Assembly (NCBI GenBank): GCA_027922465.2
Contig: BQMF02000789.1
Span: forward strand, 1 to 64,000
DNA: 64,000 nucleotides
Reading direction: 5' to 3'
Origin: Turritopsis dohrnii
Taxonomy: Eukaryota > Cnidaria > Hydrozoa > Anthoathecata > Oceaniidae
Shown here piece by piece: positions 1-64,000 of this stretch (positions within the stretch are counted from its first letter, which is position 1; every line of letters starts with the position of its first letter). The position numbers and the translations under genes are program-made. The notes under the pieces were generated by a model. That model worked only from the letters and a program-made list of their open reading frames with translations, was not told the origin of the DNA and did no database searches.

Positions 1-3000
1 CCTTTCTGTCTTCTAACACTTTTCTATTTGCATTCCAGGTTCGTTTTTTGTACGTTAGTTAGTTTCTCCGTTATTTTAAAAGACGTTAGTTTTTAGATAG
101 AAAGGTTTGTTGAAGATTATTATCACAGTTTCGACTATTTCTTTTTATTTTTAGTCAGTTTGCTTCTGCTTCTGCCTAGATTTGTGCTGTTTATTCACAG
201 TTGGTAGCTATTTCTTTCTTTTTTGTTGTTAGTGTTTCTGAACTGTGATGTTTAATATAAGAGGCACTAATATTATTCCTGGCTTCCAAGCAGTTTTTAG
301 GAATGGCCAGTTTGTGCTCCAGCCACCTGATCAGCATCAAATACGCTCTGTTATTCAGCGTCGGCATGCACACGAGGATGTGGCTGAGGCAAGTCGCCAA
401 CAACTTAAGCAAAAACATTAATATCCAGCCACCAGATATTCAGCATGTCGCATCAGAAAATGAACGACTTCGAATCAATAATGCTGAAAGACGTGTTCAG
501 TATCGTCAAATTGAAGGTGACGGTCAAAGAAATAGCCCGGCGAAATGCAAATGTTCGTCGCATGAGGGCTAGGCGGGCTAATCAACCCTTGCATCGTGCT
601 GCTCGGCAAGGCCAAATGCCTGAGTTACATTATCTTGGTGCCATGGACAAGGTCTGTCAGTATTGTGGTGCCAGGATGTTTGCAGAAGAAACTAATTTTA
701 AGTGTTGTCACAATGGTAAAGTTCATTTAGATAACATTTATTATCCTAATGACCTTAAAGCTCTTTAGTAGGTGATAACAATCAAGCAAAGAACTTTCAA
801 GAAAATATTCGAAAGTTCAACAGTTCGGTTGCTTTTGCTTCCATGGGTGCGAAATTGGCTGTGCCGCCAGGTCGTGGTCCACCAGTTTTTCGTATCAATG
901 GCCAGGTATGTCACCGAACAGGTAATTTACACCCACCACCGGGTGTTCCTCCATCATATGGTCAACTATATATTTATGATGGTATGGATGCTTTCAACGA
1001 GCGAATGGCAAGACCAGAAAATCAAGGTTGCTCCCCTGAAGTCATGCAAGCTTTGCAAGATATCATTTTAAGGGAGAGTCCATATGCAGCTGCATATAAA
1101 CACATGGGTGAGGTAGAGGCGGAGGAATTGCAACTCGCAAATGAACAGAATCGTCACCCATCTGAGGTAAGTGCAAATAGATTGTTATACTTCAATAATC
1201 TTTTTCAACTGCTATTGATAATTTGCTATTGATTTTCAGGTAAGAATGCACTTGAGAAGTGGGGGTGACCGCCGCCGATATAATCTACCTCATCATGATG
1301 AAGTAGCAGCTGTTTTTGTTGGTGAAGATGGTGCACCACCATTAGCTCGAGACATTGTTGTTTACCCTCGAGATAGACCATTGCAGGATTTGCCTGCGCA
1401 ATCACCTAATATCGATCCAATGGTGTATCCTGTATTTTTTCCAAGAGGAGAGTTGGGCTGGAGTTCCGACATTCCTCATGTAGCAGAATATGCAGTAGGT
1501 CAGCAACGTCGCACGACCATGCTGCAATATTACACATTTAGGTTTGCCTTTAGAGATGCGTTTAGCCCCATCTTAAAAGGTAAAAGATTACTTCAACAAT
1601 ATGCCGTGGATAGCTATTGTAAAGTTGAAGCTAATCGCTTGCATTTCATACGGATGAACCAGGCAGCTCTTCGGGTTGAACAATATCAAGGCCTTATTGA
1701 TCATCTTGCCAATGTTGCGGAAAATCGTGGGCTTCATGCAGGCAGACCAGTAATTCTACCTTCTTCATTTCAGGGTGGTCCAAGAGCCATGCTACAAAAT
1801 TATCAAGATGCTATGGCTATGGTCACTAAAATGGGAAAACCAGATTTGTTTTGCACTTTCACGTGCAATCCCAAATGGCGAGAAATTACAGAAAATTTGG
1901 ATAATGAGCCAGCACATTATCGACCTGACTTGGTTGCACGTGTTTTTAATTTGAAATTGAAATCACTCTTAGAGGATATTACTAAAAATGGTGTTTTGGG
2001 GAAATCCATTTCGCACCTGTATGTTATTGAGTTTCAGAAACGTTCTTTACCTCATGCACATATTCTTATCCATTTAGCTCAAGAGGACAAACTGCAGAAT
2101 GCTGATGATATTGACAGCTTAATTTCTGCTGAAATACCAGATCCTGAACTTGAACCAGAGCTACATAACATCATCAGATCATGTATGATTCATGGTCCCT
2201 GTGGGAATGCAAATCCTAATTCAGTCTGCATGGGAGATGATGGCAACTGTACCAAGAATTTTCCAAAGCCATTCTGTGATGCAACCCAAATGAATGCAAA
2301 TGGGTATCCAATGTATCGCAGACGCAATGATGGTCGTACAGTGAGGGTCAAAAACGTGGACTTGGATAATCAATGGGTTGTACCATACTGCCCGTGGTTG
2401 TCAAAAAAATACAATGCTCACATAAATTTGGAAGCATGTACCACGATAAAAAGTGTGAAATATCTCTTTAAATACGTTTACAAAGGACATGATCGTGCTA
2501 ATGTTGAGATTAATGAATGTCTGGAGCATGACGAAATTAAAACATTTCTAGATGCTCGATATGTTAGTGCACCGGAAGCATTGTGGAGAATTTTCGAGTT
2601 CTCCATGAATGATAAATCCCACACTATCAAACGATTAGCTGTTCATTTACCTAATTGTCATCAGGTTTATTTTAGAGCTGGTGAGGAAGAGGCAGCTGCT
2701 GAAGGGGCATTGAAAGATAGTCACCTAACAGCATGGTTTAAGCTGAATGTGGAAGATCCTGATGCTCGACAGTTTCTTTATTCAGATATTCTATATCATT
2801 ATGTCTTTCATGACAAACAGAAAAAATGGCAAAAACGAAAAAAAAACATTCAAACCGATTGTCGCTCGGTTATACAATGCCCGTCCATCAGAAGGAGAAC
2901 GTTTTTTCCTTCGGGTTTTGTTGCTGCATGTTTCAGGTGCCACATCATTCGAATATCTGCGTACTTTCAATGGAGTGGTTTACGACACATTCCGAGAAGC

Positions 3001-4960
3001 GTGTATTGCCAGAGGTCTTCTACAAGATGATGAAGAGTGGCATAACACATTGGAAGAGGCGTCAACATTTCAAATGCCCCAACAGATGAGACAGCTGTTT
3101 GTCACGATTTTGACACACTGCGAACCCTCCAATCCCCTTGAGTTGTGGAATACATTCAAGGAGCATCTGTGTGAGGACTATACTCGAACATTAGCTCTTG
3201 CTCAAGCAGAACAAAGGGTTTTGGGTTATATTGATAATGTCCTCAAACAATTCGGTATGTCCTTAACTCAATTTAATCTTCCAGAGTTGGTTCAACAGAT
3301 CCCCGAGGAAGAAGTGGATGTAAATGTTTACATTGACAGGGCACAACAGGTAAGGCCTCAGCTTAATGAACAGCAGGTAGCTGTGGCTGATGCAATTTTG
3401 TCTGCTGTTTCAAATGTGCGTAATGGTTTAGCACAACTTGAAACATTGTTTTATCTGGATGGACCAGCTGGCACAGGTAAAACTTTTACATATAACTATG
3501 TTATTGCAGCATGTAGAGCCAGAGGTTGGAAAGTTGCAACTGCTGCATATACAGGTATTGCAGCCACCTTACTCTCTGGTGGATGTACATTGCATTCATT
3601 ATTTCGTTTGCCTGTTCCTGTTTTAGAAAACAGTGTATGTAAGATAACCCCGACATCTAAACATGCAGAATACCTTCGGAGTATTGACCTGTTTCTGATT
3701 GATGAAGCTACAATGGTGTCTACGCACATTTTTCATGCTATCGACAGATTACTACGTGATATTTGTGGTAGTGATGCAGTTTTCGGTGGAAAGGTACTTT
3801 TGTGGGGTGGCGATTTTCGTCAGTGTTTGCCAGTTGTGAAGAAAGCAAAACCAACTGATGTTATTGAAGTTTGCTTGACAAGTTCTGCTTTGTGGGCATC
3901 AGTGGTAAAGTACTCACTTACCGAGAACATGAGAGCCAGGCCGGAAGAACAAGAATTCTGTGCGTGGCTATTACAACTTGGTAATGGTGAACTGCCAACA
4001 AAACTAAATGAACCTGCTAAAGGCTCAGTCGAAATCCCTGATTGTTGCGTTGTTCCCCAAAACACTTCTATTATATCGGTGATGTATGACGGATTGGAAC
4101 CTCACGAATATGCCGCCACAGCTATTTTGACACCAACAAACGAGCAATCGTTAATCATTAACAATGAGGTGTTGGACAGATTGCCAGGAAATGCAGTTTG
4201 TTATTACAGTGCTGATGAGGTGGTATGTGACGATGAAGACGAGCGGCAAAATTATCCGCTTGATTTTTTAAATAGCATCACGCCGTCAGGTATGCCTCCT
4301 CATTGTTTGAAGCTTAAAGTTGGGGCTATTATTATGCTCTTGAGGAACCTTAATATCAGGAAGGGTCTCTGTAATGGCACACGCTTGATTATCCGTGAAC
4401 TGTCAGGCAATTTTATTAAAGCTGAAGTTTTGACAGGGTCAGCAGTTGGAGAAATCATTTTCATACCTAGGGTTGAACTGTCACCTTCAGATACAGGTAT
4501 GCCTTTTATATTAAAACGCAGACAATTGCCTATCCGTTTGGCCTACTCTTTCACTATTAACAAGAGTCAAGGTCAAACATTTAATAAAATTGGTTTGTTT
4601 TTGCAGAGTCCGTGTTTTTCTCACGGTCAGCTATATGTCGCATGTTCCAGGGCAAAGGCATTTGATAATGTGAAAATCAAAGTTGCTGCTACTGGGAAAC
4701 AAGGTCATATCAATGGAAAGATGTATACTCAAAATGTTGTCTTTCCACAAGTATTACAGTAACTTAATTCTGCATATCTTTTCTTTCATCTTTTCATATC
4801 CACAAAAGTATTGTATTGTTGAGTGAGTTACAAAAATACCGGAAATAAAAACACTGCTTTTCCGGTGAGCATTTTGATATCCTCACTCATTTGGAGAGTG
4901 ACTATCATTGCAGTTGTCTAAAAGCGGCTTTTCGGCTAAGTTGGTATACCAACTCTGTGA
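1..4960 (+). mobile_element. Decayed autonomous Helitron (Rep/helicase type)
   Basis: Most of a rolling-circle Helitron. It encodes the HUH Rep and PIF1-like helicase described in the next entry. The left terminus (a 5' TC) probably lies before the window. I could not fix the right terminus: no hairpin followed by CTRR stands out after the helicase stop at 4762. Candidate terminal structures are an 8-bp stem at 4838-4845/4860-4867 and a perfect 16-bp palindrome at 4939-4954 (agttggtataccaact). The end at 4960 is therefore an estimate. No endonuclease domain was seen, so the element is a classical Helitron rather than a Helentron. Confidence 0.8.
248..4762 (+). pseudogene. Helitron RepHel replicase-helicase, several frameshifts
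   Basis: Rolling-circle transposase. From the ATG at 248 the reading runs through a basic, repetitive N-terminus (248-421, then another frame to about 540), a Cys-rich finger (645-735, CxxC then CC), and a third frame from about 774. A likely 73-nt intron at 1167-1239 (GTAAGT...TTTTCAG) joins this in phase to 1240-2846. The Rep part shows FCTFTCNP (about 1852-1875), an HUH-type PHAHILIHL motif (about 2049-2075) and the paired tyrosines of YLFKYVYKG near 2461, four residues apart. After the frame change the PIF1 helicase has Walker A GPAGTGKT (about 3463-3486), Walker B FLIDEA, GDFRQCLPVV, and C-terminal YSFTINKSQGQTF and YVACSRAK. Frame breaks lie near 421, near 540, at 763-768, and at a run of nine A at 2838-2846. 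The breaks make it non-functional unless some are sequencing errors. Confidence 0.85.
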
Positions 4961-4962
4961 CA

Positions 4963-5366
4963 TTGTGTTGCTCAACTGTAGTGGTGGATTGAGTGGTGCT
5001 ATTTTGTTAAATCACTGACAATTACTTTGTGGTAGTGCTGAAAATAGATGATATGCTTTTATAGTTACTGAACTATTTTACCTAAAAAACATTTTGTTTC
5101 TGTACATTTGTTTTTTTAGGTGGAGTACAAGTCCCATTGACTTACGTTCACGTCGTGTACTCTGTTACCATGGGTTGTGCATGCTTTTTATCAATTCACC
5201 GGAAACCGATATCATCTTACTTTGGTTTTTTAGAGTCTACTATGAGATAGTCCTTGCATGCACAAACCATGAACCAAAAGTCAGGGCATTCCTCCTGTTG
5301 TCTTTTGGAAGTGTAATCCTTAGTTTTTTTTATTTCAGTGAATTAATATTAATAATAAAAAAAAAA
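4963..5366. other. Intergenic stretch before the micro-exon gene
   Basis: No convincing coding frame. It holds a perfect 10-bp inverted repeat (ttgtgcatgc at 5174-5183 and its complement at 5257-5266) and two acceptor-like sites (ttttttag near 5119 and atttcag near 5338). The second could start the 5'-leader exon of the gene beginning at 5367. Confidence 0.4.
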
Positions 5367-6388
5367 ATGGCTGAGTCAGCACAAAATGGTAATAATCTTT
5401 CTGCTTTTCTCATTTTGAAATAAGAATGAAATATGATTTTGTCATATTATGATTTTTGTTTTATTTTAGTTTCTAAAAGCTCAGTTGTGGATAGTAAGTA
5501 TTTAGTTTTTTTCATCATATTTGGGATTATTGAAGAGGTTATTAAATGTCTTTGTTATTTTAGTTGAAGTTGACGGTGAAGAAGATGGTGGTAAGTTATC
5601 GAATGAAACTGTTAATATTATACAAAAAATAAAGGGTTGTTTATTTAAAACTACTTTCTTTTATATTTTAGTTTGTGATATATCCAAGAAAGGTAAAAGG
5701 ACTTATTCATAAATACCAGAATGTCATCAATGTAGTAATTAGGTTGTTAATACTTTTCCTTTCCTTTCAGAGGAAGAGGATTTATTAAAAGAAGGTAAGT
5801 TCTTATATTCTTTTTGCTGTTTTTTGGATATCACTGTCAATTTATTCTAATTTCGTTCTATTTCATTCATAGATAAGGAGAATAGCGCGGATGGTGGTAG
5901 TTTTACATTTTTCTTCTTAACATGCATTTTCCTTCTTCAATAGATGTAGTATTTACACTGTTTGTCTTTTATGTTATAGGGCAGTTAGTCCAACTGAATG
6001 GCCAGAGTAAGCGTTTATTTTCACTAATACACTAATACACTAATACATTTTTTATTATTATTTTCATTTTATCTTTCTGTTTAGAATCACAAGAGACCAC
6101 GCGTTGTGAGTTGTGAAGTTTTTCGTATAAGCCATACTATTTGGATTTTATTATCTTAACTAATCCTTAACTTCCTAACATTTTATTATAGTGACACGAC
6201 AAGACTTCATGCAATACAGGAAGGCCCATCCTGGCTCCAAGTCCAGGAGGGCCTTGCAAGTATGGAAAAAAAATGGGGGGCGTGACCGGGAGGGTTACGT
6301 CCCCCCACAAAAAAAACACCATAAAAACAAAAAAAAAATACATTATGAGATGAAGTATAAGGGGTCAGTCCTCACTGTTTTTGAGTGA
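5367..6388 (+). CDS. Symmetric micro-exon gene, unknown function
   Basis: I do not recognise this protein (127 residues). Exons: 5367-5388, 5470-5493, 5564-5590, 5672-5692, 5771-5794, 5873-5893, 5980-6006, 6085-6105, 6192-6388. Every intron has GT-AG ends and every junction is phase 1. The seven internal exons are 24, 27, 21, 24, 21, 27 and 21 nt, so any can be skipped without shifting the frame. The first half is acidic (EVDGEEDG, EEEDLLKE). The last exon encodes a basic tail starting TRQDFMQYRKAHPGSKSRRA, then Lys/His-rich sequence. No signal peptide or membrane segment is seen. It lies 600 bp after the Helitron helicase and could be cargo of that element or a host gene. The start is the first ATG after an A-rich leader. 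Eight introns agreeing in phase makes a chance assembly unlikely, but expression is untested. Confidence 0.6.
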
Positions 6389-6405
6389 GGGCTGATCCCT
6401 TATAC
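6355..6405 (+). promoter_or_regulatory. 22-bp RNA hairpin over the stop codon
   Basis: Arms 6355-6376 and 6384-6405 with a 7-nt loop (gtttttg). The two non-Watson-Crick positions are both G:U pairs if transcribed on the plus strand. The TGA stop of the micro-exon gene (6386-6388) sits in the 3' arm. It could affect termination, 3'-end formation or stability of the mRNA. Confidence 0.6.
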
Positions 6406-6650
6406 GGTATGGAGTTACCATACACTCAGGTTCAGTTTTCATTAAAATTAGTTTTAAAATGTCTATAATCAAATTCTCGAAATGAAAAATAATCAAGTGA
6501 ACTGAACCAACAAATTAAATTTAGACCGTGAATGGCTGATTAGCGCCCACTTACTTAAGCTTCCGAATAGTGTTTCTAATTTGTGTTTTAGGGAATAATG
6601 GGTTGTTTAATCAGTCATTTGCGGTCGAGTGTATGGTAATTCCATACCAT
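6405..6650 (+). promoter_or_regulatory. Possible three-way RNA junction in the 3' UTR
   Basis: Outer stem 6405-6427 with 6627-6650 (21 of 23 positions match; the internal exception is G:U, the end one is A:C). Inside are two hairpins: 6429-6437 with 6500-6508 (9 bp) and 6524-6543 with 6607-6626 (20 positions, all four exceptions G:U). Each arm of the outer stem also contains its own 6-bp hairpin (gtatgg/ccatac). It may instead be a fold-back MITE. Confidence 0.45.
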
Positions 6651-6659
6651 AGTTTATTT

Positions 6660-7560
6660 TAGTTTATATTTTAGTTTATTTAGTTTGTTATTGTAGTTTA
6701 TTTAGTTAGAAAATATGTTGTTATATACGGATTAATCTTTATTTAGTCGTTACAAATCACTTGCGAATCTTATTCTATAAGTCTGTTGTTATCTAAATGA
6801 GAGTTTAGGTAGAGTTGGAATAAAAGTCGTTACATACTTCCTTTGATCTTTATTTCACTATGACATTACAGGTTATGGTTTAAGAGAAAACTTCTTTGTC
6901 AGTTTGAGAGATTACTATTCCTTAAAGTTAGTTCATTTAGTTTATTGAGGATAAAGAGGTTATTGTCTGTGTTAAAGATAATGAATGGAATATGCTGATG
7001 TCAGCAGAAATAGAACAATTGAGCGAAATGTAAATGAATAAATAAATCTTTCCTAACTGACAAAATTGACTAACTTAATTCATTATCTTATTATTTTATC
7101 TTATATTTATTCAGATTCTTTAGATTTATAGTGTAGTATTGAGGTCAACTTGGTGTTGGTAGTTCATGGGAAAAACCTTTCCTGACAGTATCCTATGGAT
7201 AACCGTATCTACTATAATCTAGATAGGTAATTGTGAATGAAAGTTTAGTTGGAAGATATATTGTCGGCTGCACATTTCGGATTTTAAATTCAACCTTAAC
7301 TTTATTTATTTATTTTTTTAGATTCTTTGGTTTCGCTTACGAATGATATGTCATCAATTTTTAAAAATGCACTTTTCGGAAGATCCGATAATTCCAACTA
7401 AATGCGTACGTAGATGCAATGCACTCACTATTCACCGAGAATTATTATTTCCAAAAATAAATGGATTAAACCAAAAAACCCATTGGAAGACCGTTAACGA
7501 AGTCGATATACACTTTTACAAAAGTGATTAAAGATAACCTTTATTTGGTTTATTTATTTA
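6660..7560. other. AT-rich non-coding stretch
   Basis: Only short frames without recognisable motifs. Nothing specific is seen beyond T-rich and TTTA-rich tracts near 7300-7320 and 7545-7575. Confidence 0.5.
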
Positions 7561-7569
7561 TTTATTTGT

Positions 7570-7799
7570 TTATGCTATCTTTGTAGTATTGTCAACACTT
7601 TTTCATCAGAATTTATGTTTCTGCTGAACATTCTATGACATTTTTTGCTCACCCTTATAGTCAGTATTTCCGAAATTAAAACCCCGTACAAAATCTTTAT
7701 CCGTGTTAAAACCATCCCATGCAATAGTTTTAATTTAATTTTTCGTGAATTGGACGCATGCTGAACATGAGTGGCGAGCGACGCCGCCTGGGCGGCTAG
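7570..7799 (+). mobile_element. Truncated non-autonomous Helitron, 3' end
   Basis: The right end has the hairpin gccgcc-tg-ggcggc followed by CTAG (7796-7799) and a T. The last ~150 bp are a diverged relative of the complete 472-bp element at 35305-35776. The left boundary is uncertain because no TC start like that of the other copy is seen. Confidence 0.5.
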
Positions 7800-7980
7800 T
7801 ATATTTAAATAAACATTGAAATTGTTCATAACTTGCATTAATACGAGCAGGAGAAACTTGGGCATTTCAAAGATTTTAATCCATGACATTTAACAGGAAT
7901 TACAAGAAGATAAAAATTATACATATATAACTTAAATCAACATAACATACAATACGAAAATCTATTTCTACTAAACTCGC

Positions 7981-8145
7981 CAGTGGCGGATCCAGAGGTA
8001 AGCCACAACTTGTGTAGGAGAGTGTTAGCAATTCAAACATAAAAGAAAAAGGTTCAAATAATCTCATTGATAATATGAACTGAATTCACAACTTATGTTA
8101 ATGCGCTTCTCCACAAGTTGCGACTACACTCTAGATCCACCAATG
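7981..8145. mobile_element. Short hAT-like MITE
   Basis: Inverted ends: cagtggcggatccagag at 7981 and its diverged complement ending at 8145. Homology extends inward (caacttgtg on both sides). The CAGTGGCGG start is typical of hAT-type termini. No matching 8-bp duplication is left. Confidence 0.5.
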
Positions 8146-8263
8146 TCTGCATATTACCACTTCTATGGAGTCTACAAATAACACCAATGTGCCCGAAGAG
8201 GCAAATAACACGATAAAACTTTGTTAGAATCTGTATGAAAATGTTTTTTTCGAACATGATATA

Positions 8264-8662
8264 CCTTAAGGGGATTTTTTTTGCGTGGACTAATTTTTGC
8301 GAGCCAAGGTTTGAGAGCGTTTTACGTGGATTAATATTTTTATTTCAGAGCTTCTCAAGGAAAATGTTTGGATTTATATTTGCGAATGGGCACAAAATGC
8401 AATGTGTGTACTTTATAATATAGCTTAGAAGTAGCAGCAAAAATCACCATTTCCATGCCTGCCACATTGCAAAACCAATAGTTGCTTCATAAGTATATAC
8501 AAGGAAATAGTTAATGTATGAAAGGTACGCAGAGCCAAAAAATGAGCAAATAAAATCATGAAATTTTGCGTGGATTTATTTTCGCGAATCGTTTATGTCT
8601 TGACGTTTTGCGTGGATTTATTGCAAAACTTAATCCACGCAAAAAAAAAAATCCCCTTAGTG
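8264..8662. mobile_element. MITE, TA duplication, CTTAAGGGG ends
   Basis: The TIR ccttaaggggattttttttg followed by cgtgga (8264-8289) is repeated inverted at 8636-8662. TA flanks both ends (8262-8263, 8663-8664). The motif gcgtggattta recurs inside near both ends as subterminal repeats. No coding content. Confidence 0.65.
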
Positions 8663-8804
8663 TATTGTGTCCTAGAACATATTACACTCCAAATTTTCAC
8701 AAGGCTTTACTGATCTCATTGTATGTATATAATTGGTTGGAATCTAATCTTCATCCAAAAAGTTTGTTTTCCATAATCCAAACTAAATCATTGTGCCTCC
8801 ATTG

Positions 8805-9960
8805 AGCGGTTTGCAGGATTATTTTGAACGATGTCATCTTAAAATCTTTTAAACGTGAATTTAAAACTAATCAGTTCCACACAAGTGATAACTTGACCGA
8901 GCATTGTACAGTGATGAATAATTTGATACAGTCTGGAATTCCCCAAATTGCTCCTTTCTTTAATTTATTACCGCTTTTCAATTCACTATGACGCTTCGAA
9001 GCCAGAAAAACAGTTTTATAAGACACATCGTTCACCAATATCTTGCACATGTTTATACTTTCAGTATGTATATATATGTTTGAGTCAATAATTAATTCAC
9101 TGTGATTTGTGCTGCAATGATAATTTCATTTGTTTTGTTTTTTTTTTCAATATCTTCAACTTTCGGTGTAATATTTATTAAATGAAATGAACATGTTTCA
9201 TGCATTTATTGATAAGATGTATTCACCAGTAATGTTGATACTACTTCTCTGCTGTGATATTGAAAGTTTTTTTCACAGCTAAGTTTCGTTTACTATCAAA
9301 CCTTCACCTTCTTTTTCAAGAATTTTTCCCAGAGTCAGCTAAACATCAATATTTCCTCCATAAGTAATGTTCTCATGATTATATTTCGATTGGAATAGTA
9401 GATAAAGTCTTAAAATTCTTCTTCAAAGCTTCTTCTACATCAACATCTTCCTTCACTCAAAACATAAAACAAATCGGTTCGAGAACGTTTCACGTGTTCG
9501 GTGTGCATATTTTACTGACTTTTTAAAGAAATTTTAAAGATAATTGAATTGGAAATTTTAAATATAAAACGGCTAAAATAACTTCTAAAAGTGTTTAAAA
9601 GTATAAAAAGCTTATTATTTTTTGCGAATTATTATTGAAAATGGCCTTTTTGTATTACATTTTGCATAGAATTTTGGGTCTGTCATTAACTATTCTGAAT
9701 AAACAAACAATCCGAAATCCGAACGGACTTTCCGAAAACAGCAAAAAACTGTTACGGAGAGAGAGAGATAGATAGAATGTCTAAATCAAACAATTTCCTT
9801 CGCTAAGGCGCGGAAATTGAATAAGTGGAAGTAGACATAATCAGTATTTTAGAACTAATTATGTCTGTCATCAAAGTAGTTATCAGGAATCTCATTTGTT
9901 GTCATGGCAACATAAGCTTTCAACAGAGGTTTGCATCGACTACCACACAGTTTTTCAGTT
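8805..9960. other. Non-coding stretch, no feature recognised
   Basis: AT-rich sequence with only short unlikely frames. A short (ga)n(gata)n patch lies at about 9758-9775. Confidence 0.4.
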
Positions 9961-9977
9961 TCAGTTTGTATGAATGT

Positions 9978-10217
9978 TTATACAGGATTTATACAGGACA
10001 AACACCACCACTTATTATTGCCAATCCTTGATGGCTCTTCATAATTGGTTGAGTCTCCATCACTGCTTTCCAATAGTTCATTTACTGCAGATGAAGGCAA
10101 CTCTGACTTTAATCTAAACGGTTGCAGCAAGGATAAATCAGATATCTCTTCGTCGCCGCTCTCTGAAGTGGACAAACTATAGTATAGAAACATTTCTTGT
10201 TGATTTTCTACGATCAA
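9978..10217 (-). pseudogene. Fragment of acidic Cys-finger transposon-type protein
   Basis: A short minus-strand frame with an acidic Ser/Asp/Glu-rich stretch followed by NKWWCLSC. The layout (acidic tract, then a Trp-Cys finger start) recalls the P2RX7-C-terminal-like zinc-finger proteins carried on repeats in cnidarian genomes. Only the first Cys pair is left and no continuation was found downstream, so it is treated as a decayed fragment. Confidence 0.25.
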
Positions 10218-10791
10218 AAATTATCCAGTGCAGATAGATGTGAGGGATAAAAAAGTATAAATAAAAACTCGAAAAACGTGTACTAAGGAAATACAGACGA
10301 TAATGCGTAGAAAGTTTAGTGTCTTCTCTTCTGTACATAATCGATGCTGTGTATAATGTTTTTGAGCTTTCTGACGTCCTAGTGCCAGTGTCCAACATTA
10401 AATTCAGTGGTCGGCTCTCAAAAATCACTATTATTTGCGCAGCATATTATAACCGTGGTTAAACAAGGAAAATCATGTTTTTGATATGAAATTTTATTTT
10501 TTATGTTTTTTGGACTAATTAGGCAAATATATTAAAAAGTTATGTGATATAATTTTTGTGTTTTACTTACCGCGATAAGGAATACTGAAGATTTTGGCGC
10601 CCAATTTGCTCTAATCATCAGTTTTTTCGACCGACGCGCTCCAATGTGAGCAGCTAAAATGGCAGAAGTTTCTGGAAAACACGAGATCAATTTGCAACTC
10701 CGTGTTGATAATATAAAGGATCTTCTAATGTTAAACACTGTACTGTAGCAACTGTGGCGTTAAAAATGTGGATGATACGATAACAGTTTGA

Positions 10792-10903
10792 GGCGCTATT
10801 TCCTTTTTGCAACCCCTTAATGTATCCTAACCCTAACCCTGACCCTAAAACATCCCCCTCCTGGACGGAAAAGTGAGCTGGAGTGCGAAAAGGAAATAGC
10901 ACC
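10792..10903. mobile_element. Short MITE with internal telomere-like repeats
   Basis: Ends ggcgctatttcctttttgca and its inverted counterpart ggaaatagcacc. CAGTTTGA occurs at 10784-10791 and again at 10910-10917, six bases beyond the right end, consistent with an 8-bp duplication. The centre holds cctaaccctaaccctgaccc, a short run of telomere-type repeats. It is the empty counterpart of the outer element at 41238-42542. Confidence 0.65.
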
Positions 10904-11032
10904 ACAGCACAGTTTGATACTTCTGCTGGAGTGGCAAATTTTTTTAAATTTTTTTCCTGGAGTTTTAGGAGTACAAGAGCTCCTTCTCTCTATTTCTTAT
11001 TGTGATTCTCATGCATAACTGTTTGTGCCTTA

Positions 11033-11473
11033 GGCCGTTTGTAGAAAATAGTTTGGTTCCCGTTATCGTTACCTTGAAAAATTGAGTCGGTCGGTCGGTC
11101 GGGAAAAATTTTGTTTCTGTATTTTTCCATAAAAAAAAGTTATATTGTATATGTCTATTTGGCAGCAATCATTCTAAAAAACGCTCGTTCTGGGATTTCG
11201 GGAACAGAATTGCTCACAATATAAGAAAATGAGATGAATAGTAGTGAAGTTTAGTGAAGATTTCTTTCATGCACTCTTATCCGCCATTTTGAAAAAGCGC
11301 GATTTGAAAGAAAATCAGGTCATAAATTCGGGAAATTATCCCGAATCCGCTTTACATTTACGCGTTCACTGCACACAAAAGAAAAATGGGTGTCCGACTG
11401 TCCGACTCTCAAAGTAAGACATTTTTTAGGGTCGGTCGGATAACGGGAACCAGACATTTTCTTACGAACGGCC
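11033..11473. mobile_element. PIF/Harbinger-like MITE
   Basis: Inverted ends of about 43 bp beginning ggccgtttgtagaaaa (11033) and ending ttttcttacgaacggcc (11473). TTA flanks both sides (11030-11032, 11474-11476). The TTA duplication and GGCC start suggest the PIF/Harbinger superfamily. Subterminal (ggtc)n at 11087-11101 and ggtcggtcgg at 11431-11440 face each other. There is no transposase. Confidence 0.6.
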
Positions 11474-11909
11474 TTATTATGCTGTAGCTAATTATGTATT
11501 TTCAATCTTGTGGTGAGTGAATGTGATTGTTTTCAGTAGTAAGTAAGTAAGTAAGTAACTATATAGCTTACCAACACGTGAAAAATGAACCAAGAATCAG
11601 AAAAATAAATTCTAACTGCATATTGGTAGCTAACTTTCTGCTCTAGCGTTAAAATAAATTCATTCTGATTTAAAAGTTTGTGTTTTTATAGTTTGGTTGA
11701 CAGTACGGGATGTGCCATTTTTTAATGTATATACAGTTCGAATAATGTTTTGACTGATTTTCTTAATAAGGAAGGCTGTCCAAAATAAGATGCATTGATG
11801 GAAATATTTATTTATTTTGCCACTATTAAATGTCCCATTCACCCAGCTAACCTTATACCTAATTAGTGGCATTATTACTTTTATATATAGCTAGGTTAGC
11901 AAACAAAGT

Positions 11910-12842
11910 ATGGCATCTGGAACTGAAAATGAACAGAAGAAGTTAAAAGATATACTAAAACTGTCATTAAAATTAAGTGACCAAGAGCTCAAGACTTATG
12001 AAGAAACTGAAATGGAAAAAGAAAGAAAAGATTGGCTCAGGCAAGCTATTGAAAATGCATTAGAAGATGACGAAGGGAAAAAATTAGCCCTGTTCACGAA
12101 CTTGCTTCAGTCATATGACACAACTGGTACTTTAAGTGATGGGCAGTTAAGTGATTTGAGCAACATCTTTGAAAACTTGAACTTCCTAGTTGAAGGTATG
12201 GACATGGCAAAGGACTTTGATAAGCTTGGTGGATTAAAATGCTGTTTGAATATTTTAAAAAGCCAGTACACATCATTGCAATGGAGAGCTGCTGACTTGA
12301 TTGCAAATTGTACACAAAACAATCCACCATGCCAGAAGACGATGCTAGAGAACATAGGTATTGCTCTTATTCTCCATGTTTTAAGAAGATCGGAATTAGA
12401 AATTGTTCAACTCAAATGTATTTATGCATTGTCATCAATTATTGGTGAACACGAAGAGTCCGAAAAATTATTCATTCGTTTGAAAGGTGTGGATTTTATG
12501 TTGAAACTGTTAAAAGAAAGCGATGGGAAAATCAAAGTCAAGTCTTCATTCCTGCTACGTAAAATGCTATCTAACGAATATAGTAAGGACGGAATGGACT
12601 TTTCGAATATTTACGAAACAGTTATAGGGTTGTTAAAACAGCAACATGACGACTCGCATGAAAACATGGCTGCAATCTTAAAAGTATTGCTTACCGAAAA
12701 GGGGGATATTTTGAAACTGCACCAGACAAAGGAAAACGAGTTTCAAGTATTTTGTAAAAACAGAATTACAGAATTGTGTCAGCTAGATGCCAGTAAGTAT
12801 GAAGATGAAGCACAATTATACAAAGAAATTTCAAAACTATAA
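11910..12842 (+). CDS. HSPBP1: HspBP1/Fes1-type Hsp70 nucleotide exchange factor
   Basis: Encodes 310 residues related along their length to HspBP1, the armadillo-repeat cytosolic cofactor that releases ADP from Hsp70 and so promotes client release. Recognisable blocks are the N-terminal segment WLRQAIENAL, a segment matching the family's ENLDNAADF-like stretch (here LNFLVEGMDMAKDFDKLGG), LQWRAADLIANCTQNNP, and KIKVKSSFLLRKML. The rest is amphipathic helices typical of armadillo repeats. The frame is open from ATG (context aaagtATGG) with no introns, which may mean a retrocopy or ordinary intron loss; no poly-A tail or target duplication was seen. A 3' splice-like ggttag lies 16 bp upstream, so a 5' leader intron or trans-splice acceptor is possible. 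The downstream 160 bp separate it from a mariner element. Confidence 0.88.
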   Translation: MASGTENEQKKLKDILKLSLKLSDQELKTYEETEMEKERKDWLRQAIENALEDDEGKKLALFTNLLQSYDTTGTLSDGQLSDLSNIFENLNFLVEGMDMAKDFDKLGGLKCCLNILKSQYTSLQWRAADLIANCTQNNPPCQKTMLENIGIALILHVLRRSELEIVQLKCIYALSSIIGEHEESEKLFIRLKGVDFMLKLLKESDGKIKVKSSFLLRKMLSNEYSKDGMDFSNIYETVIGLLKQQHDDSHENMAAILKVLLTEKGDILKLHQTKENEFQVFCKNRITELCQLDASKYEDEAQLYKEISKL

Positions 12843-13003
12843 TCATTTCAAAATTTTGTTTAAAAAGCTTTGTACCATCAACAACCTGGTGTATATAGTG
12901 TTTTATCTCTGTCTGGAAAACAAGCAACTTCATATTCATGTTAAAGTTTTTAGACATACTCCCCATTTTGTTCTACTGAGAATTTTATTTCCTTAATTAT
13001 ATA

Positions 13004-14984
13004 CAGTGTGTTTCAAAAAAGTGGCAACAAGAATTATAACCGCTTATATTTCAATAAATTCTGATCATTGGATGATAATTTTTCTATTATTGAAAACCTT
13101 ATTTTTTCCTCTTTCCAATGATGTATTCTTCTTTCGAAATTGTAAAAATAGAAAAAGAGAAAATCGAAAAAATAACTCCAGAAAAACTCATTATTTTCTT
13201 AACGATCAATTAAGACGTTTAAAAGTATAATGGACTTTTAAGTATATATAAAAAAGTAAATTTAGCACAACAAAGAGAATCATTTCAGAAGTTCAATATT
13301 AATAATTTTCTTTAAGTCACCGTTTACACCAAAGACGAGTTACAATTTTATCAAAATAAAAAATAAAGTTTCTGTTTTAAGAAAACTGAAGTTGAAAAAA
13401 CGTTTATCTAAAGACAAAATCAAGTTTGTTCAGGGGTGAAAATTCAACATTACACCATATTTTACTTGCGAAATAAAATTAAGATTATTTAACACAAAAT
13501 AAACTAAAAAGTTCAATTTCCCTCGACATGTCGGCCATTCTCTAGAATACATTTTTGCGCTCTATGTCTCATGCCTTGCATGACGTTCAATAAAATTTGT
13601 CGGTTGCCCCGGAGAATGTTCATTTCATTCACGATTCTTTGTCTTAAATCGTTCAAGTCAGCGATTGGTGAAGTGTAGACTTTTTGCTTCAAGTATCCCC
13701 ATAAGAAAAAGTCACAGGGAGTAAGGTCAGGAGATTTTGCAGGCCACGGTACCTGATGACCCATTGCAATCACTCTCCGACCAAAAACATCCTGTAACCT
13801 TCTTCTTACAAGGCGTGTTCTATGAGGAGTTGCGCCATCTTGAACCCACCAAAGTCTGTTGTTTTGCAAGTTAGGGAGATTATAATTATTAGAGAGCTGA
13901 GAAAAAACTCGGTTATTGAGCATCTCTAGATAAGTTCTCCCATTCACATTTGCATTGAAGAAAAATGGCCCCTAAAGAGTGCCATTCCCACAAACTCCTC
14001 CCCACAGATGCAGCTATCATCTATCACTGACTTCAAAATTTGCAGTTGCTGGTGTGGAAACATAACAGCGTACATTTTGTGACGATACGTGGCCATTCAT
14101 GTCAAATGCAGCCTCATCACCAACAATAACATTCGGTAGGAATCTTGGGTTGTGACATGAGTTTTCGAAACCATCTCGAAAAGTCAAGTCTTCTTTGAAA
14201 ATCGTTGTTCTTTAATTCATGTCGGTTATGAACACGATATGGATGGTATTCCAAATCAGATCGGTGAACTGTAGAGCTGGAAAGTCCAAGTTGATTTCGT
14301 CTGCAACTCATCCTCTGGTTGTTATGAATTGCAACTTGAACTGCATTTATATTCTGGGGTGTTCTGCCAGTTCTTCTCCGTCCACTATTTCCCTTGTGCC
14401 GATTTTCCAAAGTGTCATTCTGAAGAAACTTTCTGACATTTTTGTGGATTGTCGCTTTATTCGGAAGTGCACGCTGAGGGTATCTTCTTGCAAATTCAGT
14501 TAGAGTTTGGTTGGTGCTCTTGGTCTCTAGGAATACTGACACTAGACAAGTGCGCTGCTCCACAGTTAAATATTCAGGGATGATAAACACTTCTCAAAAC
14601 TCATTTACTGTGCGTTAACTTGCCTCTCGTGTCTCTTGTGTTTTATTTTCAAGCAAGCAAATTTATGGAAAATCAAGCAATTAACTGCCTTAATTGGCAG
14701 TCTCAAATGTAAAGTAAACTTGATAAAGGATTTCGCACCTTTAAAACAATGAAGATACGGTCGTAAATTTTTGTTTTAATTGATCGTTAAGAAAATAATG
14801 AGTTTTTCTAGAGTTATTTTTTCGATTTTCTCCTCTTCTATTTTTCCAATTTCGAAAAAAAATACACCATTGGAAAGAGGAAACAATAAGGTTGTCAATG
14901 ATATAAAAATTATCATCCAATGATCAGAACTTATTGATATATAAGCGATTTTAATTCTTGTTGCCACTTCTTTGAAACACACTG
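13004..14984 (-). mobile_element. DD41D mariner-like element with ~210-bp TIRs
   Basis: A complete element flanked by TA (13002-13003, 14985-14986). The ends are cagtgtgtttcaaa (13004) and tttgaaacacactg (14984). The inverted repeats extend with indels to about 13213 and 14776, unusually long for mariner. Inside is one minus-strand transposase (next entry). The catalytic spacing places it in the DD41D (Visitor/rosa-like) group of Tc1/mariner elements. Confidence 0.85.
13513..14590 (-). pseudogene. Mariner-like DD41D transposase, inactivated
   Basis: Read right to left. The N-terminal part (14117-14590) has the helix-turn-helix region of this family (EQRTCLVSVF, TIHKNVRKFL, GRRRTGRTPQNI). The C-terminal part (13513-13947) has WVQDGATPHRT and SPDLTPCDFFLWGYL. 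The first catalytic Asp is in GDEAAFDMNG near 14110-14120. The Asp of QDG and the Asp of PCD are separated by 41 residues. A frameshift near 14130 and three in-frame stops between about 13970 and 14030 separate the halves, so no active transposase can be made. Confidence 0.85.
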
Positions 14985-15890
14985 TACAAATATAAAGCTT
15001 TGTGAGACTACAGACTTTTTCTAATTTATATCACTATACATTATTATTAATTAGTTGAAATATCAATAATGTTTAGTCTTAGTCACTAACGCCTGGCGAA
15101 ATTCCAGACGTTTTGAATACGGTTTTTTTCCTTATGACCGGCATCAGCCTTGTCATAAATACAAGGGTACTTTGAACCTCGATTGAGAGGAATTCATCGT
15201 CGCGAATACTGTAGTTTTTTGGCATCGTAGCTAAAATTTACGCAATTCCAAAACAACGCACTGAAACGTTAAAATAGTTACTTTTGAAGTCGAAAACTGA
15301 AAAAAATTACTAGAAAATTACTGATATTCCTTATCTTGCTATGCGGTGTTTCTTTGATGTTAGATTTCTGATTTCTGATTAAAAATATGTTCCTTGCCAA
15401 ATAAGCGATTATTCTGTTCCCACTGAACGAAAAAGTTCTAAAAAATAAGCGACGAACGTATTTTGCTTCAGTGGGAACTAAGCATAAAGGTTCATATGGA
15501 ATGATGTCTAGAATGGTTGTCTAGTTGAGCGATTCCTGTCATTACAGCTTCTGTTGCCCAAATGGGGGCTTTAAATGCTTTAGGACCTCCTTCGCAGGAC
15601 CCTCATTGATAACAGTACCTTAAGGAACTGAAGAGGCTATCCTGGGTAAACATTCGTAAATAAATAATTAAATAAATGAGATGAGCATATCTTTGAATTT
15701 TTTTACATTCCCACTTGTTTACATTTCCGCGATCTCAGAAGATGAAATATTGACGGACAGTTTTCTTTTGTTTTTATTATCTTTACGACAAATGAGACAA
15801 GGGGTTATAAAAGGGAGCTTCGTTGAAAATAGCTTGAACGAAGTTTCAGAGATGGTGGATTTCGTTCAAAGATGTTATACTTGGAATTCT
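14985..15890. other. Non-coding stretch with a small fold-back repeat
   Basis: No gene recognised. A compact inverted repeat has arms 15416-15428 and 15466-15478 (gttcccactgaa and its complement) and looks like a ~65-bp fold-back MITE. Confidence 0.4.
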
Positions 15891-16067
15891 TAAATTTTTA
15901 ATTACAAAATAAGAAAGAAATTAAAGATTCGATCAACACTGGCTATTACTTGTTATTTTCAAGGAAAGTACTATGACAATGTATGTGAGCATAGTTACTT
16001 GGAAATTCCGAGTAACTATGATAATGTATGGGAAAAAAAGATTTTCCTGCATTTTAATACAATTTAT

Positions 16068-16277
16068 GTCTTAATTGATCGTTAAGAAATCAATGAGTTT
16101 TTCCAAACTTATTTTTCAATTTTCTTTTCTTCTACTTTTCCATTCCCTGCAAAAATTGGATCACGGGAAAGACCAAAAAATAAAGATTCCATCGATACAA
16201 AATTTATAAAAAGTGAATTGGATATTTTCTTCAAAACTGCGACGATAATTTTTGAAGCCAACGTTTTGAAACACATT
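16068..16277. repeat. Solo TIR remnant of the DD41D mariner family
   Basis: Starts ttaattgatcgttaagaaat and ends gttttgaaacacattgta. It is a diverged copy of the inner-to-outer run of the TIR at 14776-14984, without transposase or the second TIR. It shows at least two insertions of this family in the region. Confidence 0.55.
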
Positions 16278-16287
16278 GTACATCATA

Positions 16288-16345
16288 CAGGGGCCGCGGC
16301 GACGGGTGTGCCAGGTGGGCCGTGGCCCGACCACTTTTTTGCAAA
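16288..16345. repeat. hAT-like terminus
   Basis: caggggccgcggcgac at 16288 followed by GC-rich sequence in an otherwise AT-rich setting. Similar termini occur at 32068 (cagtgccgtagacacg) and 36983 (cagggccgtcgacacg). These look like ends of one hAT-type family; the partner ends were not found. Confidence 0.35.
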
Positions 16346-18390
16346 GCAAAATAAAATTTAATTGAGAGATTTTTAGATTTGAGAGTTCTCAAATTAATTG
16401 TCTTTGCAAATAAATAGCGTTACATTACAAGATAATGAACTGTCATGATGTCGAGAAAAGCATGTGTCAGCAGTTTTCTTCTGAGATCATCTCCACCAGA
16501 GAGGCAATCATTTTTTACTCTGTTTGAGCGCTTTATCAATACTGAACCACCTCGTTCCCAGACGCCATTTCTCAATTGTTGTATTTCTACTGACATCAGC
16601 ATAGTGTAATCCTCAGCTCTGCATGTAGTAGTTCATTATCTTTAACACAGACAAACACGCTCTTAATTTGTTGCTAAGCATTAATTGAAAGTATAAGTCC
16701 CGTCTTGAAAACGTTTTTGTACGTTTTAGTTGTTTCTAAAAGTATCTAAATATAAAGTCAAGGACATTCAAATCATTACATAGAGCGCACAACCTACTAC
16801 AACCTAGTGTAACAATTTCAAAAAATGTGCTATATGCTAGAAGTGTTATGCGTGAAGAGACTTTTTGCTAAAGCCTAGTCTGAAGGGGCTTGTTTTAGCC
16901 AATCTAGAGGGATAAATTTCAAAAATTTTCTCGGATCGTCCGCGCCAACCTTAATCACTATATTGGTGCCTTATTTCCCAGTGGGCAAATTTGTTGAACA
17001 ACTACTGCGAAGGAGTGCATTTTTCTATAGAAATTTGCGCTCTATTTCAATAAAAATGCTCTTCTTCACAGTGGTTTTTTTACGACTTTGCTCACTCAAG
17101 TCGAGTCGCGCCCTACAAATTTCTACAAATTTAATTTTTGTCATTTGTTACTTAGACATTCGAATTGATATTCGAATTGGACAAAAGAATGAGAAGAAGC
17201 GATTGATCTGAAATTTTTGAAATCTGAATTTTGCTTCGAAGAAGTTCTATCAAAAAACCTTTATTAACCTGATTTGATTATTTTATAAACAGAGGACTTC
17301 TGAAATAAACCTTCGGAAGAAATAACTAACGAAGTGGATCCTCTCTCAGAGAAACTAAACGCGGAATTAACAGTTTGATAACAAATCACAAAACAGCAAT
17401 AAAAAAATCTATAAAGTAATGAAAAATCGTGTTTTTCTTGAAAATCTGAACACAAAAAAGTTATAAGAAAAAGGCAAAGAGATAAAAACAAGATGAAATC
17501 AATATAAAATCACTTTGGACACGGGGGTTTATCAGGCTAACGAAATATACTTTTAATTTGAAATCAACCCCCGCAAAATTGTGCGCTAAAACCCATCACC
17601 CGGCTGGAACTCTTCCTTGCCGCCGACATTTTATGGGGCACGTTCATTCAGACGTGTGTTAGATGCGTTACTTGTTATATTTTGACGTTACACAAAGTCT
17701 GTCACTTCATTCAAAACCTGAAAAAATTACGCTGTCGTAGTTGTATTTGTAACCTTGAACCCAAGCCTCGACATACGGACGGTGGGGGAAAAGGTAAAAG
17801 AACCTGGGTTCTAGGTTGTTTGTATTTTGCAGAACCTTCGGAAGCCAAGGGAATCCAAAAATACCAATTTCTATCAATATGGTCTAGTAATTCATTTCAG
17901 CTTTTATATACAAATAAATCAGAAGAACTAAAGGCATAAAAAAATAAACAAAACTATATATAAGAAAATCTATGGGAAAAAGAAACAGACCAATGACTAA
18001 TTAGGCCCAAGAAAATTTTGCGAATTTTAATGGACCCAGAATGGCTAAAACCGATAATCTTATGTAAAGGCTTTACAAAGTACAACATTGACTTGTGGGG
18101 GAGGCTGTCTCATAACTTTTTAGTGAAGGATTGAAGATAATAGAAGAGAAAGAAGATTGTAACACGTGTGTGAAGGTGTTCTATCGTAAAAAGACCTCTT
18201 GAAAGTAGGTTTTTCAAATTAACCAAAGGAATGACATGAAGTTTACGTCATGATCTTTTGATAGTGTGAGGTTAACAAGGAGTCAGAAATGAATAGGAAA
18301 GTTCACTATCAATTCCCGAATCACTTCTACATGACCTTCGCAGTGTATCCTGGGTCTCTTTGAGATTACCAACATGACGTTTTGATGTTA
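16345..18390. other. Non-coding stretch with one dispersed fold-back repeat
   Basis: No gene supported. At about 16997-17075 a fold-back repeat (actgcgaaggag ... inverted partner near cttcttcacagt) has a second copy at about 38026-38093, both with a ttctatagaaat centre. The remainder shows only short frames. Confidence 0.4.
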
Positions 18391-18408
18391 AGATGCGACC
18401 TATTTTAC

Positions 18409-18625
18409 TAAACCTGTCTGGACAATCTTCCCTAATCAAACTTCACTTGCTGAGCTCATTCTTCAAGGTTCCGTTAAAACAAAACCTGCCTGGTCAACCT
18501 TCCCTAATGAAACATAGATTTGCTGTGTTAATCCTTCAAGGTTCCCGTAAAACAAAACCTGCCTGGTCAACTATCCCTAAGCAAACTCTCCCTGGTAAGT
18601 TCTAATTCTTTCAGGTTCTGTTGGA
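18409..18625 (-). repeat. 73-bp tandem repeat across the rabenosyn stop codon
   Basis: Three diverged units with the marker aggttc at 18466, 18539 and 18613, giving 73- and 74-bp spacing. The rightmost unit contains the last ~15 codons and stop of rabenosyn-5. The other two units are in its 3' UTR. See the findings. Confidence 0.7.
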
Positions 18626-21600
18626 ACATTTCCACTTCATCGTATCGTTCATCTTTGATAGCCTGTCGAATATAACCTTTCACGTTCTCGATCTGTTGAA
18701 GGATAGGATCTGACGATTCGCTAGTACTAACTTGAACAGGTCCCCAACTCGTCTCCACCTTCCTCGATATCGCTACAGGAAAGACTGGTCGAATATCCCT
18801 CCCTAACGATTTGAACTTGGCTTTGGTGTTGTCAAAAAAGTTCGTTTGCTTTTGATGTCCTCCACCGTCTTGGTTGTACTGTTCTCCACCATCCACGCTT
18901 TCTACCGGCACAGGACTCGGGCTGTTTCTTGGCGACGCCTCGAGTCTTGATGATTGGGCGTTGGCCGCTTTTAACCGCTCTCGTTCCTTGACTCTTCGTT
19001 GTACGATAACGTTGTATTGATCCTTCGTGGGTAAAGTAGGTAACGTCAACATGTTATCCACGAGATAATTTGAAGCATATGCGCGAACTGACCGCTGTAA
19101 CTTCAGGACCTGGGGATTAGGTTGCTTTTCTTTTTCCAAACCAAGGGCCTGGATTCGTTTACTTAAATAAAACACACAAGAGTGAAGTGTCGAGTTTTAG
19201 TAGATGAACTGACCATTGGCAAGGTGAAATATGAGAGCTAAATACCTCAAGGCTTCGACAGTTTCGTAAGCTTTCAAGAGCTTCACTCTGATTTCCATAG
19301 CGCTCTCAAGACCGTAGTCACTCTCGCCAGCACTAAATAATAACAGAAGATAGATTTAAAATATCTTTTTGAAGAACTTAAAACATTGTATTTTAAATAA
19401 AGATAAAATTAATTTAATAACACCTCTTCACTTCATATGAAAATGCAGATGGTGTTATTAATAGTTCTAGCATGCAAATACCGCCTTGGTTTTATTAAAA
19501 TATTCACTAAATCGACAATTCTGATAGCAAAAAAAACCCCACACTGCCAACACACTAGTACACTATTTCCTGACACAGGGGTCTGGTGGAGAGGAGTGCA
19601 AAGGTGAAAAGACTAAGTAACCTTTTAGCAATGGAATAGGCAAAATATCAGAATATTACTGAATGGGAGTTACAGCTTTTGTTTGGTTTGGAACTCCATT
19701 AACTTGAGTCCCAACCCTCCTTACAGACAAGATCTGATGAATCTCCACCAAACCCATTCATAAGTAACCATTAACAAGTTCTACACTTAGGCAGAGATAA
19801 AACCTTACTTAACTGAGTTTGCCATCTTCAGAAAGAGTGGTTGTATCGCGTCAGCTTCCCTCATGGACAACACCATTTTCTAAATTAACAAATTCCCCTT
19901 TTTTTATAATTATTTAGATCAATTTGATAACACTAAATCTTAGTTCACACCAGGCCAAATACGAAAATTGTTTAAAAATTCAGCAGTGTTCATTGAAGAG
20001 TATCAATAAATGCGAATCTTTTCCACCTCTAATTGTACTTAACAGACCTGCAATTCAATTGGTCGACATTTAGGCATTTAATTTTGCTAAGTCAGTTTGG
20101 GAATTCATATCAGCTCTTCAGATTGACTTCAGTGTGACAAAATTTTGCATTTATCATCTAAGGTGAACATTTTTTGGCAATTTTTAAAACTTTTAGTGAT
20201 CTCATTCAATTAGATGTAGGCAAGATGAAGGTTTATCACTTCGTACATTTTTGTTCATTTTTCACCCAATTTGTTACCCATTTGTATCATCGGTTTTACC
20301 ATCAAAGAACACTTTCTAGCTTCTTTTCATCTTCCTCAATTTAGTCAGAGTGACTTTTTATCAATTTGATATAATATACAAACATATAATATACAATTAT
20401 CATTATGTGTAATATATGTTTATCATTATCTTGTGCTAAATGTTTTGAACATTATGAAAACTGTATAACCATAATACATTCCTCTACAGTTTACTCTGAG
20501 GTGATCAAAACAACTATTTCAGGATTTCAAAGACACAGGGTTAACCTTTATACGCAAGTACGTATGTAAGTAAAAGTAACTGGGACATTCAAGTCCATGG
20601 GCTGCAACCGGAAAGGTTGCTGTTCCGCCCGTCTTATTGCCAGAGATACGTATAGCATTGCTCTTACTTGCCCGAAGGCCTTTTAAAGCGCATTGGAGTG
20701 GAATATTAAGATACAACATGAGACTCAAACACAAGTCGCAGCGGCCGCACTCAAAGGTACAAACCACTACTCTATCGCTGCACAATAGAGAAGGTAGTAC
20801 AGAGTAGGATAAAACCTTCTTTACATTTTCATTGAAAGACTTTGAAGAAACCCATAAATGTCTTGCCAAACATACATGCTTTTCTTTATATACCTTTATA
20901 AGCATCACTAGATCCAGTATTGATAAAATTTAATAACATTTAAGTGCTATAACCACATTTCAAGTCCCTATTCAGGATAGCTTTAACTCTCGAACATGTG
21001 GGCATTTTATACTAAAAAACTCTAAGAATGAAATACTTCTTTTACTTCCCATAAAATTACTTCAAACTCACCTCATATAACTGGAGGAGAATGCTGTTGG
21101 CTTTTTTATCTTGTGTCAATTTATTTTGTCTAAAAATGGCAAAAAACAGAAAATAATACATAGATTTACTAATTATCATATCGGCATGTTTATCTTTCCA
21201 ATTGCAGTGCAAAGTATTGGATTGAGTGGGACATGGAACCCACAACACCTTGATAACTTTGCACAGACATTCACATACAGTATTTCCTCTAATAAACGCT
21301 GTGGCTTTTATTACAAATTCCAGTTTTTTGGATGCGGCTTTTAATAGAGGGCCACATTCATTACAGGGTGGTGTTTATTACAAAATGATACACAAACATA
21401 TGTTCATAAAAACGAGCAATATCACTGTCACCGTTCTCTTCTATGAGATGAAAACTTTTATAGCAATTAATTACACGTCAAATATTCATGCAAACGTGGA
21501 AGAATTTGTTGATAGAAAACAAATAAAACTATTTGCCATTAAACCAATTCTTGTTTAGCCTGTTTTCTAATAAACGCTGCTTTCCAAGAAGGCATTGTTT

Positions 21601-24600
21601 ATTAGAGGGCAGCGTTTACTACAAATGTTTGGCTAAAAGTGAGGCGTTTAATAGATGGCGGCGTTTATTAGTGGGCGGTGTTTATAAGAGAAAATACGGT
21701 ATTAGTTTCAGTGAAATATTACTAGATCAAACAACATTAGGTGCATATGAACCTGAAACATTCCATTATTACCTTATTAACAGGATATGACAGGGATCAC
21801 AGGCCCTCAAACCATTATCACTAGCTGTGTTTGCATCTTGTTTTACATAACACGAAGACAGGTTTCGATCCAACCTTATTAAATCACCTAACGAGGATAA
21901 AGAGGTTAAATTGATTAAGTCATACCCATCACATGTGCACATCACATCACGCTATTTGCTTCACTTATTCATCTTCTGATAATTGTAGTGATTATTGCAG
22001 TGAAATTTTGATCAAGCGAGGTAGGATTACATGTAAGGTTAAACAGCAGGCATTTGATATATTCTCATCATTTTCTTATTCTTGTCAATATCATTCAATG
22101 TGTTTTGTTAATAAATACCTTGATGGATAAACATTGTTATGATAATGTGTTAGCAAAGGATCAAAACGGAAATTGGTTTTAGTTGTTTGTTTGACTGTCC
22201 GTTATTTTTCCACAGAAAAACAAATTTTTTTTTTCAAGCTCAAAAAGGTTGCTCGGAAAGATTTACATCCAAGACATAGTAGCTGCCTTTTAATGTTTAT
22301 TCAATTTTATTACATACCCTTCCTATGAACTATTTAACTGTCAACTATAACAATTGGACCAATAATTACAATTAGACGCAATTTTTTTTTTCATTATTGA
22401 AATGCTCATCAGGTTTTAAAGCTTTGCTAGACACTCAATTAAACAATCCAACAAAAATAAAAATAAAAAATAAAATAGAATAAAGTAGGTGAAGGGGGGG
22501 GGGGGGGGGGGGGGGGGATTATATTCTACCACAAAGAACTTACATGCCAGATTCATGTCCAAATTGCCAATGCAACTTTCACAGATCACTTTACCACACA
22601 ACCTACAATGATGACGTCTATAAATCAAAGTAAATTTTTTGGAACAAATTGGACAAAACTTGGTTGAACTATCATCTTCCCATGGTACAACGGCTTTTTC
22701 TACGTCTAAAAAAATAAATTAAATTGATACTATGGTTGTTCAAAAAAAGAAAAAGTAGTACCCTGTGTAAAACAATTTTATGGATGTTGAGGCACAATGC
22801 AATAATTCCCTGTGAGAAAAATAGCTGACATTAATACAGAAAAAATGCCTCTACGTACTCCTACAAAGAACTTCACCATGAAATTTAAAGTGATCCTGTG
22901 ATGAAAAATTATATTTTGGGACATCATATTTTTTCGACCCCTGTAGGTCGGAATAACGTCCGTCTACAAGCAAAAGAACTTTGAACGTGGGCCAAAAGAA
23001 ACCAAAAGAGCTTTTATAACCACCTTCAGTGCAGTCATCCAAAATAACCGGCAATTCAAGGATAGATAGAACTCTAAAAGTTGATAAACAAGTCTTTTTA
23101 CAGTTTTTCATGATTCTTTGTTGTTTTCAAGATATCTCAATTTCAAGATCTTAGATTTGGTTTATGCAATGCATAATTATGATGTAATAAGTGAGTAGTT
23201 AAAACTTCTCATCACTTTTACTGATATATAAATGAATATTACATCTTTATACTTTATTAAAGGGATCAAGAAGTGAAATGTATGATGGTTGAAGTATAAA
23301 CTAAGAATATTTTTTGCATCAGAAAATTTTTGCGAAAATGGATGAACACGGATTTAAATGCAACCTAATTTTAGCGAATGACCCCTTATATACTTATGGA
23401 GAATTGAAGGTAAAAAAAAGTTTTGCTTAATTTAAATTTTCCGCAACTTTAATTTAGCAAAAATAGCCTCATTCCTAAAATCATTTTAATTAAGGCGGCA
23501 CAAACAAAAAGTTGGCCTAAGGTAATTTGATATTTTTTAATAGAAATATCAGTGAAGGGAAAGGAGATTTTCAAAAACTGTAAAAAGACTTTTTAATCGA
23601 CTTTTTGAGCTCTATTATATACAATCACTCTAAAATAAAAAGGAGATGCATACATCAAAATAAATAAATGTTACCTTTCCTTGTTTTGAGCACATTAGGC
23701 AGAAAAGAGTCTGAAGCATAGATTCCACTTTTTATAAGCTGTAAGATCAAAAAGACATAAAGAAACATATCGTTACAGACCACAATGTTTATTTTTGATA
23801 TTTAGGTATGCACATTCAAAATTAAACCTTTTCCAGTCGTATCAGTAACTTATTCGTTTCAACAACACATCTTTCAATTGTTTCTTTCCGTGTCTGACGA
23901 AATAGATTTAAGTGTGAGCATGCTTGGCCTAAAACATATGTTGAAAGCAGACAGAAAAGAAATTTTTTCTATAATAGCCATATTACACCTAACAGTCCTA
24001 ATTTTTAGTTTATGTATTACAGTATTCAGTTTACAAACTCCTTACGCAGTCTTGCCTTATGCAGCCTTTAGTCTTATTTACTTTTTTTGGCATTGTTTTA
24101 TGTGGCTGGCCACTCTTAGTTGCTATTGCATCTGTTTTCCAGGTGGAACCATGGCTTAGGTTGGAGGCTCCGAAGTATTTGACACCCTCATGAGTGAGAC
24201 AAACCTAATGAAGGGTCTGTGCTTTCCTGGATGCTCCTGGATGCTCCTGAAACACCTGATGTATCATCTACCTAATTTCTCTTACATGACATGGGACAAC
24301 CCGGCGAATTTACCATACATTCCCTTGCACAAGGGGAATTGAACCAGGGGTCTAATCTTGAAAGGGCAGCGTCAGGCAGAAGGGAAAAGGCACACTATGA
24401 GCATCCACTGAGATTATTTCAGTGGGTGGAACCTATGCCCCCCCTCCCTCTCTCCCCTATACAAGATGATTTTAGAAGTTTTTAAAGTAAAATAAATTTG
24501 ATCAACAGACGCTGATTGACCCTGTCAATGACCTCTGGCATGAGTTCCGAGGGGTAATGCACAACTAGAAATTAAGTTCACCAACTTACCAAATTTTTGA

Positions 24601-24866
24601 GTTTCCCATAGTGTTACGTCGATCCCTCCTGTATCTGGTGTCCCACGAGAGACTACAACTTGGGTGGCACCTTCAAGCGGCTGTTTTTTCTCCATTTCAT
24701 CTTTTAAAAGTTTTCTTTTTGCTTTTCCAAAAACATTTCGCAGTTGATGTAAAACATCTTTGTCATTTGAGTGGAAGGTTTCAAAATGATGAGCCAAATG
24801 AGTTGGCGATTTTAAATCTTTCAAACAGATTGGACATAAAAAGCCCTCTTTTATAGTGTCGTCCAT
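18567..24866 (-). CDS. RBSN: Rabenosyn-5, Rab4/Rab5 effector of early endosomes
   Basis: Nine coding exons, all GT-AG: 24590-24866, 23828-23928, 23675-23738, 22544-22705, 21773-21824, 21072-21129, 19809-19879, 19246-19332, 18567-19161. Together they make 1,467 nt (488 residues plus stop) with matching phases throughout. Exon 1 continues upstream to an acceptor at 24881, so a 5' leader exon exists. An N-terminal C2H2-like finger (C11, C14, H27, H32) is followed by the SHLNLFRQ and ETNKLLIRLEK block. The FYVE domain (about 156-216) has WEDD, RRHHCRLCG and ACDPC, binding PI3P on endosomes. After it come the NAGESDYGLE and LSKRIQALGL segments. The C-terminal Rab5-binding hairpin is DPILQQIENVKGYIRQ. 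Vertebrate RBSN is much longer; here the NPF motifs that bind EHD proteins are absent. Exon 5 is only 52 nt. Introns hold a SINE and several MITEs. Confidence 0.9.
20540..20783 (-). repeat. tRNA-derived SINE copy
   Basis: The 5' end on the minus strand is gtgcagcgatagagtagtgg (A-box-like), followed about 40 nt later by a B-box-like tgtttgagtctc. A second copy with better-kept boxes (gtgttcgagtcca) lies at about 36380-36659, also minus. Both share the downstream block cttgcccgaaggcc. It lies in a rabenosyn-5 intron. Confidence 0.6.
21278..21699. mobile_element. MITE with ataaacgc subterminal repeats
   Basis: TA-flanked (21276-21277, 21700-21701). The ends are cagtatttcctctaataaac and gtttataagagaaaatacgg. 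The motif (g)cgtttattag recurs at least six times, pointing outward on each side. The right end is only 74 bp from exon 5 of rabenosyn-5. Confidence 0.65.
22494..22517 (+). repeat. Run of 24 G next to a splice donor
   Basis: A pure G tract (C tract in the rabenosyn transcript) 26 bases after the exon-4 donor at 22543. Its exact length is probably uncertain because such tracts sequence poorly. Confidence 0.7.
23299..23522. mobile_element. Short copy of the CTTAGGCC MITE
   Basis: The right end gttggcctaagg is followed by TA. The left end is decayed (ctaagaatattttttgcatc). It shares the internal block aacctaattttagcgaat with the middle layer of the nest at 41279-42414 and lacks the element inserted there, so it is a paralogous empty site. 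Confidence 0.55.
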
Positions 24867-24929
24867 GGGGAATAGGTACAACTGCAAAAAAGTACTATAT
24901 ATTATAAGCATAAGCAATAATAGTTTATA

Positions 24930-26455
24930 TAATAAGAAAAATAGTTTAAAAATGAGTCTTTACATTCCATGTTATATTTCGTTCTGATCTGAGTAGTCAA
25001 ACATAATTGAAACAAGAAATCCTAATTTTAAATGTTTGTATTGACTATACCAGCAAGATTATAGGATTGCAAAGCAAAATATGTATACTGAATCCTATGT
25101 AGAATTTTTTGGAAGGGCAAAAGCAGAAAGTGGTATCCTTTCTTTCATCACAAAGAGATATTGTTTTGCATCCCAACCAAACACCACTTTTAAGGGAAAA
25201 TATCTCAATTGACATAACAATGAGTACTGCATAACCAGTGTTAACCAATTTTGATTGTCGTTTTAAATAACATTTAACTTATTATACAATCATAAATTAT
25301 CTTACATATTATTATATTTAGAGATATTAATAACAACAATAAAATTAATAATATATAACTTACTTAGGGAATATCAAAATTTTATAATTTAGAAAGTGCC
25401 TTCCTAAGAACATGTAAACAATTTTGAAGTTTAGCATCCTCAAGATCTTCTGGTCAATGATAGTTCAGCATTATAATAAAAACACCTTAATAATAATAAA
25501 AATAATAAAATAACTGTTCAGTAAGTCATAAGGTATACAAGCTTTTTTTTATAGGAACAATTTTATAAGAATACAGCCTCAGATTTGGCCAAATAATAAG
25601 AACAAAATAAGAACAACCTGAAGCTCAAATCATTATTCCAAAAATTAAGAACAGACCAAGCCTCAATTTTCTAGGAAAAGAAAAATTTATGTGAATTCCC
25701 TCACTGGTAAATTGTTTAGAAGTTTGTTTTGTTTTTTGTTTCACCTTGCATACTCATATCGGGTCACTTCCAAACAGCAACCATGCTTTTTACCAGTTGT
25801 ATAGAAAAATATTTATTTTTATTTTTACTGGAAGTTCCATAATAAGAACAAAATGAGGCTGAAATTTAAATCTGTGTTCTTAAAGCTAAGAACAAAATAA
25901 GAACAATTCAGGCTGAAAAAGGATCAAAAAATAAGAACAGCAAGTCTCAGGTCAGGTCCAATTTATTATAATGCTCTTGGTTTTTCATGCACTAAACGTT
26001 TTGCACTGGAGAAACTTGAAAATAACTCCTGTAATACTAATATGCGTATAGCTATAAACTATAAGTGTACAGAAAGGAAAGATTTTAACTCATTACATTG
26101 AGAAAATGGAAATGACACAATGCTTTTTTACACAAGATACTCGAAAGCTACAAAAAAGTGTAATCTGATTTCCTGTTCCTCCTGAAGCAATCTTTGTGAA
26201 TTTTTCACACGTTTTTGTAGGAGTTTCATGACTTGAAACATTTTTAAAACTAACAATGGCTTTGTTCTAGTGAATGCATGCAAATAGTTTTATAAAAAAT
26301 AAGAAGAAATACCAAATAATATCTAGTATATGTTCATAGATTTATTATATCCTCGCTAAAATAATCGCTCAGCAGGATGGCTCCACATAAAGCGGACATA
26401 AACAAGCCCGGTTTTTAAAAGTCGGATATGATTTTTCGCTTCGTTTTAATCACCC
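24930..26455. other. Non-coding stretch with an aataagaaca repeat
   Basis: No coding region is supported. 25540-25960 is a dispersed repeat with several copies of aataagaaca near its ends, inverted at the left (ttataagaat and cagatttggccaaa). Related sequence lies at 47770-47940 and 49590-49705. Confidence 0.45.
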
Positions 26456-26462
26456 CGAAACT

Positions 26463-28176
26463 AGGCTGTTTTAGCAAGACGACGCGAACGCCAGTTTGGG
26501 GTTTCCTGGGAGTAAAAAAAGACTGGACACTAATGTTTTTCACGTCTTAGCATTTTTCACGTCGCGTTCACAACCTCATATCATTGAAAATGGCGTCTTC
26601 TGCAGAACGTGAAGATCCTGTAGCTCATGCTGCCAGAAAGTAAGCTGTATATAGTACTAATGGATCATTTTTGGTGAATGTATATCGATATATTTTTTTT
26701 AAGGAGATGTGTGTATATATTATCTAATTTTATGTCGGTTTCTGTCAGACAAATAGCATTACAAGTTCTTTTCACACAGGATATGTATGTAAACATGAAA
26801 GGGTCACATGGTTAGGATCACATACTGCATACTGTTACTGTGTTTTTATTATTTAGACCTGTTATGATCTGGAATGATGCAAAGGATATATTGTTAATGA
26901 GAAAAATGATATCCCAAGACTTGTTTTCGCATAAATCAGGCTCCAGAGAGAGAGGAGTAATCCTACAAAGCATAGCAACAACCTTAAACAGTTTGGAAGA
27001 GTTCAACAACTGTGCTACAAAAAGAGGTGTAAGAGATAGATTCACAAACATTAGTAAAAATCATACTGCAGCCAGTAACAAAGAAATCCGAAGTACAGGA
27101 CAAGGGGGAGAAGAAATTTCAGAACGTGATGTGTTGTTAGAAGAACTGACAAATCTTTCTGAAGAATCTGATCGACAGCATGCTGAGGAACAGAATCAAA
27201 AAAAAGCAACAGTTGAAGCTGAACGAAATAAATCTTTAGAAATTCGACAATCCGCTATGGAACGACATAGTGAAACATTGAAAAGAAAGTCTGAAAGTTC
27301 CTAAGGAAAAGAGATCTCGTAGGTCAACTTCAGACACTATTGATTTTCTAAACTGTAAATTAGAAGTAGACCAGAAATACAAAGAAGAGGAACTAAAAAT
27401 GAAACAAAATCAACAAGCAGAATTTACAAATATTTTGAAAAACATGCAGGAACAACAAACATTGATGCAACAACAGTTTCTCTTCATGATGCAACAGCAA
27501 CAAGAACAGTTCAAAATAATGTTTGATAAGAAAAAAGAGTAAACTTGCTGGACAGATATATATGTTAAGTTAAAACTTGTTTTGTTAAGCCTGTCAAGTT
27601 ATTTTGTTTATATTCTGTTCTTCTTTGAACTCTTTTTTTATTGAGTTGATAGAAATTATTTAAGTGAAATCTATCCAAAAGTATACACTTTTTAAAAAAA
27701 TAAACAACTTGTTGTCAAATAACTAAACTCGGCAACTTTTTTAACATTAACTTCCAGAAGTTCTGTTTCATAAAGATTTTGATGAAGAGGTTAAAATTCC
27801 TAGAAACTTTTGTTTTGATGTGTTCAAATCTGAATTAAACAAAGCTTTTATTTTAAGAAATTTCTATAAAATTCTAAGAAATTTCACAAACTTGTACATT
27901 GTTTGTTGTTATGATAAACTTGTTAATATTGTATTGTAAAAACTAGTAGATAGTATAAATAAAAACTGTTTGTTTACAAATTTTTATGGTCTTTGAAAAT
28001 ATTCTCTCAGACTTGGTGGGTCAATATTGAAATATTCTGACACTAAGTTTCCATTACACCGCGTCCTCTTTTCAAAATTCGCGCTAAAACAAAGTTTCGA
28101 AAAATCGAAGACGCGTCATTCTGTAATGACAACGCCGTCTTGTAATGACGTCCGCGTCGTCTTGCTAAAACAGCCT
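26463..28176. mobile_element. TIR element carrying only a Myb-like gene
   Basis: The ends aggctgttttagcaagacga (26463) and the exact inverse at 28157-28176 extend to about 34 bp. They are flanked by ACT on both sides (26460-26462, 28177-28179). The 3-bp duplication and Myb-like cargo fit the PIF/Harbinger superfamily, whose autonomous members carry a Myb-like protein and a separate DDE nuclease; the nuclease gene is absent here. Confidence 0.65.
26590..27542 (+). pseudogene. Myb/SANT-like DNA-binding protein of a DNA transposon
   Basis: Exon 1 is 26590-26639, the intron is 26640-26856 (GTAAGC...TTTAG), and exon 2 starts at 26857 in phase. Residues after PVMIWNDAKDILLM form a Trp-led, SANT-like helical domain (ERGVILQSIATTLN, KRGVRDRF). 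A long Glu/Lys/Arg coiled coil and a Gln/Met-rich tail (MMQQQQEQF) follow. This order matches Myb-like proteins I know from repeats in cnidarian and vertebrate genomes. The frame is broken once near 27300: the stop at 27302-27304 is followed by the same protein's tail in another frame up to 27542. In the parent element such a protein would bind the TIRs and bring in the transposase. Confidence 0.65.
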
Positions 28177-28179
28177 ACT

Positions 28180-28940
28180 GTTTTTCTCTCCACGGGAGGA
28201 GAGGAGAGGTAGGGCGATGACGAAAATTTGAGTTCATCAAACTTTTTTCACAGAGGAACGTCTTACAAAAATGTTTGAAAGAACGAATCACATGACGTAA
28301 TTCTATGCCTAGCAAATTTTATAAGATTTGCACCATAAAGTTTTGATAATGAACATACGACACACAACACGACATGCTCCTTCTCTCTCTACATGATTTT
28401 CCACACATCCCTGTGGGTGATGATGATGCGCACTCTATACAACTTTGGACATCTTCCACAACGTCGAACATTGTAATTGAAGTTTTCACCGTAAATGACG
28501 GAATTAGCGTCCCCCTGTGTGCATCATAATAAGCGTCCCTCTGCCCGAAAAGTATTTTCACCACTTGAAAACGAGGCCGGGAGAAAATATTCTAATAAGG
28601 GGTCGTTATATTTTACTACAGCTCACATGAGGCCTATTGTTTAGAAAAAAAATATATCCTCGAATAGACCTTTCCCGAGTTTCTGTTTATAAACACCGTG
28701 TTATAACCTAGCCACTATACACTTAAAAGTATACACTCTTAAGTATACATTCTGTGTAACTAATACAACGAGCTGTTACCTTCCTTTCATACCATGAAGG
28801 AGCGAAACCTTCACTGATTCGATGCTCGTAGTAAGCTCCAAGTTATCTCGTGGTCGTAGTAGTAGTTGGTGGATTCCAACACGAATCACAATAACATCAC
28901 GTCAGAGATGGATTTCTCTGCAATATTAGTTACATATCGA
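28180..28940. other. Non-coding stretch
   Basis: Short frames only. A ~38-nt block containing caacgagctgttac at 28751-28789 recurs at 29056-29094, bracketing the tRNA-like sequence as direct repeats. Confidence 0.4.
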
Positions 28941-28959
28941 AATGAGGATTGAACACCCT

Positions 28960-29032
28960 GAACCGGTAGCTCAGTTGGTAGAGCGATAGGACTAGATATC
29001 CTAGGTCGTGGGTTCAAATCCCGCCTGGTTCG
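28960..29032 (+). tRNA. tRNA-like sequence (SINE head or tRNA pseudogene)
   Basis: Folds as a near-perfect cloverleaf: acceptor gaaccgg/ctggttc (one G:U), D arm gctc/gagc, anticodon stem tagga/tccta, T arm gtggg/cccgc with loop ttcaaat. The A box (tagctcagttgg) and B box (gggttcaaatccc) are well kept. The anticodon reads AGA (Ser), but serine tRNAs need a long variable arm and this one has four bases, so a normal tRNA-Ser is unlikely. The opposite strand reads as the familiar RDLNPRP-type translation of tRNA-derived SINEs. No CCA is encoded. Confidence 0.5.
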
Positions 29033-29382
29033 GAGTTTTCCTTCGAACTGGGTGGTCTGTGTAACTAACACAACGAGCTGTTACATTCCTTTCTAGCCTC
29101 TGTTTCAAATTCTTACTGACTTAAGAACGAACAACACTACTACTTGCTGAAAACATTATGAAATCACCGGACTTTTACCCGGACTATTACGAGGCAATGA
29201 ATGTAGGAGAGGCAGTTCCACAATACAACAGACATACAACAGACATTTTATTTCAGAATGTTCAAAAACAATATATGAACACTTGACATGCAACAATTTT
29301 CCTTCCATCAACCAAACATGACCAGAGTGCAAAACACAAACTCATAACTCATAACCTAATAACATAAAAAGTTTCCATCAAC

Positions 29383-29441
29383 CTCGTTCCCAGGGCTTCT
29401 TGCCACTGTATATCAAAAAGGCAAGAAGCCCTGGGAACGAG
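29383..29441. repeat. Perfect 22-bp fold-back repeat
   Basis: Arms 29383-29404 and 29420-29441 match perfectly around a 15-nt loop; the outer sequence is ctcgttcccagggcttcttg. A partial relative (accctgggcttgag) is at about 29507-29520. It resembles fold-back MITEs seen in several invertebrate genomes. Confidence 0.6.
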
Positions 29442-31364
29442 ATTGAGTTTCCATTAATTTTACACTCAACCTGATAGTGATACATCCATTATCGATACGG
29501 TAAGAGACCCTGGGCTTGAGATTGATCGCAGCCATATTGTGAAAATAATCACATATTGTTTTTCATTTATTCTTCACGAATGCTGAACAGCAATTAACAC
29601 TAATTAGATACCAAACCCTTCGTCTTTTGTCGATGACGTTATACTTATGTGCATTTATATATTGTTTATCGTGACACAAATAGAAACCTTGGTACCAGGA
29701 CTTTCTCTCTCCTCTTCTCATCGACCATTTTCTATGGGTGAATGTGTGACTATAAATATTATTCAAATAAAGTTCAGTTCCGTTTATTGAAATATTGACT
29801 TCAGACTGAGAAAATTACAAAAAAGTCAGAAACAAAATGTTCAAATGAAGTAAAAAAAAGCAAAATCTAATTTTCAATAGCAAAGATTGAACTAAAACGT
29901 CACAAACACACAACGTTTTTGGTCCAAAAAGTAAACCAAAAAGTGTAAACAATGAGAGAGTAGCTGAACGGCCTTCTGCAAACGTTTTCAGTCAGTTCTA
30001 TAGCACCATGGCACCGAACCTAAAGAGACTCATATCTCCAATACGTAGTCATGTATGGCGCAGTCCTCCAACATTACCTATCAGAACTGCAAAAAAGTTC
30101 CCCATGCCCTACGTTTCAGTTTTGTTTGTCGAAAAAGAACTTAAAAGGTTATCTCGAAAGAAAGCAACAGGTGCTGATGAATTACCACCTGCTCTCAAGA
30201 AAGACTTTGCAACCGCCATCTCAAGACCTCTCAGCCACATAATAAATCTTTCCTTAAAGACAACCACAGTTCCTTCCTCTTGGAAACTAGCCAAAATCAC
30301 GCCAATCTATAAATCAAACAATACGAGTCTGCCTGAGAACTATCGACGATCTCAGTTCTTCCAATAGCATCAAAAATTATGGAAAAACCAGTACACTGTG
30401 CACTCAAAGAACACCTGGAAAACGAAAAATTATTAAGTTGTTGTCAGCACGGTTTTCGAAAAAAACACTCTACAAAAACTGCATCCATTTTATTTTGTGA
30501 CTCTATTCGACGAAGCATGGACAAGGGTAACTTAGTTAGACCTATTTACATTGACTTATCAAAATCCTTTGACACCATAGGGCACGAATACTAACAGAAA
30601 AACTAGCTGCTTATGGTGTAAACGGAATCGAACATGAATGGTTTTGCAGTTACTTGTTCAACAGGAAACACATGGTTCAGATTGAAAATGATTGCTCAAA
30701 TCCAAATCCTGTCATGTGTGGTGTCCCACAAGGGTCTATTTTGGGACTATTACTGTTTATCCTTTTCATTAATGACTTAACAGAGCATATCACATGCAAA
30801 CGTGTTAATGTATGCTGACAACACAGTGCTGTCAAGAAATTGAAAGATGTTTAAGCTTGGATATGGAAAATGTGCATGACTACTTTCAAAGAAATGAACT
30901 TATAATAAACTTAAAAAAGGAAAAACTCATGCTTTTCGGTACTGCAAAAAGGTTAAAAGCTGCTGGTGAGAAAATCGATGTTTACTATAGCAATCAAAAA
31001 ATAAACTTCTCAACAAAGTATAAATACCTTGGCACAGTCATAGATAACCACCTTAACTTAACAGAAAATTTCGAGAAAACATACAAAAAAGCAACTGGAA
31101 AGAATGAGATATTATATCACAACCAAAGCTGCTTACGCAATATACAACACGATGATCATACCACTAATAACCTACAGTTGTGCACTGAAAAACCCTTACA
31201 ACGAAATTATCATCACTCGACAGACGGGCAAGTAGAATCATCAACTCAAAGGAAACAATACCAACTATCGAAAACCTTGCAAATCGTGAACGTGTCAATC
31301 TAGTCAAGAAATGCATCACTGGGCAGCTTGGGGACGATCTCAACAACCATTTTACACTTATCAA

Positions 31365-31428
31365 TCACGATCAAAACACCAGAAACAACAGATGCAGCCA
31401 TTTGTTGTTTCTGGTGTTTTGATCGTGA
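31365..31428. repeat. Perfect 26-bp inverted repeat inside the dead RT
   Basis: Arms 31365-31390 and 31403-31428 with a 12-nt spacer. It lies inside otherwise normal RT coding sequence and breaks its frame, suggesting a local inverted duplication. Confidence 0.65.
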
Positions 31429-31515
31429 AACTTCCTCGAACAAAACTTGAAGTAGCTAAAAATAGTTTTTATTTTGGTGGAAGCCTTTTATACAATAGTC
31501 TGCCTGCATCTCTTA

Positions 31516-31876
31516 GGGGGTGATTACCCGGTTAGGCGGGCTAGCTCGGTTTGCTGAGATCTCGCTACTGTTAAGAAAGTGTCATAAATTTGTGTTTGTG
31601 ATCACATGAGAAACAAGCTATCCAGCTTTGCCGAGATCTCGCTTTATTGAACCGAGATCTCGGTAAAGCGGGCTGAAGAATTTCTCATGTGATGGCTTTC
31701 AACCAGGCTGGCCCTCTTTGCCGGGATGAAATTGCATACACGCCGCATGTGTAAAGTTAAAAAATATAACAAATATCACGTGATCAGTTCTTTAGCCCGG
31801 TTAAGCGGGTTAAGTGTGATCATAAAAATTTATCAGCCCGCCTAACCGAGCCAGCCCTCCTCATGTGATCACCCCC
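31516..31876. mobile_element. PIF/Harbinger-like MITE inserted in the RT gene
   Basis: The ends gggggtgat and atcaccccc are flanked by TTA on both sides (31513-31515, 31877-31879). Inner blocks ggttaggcgggct, ccgagatctcgg and agcccgcctaacc make a strongly self-complementary 361-bp element. Removing it and one TTA restores continuity of the interrupted RT frame. Confidence 0.75.
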
Positions 31877-31939
31877 TTAGAAAAACAGAAGATTTTAATG
31901 ATTTTAAGAGTGGGGTAAAAACACATTTCAATTAATTTT

Positions 31940-34455
31940 GACTTACATTATCTTGAAACGTGCTTTTACACTCTTCCCATTTACTGTACATATTATATGT
32001 TTTTAACCTTTTATTTTTTATTTCCATTATTGCCCCCGCAGCGAGCGTAAGCGAGCGAGGAGGCATACAGTGCCGTAGACACGAAATTTTTTTTAGGGGG
32101 GCCCTGATGTTTAGTATGTAAGGAGGCCCCACCATGGTTGGGGCCGAGGGGGTCGAAAATTTTTGGGATTTTATACCCTCTAGATTAGCTAAAACTGCAT
32201 TTCCGAAAGTCAATTTTAAACAATAGGATATCCAAAATGACATGAAATTCTAGTATATTTTCAAGTTTCTAAGACTATCTTTGTTATAAACTTTGCATAT
32301 ATCCCATTACATTTTTGATAAGTACTACGATGGATATTGAAACAAAGTAGTTTTGATTTTTCTTTTCGAAAGTTTTCTGCAATATCACGACTTCTTTTTC
32401 TCTTTTGTTGACAGAAAGTTTCTTTCCTCTTTATTGTTGTTATCATTCCTTTGAATCACCATAATGCAACACTTGCTGCATTGATTTACCCTGTTATTTC
32501 GTTGTGTCGCGCGTGTCACCTCAAATGTGCAGTAAAAGGGGGAAATATTAAGCAAATATAAAGGAAATAAGGAAATGCAGACAACTCGAGAAGAAAACTT
32601 TATTTCTGATCTAAATCTAAAAAAAAACCATAATCTGAAAAAATTTTTTGGGGGGGCCGGGCCTCCGATTTTGTTCTTCATCATCATCTTCCAACTTTCG
32701 TGTTGACGTTACACGGTGGAATATAATTAATTAGCTGACTTTTTTTTCCCGTTTCAAAGCATGGTACTGTAAGTGGGATGTTTTTTCGTATCTCTTTCCT
32801 AATTTATTACTAGCAAGTAGCTTTCGCTATGAGGGCGCCCGTGATTGTTAATATTTCCATTTCCGTTAATACCACTACATCGGCGAAAAATACGTCGAAA
32901 AAAATACCGAAACCTTCTCCGGGGATGAAAATTTTTTTAAATTAATTAATTTAATAAATTAATTTTTAAAGGAGAACAGCGTTCAAAAATGTTTTTTGCA
33001 TAAATCTTTGCCAAGTCACATAAGAAATCATGAAATAACATTAAAACTTCCCAAAATGCATGGAAAATGCGGAAAAAGAACTATTTTCTTTTTTGAAATG
33101 CTACAACGGTCGCCGCCATTCGCATTTCGCAATGACGTCACGTGGTGAATGGAGAAAGTAAAGTGTATTAGTGAACTCTTTGTTTAAATAAAATTCTTTT
33201 GAACACAGCCTTAATTCAGTATCGGAGGTTTCAAAAAATTTCAAGTTTGCCAAGGAAATGAGTACGTCATATACCTATCTATGTTATTGTTTCATTTTAA
33301 ATATGTCGCATATTTCTTTTGTAGTTCACATACACGTGGTCGCTTAACATTCATAACAAGATGTTTTTATTCAAAATAAAGAGTTGTAAAAAATGTGTTC
33401 TCCTTCATATTGAAGTCGGCATTGTCTATTAAATTATAAAGACACGGTAGAGAGCGACCCTTTTACCTCATTAATTATTCATGAGATGCAACACGAGCGT
33501 CGCAATGCATTGTTGTTAAAAAAAGATGATGACGGGGGGTTTAACAACTATTTAATACGGCAATTATAAAAAGGATTGTTAATTTTATTCGCAATTTCTC
33601 TTCTTAAGTTTTTGAATAACTTAAAGAAAACATATATTAATTTAATTTAAATGGAAATAAGCTACACTTTAATCAAGCATTCCCTTAATGTTTTAATAGC
33701 CCCCTGGTTTTAGGCAAGCGAGTTAAAAAAACATCGAGAACACAGTTGCAGTCGAGATTTTTTCCAGTACAACAGCATTCTAATAATACGCCCGGGGGTC
33801 GTTATTATAAGCGCCCTTACGGGCGCAAATTATACTATGTTATTTAGGAAGTTCTTATGCTAAAATTGCTTAGACATTTTTCATATTACTTTTGTGTTGT
33901 TTTAGTGAAGTGAACGACTAGGATTTTGAAGCACAGCTTGAAATCTGAAATTTTGCCAACAACATTTTACTTTGTATATGTTTTAAGCTCTAAATAATCT
34001 TTCGTTCGATAAATTTTATTCAATGCACTGATTTTTGGCAGATCTTGCCTTAAAAAGATTTTAATTGGATTTTTGTGTGTGCAAGAAAGCCTACGAATTG
34101 TCGTTCTTCGTGTTTTCCTTCTTTCTGTCCTTCCAAACCTGGTGTGATCATGATCAATAAAACCTTCTTTTATTTTTTTCTTGATTTTTATGTAAACTTT
34201 GGCTATTTCTTGTTTCGAATCAAAGTTTGAAACGCAGATTTCTAATGGATTTTTCGCTTTAATTTTTTTTTTGAAAACGTTTTTTTTCTTTCTTTTGGCA
34301 TTACAAAATTTCTTTAGCAAATGTTTATCTTATTTTAATTATAAAATACGTAACCATGGTTTCAGTTCACACATTTCTTTTGTTTGTAGCAAATGCTTTC
34401 TGATGTTACTTGTTAAGCCTTAATTACACTTTTTGAAAGGTATAAATTAGCATCA
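31940..34455. other. Non-coding stretch with hAT-like termini
   Basis: No gene supported. cagtgccgtagacacg at 32068 starts a GC-rich hAT-like end with gggggccc. ggggggccgggcctcc at 32650 may be another end or internal match of the same family. A compact gcgcccttacgggcgc hairpin is at about 33814-33829. Confidence 0.35.
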
Positions 34456-34463
34456 GTATTGTA

Positions 34464-35176
34464 CTGCCAGTAAATGTCGCAAACGCCAGTAAATGTCGCA
34501 AAATCGCCAGTAAGTGTCGCAACAGTAAATGTCGCAAAAAATTAAAAATCAACAGTAAATGTCGCAACTTTATAATTTCAAATTTCTAACCAATATCTTC
34601 TCCATCCTTGTTTTGAACTCGACACTGATTATTCTGATCAAGATATCGTACTACTCATCGCAGAGTACGCTGATGGACCTACACGACATGTCACAGAGAT
34701 TGCAAAATATAAAAATAAGACAGCTATAATTTTCAACATTATGTGTCACTTAGCAAGTTACTTTTACTTTTTTCGCTAATACTTCCCAAAGTGAGTCCTG
34801 ACCGATTGATTTAAGCAACAGGTCTTTCCTTTTCATACCCTCCACATTATATGATCAAAATCACATAATAATAATAATAATAATAATAATAATGGTATAT
34901 TTCAATCTCCAAAATTTACATTTGGCTCTTCAGCTGAAAATATTATATAGTATATATGTGCAAAGTCTAGAAAAATATTTATATTACATTGTGTAAGTTT
35001 GCGACATTTGCTGTTGATTTTGAAAAACATTACCACATTTATTGTTAAAAAAAATTAATACAAATGAAAATTCTAGTTGTGACACTTACTGGCGATTTTG
35101 CGACACTTACTGTTGAATTGCGACACTTACTGGCAATTGTGCGACATTTACTGGCGATTGCGACATTTACTGGCAG
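34464..35176. mobile_element. MITE with cagtaaatgtcgcaa arrays
   Basis: TA-flanked (34462-34463, 35177-35178). The TIR ctgccagtaaatgtcgcaa is perfect at both ends. The left 110 bp hold five copies of cagtaa(a/g)tgtcgcaa, and the right 190 bp hold about six inverted copies. The centre has an (aat)n microsatellite at about 34867-34894. No coding content. Confidence 0.75.
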
Positions 35177-35304
35177 TACAAGTGTGACATAGGACCAAGA
35201 GATAACAAACAGTAACAAAGTTTTCTTTGTTTTTGTTTCCGTTGTAGAGCTTGCAATGCATAGCTTGCTGTGTGTACAAATTGGAATGCTTGAGGGCGGG
35301 GGCA

Positions 35305-35776
35305 TCTATATATTAATAGCCGATTCTCCGTCTGTCTGTTTGTTTGTTTGTTTGTCTGTAAGTCACGCAAAATGGTAGATTAAGTTGTTAGAGTAATTAT
35401 TTTATTTTATTTTGTGCGACGTCAGTGTGAAACCATTGTATTGAGACCCTAATCGAATGCGACGTTTAGGGAAAATTATCTCCGTAACCAATAGGGATAA
35501 CTGACGTTTTTTGGGGTCTGCGATACAGGCGATATGGTGACGACAAATTTGGGTCTAATTTTTTTGGGGGACGGGTCTATGACATCATCAAACTTTTTGA
35601 TCAACAATATCTTCGTAACGGTTGGACGTAGCAAAACGATCCCATACATTTTTTTGATCAGTTTTTCGAGCTCTACAACATGGGCGCACTTATTATTTCC
35701 AATTCCTTAATTTTATTTTTCGTGAACTCAACGCAGGCTGAACATGGGCAGCGAGCGACGCCGCCTTGGCGGCTAG
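35305..35776 (+). mobile_element. 472-bp non-autonomous Helitron
   Basis: It begins TC (tctatatattaatagccga at 35305) and ends with the hairpin gccgcc-tt-ggcggc overlapping CTAG (35773-35776). It lies between A and T, as Helitrons do. Near the left end is a (tctg)n/(tttg)n run (35327-35358). No coding frame. A truncated relative is at 7570-7799. Confidence 0.75.
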
Positions 35777-36379
35777 TTTTTAGCTAAAGCTACATGCTAG
35801 TAAATAAATAAATGACAAAGTTAGTTTTGAAACTCTCTCTATACAAGTTTACCTGTTGGCTTCTGTGATCGTTACTTCAAGATTTCTTAAGGTATATTAT
35901 TGAAAGTTGCAGAAACATATTCTCTATTTCTTCAATTTTTTTGGATTTTCAACATGAAGTGATAAAGCCATAAATGTTGGTCACGCGTCGATGAAAGAAA
36001 AAGCCCTGCTAAGAAAATGAGAGAGAAAGAATAGTAAAGTCTGATATTTGGAATTTATTCACGGCACTGAAGTATGGATTTAAAAATCTAGCGTCCCTCT
36101 CATGCATCTTTTCAATGACAACTACACCCCTGTTTTGTGGAAACATAATACTTTAGATACTCTGGATATGAAAAGGTTTATAAACTAAAACTACGCTGGT
36201 TACAGAGATTTGTTTTTTTGATCAACAACTACACTTTATCCGATAAAAAAAATTAAAATAAGTCATTATTATAAAATAAGTAAAAAAAAAAATGAAAATT
36301 TCAAACGCCACTCGTTTCCTTAGCCTCCTCGTCCAAATGATTGCTTCAAAAAAACCTGAAAGAGAGAAGAGGGTTGTAT

Positions 36380-36659
36380 AACAAATTTTGTCCTTGTGAC
36401 TCCAGCAGATAAAGACAGTAATGGTTGGTTCTTCCGCCCGCCAGCATACAACTATTAGTTGACTTACCGCAGAGATACGTATAGCATTGCTCTAACTTGC
36501 CCGAAGGCCAGTGTGCAGTCAGTCGATGGCTCCTAATGGGCTGATACGCTGCTTTTAAAGCGCATCGGAGTGGTGTATTGAGATACGACATGACTGGACT
36601 CGAACACGGGTCACAGCGGTCGCACTCAAAGGTACTAACCACTACACTATCGCTGCACA
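36380..36659 (-). repeat. tRNA-derived SINE copy
   Basis: On the minus strand it begins gtgcagcgatagtgtagtgg (A-box) with a B-box gtgttcgagtcca about 45 nt on. The body resembles the copy at 20540-20783, including agcattgctct and cttgcccgaaggcc. It lies ~60 bp beyond the stop of the secreted-peptide gene. Confidence 0.65.
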
Positions 36660-36722
36660 GGTTGCCATATGTTGGGGAAGAGTCAAAATGAAATTCATCG
36701 TAAGAGAATAAAAAGACATGCC

Positions 36723-37876
36723 TTAATCTCTTTTATGCTTTATCATTCTAGCCATGATGCCGGCAAATACATCTTCTACAATATCTGTAATAAAAAGATG
36801 ATTTATATAAATATTTTTCAAGGGCGTTTTCTCTTCTACGGAGCCACCTCAAAACGCCCGCACTAATAAAACCCAATGTATAATTTTAAGTAGTATATGT
36901 CGTGCAGCTTTAGCCCCAGGACGTTCTGTTCATCGAAAAAATAACAGGACTGGTTCTGAAATTGCTGATTCTGATGATATATCAGGGCCGTCGACACGAT
37001 GTCAAAGTTGGGAGGCCATACATAATCACTGACGTAGGAGGACATACCAAGATAATGTTATAAATCCCACGTGTGTACATTTTACAGAAAGTATAGTTTT
37101 GATGTGCTGTATATAGATAGAAAATGCGACATTTAGCTCTCACCTCGTTTATACTCATCAGAAATTCTGTTTTTGATCAATTGATCCCATTGAGCTAAAT
37201 TGCGTTGTTTGGCATCTCTCCCCATGTTACCAGGGCGGAAATTACTGAAATCTATAAACACCATATATCAATAACAACAAATAACAACAACGCATATCAT
37301 GTTTAGAAATGTATATAATATTTAAACTTGTCACTACCACTATCTTGTATAGGCAAGTAAATTCAAACGTTCAAAAGTGACCACAGATTGATAGAATTAT
37401 TTTCTAAAACTTTTTCCTAATCTGTTTACAATTAACTTTTCGATGTTTTTAATGAGAGAGTTTTTCTCATTAGTTGATTGCTACTAGTTTTATTATTAAG
37501 TTTACTGGATTAACAAATTCATTAAATTAAATTCATTTATGGATATATTTTGGCCATATTTTGTGCGTCCCGACGTGAATCCCACGAATCGTGATGACAC
37601 CTGTGTCTGTTGAAACCGAGGCTGGCTTTACATTTACATTATACGACTATATAAAGATGGTGGCAGCTCAGTTAAGAAATATTTGATTAAAACAATTTAA
37701 AGCTCGACTCGGCGTGACACAAAACTGAAACCATGATCAAAAAAGGAAAATAAACTAAAACTTTTCCAATGTGGAAACTCACCGGGATTTCCAGCTGAAT
37801 CAATAGGTACATTTCCTCCTACAGGCGATCCAAACAACAAGGAAAGCAACAACAACGATATGACGATCTTAACCAT
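36723..37876 (-). CDS. Small secreted protein, three exons, unknown
   Basis: Exons 37783-37876, 37144-37251 and 36723-36784, joined by GT-AG introns that are both phase 1, give 87 residues. Residues 1-21 form a clear signal peptide (MVKIVISLLLLSLLFGSPVG). The mature part has no cysteine, is rich in Asp, Asn, Arg and Lys, and ends MARMIKHKRD. Possible dibasic processing sites are KR at 66-67 and near the C-terminus. I do not recognise the family; a secreted peptide precursor or small extracellular factor is the plain reading. The ATG at 37876 is the only one that gives the leader. Confidence 0.6.
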
Positions 37877-38025
37877 TTTAAATCTCTTTCTGTCTCAAGT
37901 AAATTCAAACATCCAACAGATTAATCCTCCTATTCAAAAAAGCTTTTCTTAATTTCTCTACAATTAACTAGTAATTATTTACAATTAACTGCTAAATGCT
38001 TTCCCAGCTGGCACATTTGCGGAGG

Positions 38026-38093
38026 ACTGCGAAGGAGCGCCATTTCTATAGAAATATACACCCAATTTCAATAAAAATGCTCTTCGTCGCAGT
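38026..38093. repeat. Fold-back repeat, second copy
   Basis: actgcgaaggagcgccattt pairs imperfectly with aaaatgctcttcgtcgcagt. It is related to the copy at 16997-17075. Confidence 0.45.
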
Positions 38094-38514
38094 GACGTTT
38101 TGACGATTTTGCCCGCTTTTGCATGTTCACTCAGTTTTGCAGAGCTGGCGGAATGTTATTATGCACATGCGTCAGCGAGATTATGAAAAATCAACATGGA
38201 AACTTCTGATGAAGGTTTATGAGTAGTTTCATTTACCTTCGTAAATTACGAAATTTTGTCATATTTCGTTGATAAAATGCGAAACCAGATATTTTTGATT
38301 GAATGATGTAAGATCACAGAATAAACAGACACAGCTATCATATTCGATTTTCGATTGAATCGATAGCATATCGTGTGGAAATAGCCTGAAAAAATCCTTT
38401 TTAAAATTATACTTTTACTCTACAAAATAAAAAATAGCATTCTAAGTTGACTGGATAAAACAGGCATTTACCCCAAAAACATATGCTTGAATTGCTATTG
38501 AAAATTGAGAGGAA

Positions 38515-38932
38515 TATACATTAATATACATTGTTTGCAAAAGAAATTTGTGCGGAACATTTTCGCATTCCACAAAGAATGAATAAATATTGGTCATCCG
38601 CAAAAGTAAATTCCGCAAAATTTTTCACCGTAAAGAATTGATTTTTCACTTTGCATATGAATGAAAGTCTTGTTTTTACAAAACCCAATGGGCGCAAAAT
38701 CGTCAAAAAGTCACCGCAACGGAGAGCACGCTTATATGTACAATTCACTCCTTCACAGAGGTTATTTAACAAATATGCCGGCTGGGTTGAAAAAGGAATA
38801 AATTCGAGGTTATTGAACATCCAAGAAAATAATTCCGCAAAATCTCTTGAGGTCGTCATCCGCAAAAATTAATTCCGAAAAATATGGGATTTTTTGATCA
38901 TTTATCCGCAAACAATTTCTTCCCTTAAAGTA
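38515..38932. mobile_element. Decayed MITE related to the CTTTAGGGGAAG family
   Basis: The right end atttcttcccttaaag is followed by TA (38933-38934). Internal tccgcaaaa motifs recur at least five times. The left end (near ttgtttgcaaaagaaatttg, 38528) is decayed. The terminal sequence resembles the inner element at 41390-42296. Confidence 0.45.
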
Positions 38933-39117
38933 GAAACTCGCGAACACACATAGAAGATTACAACTTTATTGAGTGGTCTGAAAACTCACAATAATATGTT
39001 ATCTGCAATTCTGTGAAAACAAAGGCTAAAGGCAAACCTCAGAAAAAGTCCACATAAGGGAAAGGCAAAAAAAACCATTATAATACATTTTGTCAAAATC
39101 TGAAATCTTCTGAAATC

Positions 39118-39405
39118 ATGAAAACACTCCTTCCCTTGGTCATTGCTGATAACATGAACCCCATACTATCTGCTGAAAACCAACACAGAACTGTGAAAAT
39201 ATGCTTTGAGTCTAACAGTGAATTTACAGCCTATTCAGCTATGAAATGTAAACACACAATATGCCTTTGCTGTCTGACAAAAATATGGAGGAGAAAAAGA
39301 AAACAGAAACAAAATGTCCATCCTGCAATGCAAACTTCACTTGTGTTGTTACTGATAGTAATGTTAAACAGTTGACTAAATGCTCTAAGAGTGAAGTTCA
39401 AAATT
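39118..39405 (+). pseudogene. RING-finger fragment, frameshifted
   Basis: Reads KCKHTICLCC (about 39244-39273) and, one frame over, KCPSCNANF (about 39319-39345). The two make the second half of a C3HC4-type RING (Cx-H-xxC-xxC ... CPxC). The first Cys pair is not intact and one base is lost or gained near 39300. The fragment has no introns and is likely a dead retrocopy or transposon cargo. Confidence 0.4.
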
Positions 39406-39679
39406 AGATGTGAAAAAAAACCTCCAGTATACTTGAAAACTCAGCAAAACGTTAACCGTGAATTTGAATGTACGAAAAAGCAAAAAGAAATTAACAATTC
39501 AATGGCAATTCCTCAGAATGTAATGTTACACGTCAAATTTCAAGAACCCATGGGTTTGGTGACGTCATTAGTTTCATTAATTGCTTGCATTTCTGGACAT
39601 TTTAGCCGTGCGATGTATTCCAACGTAAAAGTGTCGAATCGTGATCGTGCCTGGTGTTTTATGTAAGAAAAGATGAGTA

Positions 39680-41229
39680 CTCTGTTTCCAAACAGATCTG
39701 CGAAATTACTTAAAGGTGATCATGTGATAAATGGACCTACAGCTACCATGTTGGTGAGGTTTTTTTGCAAAATTTTTCCAGCAAATTACGCATGCTTTAG
39801 TGTGCTTTAGTTTCACAATATATTTTCTCATTCATATTATATACAAAATATTAAAATTTATATATCATTATAAAATAAATAAATAGATAAATAAATAAAT
39901 GCTGCGATAAATTGAAATATATATACTTAAGTAAAAACTAAAAGAAAACAAGATTCGCAAAAATGCGACTATATATTTACCTAAAGTTGCGAATTTATTG
40001 CGAACTGTCAGGTAGCTACCTGACTTAATCTTGACTGAAAAATATATCTAAAACTGCCAACGTATAGCTTTATAATAATAGCAGTTTCGACAACTCCCTT
40101 TCCCAAACAAAGATTCTTAAAATATAAGCATACCCATTGGTTGTTGATTTTATTTTCTCATAAGCCGATTTCTGTCCCCCCATGATACAAGTCTCCTGCT
40201 GATTTTATATTTATGAAAAGAATTTAATTATGAATAGCTCCAACTGCCTATTGAAAGCATCATTAAATCTAAACCAAGCTAAATACTTTTGCATGTTTAT
40301 TTCCATTATGTTGTTAGGTACATCACAATGATAAATAACAGCTGTTGTTTTACTAATGACGTAGGGGAAATTCCTGTACATTAGAGAGAGAAAGTTCCCA
40401 TAACCCAGCAGGCAAAAACCTGTTCAAAGTCAGCAATATAACGTAAGAGCAACGTTCATTCAAACGTTCTAATGTCATTTTTTTTTGCTGACTTTGAGCA
40501 AGTTTTTGTCAGTTTGGTAACATTCCGATCGGTATATACTATATAAGGGTTATAGTTACGGTTGCGGTTACGAGCAGGGTGAGGTTTGGGATTAGGGGTA
40601 AGGTTAGGCTAGGACCAACTCAGAGAAATGCGGACTATTCGGAAAAATAGACTATATCGACTATACCTTGTTCTACTGATGCGGAATGGGACTTTTCTCA
40701 CCCTCAATCAGAAAGGTCTTAACGATCTTCTTGAGTGAAATTTTCATGGAAACTAGCCTGTGGTACTGCGAAAACCGGTATGTGTTTTCTGAACTAATCA
40801 ATGTGACAAAGCCCTAGTAAAATAAATACCTCGAGTAAAAATAGTGAATCTAGGAGTCTAAGTACTATCTAAAAAACATTATCAAAAACGTTTCCTTCGT
40901 TGTCTTCTGCTGATGCTTTTTGGATTTCTGCGAAAGCAAGAAATACATTAAAACCGGCTCTGTTCTTTTTCTTCTTCTTCTTACTGTCCAAACCTAGCGG
41001 TTTTTTGTATATTTCGTGCGTGCGTTTACATGAAACTAAAACACCGTGCAATGCATGTCATCTCTCCCAGCGAAGAAACCCTTTTTAGATTTACATCAAT
41101 ATATAAGGTTTGCGGAGTGGGTGCGTGGAATCACCCGTTCGCCAGCGAAAACATGGAATGCATGAAAGTCGGATATTCATTCAACAAATTCCGACGAGAG
41201 ATTTGAATGCATGAATACGCATATCCATA
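39680..41229. other. Non-coding stretch
   Basis: No gene supported. It contains an (aaat)n-type patch near 39880-39900 and a degenerate G-rich (ggtta)n patch at 40557-40610. Confidence 0.4.
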
Positions 41230-41278
41230 ACTGAAAGGGCGCTATTTCCTTTTCGCACCCCCCTTAATAATCTACCTA

Positions 41279-42414
41279 CCTTAGGCCGACTTTTTTTGCG
41301 TCAGTAAAATTTTGCGAAAATGGATGAACATGGATTTAACGCAACCTAATTTTAGCGAATTACCCCTTTATTACGGAGAATTGCCAGTACTTTAGGGGAA
41401 GAAACTTTCGCGAAAAGAAACTTTCGCGATTTTCGCGAATTTTGGGCAAATTCGCGAAAGTTATTTCCGCGAAAAATTCTGTAAAGGCTGATTCGCGAAA
41501 GTTTTTTCTCGCGAAAAAAAATATGAAAAACAGCAATTCGCGAAATTTTACGAAGTTTTGGGTTAAAACTGGTGGGTATCATCAAGGGTATGATATAGAC
41601 AATGTTTTGTTTTACTTGTACACTGATAAGCATAATATTATCTTCGGATAAAAAGAACATACGGCAAAATTGAACTATGTTTCTTTTGTTTATTTTTTGG
41701 TTTCAAAACTATGATAGTATTAGCACAGAAAAGATTTCACTTGACTTTTAAACACGAAAACAAAAGTTCTCCGTTTACTGTATTTATATTTAACCCTTCC
41801 AATTTTTGATGTCATATAAATAAGACGAAGTTTCTCCTGGAAATCTCCTCCTTAGTATTCGAAATTTTTCTCATGTCTAGACAGACGCAGGCTTTTATTT
41901 ATACACAACTTTGGCTACAAAGGTTTATTGTAAGAGACGTCAGTAAGAGAAAAAAACTTTGAAAATGAACGACTCACTTGTTTAGTTATGACGTCATTAC
42001 TATATATATTGATTGTTATCTAAGGAATGCAAAAATTATTTTCCCACGGTGTGGTTGTAAATATACAAAAGAGAACTAAATTTTTGAAACTCGCCAAAAA
42101 TGTTTTTCGTGATCTGAAAACAAAGGTTAGATCAAAGAAAACAAATTATAGCAGGTAGCCTGATTCGCGAAAGTTTATTCCCGCGAAATATTTTAGAGAG
42201 CTCCATTCGCGAAAGTTAATTCTCGCGAAATGCAAAAATTTCGCGAATTTGCCCATTCGCGAAAGTTTCTTCCCGCGAAAGTTTCTTCCCCTAAAGTAGT
42301 TAAAATAAAAGTTTTGCTAAAGTTAAATTTTCCGCAACTTTAATTTAGCGAAAATATGGTCATTCGCTAAAATCGCTAAAATAAGGCGACGCAAAAAAAA
42401 AAGTCGGCCTAAGG
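41279..42414. mobile_element. Middle layer of the nest, CTTAGGCC MITE
   Basis: TIR ccttaggccgactttttttg (41279) and its inverse ending at 42414, flanked by TA (41277-41278, 42415-42416). The short copy at 23299-23522 matches both halves. Confidence 0.7.
41390..42296. mobile_element. Inner layer of the nest, CTTTAGGGGAAG MITE
   Basis: The TIR ctttaggggaagaaactttc is perfect at both ends, flanked by TA (41388-41389, 42297-42298). About fifteen cgcgaa-containing motifs are crowded into the outer ~140 bp of each side. The ~600-bp centre has no coding content. Confidence 0.75.
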
Positions 42415-42550
42415 TATCTGCCATATTTTTTTTACTGTTGGCTCTTCATCATGGAGATAAAAAATAACCCTAACCCTAACCCTTAACTCAGGCCCTAAAA
42501 CATCCTGGACGGAGAATGGGGGTGCGAAAAGGAAATAGCACCACTGAAAG

Positions 42551-44135
42551 AATATGTAATTTTTGTTAGTTTTCTTGAAATGTATCCTATCAATGTAATG
42601 TACATTTTAGTTATATATATTGCGATTCAAAGACCTTATTACTTCAAAAGTCCACATACCAAACTGCGCTCCCTTGCCTCGTTTTGATGTGGTAATTTGA
42701 GGAATATTATCAGAAATTGGCCCATTAGTAATTTTCAGTTATGAATAACATAATACTAAGTAATGTCACAATATAAAAAATCAAAACAAAGTCGAATTTG
42801 ATAGTCTGATAATGTGTATTCAAGTATTTGATTTTGTCAATGTGGGATGGAGATAGAAAAGAGAAGGAAAATAAAATGCTTCATAAATCAATCATTTCCT
42901 ATTCTTTTGTGCATAAAGTACAGATTCAAAAAATTTCTGACAGTCATAGTGGCAAAAAGAGCATGAATAAAGATGACCTATTCTAAAAAAACCCAGCTTT
43001 TTCAAAAGCATAAAGAAGCACTAGGAAGTAAACCAACAAGAAATAACATAACAGCCATCTTCTAAACTTTGCCAAAATGTTCAGGTAACCTAACCCCAAC
43101 TTTAAATGTCAATCAACAAAATTCAATTTACATTCTTGATTCTTGAATCCGTCACATGTTCCTTTCAAATGAATGATGAAAAACATTTTGAATGTTTCCT
43201 GATAGTATTAGTCTCTAACCACATATATGCTGGAAATGCCAGACACGTCACATTTTTTACTCCTGTCTTGGTTCAGCAGTTCCATTGTTTCGAGTATATA
43301 CACCAGATATATATTCCACGACCATATTATAGTGATTCGTCTTAATTCATAAATTGATATCAATTACTCTTGATAATGCCTTATACACCTGAAATTAGTA
43401 AAACCACAAACAAATTATTAAAAGCATAAATTTTCCATTCACGATCTGAAAGTAATCAAAATCATTTATATATATTTAACAATTATGTAATTATATATAA
43501 TTATATAATTTAGAAATAACTCAAGTATATAATAGATTTTGAAAAGGTATGGGTCAAGGTACCTTTTAAATATTTAACTCTATAAACATAATATTTAACA
43601 ATTATGTAATTATATATAATTATAGAAATAACTCAAGTATATATATATATATAACATGTAAAGTTATAACAATTACACAAAAACAAATTAACTGATTTGT
43701 TTCTTTACTCTTCATTGTCGTTTATTTTTAATTATCTTATCCAATTAAAGAATTTGTAAGCTGTATATAGCTATTTTACCTTCAGTTATTTCTCTCGAAG
43801 TTTCACCCAGGCACACGTATAAATGTAAATAACTACAACAGAGTTTACTGATATATTGAATTCCAAATCAGGGAATATTTTTCAATATAGATGGATATAT
43901 CCTGTCTACATTTTTTGTTGTTAAACATTTCAATTTGATCACAAAAGGCAACTAAGATTGTACTCTTTTAAATAGACAAATTCCATGTTACGTATATTAT
44001 ACTGTTTTGATGTCTCATTGCATTGATTTAGACATTATTAGAAATTATCAAAGCCAATTTTTTCTGCACACACATTCCCTGTCAGCATAAAAAGTTTATA
44101 TATAACAGAACATGCAAATCATTCCCCATGAACAA
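42551..44135. other. Non-coding AT-rich stretch
   Basis: No gene recognised. A ~60-bp AT-rich direct duplication lies at about 43472-43530 and 43591-43650 (atatttaacaattatgtaat in both). The rest shows short frames only. Confidence 0.4.
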
Positions 44136-44137
44136 TA

Positions 44138-46427
44138 CAGTTTAACTCATGTAATTCGAATCTCCACGGGGATTCAAAATTTGTTCGATTTACATGATTA
44201 TTCGAATTATAGGAGTTTTCTTTATAAGGGTAAACTCGGACGGGACCGAAGACTTTGTTCGATTTACATGATTATTCGAATTACAGGTTAAGGGACCTCA
44301 GAATGCAGTGGGACCTCAGAATGTCAGGTATTGAAATAACCCTTATAAGTATCAGTGACTTCCCTAACTCATGAAGATATACATTTCCCTGCATTTTTGA
44401 ATAAAATGAGAAAACAAAATACTACAAATAGCAAATTTAAATCTTCTCAGTGGCAGAGAATGTGAGTCTGATTAGAAAACTTCATTTCATAACAAAAAGG
44501 CTTTAAAAGCAAAAATCTACTTAATACATCAAAATCAATAATAAGTTAGTAAACACATGTTTGGTAAACCCACTAAAGGTTTATGAAACAGTGTATCAAA
44601 GTACCTACACTAGAAGCAATCGGATCTGTTATAAGTCAGTGGTAAATTCACCTAGCGTTTTAAGGTAACTAACCTATCATTTTGGGGTCCCGAAATCAAT
44701 CAAACAAACCAACATTTATAATGCAATAACTTGTGACAATATATTTTAGAACATCATAAACTAACAAAACTAACAAAAGTTCTGCCTTTGGGCTTCTGTA
44801 TTCTGCATGCAACTTTTGATTAACTTGATCCAACTACTGAGTTACTCCCGTTGTATCAGGAGGGGTAATAAAAAGGCGAATATCCCTACTTCTTAAAAAT
44901 GTCAAAACTTCACTATCAAACCTTGATGAATGACCATCTGACAATACAACAACAGCGCGTATAATTATTGTGTTCATCCAAATATTGGTCAAACTTTTTA
45001 TATGCAGCAAGAAGTGTGTTATGGTCTTGACTTCCACTTTCATTTGTTGATATCAAAAGATTCAGGATTTGGTCAACTGCTTCTTTTGGGGCCATATGTG
45101 CACTTATCCCTTTTCCTTTAAATATGACATGACACATTGCTATTTCACCTCCAAATGAAACAAAAGGATGAATAGTAACACATTCTCTGTTTTCTCGTGT
45201 CATTCTCTGACAACCATCTCCGCGTGCAGCATATACCAGTCCATTTGGAGTACCATCTACTCCATAGTTGACAAATTGGGGTGTTTCGTCATGGTTAAAG
45301 ACTCTGGTATCATCAAGATCCCCTTCCCATATTCCAGTTTCAGACGATACTGCTCCAGCGAAAATTCCAGCATGAATAAGTTCTTCAGCTAATTCATCTA
45401 GATGGTTGCAAGCCATATCTCTTGTACAGTTTAGTGCTCTATTAATAGAGACAGTTCCTTGTCTCTTTTTAGTGATGCATTTTTGGTATTTTGCATCCCA
45501 TCGTTTCCAAAATGACTTGCTCAACTTTTTTCAACAACTCAACTTTTTTGTATTTTATAGAATCTCTGATAACATTACATCTTGACTTGCTTGTAGCCTT
45601 CAATCTAAGTTTGGAAGGTTTACCCATTTTTTACTATTTTTGTTCTAGTCTATAAGAATGAACAACATAAACTGCATGTATATAAGCTGGGAAACTATTT
45701 TTGATAGATAGCAAAGGCTCTAACTACTCATAAATAAAACAATGCATATACAAATTGCTCATTATTCTGTCATATAAAGCTAAACTGATTTAAGCCTTAT
45801 TAATTCAGCTAAGAATACTAAAGCAGGTTCTGTTATTGAAATAAAGTGAAATAACAGAAACTAAAATGACAGAAAAGAAAAGGAAACTGAAAGTCTTCAT
45901 TATATATTCATTTTTTCTGTTTATATTTCTATTAAGTAGAACAGCTGTTCTCCCAATAAATAATAAACTTGAAGAAAGAATCACTTCATAATCTAGAGAA
46001 AAACCACTTTACATTACCTGACATTATGGGGTCCCTAAACCTAGCATTTTGTGGTGAAACAAATGAATTTTAATGTTAAAGCAAACAAACTTTCTACAAT
46101 ATGATAATTAGACAGAATGATGATATTGTGGAAACTTTTGTCAAAAATTATTGAAAAATGCTGATAATATTCAGGATTTCGTGACCTAACATTTTGAGGT
46201 TCCTATTAGAAAAAAGCATATAGTTAAATTCTTCACAAAGAATATATTTAAACTACTGCAAAAATATTTTAGCCATTGGGGGGAGTAGTTATGGTGTCTC
46301 CCTATCATTTATATAATAAATTAAGCTAATATTTCAAAAATTGCAATTTTTATGACTTTTTCAAAAACACCTAGCATTTTGAGGTCCCTTTACCTGTATA
46401 GGAGTTCGAATTACATGAGTTAAACTG
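44138..46427 (-). mobile_element. pogo-like DNA transposon with subterminal repeats
   Basis: A perfect 23-bp TIR starting cagtttaactcatgtaattc and its inverse ending at 46427, flanked by TA (44136-44137, 46428-46429). About eight copies of a 20-bp motif close to acctagcattttgaggtccc occur outside the coding part: near 44287 and 44307 (reversed), 44651, 44671, 46017, 46039, 46192 and 46371. It carries the transposase remnant described next. Confidence 0.75.
44741..45627 (-). pseudogene. pogo-like DDE transposase, inactivated
   Basis: Starts at ATG 45627 (a basic N-terminus). The core shows FNHDETPQF (first Asp), VVVLSDGHSSRFD (second Asp), TPPDTTGVTQ and LDQVNQKLHAEY (third Asp); the spacing of the last two is 35 residues counting one stop position. 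The design (D-E-T-P-Q, then PPDTT...LDQ) resembles pogo/Tigger-type nucleases. Breaks are a frame change near 45530 at a tandem aaaaaagttgag duplication, another near 44950, and an in-frame TAG at 44834-44836 just before the third Asp. Confidence 0.7.
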
Positions 46428-46439
46428 TAATAAGCTTGC

Positions 46440-47760
46440 AATAAGAATTCAAAATGGGTAGTAAATCTCTAAAAGGACCTATTATTATGAATAACATTTT
46501 GTGGGACGACAAAAGTAACATTACATTTTATCATTATCATTGGACTTTTATGTCTTGTTTTGTGTTGTATGTGGAAATAAAAACAGTTAAGTGGATCAAA
46601 ATACAACACCAACTTGAATAATAAACATGGCTAAGATAAAAAGGAATGGGAGAAGAAATAGCAGTTTTTTATTTTATTCCTCACATATAGATACACAGCT
46701 TGTGAGCAAAGATGCACTACTTTCAGAAGCTTTGATCTAAATTTAAATTTAAGTATCAACAAGCAATATTCTCAGTGGGAAGTTCATGACAAACCTCATC
46801 AGAGCATTCGGAATATTCCCGGGGAAAAATGTCTACTTATAGGCCGTGGGCCAAGAGACCTAAACGTTTAGGTTCGTACCCCAAATCTCGGGACAAGTGT
46901 ATCTTGATTTATTTTAGTACTTTTGAGGATGCTGATCACGATTTTAAATGTTACCAAAGCCCAAAACCCGCAGTTTTCTTAAATTTTGACAAAATGTGTT
47001 ACTTTTTCACTCTCTTATCGTTCACTTCCAATGCCGCCTTTCAGCAACGGTGATGTAATACCACTATAATTACTTTGCCGAACATTGTCATACTGCAAAA
47101 AAATTGCTTGCACCATTGTTCTGCGGAATAGCCTAGCTCCTTCAGTGAAAGATTTTTCGTAAACAAATGACATAATAGCTAATGGTCTTCTGCTTTTATG
47201 TTCTGTAACACCAACTGTTGTTGTTTGGCTCATTTTTCATCGAAATTAATTTAAATTTACAATAAAAGCCCTAAAGCGAGTAACAGAATGCAGCAAAGAG
47301 TGGACAGAGTATGACTCTGAGCCTCAAAAACCATTTGTGTGAAAGCCATATTTCATTTTTGATTGACTTATATTTGTGCACAAAAAAGGAAGGGGAGAAT
47401 GAAAGAAACAAATCATAAAATTGATAAGGCTTGCCTTCTTGATTTTTGTTTTGATTGTTTTGTTCACTAAAGTAATTCTTTAAGTTTTTTACATATGCAT
47501 GTAAGCATCATTCTCATCAATGATGAAAAACCCCATCAGTTGCTGGTGTCAAGAAAGAGTCCAGTCATGTTCTGCCAGTAGTATACACTATATGCAACAA
47601 GGAAACTATTTATAAAATTGTAAGTACTTATATATATGTATATATAAATAAACGTGACCTAAGCAAATGATGAAAATCAAAGTGTTTTGTATTTGATAAT
47701 AACAACTGAGAATATGTGTTAATTACAGAATTTTTTATAAGAGTCAGTGTACAACATGGC
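46440..47760. other. Non-coding stretch
   Basis: Two overlapping unsupported frames (46829-47053 plus, 47015-47233 minus). The minus frame begins MSQTTTVGVTEHKSRRPLAI and could be a short exon of a gene, but no partner exons were identified. Confidence 0.3.
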
Positions 47761-47769
47761 CTGAGGTTG

Positions 47770-49705
47770 GTTGTTCGTATGTTTTGAACCTTTTTCAGCC
47801 AGAATTTCTGTTATTTTCTTCTTGGCTTGAAGAACACAGTTTCACATTTCAGTCTCACTTCGTTTGTTCTTTATGGAACTTCCAGTAAAATAAAAAAACA
47901 TTTTTTTGAAACACCTTTGCTACTGGTTTGTTCTTGTTTCCGTTTTAACGATTCAAATTCATTTTTGATGCAATGTGGAAGTAAAATGTGACGATTCGAG
48001 GGAAAATCACTACAAGCGATAATAGCGCTTTATACAAAGTGCTAATAGCGCTAAAAGAACAATGGGTTTTAGCGCTAATTTGTTCTTATTTACAAATGTA
48101 GTAACAATATTAGTGATAAATTTAGCGCTTGTAGTTTTATCATTATCACTATTATCGCTTATAAATATCGCTCTTTACGAAAAAGCGCTAAATTTTAGCG
48201 ATAAGTATTTGATTTATCACTAAATTATTCGTATAATAATGTTGGTTCAATTAATTATGTGAAACGGACAGAATATCGAATGAGATGAAAGTGAAATCGT
48301 TAATATCATTAATATCCTCTAAGGGCACAGATTACCGTTATTATCGTCAAAAAGTTTTGTTCAAGTCTTTTGTTTATACAATTTCACATACCATGTGTTG
48401 TTTTATGAAGTTCTCAAATAACAGTGATTTAACTACTTTTTCGCCAAATAGCAATAAATACAAAACAAACTCGCTTGTTTTGACATGATAAACTATGATT
48501 CATTGTGTTATGACTGAACAGACGAGCGGACATATTTCTCGAGAAATAAAAAGTTTCCGAAACGCTTTTTATTTTATTTGTTATTCCGGCACCTTCAGCA
48601 CAAATCTGAAAGCCAATTTAAAATACTGTGTTATTCGATTTGGTAATGTATTATTTTGAAACATTTACAGGTAGCACCTGCTTGTGTATTAAATTGAACT
48701 TAATTGACTGGTTCCTATATTCAGTTGGAGATTAAAGATACAGAAGTTAGTTCGAAAGCAACCACAAGTAGAAACCATCTGCGATAATTCTTTTTTCTAG
48801 ATTGTTCGATTGCCATTCTATAAGCTCTTGGGAGAAAACTTTTACAATATTAAAGACACATTACATTAAAAGTTTTTTCGATAGCAAAACCTTATTATTA
48901 TTCTTTCGAAAAACATTTCACTTGCACTGGGTGGAGATGTACCCTTAATTAAATTGATCACAACGTTTTTAGTGATCATTATTGACTTCTGTCAATGCAT
49001 TGATAATGTCTTTAGGTTCAATATTAGGATGAAGTATGAATGTAGGAAGGGGAAAAATAAAAACATTTTAAGTTCGGCTTGACGAGTTGCGAAAGTTCTC
49101 TTTTGAAATACTCACTTTCGTTTAAATAAAATAACACCTGTTTCCTTCGGCTTTTCGTGAGGTTTATGTGAAAGATTGTCTGAAGGTTGTGTTGACACAC
49201 ACAAGTAAACTTACGTATAAAAAAGACGGAAAGATGAATAATATTTATGATGAATATATTAGCAACAAATTAATTATTCTTGAATAATTAATTAATTATT
49301 CTTGAAAGCGCTTTTTGTGCTGCTTATATTTATCGCTAAGTTCGTCAATGTTAGCGATAAATTTAGCGCTACTTCTCGATGCGAGCGCTATTATCGCTTG
49401 TAGTGATTTTCCCTCGAATCGTCACAAATAAATATATGAAAAATGATAGCCATTTGGTAGTCACCCAATAAGAGCGTGCAAACAGGCCAAACATTGCATT
49501 ATCATTCATATACTTTTACACATTTATTTTAGACGAGAAAAGAAACACAAGTGAAAATACAATTCAAAAGAATTTACGGCAAGAGAACTCGCATATCCTT
49601 AACTGTTCTTATTTTGCAAGACAATTCAGGCTCAGGCTGTTTTTTCTTTTTGGCCAAATCTGAGAATAGGAGTTCTTATAAAATTGTTCTTATAAAAAAA
49701 AACAT
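47770..49705. repeat. aataagaaca-type repeat split by another element
   Basis: 47770-47987 and 49426-49705 resemble the two halves of the repeat at 25540-25960 (ggaacttccagtaaaataaa on the left, ggccaaatctgagaatagga on the right). The MITE 47988-49425 interrupts it. Confidence 0.45.
47988..49425. mobile_element. MITE with agcgct/gcgataa motifs
   Basis: The TIR gtgacgattcgagggaaaat extends perfectly to about 42 bp and is inverted at 49384-49425. AAAT flanks both sides (47984-47987, 49426-49429). The outer ~200 bp on each side contain many tagcgcta and gcgataa motifs. There is no coding frame. Confidence 0.7.
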
Positions 49706-49752
49706 GTATATATTTTAAAACCTGACATATCTTAATGCAAAATTTATTGTAG

Positions 49753-50809
49753 AGATGTACTGTGCAAACTTAGAAGTAAAGTACCATAGACTATGTTACA
49801 ACAGCGACAAAATACCTTGGGTGGAGAATAAAGGGAAAGTGCTGCTGTATGAAAAATCTTACACAAGGTTTTTATATCAATGAAAAATTGGTCAATTAAA
49901 GAAAAGTATACCGTAAACCTCCGAATATAAGCCCTGGGCTTATACAAGTTCGTAAGCTTCTTTTGGGTGGGCTTATACACGGGGGTGGGCTTATACACGG
50001 GTGGGCTTATACATGGAAAACAATAGCAACATATTAAATATCTATGCATATATTTTACGTAATAAAAACTTTTCACTCATCGCCAATTTCTTCACTATCT
50101 TCACTTTCGCTATCACCATTATCTTCACTTTCGCTCGACGTCGCTGTCTCTACATTGTCTCCGGTACCATCATCTTCTTCCTCGCTTGATGTTTCAAGGT
50201 GGAATTCCTCCTCTGGTTGAGGCATTGTATAGTCGTCTATACCTCGGATGTTAATTTGTTTATCTTCTGTCCCATCTAAATTATTATTGAGCTCCCTTGT
50301 GTTTATTTCTTATATGGACCAAATATCAATAGAGGACTAATTCGTAAAGAACTGAAGAAATAGCTTGTACTTGTATGTTTTTGCAAAAAAAAAAAAGTTT
50401 TTTAGTAAAAGAAAAACAACCATGAAATTTTCCCTTCCAATATTATGGGCTTATACACGGGTGGGCTTATACATGGAAATCGTTAGTAATGAGTAAAATG
50501 ATGGGCTTATACACGGGTGGGCTTATAGACGGGTGGGCTTATATTCGGAGGTTTACGGTATTTCTAAAGCATTTGCACAATAGGTTTGTGAACATTGTTC
50601 AGTCTGAAGAGCAACTAGATCTCTCCAACTACAATTCAGAGAGATCAAGGTATACAACAGTTTTCAACATATTGTTTTTTATTGACCAAGTCCTACACTT
50701 GTAAGAAACAGTAGTGAGTTAGTATTTCATGAAGTTATAGTTTTACTCTCCAATGATGTAGTCCAAGAAGATAGTTCTAGTCGGTTAGAAGAGGTTGAAA
50801 ATTTGGAAG
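49753..50809 (+). CDS. Three exons of an unrecognised gene (partial)
   Basis: Exons 49753-49867, 50584-50649 and 50712-50809 join in one frame (junction phases 2, 2, then 1 at the last donor). Each has an AG acceptor and GT donor (gtaagttc at the last). The product reads MYCANLEVKYHRLCYNSDKI..., then FVNIVQSEEQLDLSNYN..., then SELVFHEVIVLLSNDVVQED.... I do not recognise it. A MITE (49911-50558) fills most of the first intron. Possible further exons lie near 50958-51017, just before the Polinton. Both ends are open; whether the ATG at 49755 is the start is unknown. Confidence 0.4.
49911..50558. mobile_element. MITE with gggcttatacacgg repeats
   Basis: The TIR ccgtaaacctccgaatataa is perfect at both ends and flanked by TA (49909-49910, 50559-50560). 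gtgggcttatacacgg recurs three times on the left and three times on the right, in the inverted sense relative to the end. Confidence 0.75.
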
Positions 50810-51155
50810 GTAAGTTCTGCATGGTTTTAAGGTTCGATTCCTTCGCTCAGCTGCAAGTAATGTCTGGTGACAGTAATATGGGCATAATGCTGGGTGAGAG
50901 ATAGGAAAGTGCCGATGCTAGGACAGAACTTGTATCATATGATTTCGGGAATTTCCCTACTTAGATCTTTGTTTTCATAACGCGATACGAGTTACGAAAC
51001 GTGTTATTTTGATTACGTAAGCAGTTTCTATTATTATAACCACAAATTACTCATAAATGTAAACAATTAAATATCTCATAAAAAGCAGTAAAAAGCAGTT
51101 TGTAGCAGTTTCATTTTTATAATATAAATGAGCTAACAATACATATAACATACAG

Positions 51156-51230
51156 ATCAGCGTAGTCTAGTGGATAAGAACGCTAACTTGTAACAGCAAG
51201 GTCGTGTGTTCGAACCCCACGCAGTTCGTC
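51156..51230 (+). repeat. tRNA-like sequence beside the Polinton
   Basis: The B box tgttcgaacccca and a D-arm-like gtctagtggataaga are kept. The acceptor arms pair at only five of seven positions and the anticodon stem is poor. Best read as a tRNA pseudogene or SINE head. The palindrome gaagtatatatacttc follows at 51237-51252. Confidence 0.4.
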
Positions 51231-51498
51231 TGAGAGGAAGTATATATACTTCGGCGGTTGTAGATCTCTCATGTTCTGGTTGTAAAACTTGCATGAGTGC
51301 GCACTTCCCCGCAGTTGTGTTGAATATATCGCGGAATGGTTAGCATTGTGTCTGGGTGATTTATCACTGTCAGGTTTCTCTGGTCCATAGAGACATTCAG
51401 GTTACCGTCATTTCGATCGAAATTCAACAAACGCCAGGGCTTAGAAGTGTTAGCATGTATCCACAATGCCGACTATAATTGCAAACTACATACGCTGA

Positions 51499-52653
51499 TC
51501 AGCGAAATACATACCATATACTAAACATCGTGGTAATCGCTAAAACCAAAGCTATTTTCTCTTCTTCGTGAGATGGGAGTGAATCTGTTTGACTCACTAC
51601 TCTTTTATGAACTTCCTTTTGTGAACTTTTATTTTGTGTTGGAGAGCTAATCACTTTGGGTGAAATATGATGCTCTTGCATAACATTAATCATTTTATTT
51701 CTCCCAAGGCTTAGGTTATCATTAGATATGAGAATTTTATTATTATAACCAGACACTCCCAACTTGATGTTTAGATTCATATCACTAGGTAACATGTAAA
51801 TACCTTGTCCAACAGAATAATCAACTTTACTTGAAGCGTAATTTAAAGTATCTTGATAACGTTTAATGTCATCTTGAATATCAACTCTGCGATTAACAAT
51901 GTCTTCAAAGTTGTTCATAAAAACTCTTTGAGCTGTCAAAGCACTTGAATTATTACCTAAAATAGAAGAACGAGCTGAGGCTTGCGAACTAAGAACAAGA
52001 TAAGCATATGCTCTAACACTCTCTGAAATTTTTACAAGACCTGTTTTTGTAAAGCCTTTAGATTTTTCTATAATCCATCGTGTCATGGAGTCGTCTGTGA
52101 AATAACTCAGACCTGGCGTTGGATAGTCTCTACGTCTTTTTTGATACGAGCTGTAAAAATATTGTCCTTTGTATTTTTTAGGATCAGAATCGACACCATA
52201 TTCACTACAGATTTTTAAAAACTCTTCTTTGTTATAAGGATTATCGTATTGGTTGAAACTATCTTCAAAAGGTAGAGGTGTCTGCAAGCGCTTAATGATT
52301 CGTCTAATGTGATAATAGACGTGAAAACGATATACTGCTCTAATCATAGGAGTAGAGCGACCTTCTTTCAGATGTTCAGAACTGACCCCACAAGCGCTTG
52401 AAGCACACCAAGTGACAAAATTGAGTTGGGTTTGCCATAATTTAAACGGTTGTTCCTGCCAAATTTTCATACGTTGATCATTTTCTTCCATTTCGTAATT
52501 AGTAAATATATTTGGAAAAGTTGCGGGGAAAGAACCGCTCTCAGAGACAATAATTGTTTGTTTGTATAAATCTTTAGCATTCAATATCTGAAGGTATTGT
52601 CCTCCATTTGGCTTATAAAGCGCATTGGGAACATATTTAAAAATATCCTCCAT
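51499..52653 (-). CDS. Polinton protein of unknown function, C-terminal anchor
   Basis: 384 residues from ATG (MEDIFKYVPNALYKPNGG). The middle holds WQTQLNFVTWCASSACGVS and a Tyr/Arg-rich region. A hydrophobic segment close to the C-terminus (about 367-383, ALVLAITTMFSIWYVF) looks like a tail anchor. I recall similar ORFs in cnidarian Polintons but no assigned role; a virion membrane or structural role is a guess. The frame is intact and divergent from the penton-like gene across a 39-bp AT-rich gap (52654-52692). Confidence 0.6.
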   Translation of the reverse strand: MEDIFKYVPNALYKPNGGQYLQILNAKDLYKQTIIVSESGSFPATFPNIFTNYEMEENDQRMKIWQEQPFKLWQTQLNFVTWCASSACGVSSEHLKEGRSTPMIRAVYRFHVYYHIRRIIKRLQTPLPFEDSFNQYDNPYNKEEFLKICSEYGVDSDPKKYKGQYFYSSYQKRRRDYPTPGLSYFTDDSMTRWIIEKSKGFTKTGLVKISESVRAYAYLVLSSQASARSSILGNNSSALTAQRVFMNNFEDIVNRRVDIQDDIKRYQDTLNYASSKVDYSVGQGIYMLPSDMNLNIKLGVSGYNNKILISNDNLSLGRNKMINVMQEHHISPKVISSPTQNKSSQKEVHKRVVSQTDSLPSHEEEKIALVLAITTMFSIWYVFR

Positions 52654-52692
52654 TATTATTTAATATTATTATCTTATATTTAATACAAGAAA

Positions 52693-53253
52693 ATGTATAT
52701 CACAGCAAATATCGCAAAAGGAGAAAAGACCATATATCTATCTTACCCCATTCAAAACTTGGATGGCTCAAAAGAAATTGCATTGGTTGATATGTTTGCA
52801 GACAATGTTATGTATGAAATCACAACACCGATAACATTGAAAACGTCTGACGATGGGAAAGCTGAAAAGTCGATACCAAAACGAACATTCACGAGTAGAG
52901 GATTGAATGCCTTTTTAGCAGGTGCCTTTTTAGAAGACGATATAGAAATTAAATCATTAGCCAAATACCCTCAAATAATCAAAACAAATAAGCTCGCTAA
53001 CGTAACCAAAATTAATTTGCATCTCTCTGAACTTGACAACACTCAAAATCTTGAGAATGGAAAGCTAAGTGATATTTTACTAACCTATCACATGGTTGAA
53101 TATAGTGACTTCACACATGTTCAGCCTAAAAACCCTCAATACAAAAAATTAAAAAATGGTGTATTTCAGTCTCTCACGTTGAAACTCACAGATCAGCATG
53201 GCAATATGCTAAAAGAAGACCTAGGAAGAACCGTTGTTTTGCACATTCGCTAA
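52693..53253 (+). CDS. Putative minor capsid (penton) protein
   Basis: 186 residues, mostly predicted strands, with the C-terminal pattern SLTLKLTDQHGNML ... VVLHIR seen in short single-jelly-roll minor capsid proteins of Polintons. It sits directly before the major capsid gene (43-bp gap), the usual order. In the family the protein forms the five-fold vertices of the icosahedral shell. The frame is intact. The assignment rests on position and C-terminal pattern rather than a decisive motif. Confidence 0.55.
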   Translation: MYITANIAKGEKTIYLSYPIQNLDGSKEIALVDMFADNVMYEITTPITLKTSDDGKAEKSIPKRTFTSRGLNAFLAGAFLEDDIEIKSLAKYPQIIKTNKLANVTKINLHLSELDNTQNLENGKLSDILLTYHMVEYSDFTHVQPKNPQYKKLKNGVFQSLTLKLTDQHGNMLKEDLGRTVVLHIR

Positions 53254-53296
53254 AACGAGATAAAAAGTAAAAATTAATTATATATCATAATTAATA

Positions 53297-54616
53297 ATGA
53301 AGTATGGAAAGAGGTTAAATCCAGAACGTTCACTTAGAACTGCCCACGGTGTAAAAGGTTCTCGTCAAAAAGTAATTGTCACACACAATCCGAGTGAGAT
53401 CGATCAAAATCAGCTATTATTGGATAGGTTTCCAAATTTAGGAAGTGATGATGTTATTATCCCAGGAACAACGAATCTAAGTTTTGATATTGAACTCGAG
53501 TCGAAAGCTGACTCAGAAAGAACATTGGTCAGTAACATTGGGAGAGCTATCGTTAAAAAGTTGGCTGTCAAGTTCGAAGGTAACGAGATATTGAGTATCG
53601 ACGACTTTGATCTTTTTGGGTGTTACAGAGATTTATGGTTAACCAAGTTTGAAAAGAGAAACGCGATAAGACAGGGTATCATCATCGACGATGGGTGTAC
53701 AGAAAATTGTATGAAATTGAGGATTGGTGCTTCAGATAAAGACACCTCTGATGCAGAAGACAAAGCCATTGCTGACACCTATAAAAACAAGTTTGTCATT
53801 CCACTCGACTTTGAGATGCTAGATAGTACTATCCCATATTATCAAGCGGGTTTAGGGAATAGGTTATGCTACGAGATCACATTTAACGATTATAACCGAG
53901 TTATTTATTCTGACCCTAACCTTTCTGCCGCAGGTCAAAGAAAAAACCCAGATGGTAAATACAAAATATCCAACATCTCACTTGAATATGAGCTTGTGAC
54001 ACAACCCACGTTGGCTAGACAAATCGCTTCTGAATATCAAAACATGGCTTTGCTCTATGATAGGGTTTTGCGGCACAGACAAATTAGAGTAAACAAGTCA
54101 GACACAACGTGGAATTGGTCATTCAACACACCTGCCAAATCTTTGAAGGGTATTTTAGTTCTATTTGAAGAAGAAAAATCCTACAAACGAGAAACCTGCA
54201 AATTCTACAATCCAAAGATCGAAAAGGTATCTGTCATCGTCGAGGGTAAGCCTAACCAACTTTTTGCTCAAGGGATGCAGCCGTTTGAACAATACAATGA
54301 GATTTGCAAGTATTTTGCTGAAGGAAAACCAAAAGATAATAGCGTCGGCGAAAACCGAAAGCGCTTGGGATTACATGATGTAAAAGTCTCTGATTACTTA
54401 ACAAACAAGTATGCTCTATGGTTAGATTTCAGAACAATTGATGAGAATGCTTTGCATGGCACCGGTCGAAAGATTGAAAATGCGAGTGAAGGCATCACTT
54501 TACAGATTGAGAAAGACCGCTGAAACTGCAGGAAACTTAAACGCATATATATATCTAATCATGGATGCTCTAATTAAACATACAAAACGGTCAATTTATG
54601 TCTGCAGTATATTAGT
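53297..54616 (+). pseudogene. Major capsid protein (double jelly roll), C-terminus frameshifted
   Basis: The main frame 53297-54523 (408 residues) has features of Polinton major capsid proteins: a basic N-terminus, IPGTTNLSFDIEL, KNKFVIPLDFEML, and NRLCYEITFNDYN. Near its end comes KYALWLDFRTIDENALHGTG. The frame then stops at 54521-54523. The expected C-terminal extension is still visible up to about 54616 but in two other reading frames, so at least two indels (near 54515 and near 54570) truncate the product by roughly 30 residues. Loss of the last strand would probably prevent assembly. A polymorphism or assembly error cannot be excluded. TATATA lies just before the start codon. Confidence 0.75.
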
Positions 54617-54619
54617 AAA

Positions 54620-55296
54620 ATGAACACACTTTACATGAAAGAACCTCACACAGCATTATTCGTCGGACCAACATCGTGCGGCAAAACGGATCATGTTGTA
54701 AAATTATTAGAAAATGAATATCTTCAATCACTTTGATTTCATCGTGATTATATGTCCCACCTTAAGGTGGAATCAGACTTACAGAGATCGGAAGTGGTTC
54801 TGGAATGACAGCTATGTGATTTTAATTGAACCGGAAGGATCTTTGTATGAATATATTAAGAAAATGGACTTCTTTTGCGCCGGATACAAAACCTTATTCC
54901 TCATTGATGACATCATAGCTGATGAAAAATTGGACAAAAAGAGAAACCCTTTGCTCGAGTTGGCAATTAGTGGTCGCCATCGAAACCATTCGCTATGGTT
55001 ACTTACACAATCATACACAGGCTATACCTAAAAATTTACGACGGCAAGCTAAAATGTTATATGTGTGGTATCCAAAAGATAGAAACGATCTAGCCACCAT
55101 TCATGAAGAGAACGATGTCATTGAATCGCAAGAAGAATTGAAAAATAGTCAAGGAAAAACTGAAAGAAGGGAAACACACGTGCCTAGTCATGAGAATGGA
55201 ACACCCAAGAACGCACGTGATTTGTTAAACAGATTGATATATTTGTTACAAGACTCTTGTAACAAAAACTGTAAGACTGTTATAAGACTACTATAA
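54620..55296 (+). pseudogene. Packaging ATPase (A32/FtsK-type), broken
   Basis: Walker A GPTSCGKT is in a first frame (ATG 54620, stop near 54735). Walker B (LFLIDDI, about 54894-54914) and LLTQSY are in a second frame (to 55031). The C-terminal part (LRRQAKMLYVWYPKDRNDLA) is in a third frame ending at 55296. In the family this ATPase pumps DNA into the capsid. The two frame breaks mean no single product can have both Walker motifs. It begins four bases after the capsid remnant. Confidence 0.75.
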
Positions 55297-55325
55297 GACT
55301 ACTGTAAGACTACTGTAAGAGAATA
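55250..55325 (+). repeat. 11-bp minisatellite at the ATPase 3' end
   Basis: About four to five copies of aagactactgt, preceded by the hairpin ttacaagactcttgtaa. It could mark termination between the convergent ATPase and PP1-motif genes. Confidence 0.55.
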
Positions 55326-55327
55326 AT

Positions 55328-55540
55328 TTACGTCTCAATACAGGATTCTAGAATTTTACCAATATGTTTAATCCTCGATTCAAAGCGTACTCTGTCAACA
55401 GCAGCCTCTTTCCAGTTACTTCTACGAGATTCACAAGCAGAGATATAATGGACCATTACTATATCATTAAAAGTAACCCTTTTTGTATCTTGATGGGAAA
55501 ATATAATATCATCATCTGAGGATTCATCATCATCGAACAT
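55328..55540 (-). CDS. PPP1R15/GADD34-like PP1-docking protein in a Polinton
   Basis: 70 residues. An acidic N-terminus (DDDESSDDD, residues 3-11) leads to a canonical PP1-docking RVxF motif at 21-24 (R-V-T-F), preceded by Lys and followed by a hydrophobic alternation (residues 27-33). About 20 residues on come W43, an Ala pair at 46-47, then D49-R50, R52-F53 and R56-I57. RVxF followed by W...AA.DR.RF..RI is the arrangement of the C-terminal core of GADD34/CReP (PPP1R15) and of the GADD34-like proteins of herpes simplex virus and African swine fever virus, which bring PP1 to phosphorylated eIF2alpha and keep translation running under stress. The frame is intact and converges on the ATPase. 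Role is inferred from motifs only. Confidence 0.6.
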   Translation of the reverse strand: MFDDDESSDDDIIFSHQDTKRVTFNDIVMVHYISACESRRSNWKEAAVDRVRFESRIKHIGKILESCIET

Positions 55541-55626
55541 AATTGTTTAAGTAAACAATGTTTATTTATTTAACAATGTTAGAATATATTATTAAACATC
55601 ATCATCCTCTTATAACTAATTTGTCT

Positions 55627-55775
55627 AACAAAATTATAAGAGGATAGCAAACTCTTATACAGCAAATTTCAACAAAATTATAAGAGGATAGCAAACTCTT
55701 ATACAGCAAATTTCAACAAAATTATAAGAGGATAGCAAACTCTTATACAGCAAATTTCAACAAAATTATAAGAGA
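55627..55775 (+). repeat. 44-bp tandem repeat with internal hairpin
   Basis: Three identical units (55627-55670, 55671-55714, 55715-55758) and part of a fourth. Each contains tataagag ... ctcttata, an 8-bp stem with a 9-nt loop. It separates the outward-facing starts of the PP1-motif gene (minus) and the next membrane protein (plus), so it occupies a divergent promoter region. Confidence 0.8.
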
Positions 55776-55805
55776 GTATAAGAAAATTATAACAAACACA
55801 ACAAA

Positions 55806-56360
55806 ATGATAGAATATGTCAACTTCGTGTTATTAAGCATACTGCTGATCTCGCTATTTTACTTTTATTTTGTGTTAAAAAAATACCTCTCTCTAATAAA
55901 AATGGCGGAAACAGCGATCGATAATTTAATCAACCAGAGTTATGATGTTCCAGGTGAATTTCCACCTTCAGATGGTAAAAGACAAAAATTACTCGAGTGT
56001 GTCTTAACAGGGAAAAGCAAGCTATACTTAGGGAAAATGTACACGGAAGAGCAAATTAACAAACTCAAAGATGAAGAGGTAGAAAAACTTTTTAGTATTT
56101 ACGAGGCTAAACTATCAGGTCAAATGGTAAAATCCTTGGGGAAATCACTGATACGCATTTATTCGATGGGGGCTTGTACAACGTTAGGAATAAACAATCA
56201 AGATGCGTTGAGCAATGACCTGGAAACTGACCCCTTCTTAAACTCTGCTCTTCAAAGATTTACATGTGACTTATATTATAAATTCGGCTCATTATTAGCA
56301 CCACTCAGTGTTGGACTTATTACCGGGAGGCATTATATCAATGAAAGGAAATTTAAATAA
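55806..56360 (+). CDS. Polinton membrane protein, unknown
   Basis: 184 residues. Residues 7-28 form one hydrophobic segment. An alternative internal start (M33, MAETAIDNL) would remove it. The body has a mainly helical, Lys/Glu-rich region and ends YYKFGSLLAPLSVGLITGRHY. I recall similar ORFs in cnidarian Polintons, without a known function. The intact frame begins 30 bp after the 44-bp repeats. Confidence 0.6.
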   Translation: MIEYVNFVLLSILLISLFYFYFVLKKYLSLIKMAETAIDNLINQSYDVPGEFPPSDGKRQKLLECVLTGKSKLYLGKMYTEEQINKLKDEEVEKLFSIYEAKLSGQMVKSLGKSLIRIYSMGACTTLGINNQDALSNDLETDPFLNSALQRFTCDLYYKFGSLLAPLSVGLITGRHYINERKFK

Positions 56361-56395
56361 ATCCGATGATAATATAAATACAGTAGATAATAAAA

Positions 56396-56739
56396 ATGTC
56401 AGAAGAACAGACTCCCATTCAAGTGACAACGAAGAACCCAAAAAAGGTTGAAGCGGGTAAGAAGTTGGTGGAATACAACCGTAAAAAACGAGAACAATTA
56501 AACAAGTGTCACCTCAAAAAGAAGTGAATAAGCTCGATGACTCTCTCACCAAACCAAATGAACAACCTATGAATTACACCTATGGTGTAGGTGGAATAAT
56601 AGCTCTCGGTTTAGTTGGTGGATTTGCTTATTTTATGTATAAAAAGAAAGAGCAAATATTACCCCGTGGGTCACCATCCACCCCCCTTCCACAAAAATCT
56701 AAAATACCAGTGAAAATCAATAAACATGAAATGGAATAA
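56396..56739 (+). pseudogene. Small Polinton TM protein, one frameshift
   Basis: From ATG 56396 the frame reads a basic N-terminus with VEAGKKLVEYNRKKREQL and stops near 56528. The rest of the protein continues in another frame (to 56739), with one transmembrane segment (GVGGIIALGLVGGFAYFMY) and a basic tail. The AGKKLxEYNRxxKE pattern plus one membrane helix is typical of a short Polinton protein that I know only as unassigned. One indel near 56506-56525 explains both frames. Confidence 0.6.
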
Positions 56740-56766
56740 AAAGAAAAAAATGTATATATAACAAAC

Positions 56767-56994
56767 ATGGACAAGAAAAGTATCATCAACGATTTATATC
56801 ATGCATCAGTCGTCTGCGTTTTCGCTATCGGCTACTCTATGCTAGGAAAAAAGGTGTTAAAAATGACACCTCCCTCTATTCAAAAGTTCGACTTGGAAGA
56901 TACGGGAAAACTAGTTGCCATTATCGCCGCTAGTGAAGTGACAAAGGACTACTTAATCAAACAAAAGATTTTGCCTGAAAATATCAATATCTAA
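56767..56994 (+). CDS. Small Polinton membrane-associated protein
   Basis: 75 residues. Two moderately hydrophobic helices (about 11-32, ASVVCVFAIGYSMLG; about 48-58, KLVAIIAAS) flank a conserved-looking TPPSIQKFDLEDTGK. A short TATATA precedes the ATG by seven bases. Only two bases separate its stop from the next start. Function unknown; similar ORFs occur in the same place in cnidarian Polintons as I recall. Confidence 0.6.
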   Translation: MDKKSIINDLYHASVVCVFAIGYSMLGKKVLKMTPPSIQKFDLEDTGKLVAIIAASEVTKDYLIKQKILPENINI

Positions 56995-56996
56995 AT

Positions 56997-57419
56997 ATGG
57001 CTTCTATCGCAATGATGTTGGGTGGAGCTTTGGCTAACGCTTTGGCTTTCACAGGATCAAGCTATCTGTTTTCAAGTTTATCCAAAGACAGAATCGATAG
57101 GGAAAGAAAACGTCATGATCTGGCCATAGAAAAATTACAAAAAGCACAGATTGAATGGCAGCAAAAACGACAGGAAAGGATCGATTTCATCAATAAGCAG
57201 CTCATGCTCGAAAAGAAGGCTGATTCAAAATTCGTAGAGCTCAATGATGCAATGAGAGAGTACAATAGGGTGTTTAGTAATCATCTTGAACCGCTACCAC
57301 GAGAGCCTGTATTGAGCGACTTTTATACACCGAGTCATGATCAACATGAAAGAGAATTGGCTTTTATAGCTCTGAGTATGCTCGGTATTGGTGGAATTGT
57401 GTGGTATTTTGAAAGATAA
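56997..57419 (+). CDS. Polinton accessory protein (GGALANALAF type)
   Basis: 140 residues. A Gly/Ala-rich hydrophobic N-terminus (MLGGALANALAFTGSSYLF) is followed by a charged coiled-coil helix (RKRHDLAIEKLQKAQIEW), a SDFYTPS motif (about 107-113) and a C-terminal hydrophobic segment (LSMLGIGGIVWYF). This is one of the most recognisable cnidarian Polinton accessory proteins, but no function is assigned. It is probably a virion or membrane component. Confidence 0.65.
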   Translation: MASIAMMLGGALANALAFTGSSYLFSSLSKDRIDRERKRHDLAIEKLQKAQIEWQQKRQERIDFINKQLMLEKKADSKFVELNDAMREYNRVFSNHLEPLPREPVLSDFYTPSHDQHERELAFIALSMLGIGGIVWYFER

Positions 57420-57489
57420 AATGTATATTCAATTTGAGTACAAAAATTATGTTACACGATACGTGTAACATATATACACACTCAGATGG

Positions 57490-58761
57490 TTACCGTCTAG
57501 TCACGAGGTATGTATAGATCAACCCTACAATCAGAGCCCATAAATTTTGACTTAACCAACCTACAACTTCTTTTGCTCTAGTGAGTATCCACGATACGAT
57601 AGACCCAATTATTCCTGGTAAAGCCTCTGCCGCTTTAGATGCTAATCTACCTAGAAGTGATGCTAACGCTTTTAGTTTATTTTTTATCCATTCCTTTGCA
57701 TCGTTCTTTTTATCACCACCTTTGTCAGGATTTTGCGAAGAGTTTCCAGCTGCTGATGGTAACAAAGCTTCCACAAGAACACCGATAGCCATACCAAACG
57801 CTGTCAGAATGCTAACGATTGTTATACCTTGTTCGCGGAATAGTGTTCGTATCCTTTCACCTAATGTGGTATCTTTGTCGAGGACTTTAGCAATGGTTTC
57901 TTTGATGCTCGTAACTTGACTGTTTAATTTACCTTTGAGAATATCAATGTTCTCTTTCCTAGCTTTCAACTCTTCATGTAATCCCTCCACTCTCTCTTCA
58001 ACCTCTTTTCGTTGTTCATCTGTGTATGTTGCATCGTTTTCCATCTCTTCCAACTTGTTTTTCTCTCGATCGATATGCTGTTCTATTCGAACCTTTTTCG
58101 CAACCTCTTCCTGAAGACCTCCTCGTATGTTTCTCAGCGCCTTATCCAATCCTAACAACTCTCGCACAGGATATTCAAATAGATCACCGGTCTGAGTTGT
58201 TTCATGATCGACCGATTGTTGTCTTATTAATGAAATTAGATCTTCCGTACTATTTGCAATGTTCCCCGTAATTTCCTCAAGCTCTACATCACTCGATTTT
58301 GTGATTTTAGATGATGAAGGGAGTTCTTCTTGTATTTTGTTTAACATAACTGCTTGTCGTGCTGTTATTTTGCCAATAGGTATATCAAACCCTAATTTAC
58401 GTAACCCCTCCTTACGCAATATATCAGCTATAGTACCGGTAGCCCTTAGTCTTCCATTGTTTGTCAGTGGTTTGCTACTGTCTTTGTAGTATAATTCACC
58501 ATCTCTGATTTCAAACAGATCGGTATATAACACCTCAGGTTTTTGTTGCAATCGTTCAGATAATCTTTTGTATATATCACCGACAAAACTTTTCAAAAGT
58601 TTAATTTTTTGATCTCCACCACCAAATGAGGTTTCACCCGTCGCTCCGCGTGTATCTATTTGTTCACCACCTGAAGTTGGTATGAGAGGAAACGTCTCAT
58701 CGGTTGTTTCATCTGTCGTCATACCATGTTCTCCAAAAGGATCTATGTCAATGTCCGCCAT
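57490..58761 (-). CDS. Large Polinton coiled-coil membrane protein
   Basis: 423 residues. The N-terminus is acidic and Thr/Gly-rich. Residues ~215-285 are a long coiled coil (EEVAKKVRIEQHIDREKNKL, KEVEERVEGLHEEL). Hydrophobic blocks follow: GITIVSILTAFGMAIGVLVE, then Ala/Leu-rich LASLLGRLASKAAEALPGII, and a C-terminal anchor (LWALIVGLIYTYLV). It converges on the preceding gene and shares its upstream region with the next plus-strand gene (65-bp gap containing tatataa). The organisation suggests a membrane-embedded structural protein. The family is known from cnidarian Polintons without a proven role. Confidence 0.65.
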   Translation of the reverse strand: MADIDIDPFGEHGMTTDETTDETFPLIPTSGGEQIDTRGATGETSFGGGDQKIKLLKSFVGDIYKRLSERLQQKPEVLYTDLFEIRDGELYYKDSSKPLTNNGRLRATGTIADILRKEGLRKLGFDIPIGKITARQAVMLNKIQEELPSSSKITKSSDVELEEITGNIANSTEDLISLIRQQSVDHETTQTGDLFEYPVRELLGLDKALRNIRGGLQEEVAKKVRIEQHIDREKNKLEEMENDATYTDEQRKEVEERVEGLHEELKARKENIDILKGKLNSQVTSIKETIAKVLDKDTTLGERIRTLFREQGITIVSILTAFGMAIGVLVEALLPSAAGNSSQNPDKGGDKKNDAKEWIKNKLKALASLLGRLASKAAEALPGIIGSIVSWILTRAKEVVGWLSQNLWALIVGLIYTYLVTRR

Positions 58762-58825
58762 TTTATTTATTTATTTAGAGGATAATTTATTATTTATTAT
58801 TATATAACATAATCTCTCTCTAAAT

Positions 58826-59422
58826 ATGACTGATTCAATATACCCAAAACTACCCACCGCTCCTGAAGATTTGAATGAGCAGGAAAAGTTTAACGCAAGC
58901 GTAATAAATTCAGAATTTGAAGAGTTGATAAAACTTAAGAACAAGTTTAGCATCAAGCTCAAGAGATACAACAAGGCGATAGAACGATCGATGCTACTAA
59001 ATGCTAGCTCAAGCGCTATAACCATTGGCTCTGGCATCGGTTCAATTGCAACAGGGGCTACTATTATCGGAATACCTATTTCTGCAGGATTAGGTGGCGT
59101 AGCCTTAGCCGGCTCTATCTGTACCGGACTTACCACAGCTGTCATCAAAAGATATCAAAAGAAAGTAGAAAAAGTGATAAAATTATATGATATTGTTACA
59201 TCCTCAATTTCTGTCTTCGAAACAAGTATCTCACAGGCGCTGACTGATGGAAGGATCAATTACAAAGAATTCCAGGTTTTGCAGGGAACATATTACAAAG
59301 CTTTAGAAGGACTCAGTTCTACAGATAGAAAGATGGGTACCGAAGCTCAAAATCAATTTCAAAAAAGTTTGATGGTAGAACTCCAAAACTTGAAAAAGTC
59401 AATAAACGAAAATGGTTACTAG
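58826..59422 (+). CDS. Polinton protein with Gly-rich hydrophobic hairpin
   Basis: 198 residues. A charged N-terminal helix is followed by a long Gly/Ala/Ile/Ser-rich hydrophobic segment (about 62-100, GSGIGSIATGATIIGIPISA) that could cross or disrupt a membrane. A helical C-terminal half ends SLMVELQNLKKSINE. Unknown function. The motif tatataa lies 19-25 bases before the ATG. Confidence 0.6.
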   Translation: MTDSIYPKLPTAPEDLNEQEKFNASVINSEFEELIKLKNKFSIKLKRYNKAIERSMLLNASSSAITIGSGIGSIATGATIIGIPISAGLGGVALAGSICTGLTTAVIKRYQKKVEKVIKLYDIVTSSISVFETSISQALTDGRINYKEFQVLQGTYYKALEGLSSTDRKMGTEAQNQFQKSLMVELQNLKKSINENGY

Positions 59423-59513
59423 GATGTGTGGTTATGTGTTCCTCAATTTGAAAAGTGATAAAGTGATAAATGAAACTGATATAAAGAGATATGATCACAA
59501 GTATATATAGACA

Positions 59514-59834
59514 ATGGAATTTCCAACAGTTGATACATTCGAACAAACAATCAACAAGCAAAACAAGGAACAAATGGCAGAGATCATAAAGTGGCGAGAG
59601 CTACCTGAAAACGTGATTTATCATGTTAAATTTTTTTCTACAAAAGCTATGTATGCAGAGTTGAAAGACGGAGCAGGAAATATATATAAGGTGTGGTTGC
59701 CTGAAAGACTTTTCATTGAATTAAATGATTATGGTTGGAGCTCTAGAGAGGCCTTTGTCAGACCGAAAGGTCTCAAACAATCTCAAAAGAATTCAGAAAG
59801 ACAATTCTTTGATTATGACGTTATATGGCGCTAG
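59514..59834 (+). CDS. Small Polinton protein, possible nucleic-acid binder
   Basis: 106 residues, no membrane segment. The central part IKWRELPENVIYHVKFF ... YKVWLPERLFIEL has the strand pattern of a small beta-barrel, which suggests but does not prove an OB-like nucleic-acid-binding fold. tatatata sits six bases before the ATG. It converges on the integrase gene (56-bp gap). Confidence 0.5.
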   Translation: MEFPTVDTFEQTINKQNKEQMAEIIKWRELPENVIYHVKFFSTKAMYAELKDGAGNIYKVWLPERLFIELNDYGWSSREAFVRPKGLKQSQKNSERQFFDYDVIWR

Positions 59835-59890
59835 ATAAAATCTCGTCGACTCATCTTTACTTGTTTCTAGTAAAGATACTTTTGTACGAT

Positions 59891-60874
59891 TCACCAACCT
59901 TGCACATAATCAGGAGGTAGCTCTGTATCTTCAGGTATTAATATCAGCTCTTCTTTCACAAAAGCTCGTTCAGGTCCATCTTGAAGGTAATACATTACGC
60001 GGTTACCAGGTTGCTCTATTACCTCACTCAATCTATATGTCTTCTTTGACCATATGATATCTGTTGCTCTTTTTCGATGGTCATCGTGCTCTTCACCCGG
60101 TTGCAATAGATATCTATACAAACCATCTTGAGGTAGCTCTACTTCAGGTGGATAGCTCTCTTGTTTAGCGAGAGACACCTCTTTCAATTTGATGGCATCT
60201 TTCGGTTTCATACCGATCATCTGCGTCTTCGTATCGTTTAATCTATCCACAAGTTTATACAAATATTTGACCCACGTAGATGATACCTTTTCCGAATCGT
60301 TCAGTTCTTGAGCATCTTGTATTTTGAATAAATTTTCGGCAAGTATCTTGTTCAACGCCTCGACAAACGCTGTATGGGTATGCTTATATTTAGTAGTTAC
60401 TCTTTTAATTTCAACGTTATTCTTCTCCAACAGCTTTGTCACATCGGCTTTGAATTCTGAACCGTTATCACATTGAAATACTTTTGGATAGTTTAAGGGT
60501 CCAACTCTATAGATATCTCTTATCATATCGGCAACCTCTTTGGCTTTCTTAGTCTTCAAAGGTCGGGCTACTTTGTAACGTGAAGCAACATCGATACCGG
60601 ATAAGATGTACTTGTATTTATTACCATATAGCATATCACTAGGCATATACAATATATCAAATTGATGAATCTCATTCGGTTTAGTTACCTCATAATGTGG
60701 ACGTTCGATCCTTTTCGTTGTCGGTAGATGTACCTGCCACAAAGCTTGTTTTGATAGCCACTTCTTAATTTCCTTCGGTTTGAAACCAAATCCTCTTAGA
60801 TTGCGAACAGCCTTTTGTCCTTTCCATAAGTTTTGAGGTTGATAATAAATCTCTTGAAGTTTAGTGTCTGACAT
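59891..60874 (-). CDS. Polinton integrase (DD35E)
   Basis: 327 residues. The catalytic triad is visible: D73 (HQFDILYMP), D136 (FQCDNGSEF) and E172 (TAFVEALNKIL), with 35 residues between the last two. The C-terminal region (IIWSKKTYRLSEVIE ... AFVKEELILIP) looks like the SH3/chromodomain-like tail of such integrases. No intact N-terminal HHCC finger is seen; the protein begins only ~70 residues before D73, shorter than retroviral integrases. It would cut and join the Polinton termini into a ~6-bp staggered target. The frame is open and all key residues are kept, so the enzyme may still be active. Confidence 0.88.
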   Translation of the reverse strand: MSDTKLQEIYYQPQNLWKGQKAVRNLRGFGFKPKEIKKWLSKQALWQVHLPTTKRIERPHYEVTKPNEIHQFDILYMPSDMLYGNKYKYILSGIDVASRYKVARPLKTKKAKEVADMIRDIYRVGPLNYPKVFQCDNGSEFKADVTKLLEKNNVEIKRVTTKYKHTHTAFVEALNKILAENLFKIQDAQELNDSEKVSSTWVKYLYKLVDRLNDTKTQMIGMKPKDAIKLKEVSLAKQESYPPEVELPQDGLYRYLLQPGEEHDDHRKRATDIIWSKKTYRLSEVIEQPGNRVMYYLQDGPERAFVKEELILIPEDTELPPDYVQGW

Positions 60875-60975
60875 TTTTTATTTATAAACAACGTTTTATT
60901 TTAGCTCATTTTGTTAAAAAAAAATGACATCAAAGTGGCTTAAAAGTTTTTATTATCTTTATATAAAGAATAAAC

Positions 60976-61278
60976 ATGACCGACAAAACAGAATCAGATT
61001 ACCGATCAATGACTTATGATATGTTAGTAAAATTATGTGCATCACGAAAAATAAAATATGTTAAGCAAATGAATAAAGCTAAAATGATTGATGTACTTGA
61101 AAAGAATGATAAGGATCCATCTTATATTCTCGATCCTGATACGAAACAAGCATTTTATACACGCTATTCAAACTGGATAAATAACAATGAAGAAAAATAT
61201 CTCAGATATCGAGAGCATAATAATGAGCAGAAAAAGATGGTTCGGAAACAAAAAAAATTGGCTCGTTCAACCTTGTAG
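60976..61278 (+). CDS. Small SAP-like Polinton protein
   Basis: 100 residues. The first half (YDMLVKLCASRKIKYVKQMN, KMIDVLEKND) follows the helix-extended loop-helix pattern of SAP DNA-binding motifs. The C-terminal third is strongly basic (KKMVRKQKKLARS). ttatataaag is just upstream of the start. The next gene, the polymerase, starts with a similar SAP-like motif, so the two may derive from one module or bind the same DNA. Confidence 0.55.
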   Translation: MTDKTESDYRSMTYDMLVKLCASRKIKYVKQMNKAKMIDVLEKNDKDPSYILDPDTKQAFYTRYSNWINNNEEKYLRYREHNNEQKKMVRKQKKLARSTL

Positions 61279-61392
61279 AGGCTGTGTTTTTTGTTACTTA
61301 AAATCGAGTAACAAATGTTAACTATATAGTCTGAAAAATTGGAAATTTCTAAACTACCTTAAAGGAGAGCTAATTACATATGTATATTAAAC

Positions 61393-64000
61393 ATGACTAC
61401 TAAAAATACTGTTGTTGAATTAAAAGCTCTTGCGAGAGAACGCGGTTTACATGGCTATTCAAAACTTAGAAAAGCTGAGTTGATCGAATTATTAGCAAAC
61501 CCACCTGTCCGACCTGTTCCGCTACCAAGACCTACTAGGTTTAACCGACCTGTTCCACCACCAAGACCTGTTCCATTTATTCCTACCCAACAAGATATGG
61601 ATTTGTTTGAACAACAAGAAATGGGAAAATCTCGACCTGTTGTGAAAAGCAAGTTGAATGAATGGAGAGATTGGTTAATAAATCATGTACCTAAAGCTAT
61701 TAAGGAGAAAGTGAGTGGCGCTTTCAGAGAGATGAAGAAGAAGATTCTCAATCTCTACAAGAGGAAGACTGATGAAAAAGATGAAAAATTGGTGGAACCA
61801 GAAGCGTTTGTCCCCATTGAAATGGCGTTTGAGGGTTCTTACAAAAGGTTCAAGATAAACTCAGATGGAAAAAAGGACGTTGATTCGTTTCTCAAAAAGG
61901 TTCGACCCATTTTAAGTGATCTGATTATGAGAGAACTCAAAAACAAAAAATCAATAAAAATTCAAGCAACTGTGTGGATCAAATGGAGAAAAGAAGATCT
62001 ATCCAATCCTGAAGCAACAATCTATGTTGATAAGGCGTTTAATAGCAATATGGAAACAATTCACAATGAAAGCGATATATCTGATGTTATTAATAAGATG
62101 TTCAATAAGATAATCGAACAGGTTGAAAACCCTGCGTTACCTCAATCCGGCTTTGTTATCGATAAAATTTTAAATATTGATGTGGATTTTCACAAGCTAA
62201 AATTAACGAGAGGCAGCTCTTACTTGCCGCTACCTAAGAATTTCAGTGGTAAGTATTCGATAATCAATCCTAAAAACAAAGATGATGAAGAGTGCTTCAA
62301 ATGGGCTGTTATCGCAGCTCTCAATCATGATAAGATCGATAATCATCCTGAACGAATCTCGGCTCTCAAAAAGTATGATAAATATAATTGGGAGGGTTTA
62401 TCGTTTCCAATGGCGCTAAATAAAATAGATTTGTTTGAGAGGAGGAACCCTGATATCGCTGTGCATGTTTTAACAAAAGACGAGAAAGAAGGTATCTATA
62501 TGTGTCGTAAGTCGAAGCATCTTGATCACAAAGAAACGGTTGTTTTGTTTTTACTATGTGAAGAGGAAAAGAGACATTATATAGCTGTAAAGAACTTGAG
62601 CGGTGTCTTGAGTAAGGTCAACTCGAATCATGAACATAAGGAGCATTATTGTTTGAATTGTCTCAATGGATTCTCAAGTGAGAAAACACGAGATGAACAC
62701 TTTGAATATTGTAAAAATAATGATGTTGCGAAGATTGAGATGCCAAATGAGGGTAGCACCGTTAAGTTTCATGACGGTCAGTACCAGCTCAAAGCTCCTT
62801 TCATAATGTATGCTGATTTCGAAGCTTTGTCAAAAGAGGTTTGTAAAGAACCGCGTAGCGTTATTGGATCATCCACTAAAAAGGTTGGTATACATATCCC
62901 CACAGGCTTCTGTTGTTATAGCAAATTTGCTCATGGTGAAGTTTCAGACCCTCTAACGCTTTATCGAGGTGAAGACTGTGTTTTACGTTTTGTAGATCAT
63001 GCGGTAGGTGAAGTGAAAAGGCTATACAATATGTTTCCTAAACAGAGAATGCGAGACCTCACATATGAAGAGGAACAGGGATTTACCGATTCTGATAAGT
63101 GCCACATATGTATGAAAGAATTTGAAAAAGATAATATTAAGGTTAGGGATCACTGTCATTTTACTGGTAAATTTCGTGGAGCTGCACATCAGTCTTGTAA
63201 TCTCCGTTACAAAGTGCCTAAATACATTCCGATCGTCTTTCACAATCTGAGCGGATATGATGCTCATCTATTTATCAAAGAACTAGCCAAACAGTATGGA
63301 GATGAAGGGATTGCTGTCATCGCTGAAAACAAAGAAAAATATATCTCTTTCTCATTGGATGTTAAGGTTGGTGAATACATTGATAAAAATGGGGTGACTA
63401 GGGTTCAAAAGATACAGTTGAGATTCATCGATAGCGTGCGTTTCATGGCTAGTAGTCTGGATAACTTGGTAAACAATCTATCCGACGATCAGTGTAAAAA
63501 CCTTCGAAAATTCTTCAAGGGTGATGAGCAATTCAAACTATTGAGAAGAAAAGGAGTTTATCCTTATGAATACATTGATTCTTTTGATAAGTTTAACGAA
63601 ACTAAGCTCCCACCGAAAGATGCTTTTTACAGCAAGTTGAACATGAAAGGTATCAGTGATGCTGATTATACACATGCACAGAAGGTGTGGAAACACATGA
63701 AAAATAAAAATATGGGTGCGTATCATGATCTCTACCTCAAGACAGACGTTCTATTGCTTGCTGATGTTTTTGAGACTTTTAGGGAAACATGTATAACAAA
63801 CTATAAACTGGATCCTGCACATTTTTACACTGCTCCGGGACTAGCTTGGCAAGCCTGTTTGAAAAAGACAGAGGTTGAGCTGGATCTGTTGTCAGATATG
63901 GATATGTTTCTGTTCGTAGAGCAAGGTATTAGAGGAGGTCTCTGTCAGGCTGTTCATAGACATGCTAAAGCTAATAACAAGTATATGGATGCTAAATATA
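61393..64000 (+). CDS. Polinton DNA polymerase B (partial, runs off window)
   Basis: Open from ATG 61393 to the window end (869 codons seen, no stop). Residues 1-35 form a SAP-like motif (TVVELKALARERGLHGYSKL), followed by a Pro/Arg linker (about 36-60) and a helical region. Exonuclease motif I is YADFEAL (D475, E477). A Cys/His insertion at 63100-63204 (CHICMKEF ... DHCHFTGKFRGAAHQSCN) matches an endonuclease VII-type HNH pattern. Then come FHNLSGYDAHLFIKEL (Exo II-like), FIDSVRFMASSL, and YHDLYLKTDVLLLADVFE (Exo III-like). The polymerase palm lies beyond the window. In Polintons this enzyme copies the element with a protein primer. Confidence 0.85.
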   Translation, partial: MTTKNTVVELKALARERGLHGYSKLRKAELIELLANPPVRPVPLPRPTRFNRPVPPPRPVPFIPTQQDMDLFEQQEMGKSRPVVKSKLNEWRDWLINHVPKAIKEKVSGAFREMKKKILNLYKRKTDEKDEKLVEPEAFVPIEMAFEGSYKRFKINSDGKKDVDSFLKKVRPILSDLIMRELKNKKSIKIQATVWIKWRKEDLSNPEATIYVDKAFNSNMETIHNESDISDVINKMFNKIIEQVENPALPQSGFVIDKILNIDVDFHKLKLTRGSSYLPLPKNFSGKYSIINPKNKDDEECFKWAVIAALNHDKIDNHPERISALKKYDKYNWEGLSFPMALNKIDLFERRNPDIAVHVLTKDEKEGIYMCRKSKHLDHKETVVLFLLCEEEKRHYIAVKNLSGVLSKVNSNHEHKEHYCLNCLNGFSSEKTRDEHFEYCKNNDVAKIEMPNEGSTVKFHDGQYQLKAPFIMYADFEALSKEVCKEPRSVIGSSTKKVGIHIPTGFCCYSKFAHGEVSDPLTLYRGEDCVLRFVDHAVGEVKRLYNMFPKQRMRDLTYEEEQGFTDSDKCHICMKEFEKDNIKVRDHCHFTGKFRGAAHQSCNLRYKVPKYIPIVFHNLSGYDAHLFIKELAKQYGDEGIAVIAENKEKYISFSLDVKVGEYIDKNGVTRVQKIQLRFIDSVRFMASSLDNLVNNLSDDQCKNLRKFFKGDEQFKLLRRKGVYPYEYIDSFDKFNETKLPPKDAFYSKLNMKGISDADYTHAQKVWKHMKNKNMGAYHDLYLKTDVLLLADVFETFRETCITNYKLDPAHFYTAPGLAWQACLKKTEVELDLLSDMDMFLFVEQGIRGGLCQAVHRHAKANNKYMDAKY

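Follow-up and report, generated by a model that had tools for sequence, protein, structure and literature searches.

A Polinton of Turritopsis dohrnii carries a gene for a putative PPP1R15-like, PP1-docking protein

A Polinton in the window, by which we mean the whole stretch of 64,000 nucleotides of Turritopsis dohrnii DNA analysed here, appears to encode a minimal regulatory partner of protein phosphatase 1 (PP1). To judge from its sequence matches, the 70-residue frame is a genuine homologue of the PPP1R15 (GADD34/CReP) core. We consider it probable that the family's accessory protein, about 82 residues long, directs host PP1 to remove the phosphate from eIF2alpha. The parts of this reading differ in strength: docking on PP1 is well supported by the motifs of the protein, eIF2alpha is the likely target, and an anti-PKR/PERK role of the Polinton protein is an inference. 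An earlier note on this DNA had claimed a Polinton with a PPP1R15-like PP1-docking protein, an assignment that the profile match and the genome copies support. The features of the gene are as follows.

55328..55540, minus strand: PPP1R15-like (PP1c_bdg) frame, 70 aa, ATG to stop, assigned by Pfam and PDB sequence match
55370..55387, minus strand: RF..RI, residues 52-57, putative counterparts of PPP1R15A Arg591, Phe592, Arg595 and Ile596 by spacing from Trp
55412..55414, minus strand: W43, putative counterpart of PPP1R15B Trp662 and PPP1R15A Trp582 by gapless alignment (role as in PMC8500838)
55469..55480, minus strand: RVTF PP1-docking motif, residues 21-24, read in the translation

PF10488 (PP1c_bdg) is the sole Pfam match of the 70-residue frame, at 32.2 bits (E 1.1e-7) against a curated cut-off of 26.1 bits, which bears out the kinship to PPP1R15 that the earlier note had proposed from the letters; an 82-residue Polinton copy scores 33.8 bits. 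A PDB sequence search with the same frame places human PPP1R15B first (4v0u, E 4.8e-6) and DP71L of African swine fever virus (ASFV) second (9nb9, E 6.9e-4). The 53-residue PPP1R15B core aligns with the window protein without gaps, with 20/53 residues identical, a BLOSUM62 score of 92 and the same spacing from RVxF to Trp. The best of 20,000 shuffles scores 52 against this core (0/20,000 as good as 92), and among the window's 364 stop-to-stop frames of at least 50 residues the runner-up scores 34. An RVxF motif at residues 21-24 and a downstream W...AA.DR.RF..RI arrangement had been described, and both read out in the translation: W43-KEAAVDRVRFESRI lies downstream of RVTF, and from residue 43 the protein reads WKEAAVDRVRFESRI. 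The protein consists almost only of the PPP1R15 conserved core, and by reading we see in it no FLKAWVY-type repeat, the eIF2gamma-binding element of PPP1R15 (PMC10998612).

The carrier is a Polinton as judged from its rve integrase, its PolB-type frame and its weakly matched capsid and ATPase frames, which are arranged around the PPP1R15-like gene as listed here. Several frames of this stretch recur in the copies looked into.

51499..52653, minus strand: 384-aa Polinton frame without an assigned function
52693..53253, plus strand: 186-aa frame, probable minor capsid protein, named from position alone
53297..54523, plus strand: 408-aa probable major capsid protein, by position and a weak PF16903 match
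54714..55296, plus strand: probable packaging ATPase, split into frames 54714-55031 and 54922-55296, by a weak PF04665 match
55268..55320, no strand: 11-bp tandem repeat between the ATPase end and the PPP1R15-like stop
55627..55774, no strand: 44-bp tandem repeats, 3.4 perfect copies, in the divergent intergenic region
55806..56360, plus strand: 184-aa frame, hydrophobic near its N-terminus as read by eye, lying divergently beside the PPP1R15-like gene
59891..60874, minus strand: rve integrase (PF00665, 42.5 bits, cut-off 32.6)
61393..64000, plus strand: probable protein-primed PolB frame, continuing past the window end, with Rho_N/SAP and endonuclease VII matches

Gene content is the ground for the name Polinton, no terminal repeats having been seen: between 42 and 64 kb no inverted repeat of at least 40 bases frames the element, which passes the window end. 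The 408-aa capsid frame matches PF16903 (Capsid_N) weakly (E 0.055, under the cut-off), has no match in a PDB sequence search, and yields a single-sequence fold model with a pLDDT of only 31, too low for use. The ATPase frame likewise matches PF04665 (Pox_A32) weakly and under the cut-off (E 0.0098); it is a single open frame in other copies as against two overlapping frames in the window copy. Stops or frameshifts interrupt 13/75 near-complete ATPase copies in the fetched set. The part of the PolB frame within the window (61393..64000) gives no match to PF03175. A genome search with this profile returned 3 matches over the cut-off among 91 scored of 696 candidates, two of which, on C555 and C746, have a PPP1R15-like copy about 8.1 kb away in the same relative orientation; for the third (C840) no PPP1R15-like gene lies nearby among the matches listed. 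By the spacing on C555 and C746, the PF03175 domain would fall at the very end of the window. Between the PPP1R15-like gene and the 184-aa frame, the 44-bp repeats carry the inverted repeat TTATAAGAG...CTCTTATA, and a single 44-nt unit has an RNA fold z of -4.3; this region is a possible shared or bidirectional promoter or regulatory site. The distance from the capsid gene to the PPP1R15-like gene differs among copies. Elsewhere in the window, translations read by eye indicate Helitron-like Rep/helicase frames at 843-4762, a frame at 18567-19052 carries a rabenosyn Rab-binding domain (PF11464), in keeping with an animal genome, and perfect 43-bp inverted repeats at 47987-48029 and 49384-49426, 1354 bp apart, may mark the two termini of a short DNA transposon.

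The family is highly amplified, and the genome holds a large Polinton expansion. A PF10488 search of the 436-Mb genome gave 413 candidates, of which 150 were scored; all 150, the window copy included, exceed the cut-off and are free of stops in the matched stretch. The same search found no match in any of 14 control genomes. A protein search gave 445 candidates (150 scored), and the capsid frame gave 1062 first-look candidate places, of which 102 were scored and are 96-100% identical in protein. From the 150 PF10488 places 78 were fetched, namely the top of the list and odd ones rather than a random draw. The gene pattern is present in 78/78 of these copies, as 59 distinct proteins; one copy is without any Met, and one is without a Met ahead of RVTF. 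Among 77 fetched stretches, nearest neighbours are 93.5 to 100% identical (median 97%, with 15/77 at 99% or above). The earlier note had proposed a look at other Polintons for homologues at the same locus, and within this genome the gene keeps a fixed place, between the ATPase and the 184-aa frame and on the opposite strand, in 76/76 copies with both neighbours found (78 searched). To avoid choice by the PPP1R15 profile, 12 further copies were selected via the capsid gene. Ten of these hold a whole PPP1R15-like gene at the expected place; in L082 just its final portion remains, and in L089 the gene was not found in the 751 bases fetched. Since 9/10 of the gene-bearing, capsid-selected copies are in neither the PF10488 nor the protein-search match list, the true copy number exceeds 150. 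Two matches considered as a host PPP1R15 gene (C149 and C333) were rejected, both being Polinton copies. In L011 (C333, from position 3858) the protein has an acidic N-terminal stretch, (DESSDDDIIFSYQ/H) three times over, and is 108 residues long in total.

Counterparts of PPP1R15A residues were assigned in the Polinton proteins by spacing from Trp, with the PPP1R15A residues at positions 588 and 596 presumably Asp and Ile. Counterparts of Trp582, Asp588, Arg591, Phe592, Arg595 and Ile596 occur in 89/89 copies with a whole core, and RVTF in 88 of these 89 (KVTF in one), an invariance that for VTF, W, RF and RI is partly built in, the copies having been picked by a pattern holding those letters. 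Loss of RVxF and of the downstream Trp and Arg-Phe residues in related Polintons would have spoken against the assignment in the earlier note; they are kept in 89/91 copies examined, window copy included, and among these 91 no whole gene with a changed motif was seen, the two pattern failures being L089 and L082. In PPP1R15A structures, Trp582 contacts PP1, Phe592, Arg595 and Arg612 contact actin, and Arg587, Arg591 and Arg594 contact eIF2alpha (PMC8500838). Arg591 is kept in the Polinton proteins, and in 89/89 copies the counterpart of Arg587 is Val or Ala and that of Arg594 is Ser. These contacts are not invariant elsewhere, since the PDB alignments place Val at Arg587 in DP71L and Lys at Arg594 in PPP1R15B. 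The actin-contacting Arg612 has no clear counterpart in the alignment; typical copies continue LRRKLFSY, and the window copy stops earlier.

In DP71L, the segment LSAVL (residues 57-61) is needed to lower eIF2alpha-P and is not needed for PP1 binding (PMC5346070); it starts six residues after the RI of that protein in the PDB-search alignment. At the same spacing 85/89 Polinton copies carry LxPVL, LxPIL or IxPVL (LEPVL in 58, LDPVL in 19, IEPVL in 5, and LKPVL, LVPVL and LDPIL in 1 each), and the other four carry LESCI (2), LESVL (1) and LEPVG (1). A structure model built with 22 aligned sequences has no helix or strand up to residue 34 and one helix at 35-68, with block means of pLDDT of 85-97 over residues 41-70; this predicted shape is what a PP1-binding strand with an actin/eIF2alpha helix after it would give.

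Taken together with the known complexes, these features suggest how the protein might work. The acidic N-terminus and the RVTF-VxVHYI-RR-W string, the latter matched directly in sequence, would dock on the host PP1 catalytic subunit. The next helix (W-AAVDRxRFxSRI...LEPVL), with its conserved contacts and its predicted fold, would bind G-actin through Phe and Arg and turn its other face toward eIF2alpha. Phospho-eIF2alpha would then be dephosphorylated, and translation would continue during capsid and polymerase expression despite eIF2alpha kinases. For PPP1R15 itself, the core has been described as necessary and sufficient for a selective eIF2-P phosphatase (PMC10998612). A contrary view is that activity on eIF2alpha is not increased by a C-terminal fragment of PPP1R15A and that regions further upstream bring in the substrate; the same paper reports the H1 helix of PPP1R15A as conserved in DP71L and ICP34.5 (PMC7615683).

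The replacement of two of the three eIF2alpha-contact arginines counts, as far as residue identity can tell, against an eIF2alpha role. Paired with PP1-docking residues that barely vary, it is what one would expect of a PPP1R15-derived PP1 subunit now aimed at a different substrate, such as a structural or replicative viral protein. The most variant residues of the window protein also lie around the docking strand, with four or five different residues each at sites 27, 29 and 34. Such a change of target is nonetheless improbable in our judgement: the counterparts of Phe592, Arg595 and Arg591 are kept, as is LxPVL, whose counterpart in DP71L serves eIF2alpha dephosphorylation and not PP1 binding, and DP71L, which is active, likewise has Val at the place of Arg587 (PMC5346070).

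The window copy itself is atypical and somewhat decayed, and the earlier note was right about the family. After RI-KHIGKI most fetched copies read LEPVL or LDPVL and then RRKLFSY, and the window copy ends in LESCIET, a type of end found in one other fetched copy (L012). Its 3' end being changed relative to the form of 81-83 residues, the window copy is 70 aa long and without the LxPVL segment. The product length of 70 residues in the earlier note thus holds for this copy and not for the family, in which 69/78 other fetched copies encode 81-83 residues. The same note had called the gene intact inside a Polinton; the carrier is indeed a Polinton, yet the word is too strong for the window copy because the C-terminal segment is lost, and with the ATPase split into two overlapping frames the element is not fully intact either. 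With the LxPVL end gone this copy may be impaired, the PP1-docking part and most of the helix part being kept.

Evidence of selection within the genome is weak, and there is no clear purifying selection on the PPP1R15-like gene. Core columns identical with human PPP1R15B vary in 3/18 cases and the others in 20/34 (89 copies; Fisher p 0.004), a result that leans on copies chosen by PF10488 score; the 10 capsid-selected copies alone give 1/18 versus 7/34, which is not significant (p 0.15). The pN/pS among copies is 0.74 for 79 copies, 2.0 for 10 and 0.86 for all 89. Read in its five other frames, the same DNA gives 0.47 to 1.24, and in the real frame 0.81 (for 36 distinct sequences from the 79-copy set); because the real-frame value falls within the range of the others it carries no sign of purifying selection. 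Variants common to at least four copies comprise 12 N to 6 S in the PPP1R15-like gene, 0.69 of neutral; elsewhere the shared variants stand at 0.15 of neutral in the capsid fragment (53 copies) and 0.28 in the ATPase (75 copies), and the TM row of this test is unusable, with 74/77 copies shifted relative to the yardstick copy. The PPP1R15-like gene is either changing rapidly on the face that does not dock or under looser constraint than the capsid genes.

So faint a signal, along with the changed end of the window copy and the 2/12 capsid-selected copies that lack all or part of the gene, would fit a passenger, the gene then being an exon of a host PPP1R15 that a Polinton picked up a single time and that has been replicated with it while doing nothing for the element. 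The gene is nevertheless whole in 10/12 capsid-selected copies and fixed in place in the fetched ones, and a stop or frameshift interrupts it in 4/78 copies versus 13/75 for the ATPase, which is about 2.6 times longer; we think it unlikely that the gene is such freight. A chance frame with a look-alike motif, conceivable for a short frame in AT-rich DNA, is rejected as next to impossible on the PF10488 and PDB matches, the 0/20,000 shuffles as good, and the presence of the gene across genome copies.

Possible relatives were sought among database proteins. With just the window frame as query, an initial protein search gave no candidate. In a database of 5.8 billion proteins there are ten PPP1R15B-like exons (P0001-P0010), a PDB chain (P0013) and 23 short or partial core proteins (P0011, P0012, P0014, P0015 and P0016-P0034, the last group at E 3e-11 to 0.05). 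P0001-P0010 were not counted as viral relatives, since they are almost identical to the human core and differ in their starts, which suggests PPP1R15B exons. The 23 short or partial proteins, of 44 to 111 residues, keep the same core or a trace of it, and their contigs are 0.6 to 5.5 kb long in 21/23 cases and 290 and 707 kb in the other two. Many begin at MKKVTF; LxPVL or LxPIL is kept in P0011, P0014, P0015 and P0016, two of which (P0014 and P0015) also resemble the Polinton protein in their acidic N-terminus. Four were scanned with PF10488 and lie under the cut-off (P0011 at 17.4 bits, P0012 at 13.6, P0014 and P0015 without a match). Queried with the PPP1R15-like gene or its relatives, by protein and by pattern, and with the capsid frame, by protein, a collection of viral contigs gave no relative; a pattern match on the phage-like contig L001 was taken as chance, its frame overlapping a longer one. 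Tentatively, and with more doubt than confidence, we suggest that Polinton-type and other small animal DNA viruses repeatedly arm themselves with stand-alone mini-PPP1R15s, and that the present amplified family would be the first of these observed in genomic context. Its relatives would include 22 divergent PP1c_bdg-like proteins, 54-111 residues in length (P0011, P0012, P0014-P0029 and P0031-P0034), and Polintons may have moved the PPP1R15 core between hosts and large DNA viruses.

Whether the Polintons of animals are infecting viruses or plain transposons is still argued. A gene that helps only against a host translation block would be an argument from gene content that this Polinton family faces, or recently faced, a defence that herpesviruses and ASFV meet too. 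Such a gene would further point to the integrated stress response as an obstacle for elements of this sort in the host, and the PPP1R15-like gene offers a small, defined protein for testing this. The PPP1R15 trick is known from herpesviruses, ASFV and insect viruses. Within the reach of our searches the Polinton carrier is apparently new: the full-text literature, in which subscription journals are thinly covered, yielded no description of a Polinton with PPP1R15, eIF2alpha or protein phosphatase 1, or of a Maverick or adintovirus with GADD34. The main text of PMC11071296 and PMC11071308 likewise mentions neither phosphatase nor eIF2 nor GADD34.

Among known systems, vertebrate Polintons/Mavericks resemble the present family in having accessory frames beside a conserved core set, and differ in that the main text of PMC8097293 lacks the word phosphatase. 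Viral PPP1R15s are in print for HSV-1 and a granulovirus (PMC4394352). The C-terminus of HSV-1 ICP34.5, likened here by its description, has the same core and the same presumed role (PMC4394352, PMC8500838), but there the core is the C-terminal domain of a larger protein. The granulovirus/baculovirus homologue, such as coGV-gp036, also likened by description, is a viral PPP1R15 in an invertebrate setting (PMC4394352), carried by a baculovirus and not a Polinton; the baculovirus PPP1R15 is said to be of lepidopteran origin (PMC5704228). Animal PPP1R15A/GADD34 and PPP1R15B/CReP share with the Polinton protein RVxF, the downstream hydrophobics, Arg, Trp and the helix D-x-x-R-F-x-x-R-I, with the spacing of PPP1R15B, whereas the Polinton protein is core only, has its Arg587 and Arg594 counterparts replaced, and is borne by a mobile element. 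The short form of ASFV DP71L belongs to a large cytoplasmic virus of pigs and has one residue fewer between RVxF and Trp in the PDB-search alignment, but it too is a stand-alone protein, of 70-72 residues, and shares both WxxAAVDRxRFxxRI and an LSA(VL) at the same distance after RI.
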